A DNA stretch of 64,000 nucleotides from Antedon mediterranea (lineage: Eukaryota > Echinodermata > Crinoidea > Comatulida > Antedonidae). Where the stretch lies: assembly GCF_964355755.1 (NCBI RefSeq), contig NC_092672.1, positions 6,138,001 through 6,202,000 of the forward strand, written 5' to 3'. The notes under the pieces were generated by a model, which was not told the origin of the DNA, did not search any database, and saw only the letters and a list, made by a program, of their open reading frames with translations. The translations under genes and the position numbers were made by a program. Below, piece after piece: positions 1 to 64,000 of the stretch. How positions within the stretch are numbered: position 1 is the stretch's first letter; the number at the start of each line of letters is the position of its first letter.

Positions 1-101
1 AAAAAAGTGTAAGGTGCCCAAATATGGTAGTGATATGACATCATCATGTCCATATATGGGCACATTTTCATATACAATTTGATAGTGTAGACAGAGCTTA
101 A
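1..101. mobile_element. Tourist-like MITE, right part, cut by window edge
   Basis: Begins inside the element (GTGTAAGGTGCCCAAATATGG) and ends with TTTGATAGTGTAGACAGAGCT followed by TAA. The family is a near-perfect foldback of about 150 bp with terminal AGCTCTGTC.../...GACAGAGCT. Flanking TTA or TAA fits a PIF/Harbinger target duplication. Confidence 0.75.
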
Positions 102-204
102 GATGACACAGGCCACTATTGGTCATATCTGTCTAAAGTCTGATTTTCCCACTCCTCTCAAAAACAAGCAATGTGGAACCACGACAATTCTTTACAAACC
201 CCAC

Positions 205-2589
205 CTTGTCAAGGTCAACTTGAACAGTTTTTAACCTGGATATTTCAGATTCATTTGATTCTTTAAGCTTTTGTAGTGATGTAACTTCACCTTCCTTTGT
301 AGATAATGATGTTTGTAATTTAGTGCTATAAAATAGAATATAAAAACATAATTTTACTAATAATACCAAACACATCTATAAAGTAGAACATTAATAGTGA
401 TTACTAAGCTATGTCTACACTATCAAACTAGTTTGACAATAAAGTGTGATGTGCCCAAAATGGTATTGATATGCTTAAATATGGTAGTGATATGGCATCA
501 TCATGTCCATATGGGCACATCACATTTTTTCGTCACATAAATTTGATAGTGTAGACAGAGATTAACATTAAGAAATCAATCAGTGTACTTAGGACTTGAA
601 AATCTGATCACTTCAATAAAATACTTTTTATGACTTACATTTGTTCTTGTAACTTCTTTGAGTTTTCATTTTCTTGATTTTCATGTTTCTGTTTTTCTTC
701 CAATTGATTTTCGTATTCCTTAGCTTCTTTGGCTAATTCTTCATTTTCATTTTTCAATGTTGATGTTGTCGTCGCTGCCTCTTCTAACTTAGCTTTTATT
801 TCACCACTATAAAGTAAACCAAAAAGATTAAAAGAATGTGTTTACACTGATATACTATGAATGAAAATAAAAATGGATCAAAGACCATGTAACACAGTGT
901 CTGTATACCATGTACCTCCCAACTTAAGGGTCTTTCAAACCTGTTTCGGCATGGCTCTGGCAAATCAGAAGGCAAGTTTTTGTTTCACATGTCTACGCGC
1001 ATATCTATTGGCGCATGAAAACAAAACATTCACATGCAATTTAATTTGCCAGTGCTGGACCGGAACCATGCAGGAACAAGTGCTATGTACTGTTTCATTA
1101 AATTGGTAAACATTCAAAGCTTCACAACAATAGTTCGTCTGTTTAAATTTTATTTTTAGGATCTGTAAAAATACTTACACTTCTTTATTCATTTGAGAAA
1201 GAGCATCTTCTTTGCCTTTAACTTCTTCTTGTTTTTCCTCTATTTGGTTCTTCATTTGTTTTACTTCTTCTCGTAATCCGTTCTCATCTTCCTTCAGGTT
1301 ATCTATCTGTCGTTTGCTTTCCTCTAGTTGGTAATTGGCTTCATCTCTGCAAATAAAACAAATGTAATCAAATCAATACATCATATTTGTATTCCTTTAG
1401 ATGCAACAAATCAAGACTATCTAAAGATGTAGAAGGACTTGTATTTTAATCTTCCGTTGTATTTGCCTTATAGGCAGTCATGTATTCATTTCTGAATGTA
1501 GGGTAAAGAGCTGTTGAGCTAATTGCAGTAAGCCTCTGCATAATATAGTAGGATGGCCAGTTCCATTCCACGCCGCTTTATCCTCCCTAGTATTTTTAAC
1601 CTGCTACTCATTTACAGCCGAGTAGACAGGGAGTGGTCGGGAATTGAACCCAGGTCTCTCTGTAACCACTCGGCCTACATTCTGTCAACACTATCAAACT
1701 AGTTTGACAAAAATTGTGTAGTGATATACCTAAATATGGTAGTGATATACCTAAATATGGTAGTGATATACCTAAATATGGTAGTGATATACCTAAATAT
1801 GGTAGTGATATACCTAAATATGGTAGTGATATACCTAAATATGGTAGTGATATACCTAAATATGGTAGTGATATACCTAAATATGGTAGTGATATACCTA
1901 AATATGGTAGTGATATACCTAAATATGGTAGTGATATGACATCACCATTTCCATATAGAGGCACATCACATTTTTGTTGTCACATACAGTTTGATAATGC
2001 TTTAACTTACAGCTGTGTTTGTAGTGAACCTATATTCTGTTCTTCTTTCTCTGAATGTTCCTTGCTTTGTTGGTCCAGCGTTTTCTTGAATCTTTCAACC
2101 TCCCTTGTCAATCGTTCTCTTTCTCTTTCAGATTCTGTTACCTCTCTCGTCTTGTCATTTAGTGACTGTTGTATTGTGTTACTGTAAAATAAGTATAAGA
2201 ATAAGTAATTTGTTTTGTAAATATAGTATTAAAATGAAATACTTAATGAATTCTTAGACCTAAATATTATAAAATAATGTGTAAAAAAGGTGTAGTCTTG
2301 TGGGAGAACTACTTTTTCAATAGTGACCTAAGAAAGCTCTACCAATTGCTCAATAGTCATATCCCTCTGAATTGGAAACAATTCCTAAAGGAGGGGTTTT
2401 CTGTCTTCTACTCAAACGTACAGTTCAGTTTTCATTGCTCCTCTTGATACCTCCTCCTCTTTCTTTTTGACCTCATTTTCTCCAGATTGTTTTTCTAAAA
2501 CATCTAATTTTTGTAATAAATCTTTCTTCTCATCTTCTAGGGCTGATACTAAACTTTCTGTCTCCTTTAACTTGCTCTGTACATCATTC
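205..2589 (-). CDS. CLIP1: CLIP rod, repeated 56-57-residue exon modules
   Basis: Exons 2589-2422 (168 nt), 2181-2011 (171 nt), 1346-1179 (168 nt), 806-639 (168 nt) and 325-205 (partial or final). Each full one starts with the third base of a codon and ends with the second, so they are symmetric, and 168 nt equals 56 residues or exactly eight heptads. The modules at 1346 and 806 align without gaps, sharing LEE near the start, a central LK and NQ(I/L)EEKQ at the same offset. This indicates exon duplication. The donor of the last exon (GTGGGG at 204) is weak, so its end is provisional. Confidence 0.85.
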
Positions 2590-5500
2590 CTAAGAAGACA
2601 AAGAAAGTATACATATATATTAATTACAAAACCGGCTTTTTAAACCACTTATATAGTGGAGATTATAATGCAATGTTATGAGAATAAATATATATGATCA
2701 CATATATAGGAAGAAGGGAGATAGGAAGGACGGGAGGGAAAGAGGAAGGAGGGAGAGAAGAAGGAGGGAGAGAAGAAGGAGGAAGAGAGGAAGGAGGGAG
2801 AGAAGGAGGGAGAGGAGGGAGAGAGGAAGGAGAAAGAGAGGAAGGAGAAAGAGAGGAGGGAGAAAAGGAGGGAGAGGAAGAAGAAAGAGAGGAAGGAGGG
2901 AGGGAGAGAGGAAAGAGAAAGTGAGGAAGAAGGCAGGGAGAGAGGAAGGAGAAAGAGAGGAAGGAGGGAGGGAGAAAGGAAGGAGAAAGAGAAGAAGGAG
3001 GGAGAGAGCAAGGAGAAAGAGAGTAAGGAGGAAGGGAGAGAGGAAGGAGGGAGAGAGGAAGGGGTGGTGTTGTTGAGTGAATGATATAATAATAACCAGG
3101 GGTGTCATTTTCAGCCAGCTTTGGCCTCTCGAATGTTCATTTTAAAAACATGGTCTATTAATAAAATTAAAAACTCTCACATTTTGTCTTCTACATTCTT
3201 TAACTGTTCTTTTTCATTATTATTCTTGTCTTGCGTATCTTTCAATTCTTCTTTATATTTCTCTAACTCTTGTTTAACTGAGTTGATTGTTTCCGCTTGT
3301 GTCTTCAGTGTTTCTTCATGGTCTGTATTTACTTTCTTTAATGAGTCTCTTTCAGTTGTCAGTTCAGACAATGAAATATTAATTTTCTCATTTGCCTTTA
3401 TTGCCTAAAATGACAACAAAATAATATCATGTTTAAACTCCCAAAAACCAGACTTCTTCATGTTCCATTTCTTTATTTTCCTACTCAAAAATGCACTATG
3501 AAAACCACAATACTTAATTTTTGTGTGGCCACCATAGAGTTATTACACACCATAGAGTTATTACATCACAACTAGAGAGTTATTACATCACACACCATAG
3601 AGTTATTACATCACAACTAGAGTTAACTGCTCTGTAACTGATGAGTACCATGGAGAGGGACCATCAAATATGGCTGCATCACATCAGCAAACTAAATTCT
3701 GCAGTACCTACAGTGATCATATAAGGTCAAAGTTCACAGAATCTATACTCTACCTCATTTTTAGCATTGACTTCACTTTCTATCTGTTTCATTATCTCCT
3801 CTTGTTTCCTATTTTTTTCTTGTTCTGAAGAGCTGGAGTTTTCTAACAATGCTTCTAATCTTTGCACTTTTTGAAGTGACTGTTCATTTTCAGATTTCAT
3901 CTTCTCATTGTCACCTTGCAAATCTTCAAACTTTAACTGCATTTCTTCTAATTCAAACTAATAAAAGCAAAAAGTATATTATTATATATATTTGAGTGGG
4001 TGAGTGAAACATCTAGCTCATGTGTACTAGTACATCTTTTAGACAAGTAGGGGGTTACCCCGGTGTACTAGTACACACACAGCCACCGTCACTCACACAT
4101 ACTGAGCAATGTGGGAGAACAGGAGTTTACTACTGAACAACCTTCCCAGTATTTAGAATAAAGAAATAAAAATATAATAAAATATGCCAACTTTCATACA
4201 GAACTAATTACAGGTGATAATCTTGCATCTTTCACTGTATAACACATGATATGTTAAATAACATTGTAGAAAAAATCTTTTATAATATGATGGATTTGTC
4301 GTAGGTTGAAGTGGATTGATTCAAAAGAATCTTTTAAAAATAAAACAAACATAAAATTATAAAGATGCACAACAACTTGAATAAAAGAATTTACCTCTAG
4401 TTCTGATTTCTTTTGCTTAATGTCATCTAAAGTTGATGCGATACTTTGTTTCTCTTGTGACAATGCATCTTTCACAGACTCCTTCTCCAAGATTATCTCC
4501 TTCAACTTGGCAACTTCTTCAACATGCTGTTTCTTGATCTCTTCTTCCAGTAACTGCGCCTCATCTTGCAGATCCGTGATTTTAACCTTGCTTTCCTGTA
4601 ATTCTTTTTGCTGAGAGTTGATAGTATGGTAGAAAAAAAAGAAAGCAAACTTAAAATAAAAAACTGGTGTTATGGCAGAAGCACAAAAAGCACGAAAGCA
4701 AAAACAAAATCATGTGACAATGACAATGTTAGTATAATTCAGTGAAAAACTAAAAAATAAAAAAACAAATATAATATCTTACAACAGAAAGATTAAGATG
4801 AAACCATTAATAAATAAGCTTTAAATAAAAACCAGTGTAAAGAAAAACAATGAAACCACAACAAACATTTAGATACAAAAATTAACTATAAAAATGTCTG
4901 GTGAAGAGACTAATTATAAGTCTGGTGCAGAGATGCCTAATGTTTACACTTGGTAACCAGGGACATCAACACAGTACAGATCTAAATAAATTGTACAGAG
5001 GTTTGGTTGAAATGTTTCATTTGATGTTGAAAAAATGATGAACTGATCACACACACCAAAAATGTACAAAGGTAACAAAAAGAAAAGTTAAAAAATATAA
5101 AATACTGTACTCAAAACAGAAAAAAATATACTTGTGTTACACAAATGAGAAATATTTTCTATACATTTTGTGTACAGAAAAATAAAAACACAGAAACAAA
5201 AAAAACTAATTTTGATTAACATTTCAAAGAGATCCAAATAAAATTGGAATATGAATGTTAAAGTATTAATTTTTGTTTCAGATTTAGCTAATATGATGTC
5301 GATATGATTTAGGTTTAAGGTCCAATTTCCAGTGTTCATTTGTTGGTATATAAAACAGTTTCTTGGTCATGTATGTCTGTAAACTAACTAAATAAAAATG
5401 AAACCAAATGTTTGAACAACAAATACCAGTAAATTTATTACATACATCTTATTTTTGTTTATTTATAGTATGTCTCACAAAAACTTACATACTCAAGCTC

Positions 5501-6871
5501 AGTTGGATAAAATTTTACAACTTTTAAAAAATTCTAAAACAATATTTAGCAGGCATATATATATATACACACAATTATCTATAATAACAAATCAATATCA
5601 ATCAATAACAACAAATCAATATCAATCAATAATAGCAAATCAATATCAATCAATATTAATAATAGCAAATCAATATCTGGAAAGTTAGGACAGATGATGC
5701 ATTAGAAAATGTTGAATTTCAACCAATATGATTTTGCTAAAATTCTGTATTATATTTGAAGTTCTATTATGAAATTATTAATGATAAATTTACAAATCAT
5801 ATAAAACTGAAAGTATTGTAAAATTATGGATACATCGTTGAACAAATTCTGAAACCTTTATACCTCATACACACTCAAGCTCGTAACCAGGGGCAACTTT
5901 ACTGAAATACCTTTTTCAAACTATTAGTTGTGGAAGTGATGGTAAATAGGCCTAGCCTAGTTAGCTGATTTTGTACCCTTTTGTAGAAAAAATAAGCCAC
6001 TTTGGTTACGAGCTTGACACTAATTATTAATTACTGTATCATAAATACACATTTTGTTTTTAAAGTTAGGAAAAAAAATAAAGTATTACATTTCTACTCA
6101 GAAGACATTTAATTTTAAAACCTTATCTAAATTTGATTCCTAAAAAGGCATCTAATATTTTATGAATGATAAACATACACATATGAAAGTCACAAAAACA
6201 TCTCGTCCTTCATTTAACAATAGCAATATGCACATGCTATATATAACTTCTGACAAAATCCATTTAATGCTATCTAATATAATAACCATCAATAATTGTA
6301 TAATTTAAAACATAGCATGCATTAAAAAAAAAGAAAACTGCCAGATTTATTTTTAATAAAAGTTTTAATAACTGCAAGTATTATAAATGCTTAATGTAAT
6401 AAAAGCATACGCTGAGCCTGTATGATGGATATGTCATTGTGGGTAGTGTATTGTTTTTTTGTTTATTAATATTATATAGGATCTTATCTAGGATAATGAT
6501 GATGATGATTATCTTAATGATGATGATGGTGATGATGTCAGATGATTATAAGCCGATGATGATGATGATGGTGATGATGTCAGATGATGATAGTGGTGAT
6601 GATAATGATGCAAGATGATGATGATGATTATGAGCAGATGATGGTGAGCCGATGATGATGATTATAAGCCGATGATGATGATGGTGATGATGTCAGATGA
6701 TGATGATAATGTAAGATGATGATGATGATGATTATGAGCAGATGATGTTGAGCCGATGATGGTGATAATGATGATGATGATGATGAGCTGATGATGATGA
6801 TGAGCTGATAATGATGATGAGCTGATGATGGTGATAATGATGATGATGATGATGAGCTGATGATGGTGATA

Positions 6872-6911
<40 letters not shown>

Positions 6912-9900
6912 GCTGATGATGATAATGATGAGCTGATAATGATGATGAGCTGATAATGATGATGAGCTGATAATGATGATGAGCTGATGATGATGTTCCT
7001 TCCTAGTGATGTGTTCTGTGGTCCTAAAAATGTTGGTAAACTTTTTGAAAGTGCAAAAGGTGCAAAAAGGCAAACACATTAATGTGCTTTAGAGCAATGA
7101 AAGGAAGAAAGTCAATAGGACAGTGAAGAAAAGGAGAAAGAATGGACAGGATAATAAATGAAGGAAGAGAAAGTAACATGCAGTGCATATATTGACAGAG
7201 ACAACTTAGATAATGATGATAACCCTAACAGAAGTATGAGGTGGATGTTGCAAGTGGGGTAGGGTCTAAAAAGGAATGTCCATCATTAATTAATTAGACC
7301 CTTAATGAATAACACTAACTTTAAAACATGCATTAATAATTAATTTTAGTAAGATAATTTTTCAGTTTTGACAAAAAAAGTGTGAGGTGCCCAAATATGG
7401 TAGTGGTGTGACATCATCATGTCCATATATGGACATTTTTTGTCACATAAGTTTGATAGTGTATAAAGGACTAATAGAAGTTTTGTTATAATTTTGAGCA
7501 GAATGAACATTTCTGATAAACGATTAATTTAATAACTAGATTATATAAACAATAGCAGTATTTTGAAATCATTAAAGTAGTTTTATAAAGGCAATGCAAC
7601 GCAAGGCAGTGCATGAGACAAGGAAAATGTTGTATGTTATGTTACATAAGTAAGCAATCACTGTTATTATGCTTTTTGGACTTGCGCTGTGAAATGAAAT
7701 TGAAGAAAGAAAAGCCAATACAGTAAATATACTAAAAATTTAAAACAACACACATATAATAAATCTATTCAGGTCTCTATCCAATTAAACTATGTCTCAA
7801 ATTAAAATTAAAATCTCCATTTCTGTGGACTGTAACAGCACAATAGTAAATTTAACATCAAATTTTTGGTCCCAAAGAGTGGCACATAATTAGAGGAAGA
7901 CCTGAACAATTGAACTCAAACGCCAAACATAATCTGTGCATTACAATAACAAAAATATCATATAGGAGTACAAATAAAAGGGGATAACTTTGTAGGATAT
8001 TATATATTTATATAGATACACAAATTATACACAATTTTATTTATTTAATTTCCTATACATGGAAAGCCCAGCTTGTCAATAATTTCATATTTGGTTTCAC
8101 TATAAGCATCACACATTAATATTTTACAAAAGCACAGATATAAAGCAGCTATTATAGTACAGTAGAACCTTTCCTTTGGGACACGCCTATTAAGGGGACA
8201 CGCCTATTAAGGGGACATGCCTATTAAGGGGACACCCCTATTAAGGGGACACCCCTATTAAGGGGACACCCCTATTAAGGAACATCCCTATTAAGGAACA
8301 TCCCTATTAAGGAACATCCCTATTAAGGGGACATCCCTATTGAGGAACATCCCTATTCAGGGGACACCCTTATTAAGGGGACACCCCTATTAAGGGGACA
8401 TTTTGTTGGGTCTAAAAGGCATCTCCTTAATAGGGGTTCCACTGTAATACTACATATCGTACACAACAAAATAATTTTATGTAACAATATAACTAATATA
8501 TAATTTTGACATTTGGTATTGCATGCGAGCATTCAGTACTGCACATAGATCAGCTTAATGGTTGTGGTGTCTTGTATAGTTACCTACAATTAATAATTAT
8601 TGAATCTAACATTGCGTTCTATGTTAGGAGTCTAATTTTTAAATGCTTTTAGAATTACATGTGATATCATCTTTGACTTTTCAGTGGATAATTTAGATAA
8701 ACAATTTTCACATACTTTTTCCTTACGATAAAACTGACTAAAATCGTATATAAAATATGAAAGTAAAGGAAAAAAATAACTATTGCTTTCTCTAAATTAT
8801 ATTGCCATAGCATGCCATATAAGGATATATATTTTTAGAGCATAATTTGTACCTATATGTCATTCAACAGAAATGGAAGTTATGACAGCACTTACATACT
8901 TTATAACAATTTCTCTCTTTTAAAAAATTAATATATGTATAATACTATTATCCTGAAGCTTTATCCCTGACTAATTTATATACTCTATTATATGTAATAA
9001 ACTTAATTGTATGCAGCACTAGTCTAGTCTAATCTAAACTATACATTTATAAATATGTACTAGAGTCCCTGTTGTAGCACAGTCTATACAAAAGCACACA
9101 TAACAAGCATAGGTCTAGAACCATCAAGTACTTTTTTTATAGTTTGAACTTTAGGTAAAGAATTAATTTGATTTTGAAAGTTTTGTTGGATTTTAGATTT
9201 CTATATTAAAAGTTAAAAATAATCCTGGTACAAATAAATAATAAAATTAGTAAGGTATAGATAAAATTATACTTTTAAATGGTTAGTTTCTATTTTACCC
9301 ATTGAGTTGTTAAGATATAACATAATTCTGTATGCTCCTAGTAAAGCACATTTAGACAACAGTTTTACATACAGTAGGTTAGGTTACACCAATACAACTA
9401 TCTATAGTACTATACATTGTACAGTGTTTTAGTTAAACAACCCTAACATGATACCATAGACACAGTAGGTTAAAACAACTATAGTACATCACCATTTCTT
9501 TTCTAAATTGTTTGCGTTCCGCTGGTCTGATATACAATTTAAAATACTACACAATTTTAAATGGCACTTGATAGAAATAGACAACAAGCTTAAAGCTTTA
9601 TACAACTGCGGTTCTCGGAAATAATGACACCAAATTGTTGGATATTTTTAAAACACATCCATAAGTAATCATATACATATAAATAGGGTTGTTTTTTTTA
9701 AATAAATAAATAAAATTGTTTGTTGAAAATTTGTAGATAATTCTCTAACTTCTAATTTAATAATAATTGAAAATAATATTTGATTTTTAATATTTTGAAC
9801 AAGACGTGCATGCATTAAAATAAATGAATTAAATAAGGTAAATGGTAACTTTTGAAGTATTTTGTGTATAATTCTGCCAATAATTAATAAGCATATTTTA

Positions 9901-12900
9901 TCAACAAACTTATGTTTTTTTTGTTAAGATGGCAAAAGCAATACACATCTGTTATAGGATTTATACAATGAAAAAAACACACACATACACAGGATATATA
10001 AGGTATACAACTAAAATGAAGCTAAATATGGAATTTTAATAGAAACCGAGATGACAAAGAAACACCAAATGCAGGAAAACTCTTACCAGACTACACTTGA
10101 TCATTCTGATATGGCATGTGGATAGGTTAGCGTAGTTTGTTATGTGGTTGATAGTTAAGGGTGGGGGTTGAATTTGGTGGGAACTAGGGTGGCAGTTTTT
10201 TTTATATATTGTTGTATGTATGGGAGCTTTAGTAAACTTAGTCATTGGCAGTGAGTCAAGGATAGTCAACATTTTCTAGATTTTGCAGTCTATGTAACAT
10301 GTGGATGTTTATATGGATGTTCTATGTGTGTATTCACTTTTGGTGTTCTCTACAGAATATGTATGTCTACTTTTTAATGTGTTTCATATTCTAACATAAC
10401 TGTAATACATATTTAATTGAGGACCAATTTATCTATGGTTGTCAATCTGTATCGGTGCATGTCTTATTTATATGAATAGCTACTCTTGAATTTTGATAGT
10501 ATTGGCTGCAAGCGTGGAAAAAAGAAAGAAAAAAAAAACAAGTTGAGAGATTGCGAACTACAAACTACTAAAAAATAAAGCATCTTTAAAATTGATACTT
10601 AATATTTTCAGCACCTAAAATTATTTTTTTGTATCTTTCAAAAGACTCTTTGTTCATGAAGTAACTTCATTGTTTCCTATATGATTGCACATTTAATTAA
10701 AAACTAAAATATTTATCTCATTAAATGTAATGATGTATCTATTATTTAACTTTTAAAACAATTCCTTTGATATAATAAAAATAAGATTATAAAATAAATC
10801 GTTATAGTAGTAATAAACATATTTTTTTTGAAATATATATTTTCTATTTTATATATTAACAGTAATAAAAATCAAATTGCATAATAATTAAAAATTCATT
10901 TATATCAATTTGGCATAACAGTAATAAAAAATATAATTGCATAAAAATTAATTTATATGAACTACAAACTAGAATATATGTATATGTTTCATATTAAATT
11001 TTGGTTCAAAGTTAAAATAACTTTATATATTAAAAAAATACTAGATAAAAAAATGTAAAAATAAAATAAAAAATGATAATATAAAAAATATAGAATAATA
11101 ATAATAGAATAAATAATATAAAAAATATATTTATTTATTCATTTGCACATAGTATACACAATTAAAAGATAGGAACATGCAGTTTACAGTGCTGTACATG
11201 TGTACTGTACACACACTATACAATAACAAATATAACAATAGTATCAAAGACCATGTGTCATGTAGATAGGCCATTAACGTAGAAACGTACGGTTACAAGT
11301 TTTCATGTTTCTTCGTCAAAACGGAGACATGTACACATAGTGCACAAAACCTCCATTGATGGACACAATAGTACACACACTTTTTTTTGTTTTTAGTGTC
11401 CTTAGACATTGTACTGTAGCTATTCATCCTGTATAACCCTTTGACCTCTCTAAATGCACTTTGTAAAACTGGATGATCACATTAGTCTTCACAAACGCAC
11501 ACAATATTCAACATAAAAACAAGTCTCCTAACATACAGAATTGAACCCAGAACTTTGGTATTGTTAGGCAAGCACTATTAACCACCACCATTAGTATTGC
11601 TACAAATTCCAGTTAAAAAACAATATAGTTAATATATCTAACGTGTATTTAATGATTAGAAACAGAGGCTCATATTACAGTATGTATTATCATGACAATA
11701 ATACATTATTCAACAATACTGACAGATGATCTTTTACTATTATTATTTAGGTTAATAGGACTTCCTAAACAGGGCTCGATTTAATTTACTAGCCCAACTG
11801 TCATTTCGTCGGCAGTTGGGCTAGTAGCTTAAGTTGATTAATGAGCCTCGGTATAACGGAAATAGTGCTCATTTTGGCAAGGCGAAAAGGGCATGAATAG
11901 AGTGGCTATTCCAAGGCCAGTTTTAACTAGACATTAGGTTAGTTAGGCTGGGCAAGTTGGGCTAGTACTAAATCGAGCCCTGCTGAACACTGATAAGTCA
12001 AAGCATTACCACATTTGATTTCTCCACATTTTTTTTACGTATAATTTTTAGAATTAGAAAAAAAGAGTGCCAAACACAAGTGCAGACGAAACCAATACAA
12101 GAAAACACAACCACCGCACGATTCACAACGATTATACGGTACTCACAATTTTATCGTTTTTGGTTTGATATTTCTTGATTTCTTCAAGATGCTGCTGCCG
12201 AAGGTTTTCAAAGTGTTTCTGTGACTCGTCTTTGTTGTGGTTAAGGCTGTCCAATAACTCGGTTACTTTTTTGTTTGACTCTTCCAGCTGTGAGGTTAAT
12301 TCTTCAATTTGTCTAAGTAAATATTCACAGTAAAATAAATTGTAGTAACCGACACACCAAAGGCCAAGTTACAAAGTATAGAATCTATGTTATTCCTTAT
12401 GACCATTTACACACAACAGAATGGTGCTTACTGTTACGTATCATCTGTATATATTGGCCTTTAAGGTGCGTCCCACCTTAGGATATAATTGACATATCTA
12501 ATTTTTGTGTAATTATCCTACAAAATGGTTTATATATTATTTGCTGACCTACTTCATTCTAGTCTTCCAAAATTGTATTCAAAGAGGTAAATATGAAGAA
12601 TTTATAGGTAATTTCTAATCATCCATTTTTAAAAAAATGTATTTATTTTAGGTATAAAAAAATTACAAAAAGCAGACAAAAGTCTGAAAATATTGTTTAC
12701 ATGGGCCACTCTCATGATTTCCATAACATGGTGATAAACAACAAGGGGCTAAAATGGACAAGATAATCCCTACTCTTTCTGAAATAAGCACTGGGTTCTT
12801 TTAAGTGCACACAAAGTCAGATATGTACACAGGATCTCTAGTTTTAAGTACCTATCCAAACATACTACAACAACAATGGTTCAGAAGTGCATTGAACCTG

Positions 12901-15900
12901 TGCTGATATTATGGAAGTGGTATGCAGTTCTCTCTTAACTGCTCGCCAACTCGATTAGACATGGAGTAGAGAGTAAGTATTTTAAAATAATTATAAATTC
13001 TGAGTCTTTAATTAGTTTTTCAACAACTAACCTTTCTTTTTCATTTATTTGTTGATTCATGAGAATAATTTGACCTGAACTATCACTGGCATTTTCTTCC
13101 ATCTTCTTCTTTTCTGAATCCTAGTGAAAAAGATTTCACATATTAGGGAGTTTTCTGTGACTGCCAAATTAAAGACATGTGCACACTCACAATCAGTACT
13201 GTGATAGCTTCTGTAACTATGCCAATAGATACAGCTGTAAAATAACCTGCAACTCTCTATTAAAGCTGAGTTGCAAAGTACTGATCCTGCAACCTTGTAT
13301 GTTAATTTTGACCAATTCCTACAGTTGCCCTTGTTTCCCAATAAAGAGCCATGTGCAAAAGAAATAGACAGACTGTTTGCTAGTTGTTGGGTTTGTATTT
13401 ATTTAAATAAGATCAGATTTACTCACAAATTCGCTTTTTTCTTTTAACAATTTCTTCTGCGTTTCTTCCGACGTTTTCAACGTCTTTTCAAAATCTGTTA
13501 GCAATCCAAATAAAAACTAATTAAGTCACATTTGGGAGTCATTTATCCATATAAATAACAAAATCACAAGAGCCCTACTGTACTGTATATTTTTATCGCA
13601 ATATAAATAATCTATAGGTCTTATACATGCAAAGCCTTCTCCCTCTATAATATATAATATGGCCCAAGTGTGTTTGATACTCACCTATTTTGGCCTGTTT
13701 TAATTCTTCAACTTCACTTAGAACACCACAATATGCAGTTTCCTTTTCACTTAACTTCTTATTTAAATCTATAAATTCCAGAATTAAGGATGAATTAATT
13801 CATAACTGATGTTAATATATATTTGGGTTTATAGATGATGAGGTGGAAGAAAAGCATGAATATTTATTTTAATAAAGACTTCTGATATTATTTTCCTTGT
13901 GTGTACGCAGGGACATTGGGATGTGCTTACTCAGTCAATTCCTTAACACACAATTTTGGTAGAATGTCCAAGCAATAAGCCCCAACATTTTGCTTGCACT
14001 GTTTCTTTATATATTGTATCTTCAGGTATCCCACTACCTACGTTATATCTGATTTCACAAACAGGCATATCAGAGAATATCAGGATGTAGACCTCTCTCT
14101 AGCCAGTTCAGATGAGTTTTTACAAGAAATGCTAACCAATATTTTTATTTCCTGAACCAAGGTTTTCCTGGGTATTCCACCCCGCAAAGTCGGCCCAATT
14201 TTGTGTTCCAGGGGTAAGGTAATGCAAGAAAAGTAAGAAAAACCTGACATACCTTCTACTGTTAGTTCAAGCTTCTGCTTGTTTGCAACTTCAATTTGCA
14301 ACTCCTGAGCCTAAAGAAGTAAATATATAATATCTCATCAAACAGTTTTCGAAGGATATATATATGTTTGAAGGTTTGCACGACGAAAATCGATATGTTG
14401 ACCATAAGTAAGATAAGAGAAGCTTGCGGTACATAGCGTATGTTGTTCTCAACACTGCTTTTCAGAACTACATACCTGGTGCAGCACAAACTTTATATCA
14501 ACAGGATAATAACTTCAAATCAACAAAAGTTGATAAAAGAGGGTTATATAAACAAAAACTAGATAGAATTAGAAATAACAGTAACTTACAATAACAAATA
14601 AGACTATTAATATCAACACAACAAAAGAAAAAAAAAATAAGAAGAACAAAAAACATATACAAAACTAAACTAATAGTGCTACACTATTTAAATTACCATA
14701 AATATGCTACTTATATATACAACAATATAAACAAACAATACAAACATATACACATACAGCCAGGTCTACCTTTTCTTGAACCTTCCGCTCAGTCTCCCCT
14801 TTTTGTTTCTCAAACTCTGATAGCTGTTGTTCTAATTCCGCAATTTTGACGATCTTTACTTTCAATTCCTCGTTGGCCTGGTTGCCGTCTAATTGCGCCG
14901 TGTCGTACACTTGCTGTTTTGTTTCTAAGTCTTTGATCTTCTTTTGTTGTTCTTCAACCTGTTCCTGTAGAGTTGACGCTTCCATTTCCATCTCGGCCAC
15001 TTTGAAATCTTTATTATCATTTTGATTCTGAAAATATATTTTTTATATATATTGATTTTACCCATTTCCATTATATCAAACATAACCAATAATGTGTGTA
15101 TTGCTTTGAGGTCTGTCTATACTATCAAACTTTATGAGACAAAAAAAATGTGATGTGCCCATATATGGAAACAATGATGTCATATTACTACCAGAGAGTA
15201 ACAACTCCCTGTTAGTGATATAAGATAACCATGACAATAATGACCAATTTTAAGCTCTGTCTACACTATCAAACTATTTAGACAAAAAAAGTGTGATGTG
15301 CCCAAATATGGTAGTGATATGACCAAATATAGTAGTGATATGACATCATAATGTCCATATATAGACACATCACATTTTTTGATAGTGTAGACAGAGCTTT
15401 AGACTACTCTATAATGTACTCACTACAAGCTCATCTATCTCTTGTTGAAGTTTTCTATTTCTCTGATTTTCTTCCAGTAATCTATCTTCAAGTTCCTTCA
15501 ATCTTTCAAGTTCTTCTTTGTTTTCCTCCTGAAAATTTTGAAAAATAATGTTATTTCCCACAAATTGTTGAGTATTTTTATACAGATTTGGGTGCTACAC
15601 AAATACCTTGTGTGATTCAACTATTATCCCAGGCTTGACTTTAGATATATCTGGGCCTATTCTAGCAGTCCTACCTAGCCATTGTTTAAAAAGCTTCAGA
15701 AAACCCCAAGGCAATATTCAGATAAAATAGACCCCTCCCAACCCCCTTTGAGACATCTCTATCAGGGGACACTTTCCTGTGAATCATATGAGGGGATGTT
15801 TCAACACTACGTCCAAACCTTATTCTGTGTTTTCCCTTAACAGGGGTTCTACAACTACCAATTATTATGTCATGAATTGGAACATACTAGATAAAATTAC

Positions 15901-18900
15901 CATTTTAAAATACAATTGATTTAATAGCTAACCTTGAGATCTGAAGTGTCTATGGTAGCTTCCTCAATTCTAAATTGTAGATCATCTACTTTCCTGAAAA
16001 TGAGATCATAATTTATAATAATGTTATATCATAACAATAACATCCTTGCATTCAATGACAATGATTTCTATTTAAGTACATTGCTGGTCAACAAGCAATC
16101 TATCTATATATGTTCTAGGTTAATTAATTATTTCCGTGTAACAAGTTAAAAATCACGGTAAACACCCAACTACAGGATGACACATACCAAATGCAAAAAC
16201 CTTAAAGCAAAATAATTGCATGGGAACATAATAAGAATCTAACCAGAACTGTGCAATTGGAATATGGCTATACTGCATTGAAACACCGGTTTTCGCCATA
16301 TGTACCAAAGTTAAGATATGTTGGGCCCAGTTGCTTTCTGGATAGGAGACCGACTAAGGATTGTGGGGGGTGCTTTAAACCGGAAAGTGATGGTACAATT
16401 ATAATATCAGACTAGCATGTGATAGGCATGGGTTCGAGGCTACCTGTACCATACTGATTGCATCCTTAGGCAAGATGCTTTAGTCTCATTGCTTTGTCCT
16501 TCGGATGGAATGTAAAGCTGTTTGTCCCGTGTACATCTAGTGCATGTTAAAAAACTTGGTACACTATTCGAAAAGAGAAAGAAATCGTCTTGCAATGTGC
16601 TGATCTGGTAGGCGCTGCACTGTTGGCTGCTGTGGGATGACCTAATCCAGTTAAGCTTGAGGACCAGAATACATTTAACATTAACCACCAAATTCATGAC
16701 TATTACAATGTTAACAATCTCTCAACCTTTCTAATTAATTAATTACCTTTTTTGTAGTTCTAGTTCCTGGATCAGTTCCACCTTTTCCTTATCTGCTGCT
16801 TCTACTAAGTACTTTAGGGAGTCTATCTCTTCCATACTCTCACGAACATACTGTTAAGAATATCAGTAACATTTATTGCATACTAATTCAAAATAAATAA
16901 CATAAAAAATTATTATACCATTATTTATTGGCTCAAAAATTATTAAAAATTAATTAAATATTCTTTATTATAATTATTATATTTATAAGCTTTTTAAAAA
17001 TATTATATTTATTATTTTCATATATAGATGTTTGTTTATACCGTACAGACATCAATAACAATAATTTAATAAGGTAAAATTACAATCTTGTAGGAATACA
17101 GAGTTACAATATTATATATTATTCCATTTCAATAAGAAATAAAGCAAATACATATTAATTATTTAATGTATATATTTAAAGTATTTATTTTAATAGAGAT
17201 ATAAATAAAGACCTTATTTAAATTACACTGTGTTTTTAGAATTATTTTTCAGTATAGTTATTATATTATTTATATTATAATAACCATTGATTATTATTTA
17301 AGTTTGATACCATATATCAAAAATGTTGTACAGTAGTGTTGTAGTTGTGGGTATACATCATGCACAGCCTTCAGTAGTCTAATCTATTGTGCATAATGAT
17401 TACTATTATTTACAGGCAAGAAACATTAAGAAGTATTTTAACAATACATTTATAATTTAATAAAGCATAAATTTCCATCTATTTTTAAGGAAGGTAAGGA
17501 ATAATAATATTTATACATGCTTAATTTATAAAAATCTGATGAAAAATAAAAGTATTTTTTTGGAAGATAAATAAAATTGATTTATTTGAAAAAGAAATAA
17601 TTTACATTATTTTATACAAACCGTTGTAAACAGTTGCCAAGATACGGTAAACAAACAATATTAAACATATCAATTAAACATTCTCAACATAAAATAAGAC
17701 AAAACATAAACAAAATATCATACTTGCATATATATATCAAACAAAATGGTGGAACAAAAAGCATATGTAATATCAGGCGTGGCACCAATGTTTCTAGGAG
17801 GAGCTTAACTTTTAGGAGAGGGGAAGGTTAGATTAGGGGAGGGATAAATTCATTTTTGTAGTTACTCCAAATAAGGACCATGACTAATAATTGTCAGTAC
17901 TTTTGACATTGAATCATTTTAATTAAAGCCCAGTTTTATTCATTTTTTTATCCAAGTTTAGCTGGGATGCTACAAAACCTTAAAAGCAATGGTCCATATA
18001 ATAATGAGAAATCATGTATTTTTGTTATTCATTAAAATTATTACTAGGATGGTTGTAACCACTCAAATGGTGCCACTTCTGAACAAAATATAATAGAATA
18101 GAATTGAAAGGTACATGTAATGAAATGTGTGTACTAACAAATACTGTATGTAAATACTGTACTGTACTGTAAATAAAAACATAATGTAAAGATGTGTGGC
18201 TTTGTTTTAGATACCTTCTCATGCTGTGTTCGTAAAGCTGCTAGTTCCAACTCCACCTGTTAAAGGTTAAGATAGCACACAACATCCAATCAAAAATTAC
18301 GAGACAAACAAATGCACCAATCAGAATACACGAAAACAATTGTTCACCATGCTTCTAACAAATGCACTGTACCACTACAAACACATGGCCAAATATGACA
18401 AGGAGGGTTTATAATCTGGGGTTTTTACAGTAACTTAGGGTGTTTTTTTTATAAGGCAGCTTTTTAGGTTGGGGGTATAAATATGTGTAAACCAAAGTAA
18501 TTTAGGTCGGTAATTTCATGCACCTCTGCGCCAGTGAGTACAGTTAAACTATCCACAGGCAAAAGGGAAGGAATATTTTTGACTAAATTCCACATAAAAA
18601 ATACATAAAGAAGTTGGGAACTTACTGAACCATTATTCTGTGGGCAAATAAAAAGCTAACTGCATAAATATTTATTTAAAAAAAAAAAATTATTTCAACA
18701 CTGTTTTTTTAGGTTGGTCCATCCAGTCGCAACTGCTTCAATTGAAATAATTATTATCCAAGATTATAAACTCCTTGATATATTTGGCCAGAATGAAACA
18801 TTAAAAAATATGGTGATATATATAAATATTATATAGTTAATAGTAGAATTCTATCACCTACCCGGTAATGCTGAAAAACGCAACCAAAGTCAAAACCGTA

Positions 18901-21900
18901 CACCACAGTGTCAGAGATAGTAATATAATAATTTATAAATTAAGAATATAATTAATAGATAAATTTCTTTAAGAATTCCAAAAATATTGGTGTATAATCT
19001 TTTGGTTAAACCACACCTCAAATATTTAATTTAAATCATTAACAGTATCAAGTGTTTTAAAATGTATAAATTCTGTAGAAATCCAAAATTTAAGAATTCC
19101 AATGTATAAATATCATTAGCATAAATCAGAGGTTCAAATTATTTGACGAATAAATTTTTCATTCGATTCTTACCGCAACAAGTGTGGCGACTGGGACACA
19201 TTTTGAACACTGATCAGATAGCAGGGTATTTTATTCAATGAAATGTTAAAATATATTAAACATAAAACTAAAATTTGTATTAATATGATTTCAAAGTATT
19301 AGTAAACATCATTTAATAAATATAATATTAAAATTAGTGTTGATTTAAGTAAGTTAAAGACATGATTGCAATTTTCATCATTAGTATTGCTATAAATAAG
19401 TCTAATCACATTTCCTCATCATCACACATTAAATTATCATTTGAATACCCCAGAATCATTGAAGCATGCTGCTTAAATTTCCCCAGAATCATTAAAGCAT
19501 GCTGCTTGGATTTCCCAAGAATCATTGAAGCATGCTCCTTGGACTTTCCCGGAATCATTAAAGCTTGCTGCTTGGATTTCCCCAGATTCATAGAAGCATG
19601 TTGCTTGGATTTCCCCCGGAATCATTGAAGCATGCTGCTTGGACTTCCCCCCGGAATCATTGAAGCATGCTGCTTGGACTTCCCCCGGAATCATTGAAGC
19701 ATGCTGCTTGGACTTCCCCAGAATCATTGAAGCATGCTACTTGGACTTCCCCCGGAATCATTGAAGCATGCTACTTGGGACTTCCCCCGGAATCATTAAA
19801 GCATGATGCTTTGGCTTTCCCAGAATCATTGAACCATGATGGTTGGACTTTTTCCCGAGCCATTGAAACACATCAATCTTTCATTCCATACTTGTTCTAT
19901 TATAAATGCATATTCACTAATAAAACTTTTGCTAATTTAAAAAAAAAATAGATATAATAAACAATTCTATGCCAAGCATTTTGATAAAAATCTAAATTAA
20001 ACCAATTAGAACAAAGCAACAAAATGCTTTAAAAACCAAGAAACCAAAAGAAATCAAAGTTAAAAGAATCCCATGCAAGAATTTTGTGCAAAAAATTTCA
20101 AAAATAAAAATTTGTGCAAAAGGTGTTATTTATTTATTTGCAAAATAGACTTAAGTTTCTAATGTGAGTAAAAGAGTAACTCAGGAGAAGATAGAGATAT
20201 GATATAAAACAATTATCTACCATAAAAGGGAAAACAAAAAGAACTGTTATGACACCATTTGCAACCCATACACCTCCAAAGGCTTTAAACATGTATAGGG
20301 ATAGAAAATAGGAGGGAGGGGGATGGTGGAAGAAAGGTAAATGATAATAAATAAATGAAGGGTGAAAGTAAAAGGAGCGAACTTATATGGAATAAAATCT
20401 ATATTTAGAGTTAAAGCTGGTTTGGAAGGTCAGTATTAGGGAACAATATTATAAATTGAAAATAGAATTAGACATGACAAGAATATTTTGTGCGGAATAA
20501 TTGTTAAGTTACAATGAAATGGGTATTTTGCATGTAGAAATAGATATTCTTTATTATATTAAGAAAGTATTTTGTATGAGATAGATGGATGCAATGGAGG
20601 AGTGATTCTATTTAGAGCTAATTTTTATATATATAATTAAAGGTGATAGTTGTAGGTAGAAAAAATGGAATTGTTTATGTCCAAATTAGATATGGGAAGG
20701 CTATTCAGAACAGCATTATATTTTGTCTTAATTCAAGTTAAAACAGCTAGCTGGGTATGGAGTCACAATTTGTGATGAGAACATGAAAATCATATTCTGT
20801 ATAATATAACTTTTTATAATGTTAGGCAGAAATGGATGAATTTTAAATTATGTTTTTGTAGATCTAAGCTACTACCAAGGCTACTACATTGATTTATATA
20901 CCAAAAGTTACCAGACCTAGTCAAATATTTACCCATGCCCACTTTGATACCTACAATAGCAACAACAGAACCCCATAGGCCTAAATTATTATTGCTTGTC
21001 CATTTAAATACATTATTTTCAAGTACTAAGCATTATGCATCAAATATAATTTTAAAAGTATAATTAGCCATACTGTAGCCCAAATTTCTCAGTCTAAACT
21101 TATTTATGGTAATTTAACAATTAATATCGCTTACAAATATATAATTTATATTTTTATTATTATATGTTGTGTTATTTTTATTGTATTAATTTATAAAAAT
21201 TATGTTAAACTTCATAAACCAATATGGATTAGTGTCAATGTTATACCTATGTTATAAATCCACTAAAAATGCAACCACAGAAAATATTATCTATGTACAT
21301 ACTGAGTTAATATACTGATAAATGTATATGCTGTATTAAACAATGTTTAATATGCTCTACCAATGTAAAGTATTATAAATAAATGGATCGTATCTTATAG
21401 AATGCAGGCATGCTAACTTTTGATATGATAGGAATTGGTGTTCGTAATAAGGACTTATGTTGGTGGTGCTTTCCTTAAGTCAGGTGGTGTATTTACATAT
21501 AATTTAATGTATGCATTGCAACTATGACATGATGCAAGGTATTTGTATGTGTTCATAATGATAGGAATTGGTGGTTGTAATAAGGACTTATGTTGGTGGT
21601 GCCTACCTTAAGTCAGGTGGTGTATTTATGTATCATTTAATGTATGCATTGCAACTATGACATGATGCAAGGTATTTGTATGTGTTCATAATGATAGGAA
21701 TTGGTGGTTGTAATAAGGACTTATGTTGGTGGTGCTTACCTTAAGTCAGGTGGTGTATTTATGTATCATTTAATGTATGCATTGCAACTATGACATGATG
21801 CAAGGTATTTGTATGTGTTCATAATGATAGGAATTGGTGGTTGTAATAAGGACTTATGTTGGTGGTGCCTACCTTAAGTCAGGTGGTGTATTTACATATA

Positions 21901-24900
21901 ATTTAATGTATGCATTGCAACCTATGACATGATGCAACTATAGATGTGTTTATAATCAAATCTATTTCAGATATGTAGAAAGACTATGTATTGGTGGTTC
22001 ATATTGAACATACATTGCAAGTTAAATTGTGAAATGACGCAACTATAGATAGAGTGTATGCGTGTTTGTAATAAAATGTATTAATTAATTACATGTACCA
22101 GTATGTAGAATATCTTAATATGCATCGTTTGAACAAATTTTAATGCAATTTGCATAATGTAAATGATTATTATGATGAATAGTTTTTTTTCCTCATTTTT
22201 ATGTCTAGAAAATGTGTGTCCACATGTAAACATGAAGATATGTCAGGTGTATGTTATCATATATAATAATGTTTTAAAAGTATGTATTACATATTCATGT
22301 ACAGCATTATGTTATGTATTTAGTATAGCATTCATGTGTAATATAAGCATTCATGTATGCATGTGGTCCTATACTAAATATGCATATGCAAACATTTACA
22401 TATAATGAATATTCGCATCATGAATATTCATACCTGATTATCGGGCATTGAACTAGAACCGACGGTGGGCGCTGACGAGGGTACAACTGGCTCGGCTAAA
22501 TCACTGGCTGACGCGCCAGCATCGATATCTAAGTCGTCCTAATAAAGAACACCAATGCACATAAAATATTGGAACAGAAAAGTGAAGAAAAAAAATCTAA
22601 ATGGTAAAAACAAAATATAATATCACTGGTTGATGATAAACAAAAATTAAAGAATAAACAGACACAAAATAAAATTACAACTTTAAGGTTACACCAATTT
22701 ACAATAAGAAAGAAAGTTGAACCACAAAAAGAAATACTATGTTAAAAAATATTTACTTCTTGGTACAGAAGAGTCATTTAAAAAACTTAAAATTGAAAGA
22801 ACTTGTTAGGAATGGAAGCAATAAAAATGTGTTTTAATTTGAAAAATGAAAATTGAAATGTATCTTTAAAAATAATAATAAAAATATATAAAAAGCATGG
22901 TTTAGTTTTTAAAAATAAATATCAGCCATGCAGTGCTTTGTGTACATTTAGTTAATATACAATATTGCACGTACCTGTGAGCCAAGTTTACGCGGCGTTT
23001 CTAATGTTCTAGGGGAACCAGGATCTGTCGTTGAGGACCGTGCAAGGCTTCTCGACACGCTTGACGTTGATCCTATAGAGCTGATGGAGCTGTTGCTGTT
23101 ACTACGTTTATCGCGCATCAAACCGCTACCATCTTTGGTTTTGGCACCGGTACCACGCACCTTAGTAACCTTGTGTACAGGAGCAAATAGGCCATGCTTT
23201 GGTTTGCATTGAAAATACCTGAAAAGGAGAACATTTAGAAATTGGAGTAGATTAACACTAATTATAGTATAACTCCTTCAGGTCAAAGTGTTTCCTTAAA
23301 ACATATACATATAAACATATGCCTTGTTCATTTCACATGAAAATGTTCCTTTAATAGGGATGTCCCTTTAATAAGGGTGTTCCTTGAATAGGGATTTGCT
23401 GTAGTGTTAAAACATATATTGCCCCTTGTTTATTTCACAAGTGTCCCTTTAATAGGGAATACAGTATGAGTATTTCGAGGGAAGGCTTCTATAGTGCCCA
23501 CTTCAAACTTGTGATACCTTTACCTTGTTCCTACCAAAGCACTATTGGTATGTGTAATATGTAATAAAATCTATTCAAGATACGTAGAAAAAGTATGTCT
23601 TAGTGACTCGTATTATTGAACATACACATTGCAAGTTAAATTGTGATACATTTTGTTTACCTTGTTCCTGCCACAGCACCATTATTTTTACCCTGTTCGT
23701 CATCCAACTCAACTCCCGCCCAGTCTCCTTTGGCAAATTCTGTCGTTCCGATGTACCGTAGCGTTCCAAGCTTTGTACCGCTTACAAGCACACGATCTCC
23801 AACCTTTACACAATAAGTAACAAAGTATGCTTTTTACAAGTGTATTTTTGAAATGTATTTAACCATACATACAATACATGCTGGTGTGTGTGTGTGAAAC
23901 AATATAAACTAAACGTGTAGGAGTTTCGTATTAATGTCAATATCTCGTAATGATGGTTAATGTAATAATAACATATACAGTACAGAAAGAAAATACTGCA
24001 ACTTTTCCTATGCAGTAGCTTCGTAGATAGAACGTAGGCTACGTTGTTGGCTTTGTAGGTTACATTGGCTTCGTAAACTCAATAAACAACATTCAATGAG
24101 CTACGTTCTGAACTTCGTAGGGAGTTCGTAACCCAAATAAACAACCCTACCTACGATGTTCTTAGTGAAGTATGTTATTATGTTTTTGTAATAAGTGCAG
24201 CAAACTAATCCATTAGGGTAAAGGTGTACATGCTCGCCATTATACACAGAGACAACACAGAGTTCTTAAACTTAAATTTGTCAATGCTTACCTTAAGTCC
24301 CATATGTTCAGGTGTGTGGTCATTCGTTGGTGTGCTGAGAGCCGCGGCCTGGGCAGCCGTCGTCGGAAGCTTACTAAGTGACCTACTGGATGAGGCTCTG
24401 GTCCCCATACGTGGTGTGTTAGGTATCACATTGGGCCTAGCTTTTGTCTTTCCCCTTTCTCTCATTAATTTTTCCGGTTTAACAAATACGCCCTTCTTAG
24501 GCTCGCACTGAAAGTAGCGTACACCATTAACAGAACCGTCATTCTTCCCCACCGCTTCATCCAATACGCAACCGGCCCACTGACCAGTTGCAAATTTAGT
24601 CTCACCCAAAAACTGTATATATCCATGTTTATCACCTCCAACGACAACTCTTTCACCGATGATAAAACTGTCTCGAGATCCGGTACTATCACCGCTTTCA
24701 GAGTTAGTTCGTACTAATTTATCTGCGTACTTAGATGCGTCGCTTGCACGCATCCCAGCTGCTCTTGCAGATTGAGCCACGGCATCTATGGTAAACAGAT
24801 ACAAAAGTTATTTCTACAGTATGTTAAGGAATTCCAGTCAATTACAGACTTCTATTTAGGACTCATTACTCTAAAAGGGTCTTACGTGACAAGATTTTTT

Positions 24901-27900
24901 TATCTTCTAGTAATGATCCTATTATGGTTTCTTTATATTAAATCTATTTTATATCTTTTAACTACTTGTTAGTTATACTGAGCCATTGATGAAATAAATG
25001 TTGTTGAATTGAATTGAATTGAACCTCAATAAATAAATCTAAGAGAAGAACAACTCTTGTATAAAGCATATTGAATCATCTCATTTGCATTAATTTTTGT
25101 GATATAATATAGATAAAAGGATAAATAATGAGATAACTATTACACCAAGATAATAAAATAAAAACATAAGTTATCTGATTATAAGGTGTAGAATAATCTT
25201 TAGGGTCCACCATTATATTATCCTTAATAATATGAATATTTAATAAGATAAATGAATAAGTAATGTAAATTAATACTCATATCATAATCAATATTGGAAG
25301 GCATTGAACTATATAACAAGAAAATCCATGACAAGCATATTGGACTGAGGCATAATTATTCCTGTCCAGTACAGTGCACTGTACGGAAAAAATTGCATTT
25401 CAGTGAATACGGATACAACATGTGCGGTTGCAAGACAATCAATAAGAAATGAATACAGCAAGCATGCAGCCAATCTTGGTTTTTTCTTCTCCTCACGGTC
25501 AATGTTTTCTATTAATTAGAAATTTGTTATTTCCTCCTAAATTGGTTAAAGATGATGTAGTGTATTAAATGTTTCCGGTTGAAGTATACGAATGTTGAAT
25601 ATTTATATTGGAATATTAATAATATTATAATTACACAAACTATGGAGGCGTACGAAATATACAGTAGTGTTGGTAGTCTATGTTCACACTTAGTTATTTA
25701 CCCACTACAGTACAGTAGTTGGCTTTGCGGACAAATTATCACTAAACTTTGGTGGGTGGGTAACTAACTTTCCTGGGTAATAACTAAAGCTGAACAGGCC
25801 TTATGAAAAATATCCCCACAAAGAAAGAAATAAATTGAAGAGAAATGATCATTGATTAATTTCCAGAGCGAATGGCCTTCTGTAACCTTAAATAAGCGAC
25901 TCCCAAATGCGAGAACACACAATTTTTGTTTCTACTTTTAAAACCAAATTGGCCAAATCAAATGAAATCTGGGTTTTATACCTCCCTGATTAAATCATTC
26001 AAGTATGTAAGCTACCTGTATATATGTGTAGTAGCTTCTCCTCCCAATTTTAACTATCCAAAATAATTATAATACGTGATTGGCAATTATTGTAAGCTCT
26101 GTATATTCATTCAACTCATTGATACAATTGGCATGCAACCAATGAATACAAATGGGGACTAAAAACCGACAACATGCAAACAGACCACTATATACACATA
26201 GAGTGATAATATACAACATTATTTTGTATACTCAAATGGACATATTGTACACAATTTGTAATGTACAGTATAGACAATCAGACAATAACAACCTATACAA
26301 TGTCATACACCCCACACTCTAACAATTATAGACTATGACGGTGCTGACTTCACGACGGTAGGTGGCGCTGCGTGATTGCTAGCGCGACCAAAAATGCTTT
26401 CAACCTGCCTGAGTGACTATAAGGTCACCAATGGTTTGGAATAGGCTTATTGAAGTAGTCATTTTAAAACTTAATAATTTTCAATAAAAACAAACTAAAA
26501 TTTCCAAAAATCACTCAATATTTGTTTTTAATAATCTATTTATTCTTCAACTACAGATCAAGTTAAGATACATAATTTGATAGAAATACAGATCTTTACA
26601 GTTTATCAACATAGTAGCATTGAACGCATTTTTTGGTTGGCTAGCAATCATGCAGCGCCCGCTATCGTTGTGACGTCTCACCATTATACTCTATAGTACA
26701 GTCTATAATGGGTGAATATTGTCCTGGTGGATATTGTCCTGGTATTTTTGTCCAGGTGGTCATAGTCCAGGTGGTCATTGTCCTAGTGTACATTCAAACA
26801 GTAGAATAAAGTATAGTATTTAATACAAATTAACTATTAGGTTTAATTAATATAATTTATGTAAATAACATGCACGATAAAAAGGATTTTAAATCACATT
26901 TCTATTCTAATGTTTAACCCTAGGCTAATTTAACAACAATGCCTGTAAAATAAATGATATTTTTTTCTGCCAAGCTATTAACACTAATTTTGTCAGCTAG
27001 TAATAACTTACTAACCCAGGGAGATAAGCATTAATTAAGTACAGTACAGTCAACCTGTTTGAAATTCCCTAATAAAACATGATAGGATTAGCACAGAGGT
27101 TTTCTTCAAAAAGGCTAGCAATAAAATGACTAATACTGTAGTATTTTTGCAAGTGGATTTTAGATATAGCTTATGATGAGTCATGTGAAATAATGAGACA
27201 TATATTAACCAGTCTACTGTTAAAATCCTACTGTACGTATTATGCTGCTAACAAATTTAATTTGTAACCATTTTAATTTAAATCAGCCTTACAAGTTACA
27301 GCACACAGTCCCTATTAAGGGGATACTTTTGGGATTCACGGAAAATTCCCCTTATAGTGGTGTATAGGACCTGGCCATAGTGTATTGCTTCTGATTCATT
27401 TTACACAAAATTCTCTGAATAGGATGTTCTAAGGGTGAGGTTCTACTGTATATGGAATTAAGTTGGGCGGAGGTCACTCAGTTGGGTGGGGTCATTCAGT
27501 CAAATTTGTCACACACATTTATACATCTGGTTGATTAGAAGCCTCTGTAACTTCAATTATTGTTTACAACCAGTATCTAAAATATTTCCACCTATCAATT
27601 ATAGAAAGACACAAACAGATAAATCAGGAACAAAAATATTAATCATAAATTATGTTAATAAAACAATTTTGAATAACAAATTTTGATTTATATGTACAGT
27701 CCAAACTGTCCATATGTGAAGGTAATTCCTTTCACTGACAATGACATACTGTACCATGAATAACATTCTAATTTAATTCTTTAATTCTATTGAATATCAT
27801 ATCATTGCAATCACTAATACACTCCCATTCCTGATTAACAATGACCTTATAGTACAATAATATATATATATGATATATTAATTTTGATAGGCCTACGGAT

Positions 27901-30900
27901 AATTAATAATTTTACTCGCAGTTTTAAAATTTGTATTGTATATTCTTTATTTTTTTTTTTTATGAATTTATGTGTATATATTTTTATATTAGATGGTTGT
28001 GCAATTTTGCTCGTTTTTGATATATATCTTTGTAAATTTGTAATTGTATATTCTTTATTTTTTTTTTAATGCATTTTGTATATATATATATATATATATA
28101 TTTATATTGGATGTTTGTGTAAATCTTGCTCGTTTTTGATATATTTTTTATGTTTATGTTACTGGACGCAATTCAGTTTTGTACTGCCATGTCTTTGTTT
28201 TTAATAAACCAGAATAAATAAATAAATAAAAAGTAATATACCGTGCAATAGATAGAAAAATATGTTCTAATTTAACTCATTTGAATATCATATCAAGTAT
28301 TTTCTCAAATTGAAGATTGTAATTTGATATTAATGCAAAAGATGCCAGCTTAGAAATTATATCAAAAAGGAGTAGCCTGAAGTAGATAATAGATCAATTA
28401 CACATGATTTCCTTAAAATATGGTATGACTAAATTTGTACACTGATTTGATAACTAACTAATGGAATGATATTTACTACAGTAGGCCCCATTAGGCAACC
28501 TTAACAGTATATAGGTTTGGTGATCTCCAGTGGCCTGTGACAAAACAAATTGGAATAATTGGGAAAGCTATCACAACATAGATTTGCTTTTCAGACTTTC
28601 TACTCGTTTTTCTGGTGGAACTAGCCTTAATTAAAGCTCTCTGGGCTGATTTAAGTTTCTCGAACTTAAGTGCATTCTACTTTTTTTAATTCATTTTTGA
28701 TATTACATAATGATGTATCTTATGAAAATAAAATTGAAATGAAGAATTGCTTTATACTTATATATTGTGCATTATTATATCTTTAATTGCAGTTTTACGT
28801 AAGATCCATTATTTAATAAATGTTTTAAAAAATTTAACAATAATTTTTTAATTTTATATAAACTACTTCTATAACAAGTATATAAACATATGTTACACAG
28901 CAATTAAATTTTCAAATAAGCATGTTAGACATTAACAAACTAAGGAAATAACAAGAATTATATAGGAGATAATCCAATAACATGAAAATACAGTCTTATT
29001 AGTAATTTAATATAGGAAATTAATTGAGATTAACACAATGTTATTTTATTACATCATGCAGTATACATTTCAACACAAACAACTTGTTTAACATTCTCAG
29101 AGATTTGTACGGCGAACGCCGTGCTATGAATGATTTGACGACTGTACTACAAAGAGCATATAGTGATTTCAATGATTTCTAATTTATTGAAAACTTTATT
29201 GCAATTTTATTTTATGAATGAAAATGTTCAGACAAACAGAATTTGGCACATAAAACAGCCTTAACTCTGCCAATTTCATATTATTGACAGCCACGACTCA
29301 ACACAAATATTGGGAAATTATTACTCTGCATACTGAAAATGCAATCCAGTGAAAAGAAAGAATAAGTAATACTGAAGTCATATGGTTAGTGAGTCTTAAA
29401 TAAACAGGAACTGAAATGCATGCCTACTTTCATGCAGTACTGTAGTATATATTTACATTGATTATACAATATGCGGTTTTTAATGTTGAATCATACATAC
29501 AGTAACTGTATAGACTTTCACACTACATACTTATTATATATTTACTGTATAATAAATATCGAAAACAATGTATTATCTTCCTATTTTTCATGCGGTAAAA
29601 GTCAGGGGCGGATCCAAAGGGGGTGGGGTGGTAAATTCAGCCCGGGCCCCTACCCCTAAATTTTGCAAATTGTAGTGCAAAAGATAGGACATCAAATTGA
29701 GCCCAGTCCTTGATTTCACCATTTTTAGCCCTGCCCTCCCCCACCCCCCCTATTTCAATATCCTGGATCCGCCACTGCGATCAATACGCAATATATAGAG
29801 GATGTCTCTGGTTTTGTACAGTGATGATAACGACAGCAAACGGTTTCAAGGCATAGATACGTTTATCAATGCCTACCTTTAATGCGAGTGGCATGCAATA
29901 AACCTGGCCAGAATAAAGAGCAGTAATAAACATTATTAAGAAAAAATAACAGTACAGTATAGTGATATAATAAGAATAACTAACAATAACATTTAGGAAA
30001 TTATGAATATGCATTGGTTGTGAAAGATAAGACTAAAAGTAAGAATTTAAATACAAATTGTTATTGTTTACAATATAGTGGGGAGGGGGGGGGGGGGTTG
30101 ATGGGATCATTGGGGATCGATGATCGTTGGTGCCTTTCTAATATGTTGTTAAAAATATACTGTAGATACAAGGGACTAAAAAAAAAGACATTAATTGATT
30201 GCTGGCCGATTCTACATTGCTGAGTTTGGCCCACCTGAAATCAAATCTGTACATGACCTTGTTAAATGCTTTATTACACCATCAATTTTTTCAAACGATT
30301 CATTTTAATTAACAGAACCCAGAATATTGGAATATTAGAAGACAATTCCTTATGGAATCAATTCCTTATGGAATCAATTCCTGCTGTTAAGTCAAGTTTT
30401 AATGCAGGTAAACAGATTTGTAATAGACATACGTACATCCTTATAAGGAAAGACTCCGCAACTCAGTGGTTTAATGACATGAGTTCAATAGGTCAAAGGT
30501 CATATCATTACTTGCTAAACCGCCAATATGGGTAGGACATAAAATGCTGACTGTACAGTAATTTATACAGTCATGTCATACAAAACTAGTATAAAAAGGC
30601 TTGAAACTGAAAGAGCTATAGTAGCATCATGATATAGATCTACATATTAACAGACAAATGTATAGCAATTAATATCAATAAATGAATACAAAAAAAATGC
30701 TTATATCTGAAAATGGAATAATATGCTATAGTGTAACATAGACCTACTGTATAATCTTACAAAAAACCTTCATCAATCCTATGGTAAAACTTCAGTACTA
30801 CCAACAACTTGGTTGGAAGAAAAATCAATAAAACAATATTTTATTGTCAACATAATTTTTCAAGGGCAATTACTAAATCCTGTTGTATCTAGCCAAAAAA

Positions 30901-33900
30901 AGGCCACCAGTAAAAACTATGGTTTTGTGCCTATAATTCGTTATCAACTCTGCTAGTTAGAAGGTCAAAGGTCAAATTTTGTGTAAGCTCTTAATGTATC
31001 CATAAGCATTCATAATGATAATCGTTCATCTATCGTATATCACAATATTACATAATGATTGCCATACAGAAAACATGATAAATATCACCTGAAAATAAAT
31101 GGGTTACTCTAAACTCATTTTTAATAGCAACCAAAATATCAGTGATGTCATGATCATATTCCATTAAAAAAAATCAAATAAAAAAAAGGAATGTTCTTTC
31201 TTTCACATTAAACCCATATTCCATAATCTGTGCGTTCTGTTTTTTTTAAAACACTAGATCATACTGTATCATGCCTTTGCGCATACCTACAGATAGTACT
31301 ATAGTGGAAAGGCTTAATCAACCAATTATTCAATAAATATTGATTATAAAATATCATGACTAAATAAACTGTTTAAAAATAAATTGATCACGGAAACAGA
31401 AAAATGATTTGATTAAAATCAGAAATTCACAAGTGAAATCTATATTTATCAAAGAGGTAATGATATTCACTTAAATATCTAAGCAGTTCAGAACATTTAA
31501 CAATTATTAAATAACAATAACAGGTGAAGTCACAAAACAATAAATTTTCACGTCACAGAAATCAACAAACTTCAAACACCACACATGCTCTTCGAAAGAT
31601 TCCTAAAGAAATTAAAAATATCATCAGAGAGAAGAATTTGAGGTTGATTTACGATAATGAATAAGCATTGCTTATAATAGCAGATAAGACAAATGTTAAT
31701 TATCTATAGCGATGACAGTGAGAGCATCATACAATGTAACAAGATTTACCTCGTGGGGCTCGCTGTTCTTCTGGATGATGTCCTATGAAGCGGTCAAAGA
31801 GAGAAGATTATATCGGTTAAATACTTATTTTCAATTATAATATTATAATTTAAATAGCAATTATGAAGATAAATTTATTTCATTTTTATATAATTAGATG
31901 CTACAATTAAAATAACATAATCTCAAAGACAACAAAAATATGAAAACAAGTAAGTAACAAAAAATACAGTTTAAAATTCAACTTTTTCAATGAAACTTGT
32001 TTGCTATGTTTAACTTAAGACTAACAACAAAAACAGCAGTACAGAATATTTTTAGTTTGAATTTACAAAAAAATATATATTTGGTATGGAACGGCAAAGA
32101 CGACAAATCTGCATGATTCAAAAAAGTTGCACAGACTTGGACTCAAATTTTATCTATGAATGAATGAACTATGTAGATTAAGAATGCTGCTCAGTTATCT
32201 TTAGTAAATTATACAGGCTCCATATGGCCAGACCCATGAGAGAATTATCTAGAATCAAAGAAAGGCGTACTTATATTAAACCTTATGTTGAGCATCTGTT
32301 GTGGATCTGTGGTATGTTGGTTGGTGCAGCAGGTAGTTTTCTGGCCTTATTGATCAAGAAGATGGAATACCACGATGTCTTCTCTGGTCATGTCATATGT
32401 GTACTTCACCCATAAATCGAAACCAAAAGCAAATGAAATGGTGTAATGGTCAAGGTGCCCATACTGTTGTATATTGGAGGTCTGGCAGGCCATATGCAAA
32501 GGAACATTTGTTTGGCAGTGACAATATAGTCAGTGAGATATGCCGGCTCTTTTCAATTTGATTTCATGTGGGACTGTACCCCCAATGTTTAATCTAGCTC
32601 ATTTTTTAGAAATGCAGACATTTTTTAATCAAGCAGAAATAGATTGGCAGACATCCATATCTGAATGTGTTACGTTTCATATCATATCAACTGTTCCTAT
32701 ATTGGTGCCATGTTTGTTTTAACACCAAAATGGGCTGCCGGTTTATGTACGGTACAAACACCCTACACTGCAAAAATTAAATTTTTACTAACTGTAGGGC
32801 CTATAGCAGTTTGTTTTTCAACTTACAATATATTTTTGGTAAACGTTTACACTAATCTATTCAATATGAAAGCTTTTTTTTTTCTTTAAAATTCATACCA
32901 TTTATAAAAACGTTTAAATATCACAGGCATGTTAATGGTTGTCATAGTTTGTATTCAAAACACATTTACATTTCAGACATGTATGTATTACTTTCATCTC
33001 ATTTATTTAATGTTGCTGTTACAAAAATATGAAACATGATTTTCAAAAATATGCATTCTAGCTACCTACTTTATAAATGTCTGAATCTACAATATTAATA
33101 AGTTTGCTGTACACCATGTATAATATTTCTGAAAAGAACTGTTGAGCTCTAAACTAACTAAAAGTCCAGACAAATTTGTTATTCTTGGTGTGTTAAAATA
33201 GGGACCAAATTGCATGTTGAATATGATCAGATTCACCTGTGGCATTGTGATGATCTTTGATAGCGTCAACTGTGATTCCAGTCGTGGCGTAGTTTTTATA
33301 GACTTAAATGGAAAGTACTGTATGTGTTCATGATAGGTTTCATCATATTTTTGGTGCGCTTCATGGTCTACACATTGGTGACCCTTTGTTTTCACAAGCC
33401 ACGTCATTTCTATTGAGTCTAATAGTCATTCTGTACATGGTCATATGTTTGTGAGTGTACAACTCGAGTGTACAACTCGACAGTTGTGATGTGCCATGAA
33501 AACGGAAGATCACAAAATATAATTGGGTGTAAACAGCTAGGATAGGAGTAGAACCTCCTAAATAGTTGATTTCAATGACCTTTGACCTGAACAATTACAT
33601 CAATTCATGCTAGAATTTATATTTTTAAAAACACACGAGAACTTTGGGTTTTATTCTGATACAAAAACTAAACCTTGCATAACCAAGACTTGAACTCTAA
33701 TTTAATCACGATGAGCACCACACTACAGTGCCATTTAATGAAAGAAACAATGGATATGATAGAATGATAGGAGTAGAACCTCCTGACTAGTTGATCTGAA
33801 TGACCCTTGACCTGAACAATTACATCAATTCATGCTAGAATTGTGGGTTTAATTCAGATACAAAAACTAAACATTACATACAGGTAACCAGGACTTGAAC

Positions 33901-36900
33901 TCTAAATTGAATCCAAGAAGCACGATGTTCACCACACTACAGTGCCGGTAACCATGCCCAACAAGGTAACACTGTGATTAATTAAATAGACAAAACCGAT
34001 TCAAATGGAAAATTACTTCCATCATGCCGCGGCATAATAATAAGGTGGCATGCTTAAACCAAAAGTGCTCAGTGAAATATACTACATCTATCTAGCTATG
34101 TGCGGACAGGGTTATCGGTTTATAGTACCGTAGTATAGTATTAGTAAAGTGGCCAATGGAAGGTTTTTTTTAGTTCAACCGAGAAAACGTTTCACTCAGT
34201 GTTTTATGGGAGTTCAGGTCCTGCAATGCGCCGACAAATGGATGGGGAACATCAAATTACCCAGGCAATTTTTTTAACGCCTTCGATTTGTGTATTAACT
34301 ATATTTATCAATAAATCTTAGTACTATTTCTTTTCTATAATAAACCTGTACTTTTCTATTAGTAATTTGTGAAATCAAGAATGAAACATACATTAAAAAA
34401 TATAATTCATTTCCTAGTTTTCACTAAATTATGCTATGAATTGTAGTTTACATCTAAACAAATAAAAATATATCATCATGAGTAATGGAAGAAGGTTCTT
34501 TGACAATGACAAGACAACTTTTTTTTATTTTAAAAGTACATAGAACCTCTTCGGCACTCAAACTGTCCCCTTAATGGGGGGTTGCCTGAATAGGGGTTGG
34601 CTGTAGTGTTAAAACACATTATCAAATTATCATTAACAAATTATCCTTTATTTCATAGGAAAATTTCTCCATAATAGGGATGTCTCAAAGGCTTCTACTC
34701 CTGTACACAATATCTCCAAATTAGTCCTGCGAGTTTTACCATACTGTACAATACATACCAAATGTTTATATCTTCATTTTCACACCTTAATGCATTGAAT
34801 ATTATTACAATCAACTTTAACTTTAAACTATACATTATTCCAGGTCTTTTCAACAATAGGAAGTCGAGTTCGTTTATAGTTCCTGGTATTATCATATCAA
34901 CCTGAGATTAAAAAACATTTGACCACTAAATCACTACTCCCACTCAATTGTTCGCTGTACACAAATCTGTACTGTACAACTATTGTTAGTATTACTATTC
35001 TAAAACATAATGATTACAAATAAAGATATCAATTTAAATAGAACATATATAAATTGTAAGTACAGTAATACAAATACGATTAATATTCCTGCATTTTATG
35101 TTCTTGAACAGATAGTGTGCCTCAATTCACCAGTAGTAATGACAATAATAACTATAGTAACAACAATTTTAAATGTATTTGTTTTTTATGATGTAGTATG
35201 TTTAAGCGGATATTAGCCCTTGATTGATGGCATTTGCAGCAATAAAGAAATTGAATTGAATTGTGAAAGATACTAAAGTTCTGTAGAATCACCTAAACTT
35301 AAAATATTGTACACAACAAAAACAGCACCATAACAATATAACAACCAATATGGTAATAGTTTAATATTTATATTTTAAAGTTAATAAAATTGGTGACTCA
35401 TTTTATGCTGGCATTGACCTAATGTAGAGCTACAATAGTTTTGACTAGCTTTATTGTCAAGTAGTCATCATTTTTTATTTATTACATTTAGAAAATATAT
35501 TTAGATATTTCATAAGTGCAGTTAATTTAAGCAGCTGGACATGTCATAATCTACACAGTAACAAAATTAGACAACGTAAATATCATACTGTACGAAGGTT
35601 AGGCACTTGTTGTTATGAAGAAAAACAATTCAATTCTTTATTAATACATCAAAACAAATTTGATAAAATTAACATCAAGAAGGTAAGCTGCAACAAAACA
35701 AACAACATCAGAACTTTCAAAAACAAATAATTATGTTTCCTAAAAAAGGCGGAGTCAACATGATAATAGGTAAAAATAATATCAAACAAGCCTCCCCAGT
35801 TCTTGATAAGGAGGGAAGCTAAGAATCTGACTAAGATTGACTATAAGCCAGTACACTACAGTATAACTAATAAATAGTGGTTCTGTACACTTTTATACTC
35901 CTGTGTGAAGCACATTTAACGCAAGCAGCAGTGTGGAAGAGACGCAGTTATGACTCAAAAGATCATTGAAAATAAAAATATTAAAACTGGCCTAGAGTAT
36001 GTAAACAGTTCAATCATTAAATATGAAAACAAAGATAATTAAAGTTTTCAACTTTTCAGCATAACACAACATTGTTATAACGATAGCATTAGCAATCAAT
36101 TGACTTCTACAATAATAATAATAGTTCATTCTTATTAATGTAGCGCTTACTGTATAAGCAAGCTCTCAATGCACTGCACACTATTACCCCAGTCATCATT
36201 TTTTATGGATCGAACACGTACAGAAACTCCTATAATGGTGCAGCTAGTATTAATCAGTGCAAAGTTGTCTTTCCACTTGCTAAAAAAATCTGATACAGTT
36301 ACTGTAAAATGTGTTAATAAAAAAACAATAGTTTTACTAAATATAATTCATTTACCTCTACCACCATGCCTTTCTCTATGGAATGAAATTAGCGATTTTT
36401 GCCTAATCAGCATGTTGGTTGTTGTTTGTAGGCCGGCCTATCGTCTTCTATCATATTGACACTTGTTGGCCTTTTGCTTACTTCCTGCCTGTAATACTAC
36501 TACGGCCTCAAACAAGCAGGTGTGTCATATCTTTCAACCAATCAGAAACGAGGATGATTGAATGATATAGTCATGTTAAACAGAACAATAGGAGTATGTT
36601 TTTTAACGATTTGAAATTCATAATTTTATGACAAATATTATTTAAAACAATAGAAATGGTACTGGTAGTAGCAATTTTTCATATCTTTCGATCAATCACG
36701 ATTGAATGATAGTCATGTTTCAGAACAATAGCAGTATGTTTTTTAATGATTTGAAATTCATGAGTTTATTAAAAACAATAGAAATGCTACTTGTAGCAGT
36801 TTTATGGCTAGTGGAAATAGCTGTTTTTTAAAAGTTGAAAGTAGATCATTTGAGATAGTATTTTTAATGCTCAATCATAGCATGACTCCATGATCAAAGC

Positions 36901-38445
36901 AAAGAAGTTGTTTCAAGAGAGTATACTGTATAGCTCAAATCAATGAATGTTTAAACAAATAAAATCCTCAGATTCAACTTTAGTAGGTCTCTGTTTAGAT
37001 AAAAAACAATTAAATTGTATTGGTTATGGTTTTGGTAAAGCCGTACTTCTTTACTGTATAATTTTTCTTAATGAAGATACAACAGAGGTAGAATGTGACA
37101 GTCAGAGACCATGTCTTCACTAAGGATACCAATTAAATGTTTAAAAGAACAGTAAAAGAATGATCTGTATTAGCCTGGAGTGGTTTCCAATCTCGATTAC
37201 AAAGTGGTATCGTTTGATGATTCATCCAGAGGTAAAACAAACGTGAACCAGATACTAATAAGCGATGTTTGCTACAGACCGTTTGCACGAGGATTGCCGC
37301 GCATGACTGCCTCTGGGGAAAATCAGTATTTGGCTATTTAACTAGCCTTTTTAGGTTAAAAATAACAAATAAGAGAAAACAAGAATATTTTACAGTAACT
37401 TTGATAAATACTGTTTTCATAATAATTCAAAGTTGACAGAAGTACCTGTAACTTGTAAGTCAACAATAGCAAATGGTATTCTTCACGAATAAGAGAATTT
37501 CACTCTTCTCTATTTATGACTAATGAAATAAATGTTTGTTGAATATGAATTTGACTACATAACATTGTTTACTCCTTTACCCCATAAATAATAAGTGAAT
37601 AAACTATAGAAAAAACTTAAGAATCTGTCGCATTCCATGTAAAATGATGATATACCCAGAAGCTAGTTCCAACAGCCACCAAATACACTACAAGGGTTAC
37701 CAAGCAAACACATTCCAAATGTTGACAAGTGCTCTAAAATCAACTGTCATAGTGTCATATTTTTTTAATGCGTACAATAAATTGTTGTACAGTGTAGTTG
37801 ACAACTGGCTTTTGATCTATAAAATATGTCTTGTCGGAATAAAAACACTTACTGCATTTCACAGGTTATAGAAAGGAAAAAAAAACACAAATTGTGACAT
37901 TTAGTTTTGAGCATTAGTAGACATCAAGTGACATTGACATTTACAACAATTATTTTGAACCATTCTTTATACAACGCTATTGTATTCTTTATTTCAAACA
38001 AAGGACGTCATAATTAAAACAATTTTCTTCATGTACAAAAAGTAAATAAATACTGTACTGAAAGTTAATGTAGAATATGAAGAGAACAGAGCATGCCCAA
38101 ACTTCAGACAACATTTTTGATCATAATAATCTTTTCTAATTTAATAATAGGGCCTGTCTAAATTAAACATCACATGTCTTTGACAACAAATCTTTTTAAA
38201 ATTAGTAAAGAACATTTTCATAAAAAGATCACTGTATAATGAATTATTTTTTACATTTATTTTGAAATATTATCAAAACAGGACTAGTAGTACGGTATTG
38301 GTCATATGGTACTACTATGAATATTTGAAATAAAATACTTACCATCTACTCTGATTTGCGATACTGGCTTTCCTAATCCTGTTGTTTTCGGTTTCGCTAT
38401 ACGCGATGGCGGCTTCAAACCAGACGATCTACCGGTCGTAGCCAT
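205..38445 (-). CDS. CLIP1: CLIP1/CLIP-170-like microtubule plus-end-tracking protein (3' part beyond window)
   Basis: CAP-Gly linker protein that binds growing microtubule plus ends and EB/tubulin EEY tails. The coding exons I joined (minus strand, 5' to 3') are 38445-38343, 31782-31750, 24785-24292, 23803-23661, 23218-22975, 22538-22434, 18256-18215, 16850-16747, 15993-15933, 15528-15427, 15027-14770, 14310-14253, 13768-13685, 13494-13427, 13120-13032, 12312-12147, 4610-4395, 3957-3754, 3404-3181, 2589-2422, 2181-2011, 1346-1179, 806-639, 325-205. All junctions have AG/GT and keep phase, giving 1,198 codons without a stop. Order: N-terminal SGLKPPSRI motif (the same place as SGLKAPTKI in vertebrate CLIP1), CAP-Gly 1 (about 87-152), CAP-Gly 2 (about 211-277), Ser-rich stretch (297-320), then coiled coil to the window edge. 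Vertebrate CLIP1 has about 1,400 residues, so the end of the rod and any zinc-knuckle tail lie left of base 1. The donor of the last exon is uncertain. Confidence 0.92.
406..564. mobile_element. Tourist-like MITE copy
   Basis: Ends AAGCTATGTCTACACTATCAA and TTTGATAGTGTAGACAGAG with GTGATGTGCCC / GGGCACATCAC inner arms. It has two units of the internal AAATATGGTAGTGATATG motif. Located in the last modelled CLIP intron. Confidence 0.8.
1500..1683 (-). repeat. tRNA-derived SINE fragment
   Basis: On the minus strand the head reads TAGGCCGAGTGGTTACAG (A-box like, Ser/Leu tRNA type) and then GGGTTCAATTCCCGACCAC (B-box like). Spacing and lack of a complete cloverleaf argue for a SINE rather than a tRNA gene. 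It abuts the next MITE. Confidence 0.6.
1684..2004. mobile_element. Tourist-like MITE with an expanded 21-bp internal minisatellite
   Basis: Left end GTCAACACTATCAAACTAG; right end CACATACAGTTTGATAATGC. The internal unit, starting GTAGTGATATACC and ending AAATATG, is present in ten essentially identical tandem copies (about 1717-1938). Other family members hold one or two units. Since 21 is divisible by three the array is open in several frames, but nothing suggests translation. It ends about 6 nt from the donor of the CLIP exon 2181-2011. Confidence 0.85.
2697..3064 (+). repeat. Polypurine (GGA/GAGA) tract
   Basis: About 370 bases almost purely A and G on the plus strand (units such as GGAAGGAGGGAGAGA), within a CLIP intron. 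Open frames through it are artefacts of the repeat. Confidence 0.95.
3181..4610 (-). CDS. CLIP1: CLIP rod, three exons (middle coiled coil)
   Basis: Exons 4610-4395 (72 codons), 3957-3754 (68 codons) and 3404-3181 (74 codons plus 2 nt). Each is bounded by CAG/TAG acceptors and GTAAAT, GTAGAG or GTGAGA donors. The sequence is pure heptad coiled coil (for example [20 protein letters not shown]). A 41-bp direct repeat and short SINE-like debris occupy the introns. Confidence 0.87.
3534..3616. repeat. Short direct repeat, about 41-bp unit
   Basis: ATAGAGTTATTACATCACA and related units are repeated with an alternating ACTAG variant, two full rounds, in a CLIP intron. Confidence 0.7.
5579..5685. 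repeat. Tandem repeat, about 22-bp unit (AACAAATCAATATCAATCAAT)
   Basis: About four to five copies of a CAATATCAATCAATA unit, with an AACAAAT/AGCAAAT spacer. Confidence 0.75.
5876..6016. mobile_element. Small foldback element
   Basis: Terminal inverted repeats TCAAGCTCGTAACCA and TGGTTACGAGCTTGA lie about 140 bp apart, with inner GGGGCAACTTTA / TAAGCCACTTTGG arms. No coding content. Confidence 0.6.
6490..6990. repeat. (GAT)n / (TGA)n microsatellite array
   Basis: About 500 bp of GATGAT with interruptions (GAGCTGATGATG, GTCAGATGATG, ATTATAAGCC). Higher-order units suggest secondary amplification. Confidence 0.95.
7364..7474. mobile_element. Tourist-like MITE, left end degraded
   Basis: GACAAAAAAAGTGTGAGGTGCC through GTTTGATAGTGTATAAAGGACTAA; it retains the GGTGCCCAAATATGGTAGTG core. 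Confidence 0.7.
8158..8446. mobile_element. TACAGTAGAACC element with internal 16-17-bp tandem repeats
   Basis: Ends TACAGTAGAACC and GGTTCCACTGTA are imperfect inverted repeats. Between them, about 15 units of CCTATTAAGGGGACAC with GGAACATC variants. Degraded relatives occur at about 15.74, 23.3, 27.3, 34.56, 48.3 and 55.25 kb. Confidence 0.75.
11770..11982. mobile_element. hAT-like foldback element
   Basis: CAGGGCTCGATTTAATTTAC at the left and its near reverse complement GTACTAAATCGAGCCCTG at the right. Inner arms TAGCCCAACTG / CAGTTGGGCTAGTAG. CAGGG termini are typical of hAT. No clear 8-bp duplication is seen. Confidence 0.65.
12147..18256 (-). CDS. CLIP1: CLIP rod, ten exons (proximal coiled coil)
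   Basis: Exons 18256-18215, 16850-16747, 15993-15933, 15528-15427, 15027-14770, 14310-14253, 13768-13685, 13494-13427, 13120-13032 and 12312-12147. The block joining [34 protein letters not shown] and [14 protein letters not shown] aligns with the vertebrate CLIP1 rod segment LRTMVEAADREKVELLNQL...KVEDLQFRVEEESI, which fixes the family. The rest is Glu/Lys/Gln-rich heptad sequence with few helix breakers. The introns between are short (about 0.2-1.5 kb) and carry SINE and MITE insertions. Confidence 0.88.
12735..12965. repeat. SINE-like interspersed repeat
   Basis: GGGTTCTTTTAAGTGCACACA ... TATGTACACAGGATCTC ... TAAGTACCTATCC parallels the block at 47,160-47,250, showing a dispersed family. 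Orientation not determined. Confidence 0.5.
15111..15205. mobile_element. Tourist-like MITE, truncated
   Basis: GTCTGTCTATACTATCAAACTT, then TGTGATGTGCCCATATATGG and ATGATGTCATATTACTACC; the right arm is lost. Confidence 0.65.
15252..15401. mobile_element. Tourist-like MITE, near intact
   Basis: AGCTCTGTCTACACTATCAA to TTTGATAGTGTAGACAGAGCT, flanked by TTA on both sides, consistent with a 3-bp TWA target duplication. It ends about 26 nt from the donor of the CLIP exon 15528-15427. Confidence 0.85.
16330..16640. repeat. SINE-like repeat
   Basis: Contains GGGTTCGAGGC (B-box like), CTTAGGCAAGATGCTTTA and TCGGATGGAATGTAAAGCTG, motifs typical of tRNA-derived SINE bodies. Lies in a CLIP intron next to exon 16850-16747. 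Confidence 0.55.
19447..19850. repeat. Tandem array, about 33-36-bp unit
   Basis: About 12 copies of a unit with AATCATTGAAGCATGCTGCTT followed by GGACTTCCCCC or GGATTTCCCC. Copies diverge in the C-run length, which shifts frame between units. Not coding. Confidence 0.92.
21427..21945. repeat. Tandem array, 133-bp unit
   Basis: Units begin GATAGGAATTGGTG at 21427, 21560, 21693 and 21826, a constant 133-bp period and about 3.8 copies. Copies are nearly identical, implying recent amplification. Confidence 0.93.
22434..22538 (-). CDS. CLIP1: CLIP acidic linker exon before the rod
   Basis: The 105-nt, phase 0-0 exon opens [20 protein letters not shown] and ends PDNQ, with AG and GTATGA flanks. 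It is a disordered acidic/Pro/Ser linker without recognisable family similarity. It is accepted because phase fits both neighbours and the reading frame is open across a well-bounded, GC-richer block. Confidence 0.75.
22975..23803 (-). CDS. CLIP1: CLIP exons carrying CAP-Gly domain 2 and Ser-rich linker
   Basis: Two exons, 23803-23661 (143 nt) and 23218-22975 (244 nt), split CAP-Gly 2 inside the conserved RYFQC strand (AG|G codon for Arg). The domain reads [19 protein letters not shown] ... [15 protein letters not shown] ... [20 protein letters not shown]. The grip loop is GKNNG rather than the GKNDG of CAP-Gly 1 and of human CLIP1. A basic, Ser-rich run ([20 protein letters not shown]) follows, as in vertebrate CLIP1. 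Confidence 0.92.
24292..24785 (-). CDS. CLIP1: CLIP exon carrying CAP-Gly domain 1
   Basis: The 494-nt exon encodes residues about 46-210. CAP-Gly 1 begins at [20 protein letters not shown] and includes the signature [15 protein letters not shown] and [13 protein letters not shown]. The GKNDG loop that grips C-terminal EEY/F tails is intact. A Ser/Thr/Pro-rich tail ([14 protein letters not shown]) follows, resembling the serine-rich linker between the CAP-Gly domains of other CLIPs, where phosphorylation regulates microtubule binding in known members. Confidence 0.93.
24950..25022. repeat. Non-LTR-retrotransposon-like 3' tail
   Basis: GATGAAATAAATGTTG followed by TTGAA repeats (TTGAATTGAATTGAA). 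The same kind of tail occurs at about 35,210-35,262 (AATAAAGAAATTGAATTGAAT). Suggests CR1/L2-type 3' ends; no coding part is visible. Confidence 0.45.
26331..26705. mobile_element. Foldback element with about 75-bp inverted arms
   Basis: The left arm contains TGGCGCTGCGTGATTGCTAG and CGACCAAAAATGC; the right arm contains the reverse complements GCATTTTTTGGTTGG and CTAGCAATCATGCAGCGCC. AT-rich centre without coding sequence. Confidence 0.7.
29605..29777. mobile_element. hAT-like MITE (CAGGGGCGGATCC ends)
   Basis: CAGGGGCGGATCCAAAGGGGG at the left, CCTGGATCCGCCACTG at the right. This end sequence is common in animal hAT MITEs. A truncated relative (CAGTGGCGGGTCCAGG) lies at 61,066 in a TRAF intron. 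Confidence 0.65.
31750..31782 (-). CDS. CLIP1: CLIP 33-nt microexon
   Basis: Eleven codons ([11 protein letters not shown]) lie between an AG acceptor (31783-31784) and a GTAAAT donor. Phase 1 on both sides fits the exons before and after, so it can be included or skipped without changing frame. It sits between two introns of about 6.6 and 7 kb. It falls in the unconserved linker before CAP-Gly 1, so homology cannot confirm it; only splice sites and phase support it. Confidence 0.6.
31783..38342 (-). other. CLIP intron (6.6 kb), no exon seen
   Basis: AT-rich. Holds a diverged direct duplication (33.54 and 33.77 kb), a short duplication near 36.6 and 36.7 kb, and SINE-like debris near 36.1 kb. 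A 63-codon open frame at 32,224-32,415 has no recognisable family. Confidence 0.55.
33537..33925. repeat. Direct duplication, two diverged copies
   Basis: Copy 1 about 33,537-33,700 and copy 2 about 33,766-33,925. Both have GATAGGAGTAGAACCTCCT, TTGACCTGAACAATTACATC and CAAAAACTAAAC...CTTGAACTCTAA, with substitutions between them. Confidence 0.8.
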
Positions 38446-38506
38446 AATGATATTGATATTTTTCCTTCAGATCATAAAGACTTTTTCGAAAGATGCATTT
38501 TTTAAT
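38343..38506 (-). CDS. CLIP1: CLIP first coding exon with start codon and short 5' UTR
   Basis: The ATG lies at 38445-38443 and opens [20 protein letters not shown], a basic Ser/Pro-rich segment typical of the CLIP N-terminus. The donor is G|GTAAGT at 38342. Upstream the exon runs to an acceptor (caatag) at 38507-38508, leaving about 61 nt of 5' UTR, so transcription starts in a separate upstream noncoding exon. This ATG is chosen because the following protein matches the CLIP family from its first residues. Confidence 0.85.
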
Positions 38507-39633
38507 CTATTGAAAAATAAAAATGAATTAATGACAACACAATATAAAGTATGTTAATATCTATATTAAACATAATAAAAATAATTGGTAATTGAGGGTG
38601 CCCTACAGATGTTTGGTAAATCAGAAGTTTTACTGTACAGTAACTGGTCTTAATAGCTCTTCCTGCTATAAATCTAATCTACTAGTAGTCTACTTTTTTC
38701 CACCAACTACAGGAGATTTGTAAATCACTGTACTACATTTAAAGCAACCCCTTTTTTTCCCTGAAGTGTCCTTTTCAAACTAGAATCAGTCCAGCAGCAA
38801 AAGTGCTAGTAGGTATAGGTCTAAAACTTTTCTTGGTTTTTTATATGCTTGCACTTTCCCCTGCCCCTATTTGTAGAAAAACGAATCACCTTGGCTTAGT
38901 TAAAGTAGCTGTTTAGTTATGTACAGTAGTAGTTTGCCCAAATCTACTGTAGACCAGAGATACACAGTCTAAAAACGAAATGTGTGACAAACATAACAAT
39001 TAGTTTGTTTCTTGTAAACACAAGTTCTTGAAATAAAATTAAAAGGAACCTTTTATGTCCAAACACAAACTAACCTCTGAATTAACAGTTTTTATTCATA
39101 ATGAATGACAATGTACAAACTAGAACAACTACAGAATTTACAAAATAATCCAATAATATTACTACAATGAAATGGGATATTCTCAACATCCTTTTCCCCA
39201 GGAGATGCAACACAATACAAAACTCATACATTCCATTTCCAGAAATATGCATAGAAGATATATTTATTTCCTGCATTCATGATATAGGTCAGTGGATTGA
39301 GTAATTGTCCAGGTAAGTAGCCACAAAATGAAAATTTTGAATATAGTTCATTCTGATAATCTTATTCATTATTCAAAGGTACTTGTTAATTGAATTTGAA
39401 CATTAATATCGCACAGTTAATCAATTGAATTTGGTGTTAACACCATTAATGTTTAATCCCACGAAATATCAAATGGCAAACTTGACATTTCTAGAAGCGT
39501 ATTCATTTCGTTGTCAATTAGTGGTTGAAAAGATTACGATATATATGCAGATCACATATGTCGTCAATAACAATCATGGCTGGAGCACTCTTTTATTATC
39601 AATTCTTTATAAACTACTAATTTCAAAGTATTA

Positions 39634-39800
39634 AGCTCTGTCTACACTATCAAACTAGTTTGACAAAAAAAGTGTGAAGTGCCCAAATATATGGTATTGA
39701 TATACAGTAGCAAAATATGGTAGTGATATGACCATGTCCATATTAATTATTATCATATGTGCACATCACATTTTTTGTCACATAAAGCTTGACAGAGCTT
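39634..39800. mobile_element. Tourist-like MITE copy
   Basis: AGCTCTGTCTACACTATCAA ... CTTGACAGAGCT flanked by TTA on both sides. The right terminus is shortened. Confidence 0.8.
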
Positions 39801-40390
39801 TACAGATTTTTCCAATTAGCTTTATTGAAACAACTTATCCAATCCTAATCTTTACAATATTGCCCTAACACTATAACTACGTTATTCATGTGATAGTAGG
39901 TTTTCATATAAATAGTGCACTGCATGTTTCGCTGACAAATCTCAATTACTGTCCATCATTATACTAATTAATGTTAATTAGCATGCTAAGTGTGTTGCAC
40001 TGACTTGCTGGATCTAATTTCCACATTTAACCAGTTAATTGGAAATTGTCCACGACTGCTGATGGCAAAAAAACCAAAACAGGAATCTACTGAATAAATT
40101 TACCGCATATGACAGTAATTTCACACAAAAATTATCACTTTCAAGATCTGAATTTATTCCCCTTCCCACCTATTAATAATTATACTCGGTGATGATTATC
40201 CTAGAAATTAAAAAAAAATGTAATACATCCACCATTCAGTCAGAAGTTGCATACTGTAATGCAAGTCATAAATTCGAAAATCTCAAGCAAAACGTATACA
40301 TCATCGCCGTGTTGGTCGTTTATTGTTTGTCATCCCTTAACTTAAATTACAACAAAAAACAAGACATCTAAAAAATAATGTATTGAGTAC

Positions 40391-43300
40391 GGGTGTGTCG
40401 AAAGCGAAGACCTCGAAAGCGAAGATCGAAGACCGAAGACCTCGAAAGCGAAGACCCTACGAAATGGTAGTGTACACAAAATCCGACCAAAATCACACAA
40501 AATCGATGATAACACCTTGAATTTACAGGTTCTAAAAAAATATTTCGATTTTAATCGTTATGTTATCAAAAAACATGACTTTATATATGAACAAGCTCAC
40601 TTGTTTTCGCCATGGAGTTAATATGTGATATGGATTTACGAACAAACACATCACGCTATTTGCAAGGCGACGGACGCACAAGAAGGACATCGCACAGAGC
40701 ATTGAATTGAATGCAATATTAAGTCACTTGTTCCGATAACTTTGTAGCACACGTCGCCTACAATTTTAAACCATAGCCAATTGTATAAAAGTATAGAAAT
40801 AAACTACAGTAAGTAAATTGTAAGAAGTAAAGGATGGCGATAGGCCTATTTAGGCTTATTTTAGAGCCTATAAGCCTATCCGTATCATATAGATTTTACA
40901 CTTGTTTTTAAAAATGTTATACGCATGAATACAACTTGGAGATCCATTTTTTTTTTTGCATTTAAATATTATTATGTTGATGTATGTTTATTATCTATAA
41001 TATTTGCCTATTGTCTAAATGTATGAATAAATACAATAATATATTTATTTTCCTTTAGTTATTCTGTATAGTATTTAAAACTTTTACATTTTCCCCATTG
41101 TAGTCAGTATTACTGATTTAATTATTCGCCAGTTCAAAAATGTTTTTTCTAGTGTATTCATAATGGACAAATAATATTATCAGTATCGGTTAGTGTGGTT
41201 GGTGAAGCGACAGTACTATGTAAAGAAAAAAAAAGTAAAAAGTAAAATAAATATTTCATTAACAAACGAAAACATCCTGCCGCAACGTATCGTATTGACG
41301 CGCGCAACATAAGGTTAAGAAAATACTCTTCTATCTATTTTGCATTCCCTCTTACGATGAGAATCATGATGAACGTAAAGCAGAAACGGTGTTGAACACG
41401 TCGGTTCCCACTTATGATGACACGCAAGTTTGCACTTTGCGTCGATCTGGAAACTAATTCCAGCTCTTAAAATATTTCCCGGGCAAAATTTGACAGAATA
41501 TATTCAAATTATGATTTGACAAAAAGCTAAAAAGAACGAACGATAGGCATCCGCGTTCTGCAAATTTTGGTTATAAATCGATCGTTTCATGCGACATATC
41601 ATCAGTTTCACAGCTTCCATAATTCCGAATAACATTTAATTAAGCCATTATGTCAACGTTCACAAAGACAAAAGCAATTCAAATCAAAGATTGAAATACA
41701 AAATATTCGTTCCAAAATAAAGTTGCCGATTTTGTTACGGTTGCAATGTGATTAGTGACGATAGTGTGTTCACGTTTAATATATTTTTCAAGATTAAAAC
41801 GGGTGTTTATTCAAATCGGTATTACGTTTACCGACACTGTCAAAAGACATGTTTAATGAAGTCCCAGTTCCGCCAACCACAATTGTCCTCATCATCGAAT
41901 AAGAATAAGTTTTCAAGCATTGCCCGTGGTGAATACAAAAAGAGATACTCTCTATAAATCTTTATTAAGTGATGGTGAATGTTTATCGGGCTTAACCACT
42001 CTAACCCCCAACCTTCTATCTCACAGGCTTGTGGATGAGACGACTATTCAACAGTCTCCCGATTGTTGACGTCCCGCTTCTAAATGTTTGCATCCCTGCC
42101 ATGAGTCTCCATTAACAAAAGAAAATATAAATTTTAAAAAATTAAAGAAACAGGTTACCGGTTGTGTATAATGACCATTTAAATATAGAATTGACACTAC
42201 ACAAACAAATCTAACAGAATCATACTATTATAACGGGTTAACGATCAAGCAAAATTTTCAGAGGGTGATGTCTATCTATATTTTTGACTTTGACAATACA
42301 AAGATATAAAATAAAGTTCCGTTAGTTCACGGTAAGCTCTTGGGACGAACTGTCATTGGCCCGGGAAATATTTTAAGAGCTGAAATTGGTTTTCAGATCG
42401 AAGCAAAGTGCGCCGTAAGGAAATAACCTTGCGTGTCATCACAAGTGGGAACCGATGTGTTCAACACCGTTTCTGCTTTATTACGTTCATCATACGATCC
42501 GATTAAGAGGGGATGCAAAATAGATAGAAGGTGGATAGATAGATTTTCTGTTGCGCGCGTGAACGTTGCGGCAGATTTTTTTCTGTTTAGTGGTGAAATA
42601 TTTATTTTCCTTTTTACATTTTTCTTTACCTAGTACCGGTACCACACTAAATATTCTGATACTGATATATTATTTGTCTATTATGAATACATTAGAAAAC
42701 ATTTTGAAACTGGCGATTAAGTAAAATAGCAATAGTATACAATATGAATCAAAGATCTTATATACTAAGATATAATAATAAGATCTTTGCTACAATGGTG
42801 AAAATGTAAAAGTTTAAATACAATACAGGAAAATGAATATCTTATTGTATTTATTCATATATTTAGATAATAAACAATAGAAACAGGCAAATATTGTAGA
42901 TAAAAAACACATAGCAACATATTTAAATGCAAAAAAGATCTCTGTAAATTGTATTCACACGTAACATTTTTAAAAGCAAGTGTAAAATCAAAATACGGAC
43001 ACCTTTTATATAGGCTCTATAAGCCTAAATAAGCCTATCGCCATCCTTTACTTTTCTATACTTTTCTATACAATTGGCTATGGTTTTAAATTGTAGGCGA
43101 CGTGTGCTACAAAGTTATCGGAACAAGTGACTTAATATTGCATTCAATTCAATGCTCTGTGCGATGCACTTCTTGTGCGTCCGTCGCCTTGCAAATAGCG
43201 CGATGTGTTTGTTCGTAAAACCATATCACATATTAACTCCATTGGCGAAAACGCGTGAGCTTGTTCATAGATAAAGTCATGATTTTTGATATAAATATAA

Positions 43301-43455
43301 CGATTAAAATCAAATTTTTTTTTCAGGATCTGTAAATTCAAGGTGTTATCACGATTTTGGTCGGATTTTGTGCACACTACCATTTCGTAGGTCTTCGCTT
43401 TCGAGGTCTTCGGTCTTCGATCTTCGCTTTCGAGGTCTTCGCTTTCGACACACCC
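40391..43455. mobile_element. TU-like foldback transposon with 1.1-kb inverted repeats
   Basis: The left arm 40391-41484 and the right arm 42359-43455 are imperfect reverse complements (about 1.1 kb each) around an 874-bp centre. Tips are GGGTGTGTCGAAAGC and GCTTTCGACACACCC. The outermost part of each arm is a run of roughly 15-bp units (TCGAAAGCGAAGACC). An 11-bp direct repeat GTATTGAGTAC flanks the element (40380-40390 and 43456-43466); if the tips are counted as CGGGTG/CACCCG it is 9 bp. No transposase is encoded, so the copy is non-autonomous. It sits in the inferred 5' UTR intron of CLIP. Long arms with tandem outer repeats recall the sea-urchin TU family; duplication length would also fit Mutator-like elements. 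Confidence 0.9.
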
Positions 43456-43498
43456 GTATTGAGTACACCTCCTTAGCTCTGAGATAGCATGCTCCTAT

Positions 43499-43635
43499 AT
43501 GTACTAGGCCTCCTACAGTACGCTAGTTGTGTCTAGGCCTAGTAGGCTAGCTAGGTTTGACCTAGGCCCACTAGGCCTACGTCTTGCCTTAAACTCTAGG
43601 TAGGCCTAACTAGCTAGCCTAGGCACTAGCTTGCA
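43499..43635. repeat. AGGCCTA/CTAGG-rich patch
   Basis: Dense overlapping palindromic words TAGGCCTA, CTAGCTAG and CCTAGG immediately beside the foldback element. Not coding. Confidence 0.6.
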
Positions 43636-43752
43636 AGAACAGACGTACAAATTAACATCAATCAATGACCATTTCCCACTTTAAATATCGCCTAAAAGCA
43701 AGATACAATGTTAAAGTAATATAATTAATAAATACATTTGATTGTCACTTAC

Positions 43753-43930
43753 CAAATAAAACTGAAATGTGAATATGCTAGCCTGCCCGCCTGCCCATTG
43801 CTCTCATTTTTTACACCGAAAACGCCTCTAGTTTATCGACCGACGACCGGCCAAATGTCACTCGGTTCCGTTGTATATCCGGTCGGGTTTGGTTGCCCAC
43901 CACACAAGAAAATGAGCTTGAGCGAAAGTA
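43753..43930 (-). promoter_or_regulatory. Inferred CLIP 5' noncoding exon and promoter region
   Basis: A strong donor (TTTGG|GTAAGT, at 43752) ends a GC-richer block with no long reading frame, which contains ATATCCGGTCGGG and GGTCGTCGGTCGAT-like motifs. It is the only clear donor upstream of the noncoding acceptor at 38507, and would leave a 5.2-kb 5' UTR intron holding the foldback transposon. No TATA box is evident. The exon's left end is a guess. Position and splice site support it; transcript data would be needed. Confidence 0.4.
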
Positions 43931-46798
43931 CTATGAGGGGCAAAACGTGTTATAAACTAGGTTGAAGTTGTCTCAACATTGAGGGGGGAATACATTTTAT
44001 TATAATAGCCATTTCTGTTTATTTATCATTTCTATTGTACAACAATAGTCTTTTGGCATTTTAACGACTTAATGATTTCATTTACTGTGTACTTGTATTT
44101 ATAATATTGTTTTTAGATTCTGTTTTTTTTACTTTGTACGTTGTTTGCAGAATTATTCAGCCGTTGGCTGCCTTCTGTTTGTACTATTTGTGTTTTTATG
44201 AATAAATACCTACATATAAACATTGAGAACTTGCGCATATATTACATAAAAGCAAATTCAATTAACAATAAGCTGTTTTAAATTGTTTATTATTATATCT
44301 TCAGGATACAAAGTCATAAACGAAAGAGTATACTAGCTGTTTTAAGTATAAATTGTAAACCTGATTGCGCTGAATTAATTCACATTTTGCTAGTGTCTGT
44401 TGGAATGTTCAACCTTGACTAATCCCATATGTAATCCCAACTATGACCTAAGTATTTGGAATACCGAAACTGATATTTTTTAATGTTTTTAGAATTTTAG
44501 GCCCACTCAACTGAACTATTAAATTTACTGATATTATGTCTTCTCTTAAAAACACTATTCCAAAGTAAGTTAATCCTGGTGTTCTAATCTCAAATCTGAT
44601 CCTAGATTTGGATATCAATGTTAATCCTGGTGTTCTAAATCTCAAATATGATCCTAGCTTTGGATATCAATGTTCATCCTGGTGTTCTAAATCTCAAATC
44701 TGCTCCTACAGTAGCTTTGGATATCAATGTTAATCCTGGTGTTCTAAATCTCAAATCTGATCCTAGCTTTGGATATCATCTAAATCTCAAATCTGATCCT
44801 AGCTTTGGATATCATCTAAATCTCAAATCTGATCCTAGCTTTGGATATCATCTAAATCTCAAATCTGATCCTATCTTCAGATAACAATGTTAATAATCCT
44901 GTACTACCAGTGTTTTACATTTGTTTAATTTGGATTTTATGATTCGTTTGTCCTTAATAGGGTAACATGTGTTCAGAAGTCTAGAACATCAAACTTTATT
45001 TCGATGGTTAGAATATCGGTTTTGATTTAAATCAAAACTAAGACAGTCTCATTATTATAATATCAAATCAAGATACAAAAGTTTTAGATCACAAATTTGA
45101 TACTACAGATACATTTTGATCTTAATTTTTATGATATAACCACTTAAAGCTATCTAACAAACTGTAAAAAAGTTTACATGAATTTTACAATAACAAAATT
45201 TATACAAATAACAACAATTACACACCCAGTCAAACAGGTTTGAAAAGATTAATTTATATGCCGAAATTGGATAAATACATATTTTTAAATCAACTTTTCC
45301 AATACAATTGTTGATTATTTTATTGTTAAATGTCTATATTGATTTTATAATTTTTTGAAAATATTACAAATGATACAATGTAATCTTTGTGTTTGTATGC
45401 CGTTTATAGAGATGAAGTTACACGCAGAAGACTAAGTAAGCTAACTGTTCAGCGCTCAGAGCGTGTATTGGAAGAGGGCAGTCACTCCCGCAAGATTTAC
45501 AGAAATTTAATTTGCATAAATAACACCTGCTCTTTACTACAAATAATATTAGCATAAGTTACGAATTCAATTTAAACCAAACAAGCTAGGCCTAAGTCTA
45601 CCAATCCAATTTAATACCACATTCAGTTCCTTCAATGCGACTTCTTTTAGCCATACACAAGCTTTAAGTTATTTTGGCTTAGACATTAATCCTACTAAAA
45701 CTAAAAAGAACTGTTTTCACAAAGATTGTTTCATTGGTCAAAATACCACATGTGACATCATACTTAAATGACGCTTGTGCAAAAATTAACAACAGAAACA
45801 GTCGCAGTAAGTGCTTGAATCATACGATTGATTAAACGCAAATCATCAAAATTCAAACTAAAACGTTGTCCCTATTATTCAGTCGTCGGTTTCTAAAAAA
45901 AAAATTGCAAGTCGCAAGGGTGAAAGAACATTAAAAGTAACAGTCTGGGAAATCAACAATTGATTGTGAGAAAAACCATTTCAAAATTGATGGGAAATAA
46001 CAAAGTTACAAAAATAATGGATATAAAATAAAATAATTCTTATCTAATATTTATGCATTACAATTAAAAATCAAAAATAATAACAGTAACTTTTGTAAGA
46101 TCATTAAGTTGGATAAATGTAACCTATTATTATATTAACTATAACATTACTTTTTTTGGTCTAATAATAATAATACAGATAGGACCAAAGATATTACATT
46201 CTTAAAAATATTTTTTAAATTTCCTTTAACTAAAAAGAAGACATACAGTGATGACTTATATCCCTATACTTTTACTCATTTAATAATTTGTAAGTAGAAA
46301 TTGATTTGGTTACATAATCAAGCCGAGAGTTTGGTCAGAAAGGAATGACAATACTGTATATAGTTTTCACTGTCCCACACATCCCAGTTGGACATGAACC
46401 AAACCATGCTCACATGGCCTAGCAAAACTCAATAGTTTATGTATGATGTGTGCACAAACTATGGATGTTTGCTAAGCGATTTGAAAGGGGATTTGAGCAT
46501 AATGATTAAAAATACCATGGTAGTCACAAAACAATTTTTTGCAACATTTCTTCAACATACAACCCATGTTTAAGAGTGCAAGTTGAATTGGTACTTTATC
46601 TCTATCAATACTATATTTCATGTTTTGACATATTTTAATTATAATTCAGAAAAAAATGTACAAAATTGTGGTGTCATTTTCTAATTAATATTTTGATGCA
46701 GTTATTAATGATCATCAAAATATTAAATAATAATTATGCATAATACCTAAATGCTGGATACAAGATTTACAAATTGTTATGTCAAAAGTGATACCCAA
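43931..46798. other. Intergenic region between CLIP 5' end and coronin 3' end
   Basis: Retroelement-like tail (TTTTTATGAATAAATACC, about 44.2 kb), the 35-bp tandem array and AT-rich sequence. A GC-richer 90-bp patch at 45,410-45,500 has a short open frame but no recognised identity. Confidence 0.6.
44572..44886. repeat. Tandem array, 35-bp unit in a longer repeat
   Basis: Units of AATCTCAAATCTGATCCTAG + CTTTGGATATCATCT, about 4 in a row, preceded by three longer units that add GTTAATCCTGGTGTTCTA. The shorter unit derives from the longer by deletion. Confidence 0.88.
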
Positions 46799-46804
46799 TT
46801 TATT
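46799..46804 (-). terminator. Coronin polyadenylation signal AATAAA
   Basis: AATAAA on the minus strand about 50 nt after the coronin stop codon. Another AATAAA overlaps the stop itself (46853-46858). The first is better placed for a short 3' UTR. Confidence 0.45.
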
Positions 46805-46853
46805 TTTACATTTCTTATAGTTTTTTTTTTCCTGTTGCATCTTCTTTTACATT

Positions 46854-49800
46854 TTATTTGTTTTCAAGTACTTTGATCCTTGATTCTAGTGATGTTACTG
46901 TTGATTTCAGTTTCTCTACTTCCTTCTTCAAAGCGTTAAATTCATCCTGAAAATGAAACAAATTGTAAATAATTAATGGTTTTAAATTTGTATAGCGCAT
47001 AATAAAAATAGTCTCTATGTGCTGTGGACTCGGATGTTACACTTTTCAATTACATACTTCTCCCCTAAGGGTCACGTCATGTCGGTGCAGCCACTATAAG
47101 GCGCTCCCTCAGTCTCCGAGTGTGAACTAGTACACCAGGGTAACCCCCTACTCGTCTTGAAAGATGGACTAGGTTCTTTAAAGTGCACACAAGCAATGTA
47201 TGTGTACACTGGACCTACGGTTTATAGTCCTTATCCGAGAATACTTGTTCTACCACCAGAACCATGGAGCAAGTGAGCTGGATTAATATAACTTGTCTTA
47301 CTAGTACAGGCAATAATTTTAGAAAATTCAATTTGAAATCGCTCCATGCGGGATGAATAAAGAATTTGAATTAAATTGAAGTAATTGGCTTTGATTGTAG
47401 TGTCTGTTTTCAATATGTTTTGTGTGTGGTGTTTATATTGGTAAAGTATACAGTCAATTCTCCCAATACCGGTCACCATTGGGCTGGGCTAATATTTCGA
47501 ATGTTTTTAATAGAAAAAAGGAGACCTTTTGGATCTTAAGACAAGTCTGTATTGTATGTCTTCCATCTTAATTTGATATTTTGACCTTCCAAGTGACCTC
47601 AATAATCAAGTATGCATTGCAAAAGCTTGGTTCCCACTAGGATACAATGTAAGGCCAAACTAGGAGAGGGAAATTGTAAAAATTGGTTTTATAAAAATCC
47701 TTTTTTTTTTTTAAACTTAAATCAGTTTTAGCTCAGCAAAATTCTCTGGAAAAAAAACAACCACCAAGTGGGTGGCAAGAAACACAAAAGGGAACTAAAT
47801 CCCTATTTCTAAAAGCAAGTGTTTCCCTCTAATACTGAACCGTTTAAGCTACCATTTCATCATATTTGTTATTTACTTTCAGAGTATATACTAAATAATT
47901 TAAAAACCAAGTGTTACCTCTCCTCCTTCTCCAGCTGCTGCTGCAGATCGGACAGTCTTCTTCAGGCCTCCTCCAAATTTCTTGACACTAATTGTTGCTT
48001 TCCCCGAATTTTTGAAGGAGTCTTGAAATTTAAACTTGTTGGGTTCTGCGTTTTTGCCACCTATCCACTCATCCGCTGTCAGGGCTGGTATATCGGAAGC
48101 TGTATCGGGATAAATATCCTCTTGGAAGGTCTCGGACTATTAATCAAAAACAAATGTTACTGTGGTAAATTAATTATATTACAAATTTATTAGTTTATTC
48201 ATTGTTGAAATACAATAATATAGAAATATCACATCTATCTTTAAATACAGTGTGAGTAGAACGCTCCATGTGGGACATTAATATATAGGAAATGCCTCTA
48301 TTAGGTAGCCACTTTCCCTGAAGAACTAAAGGGTGAAAAATGTCTGAACACTAAACCGCTGTTCAGGGAACACCCAATAAACGAAAACTTTATTGGGTTT
48401 CAAAAGTGTCTCTTCAACATTGTTTGTACTATATTTGGTTATATATTGAGCTTGCCAAAGTCACTCTTCGTAAAGCTGTCTGCACTATCAAACTAGTTGG
48501 ACCAGGTAATTTCACCTGGTTTGGCGGAAAAAAAAGAGTGATGTACCCAAATATGGTAGTGACATCATCATGTCCATATATGGGCACATTACATTTTGTG
48601 TCACATAAATTTGATTGTGTAGACAGAGCTTAATATTTTATAGTATACGATACATATTTCACTGAGTAAGAAAGAAAAAAATACTGTTAAAATATTAATA
48701 AATTTGCTTTCTTGAATCTAAAAATGTAGAAAAAAAGATGACTTTACCTTTCTTGGCACAATCATGGACATGACAGTGATGTTGTTTTTTTCAAATCTGT
48801 AGAATCTACAGATCTCCTTTAAGGCGGGATTGACTGCACGTTTGCAAATGTTGCCGATTCTTTTGTGTCCAGAAGAATCTGTTTGCGTGCTCAAGAAATG
48901 TAGATATGGATCGGCTTCTACCAACTCGTAGTAGCGAATAGCAGAGTCTCCCTGGAGGTCAAAGGACAAAGTAATAATAATAATTATTAATGATGTAAAC
49001 AGCTTTAAATCTGAATGTATTTTATGAACAGCATAATTCGATCTGATTGGCTTAAGATTGGCTTTTTGTTGAGTCGAGTGGCCAAGCGGTTAAGACAGAG
49101 GCGACCATTATTCTGGTGGTAGAACATGCTTCTCTGATAAGGACTTAAAACTGGAGGTACACATCTGCCTCAGTTTATTTTTGGAAGAATGGTGGGCGTT
49201 AATGCTCCATTCAACCCCTGAAAAATAATTTAAACCACAGAAACAATGAAAGTGAAAATATTAATCTACTTACCTTACCAGTGAGGAAGATTACATTCAA
49301 GTCACTATCGTAGTAAATGTGTAGAGGACTATTGCTTGTGTCCATCTCCATAAGATTTAACTTTGCCTTAGTGCTCTGAAATAAATGAATGTTTTGTTTA
49401 TTAATTGGGCTGTTGGACTTTATGTTATTTTTCCAGGTAACTTGGTTTTGTGAGCCAATTATTGGCAACTTCGGTGAGTATGAAAGAAACTTGTCCTATA
49501 AATAAATAAGCATAACAAGTTCATATCAACACAATTCACAATAGGTTTATTTTTAAAGTAGTTTTTTATCACCTGCTGCTTGTACAGATTTTTTCAAATT
49601 CAAGAGTTTTTCCAACTTCCGTAAGTGACACCAAAGTGTGTAGTTGATGTCATGAGTAAGGTTGCCAAACTAACGACAGCATAATAAAATTAAGATAAAC
49701 TTAAGTTTGATGAAAACATTTTTGCAAACATGTTTCGTTGTTATGCCGTTATTAGGTTTACTGTGTCAATTACAGTATGTTGTATTCAAACTCCTTAAAG

Positions 49801-52800
49801 GGATGGAATAATGCGAAGTCTATCCTTTGTTGCTTCCAAATGATGAAAACTATCAAGTATGCATTGTGAATATTCCAACAGTTGCTTGCGATTGATTAAG
49901 CTCTGTTTACACCATTAAACTAGTTTGACAAAAAAAAATGTGATGTGCCCAAATATGCTAGTGATATGCCCAAATATTGTAGTGATATGTCCATATATGG
50001 GCACATCAAATTTTTTTGTCATATAAAGTTTGATAGTGTAAATAGGGCTTTACGCTGCATCATAACAAACATATTCTTATATTAAACAAAGTGATAGCTA
50101 CAGTACCTGATTCCATACACGTAATTCACGTTCACTCATTCTTGAAAATCCAGTTGAAATAAACATGTTAAAATTGGCGAACTGTATAAACGAAGGTTTT
50201 GACCCTTCATGACCTTTCCATTTCTGTAAATAAAAATATAATATATCAAACAAGCATTTAAAGGAACCTTGCCAAATTTAAATATCAGAGTTTGCCTGAC
50301 ATACCCATGTTTACAATTATAGAATGCCAACATCATTAGGATTTTCATAGCACCCTCTATGGTTTGATAAATTATTATAGCACCCTCTATAGTTTCATAA
50401 AACCTCCCGACATCTCATTTTTCCAAGTTGGGAGGTCTGAAATTAATATAAAAATGCTTACTGCTTTCTCTTCCAATGTCCGTGCATCCAACACTCGGAA
50501 GTTCTTATCCTTGCAGGATACGACCAACTCAGAACCATCTTTTTTGAGGTCCATTGAATAGAGAAAATCAGGAAAGGTACAGCTCTGTATAACGTCACTA
50601 GTTTCTAAGTTCCAAATTTTGATGTCATTATCAGCAGCTGAAAGAGGAATAATGAATGTTAAAGATGAACAAAAAATTCTTAAATTTTTATTTATTTTTT
50701 TAACACGCCATTTTAATGTCACAAAATAGTTATCAACTTTAACAAAAAATTGGATTTAAAAAAAAGTACATTTAGGCCAAATAAAAAAAAATACTTGTTA
50801 AGCGTCACACCCTCATAAATTTTCAGGGGCGGGGGGACGGTTTTTTTTTTTTTTTTTTTAACTTTTTATGGAGGTATAATTTTGCGCGATGGACGTTTTG
50901 GCCCACTTTTTTTTAGGACGAAACGTCAAACTTTTAAAATGCGAAACAGAACAAAATTGACTATGTATGAAATATTATTGCTTATGACAAAATTGAGTTT
51001 TGTATTGTTTATATCCAGACGTAATTAAAACATTAAATTTAATTGCCACCGAGCGAAATTGTAGGCCCTAGACTAATCCGTCCAAGCTGCCACCCCCGCC
51101 TCACTCATCGGCGGCCATGGTCCGCCGTCTCTCGCTCGACTCATCTATCCAGGAAATTCCCTATCGCGAGAAGCATGATGTTGGTCTCAATAATACTAAA
51201 TTATAGTGGGCTGATTTTGAAAACAGCTTACGGCATTTCTTAAGTGAATTTTTATTCAACGTATTCATTCTTCTTTGATGAATCCGTTGCCAATTGCTGT
51301 GTAAATCAGTATTTAAAGTTGTGATGCGAAAAGTGTGTGTAATTATTCCACAGGTAAACCAGGCATAAGAAAACGCATCGCCGGGCCCATCGCCCAACAG
51401 GACCTCGTGGTGTGCCGATCTCGAGATCATCATAAACAAAATTGGTAGAGTCCATTATGTATGGGGTGTTTCCTATTTACGAACCTATAAAAAACGCGTT
51501 TCGACCACTGTGTAGGCAAAATATTTATTTCAGTAATCCCTAAATTGATAATCGTGTATTCTGTAATCACGTGACTGATGATGTAATCCTCAGCGACGTA
51601 CTAAGTGCACGTGATTTAATGTGTTGGGGAAAAAGCTTGCTGTTTACCACACATGATTCGCGGTGCTATTTGCGTTTCCTTGACGTAAATCGGCGGCGTG
51701 TAAATGAAACAATTGTTTTCACCAAATTGCCGTTGTCGACATAGAGCGATCGGTGGCTAGCTAGCGTGGCTAAGCTAAGAAGTACGTATTTTTCAAAAAT
51801 TACACCAGCCTAGCAAACATTTGCTAGTTTTGAAATTTTCAACTAGCAATTATGAAGAATCTACTAGCAAAATGCTAGTTTGCTAGCGCGAATTTTGAGC
51901 CCTGCTCTAGAGCTGGGCCGGGCCGCTAAACTTTCCGTTGTATATGGGTAAAAAAAAAATAAAAATAAAAAGAGAGGCGGCTGGATAATCAGGAGCGGGC
52001 GGTGACGCTTAACAAGTATGTTTTTTTATTTGGCCTTACCTTAAAAATTGTATTTTAAAGCAAAGAAAAGTCAAACTGGCTGCCAGTCAACGGGTGTTGG
52101 TTGATTTTAACCAGTTATTTTGTTATTTTATAAGTTCCATTTTTTTTTCTACGGAAGTGATTAACTTTATTAAAACTACAAAATAATCTATTCAAAGAAT
52201 GATTTTATTAATCTTAAATGTTCATGTTTTTGGGGGACAATACATCTTTAAAATATAAAAAACATTTTTCCAAAATAAACAGCTTGGACTATTTACAGTC
52301 CCTGCATTCAAGAAAACAAAAAATCTTAGGCCTTCTATCTAATCATTTACCATATTTAACATAAGTTGCAGTTTACTTACATGCAGAAAATAGAATGTTC
52401 TCTGCCGAGCGGTGAAACATCAACAATTGGACTTTTCGTTGATGTCCATCAAGTTGTAATGCCGCTTCTCGTATCGGTTCTTTTAGGCCTCCATCAGGAA
52501 TCTCGAAGAGCTTGATTCTGCCGTAATCATCTCCGCTTGCGATGATGTTATCGTTGAAAGGATTCCAAGCAAGTGTCAACACTTTGTTTTCGTGACCTTC
52601 CACTTTAGGCGCATTTTGATCTATACGGCCATACTGAAAATAGATAATACTATTAGTTACATCACACACATGCGCATGATGAGCCAGGGAGGAATATACT
52701 GTCAAAAACAAGAAAAACAAGAGACGGCCGCTACTCCCTCATTTTTCAAAAGTAAAATGTTGAGCTCCCTCTATATTCCTTGGCACACAAGACAGAATAG

Positions 52801-53513
52801 ACAGGGGGTCACTTGTATACAAACCAAACGGGGAGGTGCAGCAACCACTTCGAGACATGAGGCACTTGTGCTACCTGTTATTTAATGAAAAATACTATGG
52901 ACTTAAACTACCAAGATGACAGGAAAAAGGCCACGCCAGAAAGGGTGCAATATTTCTACTAGTTCCTGGCAAAAGGGGAACCGTTCATGACAGGGTTTGC
53001 GATAACATAGACGGCTAGTTTTTATTGATTCAAAGGTAGGATCAATTTAGCGATGGGCTTAGCATCCAGTATAGTTAAAATCCCTGCTAAAATTGTGCGA
53101 TAAATTGTGACATTTTGACACTGGACGGGTAAGGATTTGAACTACTAATTTCACCTCTTAATTTCCCACGCTTGTGCTACCAAATCCTCATAAATGCTGC
53201 ACCTCCTCATATTTTCCCACACTTGTGTTAAGAGGCCCACGAAAATATACCCCATAAATGCGGTACCTCCCTGTATGAAAATATTTAAGAGTGACCCCCC
53301 GGGATCAAAAGAAAAACTCACCTGTTCAAGTGGTAAAACCATAAATGCTCCTCCACCCTCTGTTCTTACAACAAAAGCCAAAAACTTAGGGTTGGCCGTG
53401 ATCATCACTCCATCGAAGCTTTCATTTGATAACGTCACATTTGTGAAAGACTGTTCAGCTGGATTCTTTTTCCCAAAAATGTGACGAAATTTACTTGCAC
53501 GCACAAATGCCAT
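46854..53513 (-). CDS. Coronin (short, actin-binding WD40 protein)
   Basis: WD40-propeller protein that binds F-actin and Arp2/3 and regulates actin turnover. Coding exons (minus, 5' to 3'): 53513-53322, 52633-52381, 50637-50462, 50223-50107, 49375-49274, 48951-48748, 48136-47918, 46946-46854. They total 1,356 nt, 451 residues plus TAA, in phase throughout. Seen: N-terminal SKFRH and ANPKFLAFVV...GGGAFMVLPL, the conserved coronin start; WD units WNPFNDNIIASGDDYGRIKL and DNDIKIWN; STGFSRMSEREL and GDSAIRYYE, coronin hallmarks; the C-terminal extension VPRKSETFQEDIYPDTA; and a last exon that is a 30-residue coiled coil (EFNALKKEVEKLKSTV) used for trimerisation. The length fits type I/II coronins (about 450-490). 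Subtype is not assigned. The start matches coronin N-termini. Confidence 0.95.
46985..47280. repeat. SINE-like interspersed repeat in the last coronin intron
   Basis: CTAGTACACCAGGGTAACCC (its reverse complement type recurs at about 4,050), then GGTTCTTTAAAGTGCACACA and GGACCTACGGTTTATAGTCC, shared with the 12.8-kb repeat. Confidence 0.55.
48470..48631. mobile_element. Tourist-like MITE in a coronin intron
   Basis: AGCTGTCTGCACTATCAAAC ... TTTGATTGTGTAGACAGAGCT, flanked by TAA on both sides. An ATTTCACCTGG insertion sits in the left arm. Confidence 0.8.
49073..49205 (+). repeat. tRNA-derived SINE fragment
   Basis: GTCGAGTGGCCAAGCGGTTA resembles the A-box half of Ser/Leu tRNA genes; the rest (TGATAAGGACTTAAAACTGG) does not fold as a tRNA. 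Within a coronin intron. Confidence 0.5.
49899..50050. mobile_element. Tourist-like MITE in a coronin intron
   Basis: AGCTCTGTTTACACCATTAA ... TTTGATAGTGTAAATAGGGCT, flanked by TTA on both sides. Two 21-bp-type internal units. Ends about 57 nt from a coronin splice donor. Confidence 0.82.
50775..52035. mobile_element. 1,261-bp PIF/Harbinger-like non-autonomous element
   Basis: Inverted ends GGCCAAATAAAAAAA and TTTTTTTATTTGGCC extend inward through TACTTGTTAAGCGTCAC / GTGACGCTTAACAAGTA. Both sides carry TTA (50772-50774, 52036-52038). The interior is GC-richer than the surrounding intron and lacks a recognisable transposase. A hAT-like remnant (TTTTGAGCCCTG, about 51,890) may be nested. Lies in the coronin intron 50638-52380. 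Confidence 0.75.
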
Positions 53514-54704
53514 TAATCTATAAAACAAAAAAGCCCATTGAAACAAAAAAATAAACACGCACTTAGTAGGCTAGGCCTAGCCATCTGGAATTCACTTTTA
53601 AATTAGTATAGGAGAACACTATGTATGTAGAACACTATGTATACAGGACACAACTAGCTGCACTATGGGAATATGTTTCCATATGTGTTTGATCAAAAAA
53701 TGACTAACATTAAACAATATGTACAGCGCTTAGAGGTTTCACAACATTAGGCACTTTATAAATTCAGGATACTATTATTATTAGTATACAGTAACACATA
53801 CTTCAATCTTTCAACATGTTTGTATAATATTGCTAATAAACGTTTATTGCATTGATTAAATTGCTTAAAATTGATGATTTACAGTATCTAATCATTGTTG
53901 GCCTAGGCCTACCTTCTTCCTTCCTGACGACTACTATTCAAATCCAGGAAGTACTGTTATGATCATAAGTACAGTGGGATTACCATAAAAGGATATGTTA
54001 TATATCACTGGTACGCGACGTATTATACTCTACAAGTGCAACAAATGACAATAATGAATGAAAATCAGACATTTTGGTACTTTTTAACCAAATAACTAGT
54101 CAATCAAATTCTTTTTTAACTAACTTGTTTTGTTATATTATGTGTTTAATACAATACTTTGTTTAAATGCTTTATTTCAGATTATAAAAGGATCCTAATG
54201 GAAATAATTTAATAAGTTTTCTGGAAAATCTTTTATAAATGTAGGCTATGTATTTGTAATGTCAATAATTTATGATGATTTTTCTAATAAATTCAAATCC
54301 AAAATTAATTCTCATATTTACAACTAAATTTTAAAAAACAATTAACATAAAATACAAAAAGAAGTCAGTGGCAGATTCAAAAAGTAAACTTTAAAATATG
54401 TCAACATTTGACTAATTGCACCCTGCCACGATACTTAAAAACAAAACAATGCAGTATAAAAATATGTTTATATATAAATAATCATAATAAACAAACATAC
54501 CAGTTGTTGACCTGGTTGACCTTAACTGCATAACTTGCCTTTAATTATTTTCAACCGATTAATTTTTTTTTTTAATATCATTTTATGATACTTTTTCTAA
54601 AAAATTCAAATCAAATTTTTCATGATATTCAAGAAAAATATTTGCATAATGGTGCATTAGTGTACATTGTGTGTAAAGTAATAGAATTCCAAAATATCCT
54701 ATAA

Positions 54705-54864
54705 AGCCTTGTCTACACTATCAAACTAGTTTGACAAAAAAGTGTGATGTGCCCAAATATGGTAGTGATATGGCCAAACATGGTAGTGATATGGCATCAT
54801 CGTGTCCATATATGGGCACATGATGTTTGTTGTCACATAAAGTTAGATAGTGTAGACAGAGCTT
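54705..54864. mobile_element. Tourist-like MITE copy
   Basis: AGCCTTGTCTACACTATCAA ... TTAGATAGTGTAGACAGAGCT with flanks TAA / TTA. Two internal 21-bp-type units. Confidence 0.82.
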
Positions 54865-56164
54865 TAGACTTCCTTATGGAAATACAGCTTGTTGCAGCTG
54901 CCCTGGATGTACACTCTTATTACGGATCAGGAAGTATGGCCAATAATTTTTAAATCATAAATCATCTTTATTATTTAATATTTTATTACCATATTTAGTT
55001 TATTATTCTTAATCACAGTTTATTTAAGAATAAATTAAATTTATAATAGGTTAAGTACTCAATTCAATGTTATTATTATATTATGTAAAATATTGATTAT
55101 TATAATTTTCTAAAGAAAGTCAAATTACAACCATATTAAGTCTAAACCAGGAAGTAAAATTAATAATGGGTTACTGCCATTTAAAAAACCATTATTACGT
55201 TAATCATTATAAAGGAATTCTCAGTTTGAGTTTAGGTACACAATACAATAATAGAACCTCTATTAAAGGGACACTTTCAGGGCCAAAACAAAGTAAGTTT
55301 ACCCTAAATATTGCCTCTTAAAAAATAAAAGAAATAAAAAAATATTTTTTAAATAAAAAATAGGATATTCAAATTCAAACATAAATATTGTTTTAAAATA
55401 ATTGTTCGTTTTTCAATTAAAAAAATACAGTAATAAGTAATAACTAGGAACCACTAACTATTTTTATAAAATAAAAATTATTTTACAAGCACTATTAACT
55501 AAATTATCTAACTATACATTAAACGAATTCAGGCATTCCCACTTGTGGGTCATTGACATATTTTATCTATTTCTAAACAGGTGGTACAGTAGATGAAATG
55601 AAAAAGAAATTAAAAAAGAAGATTAATTTTTGGATAAAGGATTTGAGTCGAGATTCAACAATACATAGTCATGGAATTTTCTGATTTACAGTACATAATT
55701 AATCAATATAAATTTAATGGCAACATTTGTATGTAGATATTTTAAAACTTACAGGGTTTTTTTTACTTTATGTGGAATTACATTATTTAATACAAAATAT
55801 TATACATTTTTAATGTACTGTACATTATTATGATTATTATAATAACCATTTTTATTATCAAATACTGTAGTACATTCATAACTTCAAAGATAAAGAAATA
55901 AATTATGTAAATAAATCTACAATTTATCACATTATTAACTGTTGATAAATTTTAATTTAATAAATATTGTCTGAACTTTCACTAAGATACAGCAATCAAA
56001 CGTTTCTTCACACAATCACATTTTGCATGCATTTGAGCAGACGCTGTCTCGCATCTAATTAGCGTAATAATAATTCTGCTTGTGCAGTCACAATGTATCT
56101 TGGGGACTGTCTTTGTGTATGTTGTAGTTTGTGGCTTTCAGATGCCTGGCAATAATTAAAGTAC

Positions 56165-56360
56165 CTGGCAACTTCTACTGTAGGTCGGAGCCTAGGAAAG
56201 CCTAAATCTTTTTTTTTGTATCTCCATTGAGATCCAGCCACTGATACCCACAGCATCCAAAGGCAAATTACTGGAAAATGACAATACTGTGGGGATCAGT
56301 GAGTGTCTGGATCTCAATGGATACACACAAAAAAAGCGAAAAGCTAAATCAAAAAAACGA
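56165..56360. mobile_element. Foldback element, about 75-bp arms
   Basis: TCCATTGAGATCCAGCCACTG ... CCCACAG on the left pairs with CTGTGGGGATCAG ... TCTGGATCTCAATGGA on the right, flanked by A/T-rich AAATC...GATTT sequence. Confidence 0.7.
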
Positions 56361-57198
56361 TAAGTAAAACAGCCAGAAAAGTTAGCAGAGCTTTCAGGCA
56401 ACACTTGTCCTTCATCAATGCATATATATATATATTGCCTGTTATATTTTAGTACAACCTCAATTCTTTTTTCTTACATTAAGCTTCTTTTTTTTAGCTA
56501 CGGATATATTATGTAATCATGGTATTCCAAAATAAAGAAATGAATTAATTAAATAAATTATAATAAGAAAATAGGCCACACATATTAACATTAATATTAT
56601 TATTTTGTAATTCCAGGAAACATTTAAAAAATGGATTAAACAAAAACTGCTGAATTTGGAGATGAGAAACTGTATACCATTTTGCTACAAATATGATCAT
56701 TGCCTCAAATGTTGTTTGGATTTAATCAAATGTAAATAAGACATGAATGAAAAACAGGGGACTTGTAGAAATCATGTTGGAATACTTAATATAACAACAT
56801 AGATGATACTGTTAAGAAGACTAGCTGCCATATAATAAAACATCCACGAAATTGGCAATTTTGAATAGCCGGCACCATAACATAATATCAGCCTAAATTT
56901 TGTATGTTTATTTTGAATAATAATTTTACAAGCTTAGAAAGCAATTAAAGGAGCGATTCATCATCATGAGGGCTAAAATTAATTATGCATGACCTGCCAT
57001 CAACAACATTAACAAAAAATAATTCAAAATATATTTATTAATTAGGGCCTAGGCCTAGCCTAAATATTAGGCCTGTTTCGGATCATTAAATTTGCGTTGA
57101 ATTTTTTGATCTCACAAGTTAAAGTAGGCTAGGCTTAGCCCTGTTTATTATTAAGCATGATATATTCAGAGTATTATCAAGCCATGCAACAATGATTT

Positions 57199-57227
57199 AA
57201 CAACAACAACAACAACAACAACAACAG
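57199..57227. repeat. (CAA)n microsatellite
   Basis: About nine CAA triplets, just before a GC-rich block (57,230-57,350). Confidence 0.9.
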
Positions 57228-57424
57228 CGATTCTCCCTTTCAGGCAGAGCCGGCCTAGAGTAGGTATCAGTCTAGGTACAGAGAGGGCCTCTTCCTGCTC
57301 TGCCGCCTGCCCTCTCTGCTTCCTGCTGGCTGGACCAGCCTGGCTGGTGGTAAGCCGGTTTCGTGTTGTTTTGAATATTTTAAATCACAAACAATAATTT
57401 TCTGCTCAGTAATAAAATACATAC

Positions 57425-57590
57425 CCTTTTTATCAGAAACAGTTGTTTGAAAAAAAAATTGAAACTTTGAAAATGTTCTCGTTTAGCTGGTCTTAACACC
57501 ACGAGTTGAGTTCGAACTGAATGCGGTAAAGTTGAATAATACCCGGAAGTAAATGGTAGACACAGAAAGGGCGTTGTCAATCGACCAACC
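57425..57590 (-). promoter_or_regulatory. Inferred coronin 5' noncoding exon / promoter
   Basis: The coronin start exon begins only 4 nt before the ATG at an acceptor (tatag, 53518-53519), so an upstream noncoding exon must exist. A good donor (AAGG|GTATGT) at 57424 closes a block that contains an ETS-type CCGGAAGT motif near 57543-57550, a common element of housekeeping promoters. This would leave a 3.9-kb first intron. A GC-rich stretch at 57,230-57,350 lies just inside the intron. Inference only. Confidence 0.35.
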
Positions 57591-58109
57591 AACGACCGAG
57601 CCTAAACTTCGCAATTTAAGAGGGCGCTAACAGAATATGAAACTTTATTTTTAGTCATTACAATGATCATAATCATAAAGATTATTCTAACACAATTATT
57701 GTTATAGATACACTAACAGGTTCTGGTTTTCATTTAACGTGATGGTACTACAAGTGGATCACACATAAACAAACACATGAGTAAAATTAAAAATATATTA
57801 TAAACCAAATCAAGCAACCACCGCTTGCTGGGAGTAAACAGAGAGAATGATTAAGATCCGTCTTTTAGTTTTAACGTACGGCCTAAAATTAGTAAAATAA
57901 TAAAAAGTGGTCCACAATTTGGATCCTTGACCGTGTTTCCTCCAAAATTGAATGGAGTCATTAATTCTGTGACCATATACATTTGTTGTTTAAATGTTGT
58001 AAAGATCGTCTTGTAGTTTTGACGGCCTAAGTAAAATGATAAAAAAGTGGTTCAGAATTGGTATTCTGTTCCGAAAAGCCCTTTTGACCTCAGTCTCCAT
58101 ATCTGTGGT

Positions 58110-59028
58110 TTAAATTTGGTAAGGATCCGATTTTACGAGTTTTACCGAGTTGTACCGACGTGTGCCGAACATAATACGTAGTTGTATTGTTTCGATTAAC
58201 TTCAATTGTGTTGGGTTTATACACAGACTTGTTTTCTTGTCGCTATTGGTGTCATTTCGACGCGGTGTTAAGTTGACTTTCCGCGCATCTCCATCTAGTT
58301 GGTGTTCCCTCTTCTCAATAGTCAAGACGTCTTTTACTGTATCTGGAATATCATTTGCATTGTTCCGAAATTCTCTAAAATCAAAAAGAAAAGCAGTTTC
58401 AATCACCTAAAAACACTCTGATTACATTAGCTGAAAGCCTGTTTCCCTGAAAAAAAACTTTCAATACAGCACCATCCACCACCTTTTGTCAAAAAACGAT
58501 ACCAGACAGAGGCAGTGAACGAGGAAATTCACTCAGGCTTTTCCAAACCAAACTCAACATCCGTCTGGTGTTTATTTATATGTTTACCATCAATGGGGGT
58601 ATTTTACATAAATGAAAGTGCATTACTCACTTGACCAATCGAAGTAGTTTAACTTTCACAGCAAAAGACAATGCATTCATAAGCGTCTCGTAACCCTTTG
58701 AAATGCGCGTCGTAAAAACGTCATTAGCACGTGTTTTACACTTTCTATAGTTACTAATATACATACTTATATCATCATAATGATTAAATATATGTTTCAG
58801 ATCATTTGTTGAACTGGTGTACAGTCTGTATGGAAATTTAAGCTTGGGTTTCTGAAGTTTTGTCAGAGAGGACGTCGAACGACCACTTTCTTCGGGCCAT
58901 TCACCAAAAACATTTGGCGCTAATCTATGCTGCATCGTTTCTGCTGTACCATTAAGCGTTTCACTGAGGCGGAGTAACGATATACTGGCCTCTTCGGTTA
59001 TTTGTGTGTTATCTGCGAATTGGTTCAT
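58110..59028 (-). CDS. Unrecognised two-exon protein, 220 aa
   Basis: Exon A 59028-58631 (132 codons plus 2 nt, donor AA|GTGAGT) joins exon B 58374-58110 (acceptor TTTTAG), restoring a continuous frame ...LLRLVKEFRNNANDIPD... and ending in TAA. The protein begins MNQFADNTQITEEASISLLR, has no signal peptide or membrane segment, and looks mostly helical and basic. A conserved-looking middle is YETLMNALSFAVKVKLLRLV and the C-terminal part is polar (TPRRNDTNSDKK). I recognise no family. GC and codon use resemble the neighbouring genes more than the introns do. In-frame stops lie upstream of the ATG, so 59028 is the first usable start after TAA. It is divergent from TRAF, about 1 kb away. It could be a lineage-specific gene or a missed fast-evolving homologue. 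Confidence 0.6.
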
Positions 59029-59360
59029 CGGTCTAATGTTATGATCATCGCCTATACTGATAATGCATTGGTATATTTATTTCTAGATATCGTCGATATA
59101 TCTGAAAAAATATACAATATAAATAATGGTCCTTTACATCCAATTCTTGTCTTGGTCTTTCATGCTTGTTCATCTTTTTAAAGATACTAAAATATAAATA
59201 TGTTTTCATTCATAATATAGGCCTATATTTGGTCAAAATAAATTTTAATAACAATCAAGAAAATTGGATACAACGATACCTAACCTGATATACAGTTATT
59301 ATATCATAATTACAATTTTATACAAAAGAAAATAAAGTAAAATTACGAACAATAACATAC

Positions 59361-59480
59361 CTATAACGTACGTCAAAACGGGATGCCCTTCTCGTTGCCA
59401 GCTAAAATGGTATACAATTCAGAATTGAGAAAGAAAGAGCGTTACTTGCAGGGCTTAGGTCGTTTTGTTCCACGCATTGT
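59361..59480 (-). promoter_or_regulatory. Possible 5' UTR exon of the unrecognised gene
   Basis: A donor TATAG|GTATGT at 59360 follows a GC-richer block (contains TGCCAGCTAAAATGG on the plus strand). A possible acceptor, attatcag, lies about 40 nt before the ATG at 59028. The arrangement would give a noncoding first exon and place the start site within 600 bp of the TRAF start codon. Weak inference from splice motifs only. Confidence 0.3.
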
Positions 59481-59691
59481 GAACTCCTCTATTATTCTTC
59501 ATATAAAGTGACGCAAACATCTTAGTGAAAAACATGAACTACGAAAAACACTTCTACTTTAACTCTCAGCAGCAACGAAAAACACTTTTACTTCTCCGCA
59601 GCAGCAGAATTTATGAATAGAATTGCCATATACAAGTCATTTTTTAAAATTAACTATCATTTAATTATTATTCAATGTTTCCAGATTGGTT

Positions 59692-59780
59692 GTTCTACCA
59701 TATTTGAGTATATCACTACTATATTTTGGCATATCGCACTATTTTGATAAACTAGTTTGATAGTGTAGACAGAGCTTTAG
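59692..59780. mobile_element. Tourist-like MITE, right half only
   Basis: ACCATATTTGAGTATATCAC ... AAACTAGTTTGATAGTGTAG ... ACAGAGCT followed by TTA. Lies between the divergent unknown gene and TRAF, about 280 bp before the TRAF start. Confidence 0.7.
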
Positions 59781-60060
59781 ACAATGCGCACTAACTGCAC
59801 TTTCTATAGTCTCTACGAAGACTCATAGGTTCCAGTACATCCCAGAAAAACCAGGGTCACGCATATCTATATAGCAACTGAAATGCAAAAAAAAAAGATA
59901 ATAACATTTATGTAAATTTGCATTATTTGTTATCGGTAATAAACTTGACTAGATCGTGACAATTGGTAATAAAGCAGCATAATTGATAACATCGATCGTC
60001 AAACTCGTAAAAAACAAGATATGAAAATGAGCATAATACTCGAAAACAGTCATTTTTCTT

Positions 60061-62595
60061 ATGTCAACTGGCAAACAAAACTCTAGCAATATGGCAGAAG
60101 GCGGCAGCGTTAGTTCATTCGGAAAACATTACAATAATAGTGGAGATGAGTTAAGTAAATTTGGGTCTGTTTATTCGTCGACAACTGGTTCCCTTAGCAG
60201 CAGATATTCTGAACTATCCAGAATAGATATGGCGTCAAGTGACGATGAGGAGGATTCGGCTTATAAATCAACGTTAGACGGGAAACCAATCGTGTTTATG
60301 AATCCTATTGAAGAAAAATACAGATGTGTGTCATGTCAGCAAATACTTGTGTTTCCAGTCTTATTGGAAGACTGCGGACATCGATGCTGTTCCTCGTGTT
60401 TGCCGCAGCTTTTGAGGTAGGCCTAATTATCGCCATTTTCCCTCCCAAAATCTTCCTCTGTTTGCCTCAACTTTTAAGGTATACAGTACCAGTTAACTCA
60501 CCATTTTCCTCCCTGCCCAAAATCTCCTTCTGTGTAATGCGTTTTTCTTTCCTAGCCTTTATAGAAGATGGCCAAACTTCCTTTCCTTGCATTAATTAAA
60601 CTAGTGCTCTTTACTCGATCGTGCACTCTTAATGTCTGCCTCTGTCTTTCTGATGTTGTCTACATTGTAATACAATCACAAATTAGTGACATGTACAAAA
60701 TAATTTTCCCAAAAAATAGAAGCTCTGTCTAACTATCAAACTTTATGTGAAAACAAAAATGTGATGTGCCCATATATGAACACGATGACATCATATCACC
60801 ACCATATGGGCACATCACACTTTTTTGGTCAAACTAATTTGATAGTGTAGACAGAGCTTTAGAAATGTATTTCATATCTTTCAGAGCGTCCCAGAAGTGT
60901 CCGATTGATGACCAGAGTTTAACGCGCGATAGAGTGTACGTGGATTGTGTGTTTGGTCAAGAGATTGACATTCAAAAAGTGAAATGTGTAAACCACGCCA
61001 GAAGCTGCCAATGGACTGGTATACTTGGCCAATCAAAGGTAATATCTCATAAGAGCATTGGGCACAGTGGCGGGTCCAGGATTTATTAAAGTGCTAAACT
61101 TAAGAGAGTTCTATTTTTCGCACTGTCCTTTCCTGCCCAGACGGTGGGGTTGGTGGTGGTGGTGGTGGTGGTGGTGATAGGTTTTTCTTTTCCAAATAAA
61201 TAATCGAAGTTGTTTTACCATAATGGTTCCGAAAACGCTCGAAATTTTAAAAACAACACGACCACTTTACAATTGTACCCATATCAATCACGTACCATTT
61301 AGTTAGCTTAATCTCTGTCTACCAAATAAAACTTTATGCGAGAAAAAATATGTGATGTGCCCATATATGAATATGATCATATCATATCACTACCATATTT
61401 GGGCATATATAACTACCGTATTTGGGCACATCACACTTGTTTGATAGTGTATAAACAGAGTGATACTTTCCATCATATATAATAAAAACAGGTTCTCCAT
61501 ATCGTGGCTCGTATCGTTGATTCGTTTGACTTTGTATAACATTACGCCTATTATCAAACAGCTCCTTATTTCTATGCAAGGAGGCACTAATGTATAAAAC
61601 GAATGTGTTTTTTAATAGGATCACCTCAAGCACTGTCTTTACGTGTTGATAGAATGCCCAAATGTATGCGGTGCCAGTATGGAAAAAATCTTCATGGAGA
61701 ACCACTTAAAAGAGGACTGTCACAAAAGAATGATCACGTGCGAATTCTGTAGCAAGTGCATATTCCACAAAGACGAGATTTACCATTACAATATCTGTCC
61801 AAACTTCTTGGTACATTGTCCAAACGGATGTGACGTCAATACCGAGTACTTAAGGCACAACATCGATAAACATCTTAATACCAATTGTCCTTTAGAGGTT
61901 ATTGAGTGCGAGTTTGCAGGATTTGGCTGCACATTCACAGTATGTACTTCTTGTGTTTTATTATGAATAAGCACATTGTAAACATGGAAAATTGGCTTCG
62001 CGCGAATCGAAAGCGCAAGCTTATACGCATGCGTATTCGTGTTCCATCCTCCAAATCACTCTCTATATTCATGCGTATAATCATAGTCAATAGAAAGTAT
62101 CTGACGCTGGTTCCTATAGGTTCGCAAATAGAAAGCTTCCTATATATTTACTGTATTTTCATATATTACTATTATTGTTGCAGTCAATTCGTTCAGAAAT
62201 GCGTTACCACATGACGGACAACACGTCAATGAACAACCATGTTGCTATGATCGGAGAGAAGATTGTTTCACAGAAAATTATAATTGACGTCCACGGCGTT
62301 AATCTGGAGGATGGCACAGACTCTCTCCAAACCTGCGTAGATAAGGTGCAAGACCTCGAGAAGATGTTTGGATCTCACTTAGTATGGAAAATCAACAATT
62401 ATGCGGAGCGCGTCCAAGATGCAAAGATTGCCAAGAAGACGACCATATTTAGCCCGCCATTTCTTACAGGAAGACATGGTTACAAACTTTCTATGTCTGC
62501 CTGTCTAAATGGTGACGGAAAGGGTAAGGATATTCAGACAATTTAGAGAAGTGATCTGCGCGAGTGAAACTAATATTGTTACATAAAACTAAAAA

Positions 62596-62634
<39 letters not shown>

Positions 62635-62669
62635 AAATCAGGCAAAGAACATTAATTCTAAACCGCCCG

Positions 62670-62703
<34 letters not shown>

Positions 62704-63264
62704 CTGCAATTGTTTCTGTAAAATAAAGCTTTGTCTTTTGACAAAAAAGGTGTGATGTGCCCAAATATGGTGTGATATGCTCAAATATGGTAGTTACATG
62801 ACATCATCACATTTAGTTCGTCACATAAAGTTTGATAGTGTAGTTAAGAGTAGGAAATTGAAGTAGTGCTTTGTTTTCGACAGGATGTTTTTTTTTTTTT
62901 TATAAAAATAATCTTGTTTGAAATTGTCTTCACAGCTAAGGGTCACTTTATGTCCGTGTTCATCTGCATTTGCCGTGGTAAATACGATGCTCTGTTACCA
63001 TTCCCGTTCACACACCGAGTGACCTTTTTCCTCATTGACCAATGTGAAGACCCACAAGCCCGACGGAACATCTCTTACAGCATCAAGCCTGTCCCATGTA
63101 AGGAGAACCGCATGTTTCTGGGTAGACCCCAGAATGAGCGTAACCACAGTTTTGGAACGTCCAAGTTCGCGCCTCTGCACATTCTCAATACCAGGGACTA
63201 TATTCGAGACGACATCATATTTTTAAAGGTTCGAGTTGATCATGATGAAAACATGGGCATATAA
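60061..63264 (+). CDS. TRAF-family signalling adaptor / RING E3 ligase
   Basis: TNF-receptor-associated factor: links TNF/IL-1/Toll-type receptors to NF-kB and MAPK signalling. Exons 60061-60416, 60885-61038, 61619-61939, 62184-62523, 62936-63264; 1,500 nt, 499 residues plus TAA, all phases fit. RING at about 89-127: C89, C92, C105-G-H107, C110, C113, C124-P-I-D127, so the last zinc ligand is Asp as in TRAF5/TRAF6 (CPID/CPVD). TRAF zinc fingers cover about 140-277 (HLKHC, NHLKEDCHKRMITCEFC, CPNGCDV). TRAF-N (278-338) is short. The TRAF-C/MATH domain starts at HLVWKINNYAERVQ and contains FSPPFLTGRHGYKLSM, LNGDGKAKGHF, YDALLPFPFTHRVTF and YIRDDIIFLKVRVD. The N-terminal 80 residues are Ser-rich and disordered. 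The orthology group (TRAF3/5, 4 or 6) is unresolved. Confidence 0.93.
60721..60860. mobile_element. Tourist-like MITE in TRAF intron 1
   Basis: AGCTCTGTCTAACTATCAAAC ... TTTGATAGTGTAGACAGAGCT followed by TTA. Its right end is only about 24 nt before the exon-2 acceptor at 60,884, inside the branch-point/pyrimidine-tract zone. Confidence 0.82.
61142..61176. repeat. (GGT)n microsatellite
   Basis: GGTGGTGGTGGTGGTGGTG in TRAF intron 2. Confidence 0.85.
61309..61462. mobile_element. Tourist-like MITE in TRAF intron 2
   Basis: ATCTCTGTCTACCAAATAAAA ... TTTGATAGTGTATAAACAGAG with GTGATGTGCCC / GGGCACATCAC inner arms. Diverged. Confidence 0.72.
62598..62701. repeat. (AT)n microsatellite pair in TRAF intron 4
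   Basis: Two ATATAT runs separated by about 40 bp, with AAATCAGGCAAAGAAC between. Confidence 0.9.
62730..62848. mobile_element. Tourist-like MITE in TRAF intron 4
   Basis: AAAGCTTTGTCTTTTGACAA, GTGTGATGTGCCCAAATATGG, TTTGATAGTGTAGTTAAGAG. Both tips degraded; ends about 90 nt before the last exon. Confidence 0.7.
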
Positions 63265-64000
63265 GTTGACTTAATGGGACAAAAAATGATAATAATAGTA
63301 TAGGCTTACAAATGGTTATTTTTAAATTCTAACAGCTATATATATAACGCCCTCTTAAATACATTGATATTATACACACTTTCAATATTTTGTACGATAC
63401 ACATACTACCGTTTGTTTCCATTTCTAGATGAATACATTTTAATTATAAATAAATGGTTTGAGTACGTTGGTCATTTGTTTCAAAGATTGTGTTTTTTAG
63501 TAGTGTTTGAACCCGGTCAATAAAGGTTCATTTATACAGTATACAATTATATAGAATCTATGTTATTCTTTATGACCATTTACACAAACCGCGGAGCGGA
63601 CGGACGGTTTCCGCTCAGGATTAGATTGAACGTAGTTGTTCGCTTACCTTCACCGCTCGTCTGTGTAAAGTGAACTTAAGACGCAATAAGATGCATATAA
63701 ATCAATAGGCTATTCTGCATGTCATAAATGCAAAACCAGATCGAATGAGACTCTGTATCCAAAAAGGGTGCATACAATTTGATTATCTGTTATTGTCTGC
63801 TTTTCGTATTCGCCTGTGAAGAAGAAAAGCGTCGCTGCCGAAGGATGATAGCGCCGCAATCAAACCTCACTAAATTCTGAATTGAAATTTATATTTAATT
63901 TAAATATAATTAATTCTTGCAGTTACTCGAAAAGTACACGAACATATTCTGGAGGAATAACATATAGCTTAAGTTTAAACAAGTTATGTGACAAAAAAAT
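63265..64000. other. Sequence downstream of TRAF
   Basis: Contains the polyadenylation signals, then a small foldback (about 63,576-63,675: ATTTACACAAACCGCGGAGCG against CGCTCGTCTGTGTAAAGTG) whose outer part recurs at 12,380-12,410, and from about 63,965 what looks like the start of another Tourist-like MITE (TTATGTGACAAAAAAAT). No gene is seen. Confidence 0.55.
63449..63524 (+). terminator. TRAF polyadenylation signals (two AATAAA)
   Basis: AATAAA at 63449-63454 and again at 63519-63524, about 185 and 255 nt after the TRAF stop codon. The second is followed by a T-rich stretch. Either could define the 3' end. Confidence 0.45.

Follow-up and report, generated by a model that had tools for sequence, protein, structure and literature searches.

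A non-coding foldback transposon of a multicopy family with conserved tip arrays in the crinoid Antedon mediterranea

Introduction

Long inverted repeats flanked by a short direct repeat raise the question of whether the palindrome is a transposon and, if so, to which family it belongs and which enzyme could move it. One such palindrome, of approximately 3 kb, is found in the window analysed here, i.e. the whole stretch of 64,000 nucleotides of contig NC_092672.1 of A. mediterranea. It lies between a CAP-Gly exon (minus strand, 24208-24807, approximately 15.6 kb from the element) and an open reading frame for a MATH domain (plus strand, 62094-62543); elsewhere in the window, positions 1708-2187 hold an open frame built largely of a repeated SDIPKYG unit. 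The placement of the element in a 5' UTR intron of CLIP, made in the initial annotation, is a conjecture.

Structure of the element

The element is 3065 bp long (40391-43455), with GTATTGAGTAC abutting each end, and is composed of the following parts.

40380-40390, plus strand: left copy of the target-site duplication, GTATTGAGTAC (duplication reads and flank search)
40391-40456, plus strand: left tip, a 66-bp array of approximately four units related to TCGAAAGCGAAGACC, putative transposase binding zone
40391-41487, plus strand: left arm, approximately 1097 bp (arm alignment)
41488-42355, no strand: centre, approximately 868 bp, with stop-to-stop frames of at most 78 amino acids (alignment and open reading frame list)
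42356-43455, minus strand: right arm, approximately 1100 bp (arm alignment)
43391-43455, minus strand: right tip array, 65 bp (tip reads)
43456-43466, plus strand: right copy of the target-site duplication, GTATTGAGTAC (duplication reads and flank search)

The two arms are collinear in inverted orientation, the left one reaching approximately 41487 and the right one starting at approximately 42356. Their self-alignment, a check proposed in the initial annotation, gives 918 matches and 65 mismatches, i.e. 93.4% identity over ungapped columns, or 84% when gaps are counted (918 of 1095 positions), in agreement with the palindrome with arms of approximately 1.1 kb that had been described. The exact 11-bp flanking duplication and the structural completeness of the copy (both tips, both arms and a duplication on each side) are likewise confirmed. 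Other features of that description need to be adjusted: an unpaired centre is present, but it measures approximately 868 rather than 874 bp; tandem units with a period of 15 do occupy the outer ends of the arms, but over just 66 bp (approximately four units) and with no extended domain; and the centre is not freely variable, as copies L001, L005, L104 and L009 can be aligned across it.

No stop-to-stop frame wholly internal to the element exceeds 78 amino acids, and the frames crossing its borders reach 80 (left) and 116 (right) amino acids, the latter yielding no match in a Pfam scan at 0.1. When folded as RNA, the plus strand of the element reaches -1534 kcal/mol with 928 arm-to-arm pairs and the minus strand -1527 kcal/mol with 916, as compared with -626 and -648 kcal/mol and 21 and 25 such pairs for two neighbouring stretches of equal length. 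The long terminal inverted repeats that are a common, if not universal, trait of the Mutator superfamily are present in the element.

Family copies and target-site duplication

The genome search with the tip that had been suggested recovers other copies: the 22-bp tip is found genome-wide at 208 + 213 places with up to three mismatches, and its reversed control at 0 + 0. A 120-base tip query gives at least 40 matches (40 of 206 candidates scored) and an arm query at least 52 (40 of 125 candidates scored). The closest copy among those seen, L009 on C1, matches the element at 3044 positions with 13 mismatches (99.6%, ungapped), besides 7 and 8 gap positions.

Forty-four copies, forming the part of the family that is readable at both ends, were inspected for target-site duplications. 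These are exact in 34 of the 44 (29 of 10 bp, three of 9 bp and two of 11 bp), as in the Mutator superfamily, where duplications of approximately 8-11 bp are a trait; six more copies have a duplication with one mismatch, and four (L057/058, L005, L010 and L018) have none. Mispaired flanks, used as a control at a length of at least 8 bp, give two exact and three one-mismatch repeats among 1892. Since L083/084 and L085/086 share flanks and represent one insertion, at most 43 of the 44 copies are independent. Taken by itself, the element would also be compatible with a duplication of 9, 7 or 5 bp, because GTA...TAC at its ends is self-complementary; the resulting candidate, a shorter duplication with a longer end, was rejected because the repeats of other copies abut GGG/CCC at 9-11 bp.

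Empty sites are available for two nested insertions (L004 inner and L008), in which removal of the element and of one duplication restores an uninterrupted sequence. The restored L004 inner site is found again in the arms of many other copies, with as many as 110 of its 110 bases matching, and that of L008 matches a CAC-family tip (73 of 73 bases in L035, L037, L038, L039 and L043), the latter case being weaker because the target is itself a tandem repeat. For the element in the window, a genome search with the joined flanks found no second or empty site elsewhere in the assembly; their sole match is the element's own site, where they align in two parts with an overlap of exactly 11 bp. The 3-kb palindrome is, thus, a real, structurally complete, non-coding transposon of a multicopy family.

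The divergence of the arms was rejected as a means of dating the insertion, because the window arms pair one-to-one with the arms of other copies. In 11 of 13 further copies (the exceptions being L005 and L012), the two window arms have different arms of the copy as their nearer match, and in a second comparison all 13 fit, some by margins below one point. The divergence of the arms, therefore, predates the spread of the copies.

Some copies are of interest for their surroundings or contents. Flanks are identical or inverted-identical at C9:13532609 and C9:13549363, and on C1 near 2.9-3.0 Mb and 9.0 Mb, which suggests segmental duplications. A 12.5-kb family copy with an exact 10-bp duplication contains a large inverted array with a period of approximately 100 bp (L103:2433-9454).

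The tip array and its conservation

The array, made of CGAAA(n4)AGACC-like units, is 66 bp long in 31 of the 37 tips read, 65 bp in two, 22 bp in two, 59 bp in one and 37 bp in one; the tip-pair string of the family is GGGTGTnnCGAAA. Among 28 arms from 14 copies, the tip is variable at 11 of 66 columns and the remainder of the first kilobase at 421 of 810, in a sample biased by the fact that its 14 copies were found by their tip. This bias is answered by 40 arms retrieved with an inner-arm query, of which 36 carry the exact 22-bp tip, one carries it with one mismatch and three have no tip within 600 bp (in one of these, C6:31090202, several kilobases of other sequence separate the arm from its tip at 31094863), so that the conservation of the tip is upheld. 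The tip array is the best-conserved part of the family and likely represents the predicted binding site of the transposase. A search of the published literature with the tip strings gave, in the portions of text available, work on a diatom gene as the only match.

Related tip families

The tip form GGGTGTnnCGAAAnnnnAGACC is common to the element's family and to three further families with unlike interiors. The pattern GGGTGTSWCGAAARC occurs at 263 + 266 places and GGGTGTWNCGAAANNNNAGACC, with at most one mismatch, at 854 + 865 places (control, 0 + 1 in each case); the latter pattern should also cover the families of the former, and the places considered are the first 100 of each among the matches listed. 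Similarity beyond the tips is limited. For nine related loci (six CAC and three CTC), alignment with the element is confined to the tips and to no more than 77 bases, L042 giving none. When one GTC, two CAC, two CTC and one TTC element were compared with each other (E 0.001), between-family alignments covered at most 77, 51, 50, 37 or 29 bases, or were absent; the GTC and TTC elements gave no match at this threshold, and their link is, therefore, the tip form alone.

Duplications in the further tip families are mostly of 9-10 bp. Repeats of 10 bp are read by eye in all six CAC loci and in two of the three CTC loci, the third matching at 8 of 10 positions, and the TTC element in L044 has a 9-bp repeat, GTTAAAAAC. 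Ten further CAC copies comprise nine with an exact 10-bp duplication and one without, and correspond to eight independent copies, L126/L138 and L128/L140 being, by eye, the same sites inverted.

Other repeat structures were encountered at these loci. A 4.6-kb CAC-tip element (L035, C1:8728980-8733660) is a self-inverted repeat over its whole length (84%), with repeats approximately 88 bp apart in its interior. Arrays of GGACAACTACCCCC-type units, found at L044:1103-1582 and 5486-5793 and in L036, are possibly the ends of another repeat-tipped family.

Insertion targets

At least one of the hexamers TAGGCC, GGCCTA, CTAGGC or GCCTAG is present within 100 bp of 26 of 41 copies, and at least three near 16 of the 41 (a set that omits L004 inner, L008 and the duplicate L085). 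By comparison, of 302 stretches in the window, the element excluded, 28 have at least one hexamer and 1 has at least three; these counts are 96 and 10 among 686 stretches from 22 MULE loci, and 7 and 0 among 60 random stretches (sampled at 20 places, three at each). For the presence of at least one hexamer, p is 2e-13 versus the window and MULE loci together and 7e-8 versus the random stretches, values that overstate the case because the hexamers were chosen after viewing the flanks. Among 10 CAC copies, four have at least one hexamer (two of the four being one duplicated site) and none has three or more; as they do not differ from the long-armed family in this test (p 0.28), a bias specific to the latter is not demonstrated.

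With the tip form and the target bias in mind, it may tentatively be proposed, at somewhat less than even chances, that one transposase serves a clan of at least four families with little in common besides the tip GGGTGTnnCGAAAnnnnAGACC and its repeated core (approximately 860 elements if tips pair), that the array acts as a modular binding code, and that the long-armed family also homes to TAGGCC-rich DNA. If such a clan does share one enzyme, the tip alone defines what can be moved.

The search for a transposase

A search for an autonomous relative with the same tips, the existence of which had been envisaged, gave a negative result for the part of the genome examined. There are 55 places with a MULE domain at E 0.01, none of which is within 33 kb of 100 family tips among the matches listed (421 tips at up to three mismatches), the nearest being at 33.6 kb from these. 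Conversely, no family tip was found at the 22 of the 55 places that were read with limited flanks (138,522 bases in total). Ends with exact 8-11-bp duplications were not recovered at these 22 loci either, so that a 10-bp duplication habit of the genome's MULEs is not itself shown. In L029 and L044, tips of related families lie some kilobases from a MULE domain, those in L044 forming a separate element of 393 bp.

Long tip pairs (L001, L002/L003, L005, L017, L018 and L103-L105, L103 being part of its pair) contain extra sequence in which no transposase was seen with open reading frame cut-offs of 80-100 amino acids (45 in L018). A Pfam scan of nine chosen frames from L001, L003, L005, L017 and L018, together with one frame of the window, returned two matches, both below cut-off and to non-transposase domains; L002 has a frame that, by eye, resembles a reverse transcriptase.

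A different transposon, with a 9-bp repeat GTATTAATT read by eye, is inserted in the right arm of the family copy L018 (L018:4014-8600; C4:31770813-31775399). One of its exons is PHD-like, with E 0.0049 and a score of 17.3 bits where the Pfam cut-off is 24, and another is FLYWCH-like, with no Pfam match at 0.1. Within copies of the family, exons of these two kinds, a PHD-bearing transposase being a trait of Rehavkus and a FLYWCH + MULE transposase one of Phantom/Tm1, were found in this foreign insertion only. The FLYWCH-like exon occurs at 14 places (its own included) with at least 92% identity over at least 83 residues, and at seven places, by comparison of two lists, its relatives are separated from a MULE domain by no more than approximately 3 kb. 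As a lead to the family's transposase it was discarded, since it belongs to another transposon with a different tip.

Proposed mechanism and alternatives

There is direct support for the dispersal of copies with shared termini, for the duplication, for two empty sites within related sequence, for the conservation of the tip and for the recurrence of the tip form across families with unlike interiors. On these grounds, the element is very probably a non-autonomous foldback transposon of the Mutator type (MULE). A transposase, presumably a MULE, would be supplied in trans from elsewhere in the genome and would bind the 66-bp array at each tip, and a staggered cut at insertion would produce the target duplication of approximately 10 bp. 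That the duplication points to a Mutator-type enzyme acting in trans had been proposed for this locus, and the predominance of 10 bp across the copies read strengthens the suggestion. No transposase-bearing copy was found and, therefore, the assignment to the superfamily is based on the length of the duplications and the structure of the ends.

Alternatively, the partner could be not a canonical MULE but a Rehavkus-like relative of Mutator. Rehavkus is described with a PHD finger and a minisatellite (PMC6446971). Its duplication is of 9 bp. The family's tip arrays, and the PHD-like and FLYWCH-like exons of the insertion with a 9-bp repeat in L018, would be in line with such a partner. This is, however, improbable, as the L018 insertion has a different tip and nothing ties its protein to the family, the hosts of Rehavkus given in the same source are arthropods and annelids only, and the family's duplications are mostly of 10, not 9, bp.

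Even less probable is membership in the TU family of sea urchins, to which the element had been likened. TU elements of Strongylocentrotus are foldback transposons with 8-bp duplications and an extended, variable outer domain of 15-bp units. The inverted arms and the outer tandem units of period 15 are shared features, but 10-bp duplications dominate in the family and its outer zone is 66 bp long in 31 of 37 tips, by which it is set apart from TU on this general description.

Mobilization by a hAT transposase, earlier considered as an alternative, is hardly credible: the genome does contain 59 places with a hAT dimerization domain at E 0.001, but hAT transposons generate 8-bp duplications and an exact duplication of this length is found in none of the 44 copies, and the one such place noticed by inspection near a tip among the matches listed (C7:10512935) lies 1.3 kb outside it. 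That the inverted arms reflect a mere palindrome or inverted segmental duplication is refuted, for practical purposes, by the dispersed copies with the same ends, the duplications and the empty sites.

The target duplications, thus, place this foldback element with Mutator, and not with TU or hAT, and the dozens of readable copies, in which the tip array is the best-conserved part, open the function of the outer repeats of foldback transposons to direct testing.

Comparison with known systems

The family described here, very probably non-autonomous and of the Mutator type, is new but of a kind already known; its membership in sea-urchin TU is not demonstrated. The Tm1 family of root-knot nematodes (Mutator/foldback, PMC3169594), for which a Mutator-type enzyme has been proposed, resembles it in its inverted repeats of composite build, in which a unit (most often of 14 bp) is repeated, in its mostly transposase-less copies, in a duplication of 9 bp and in the similarity between the two repeats within an element, which averages 93.15% identity in Tm1. 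Tm1 differs in its 1-9 units, asymmetric 7-bp end motifs and known Phantom-type transposase gene, whereas in the element's family 31 of 37 tips carry an array of 66 bp, both ends have the same tip, the duplication is mostly of 10 bp and a transposase was not found. Tetris of Drosophila virilis (PMC4079207) is also a foldback element with long multi-domain arms and without conserved open reading frames, and was placed in Mutator from its 8-10-bp duplications and earlier suggestions of a foldback-Mutator link; it differs in its arms of up to 1,735 bp with at most three domains, and in being represented by three structurally complete copies. Finally, MuTAnT of Medicago (PMC4486113) is a Mutator-like family with an insertion preference for simple repeats; it favours TA microsatellites, whereas the element's family is found near TAGGCC-type DNA, a preference not separated from other causes.
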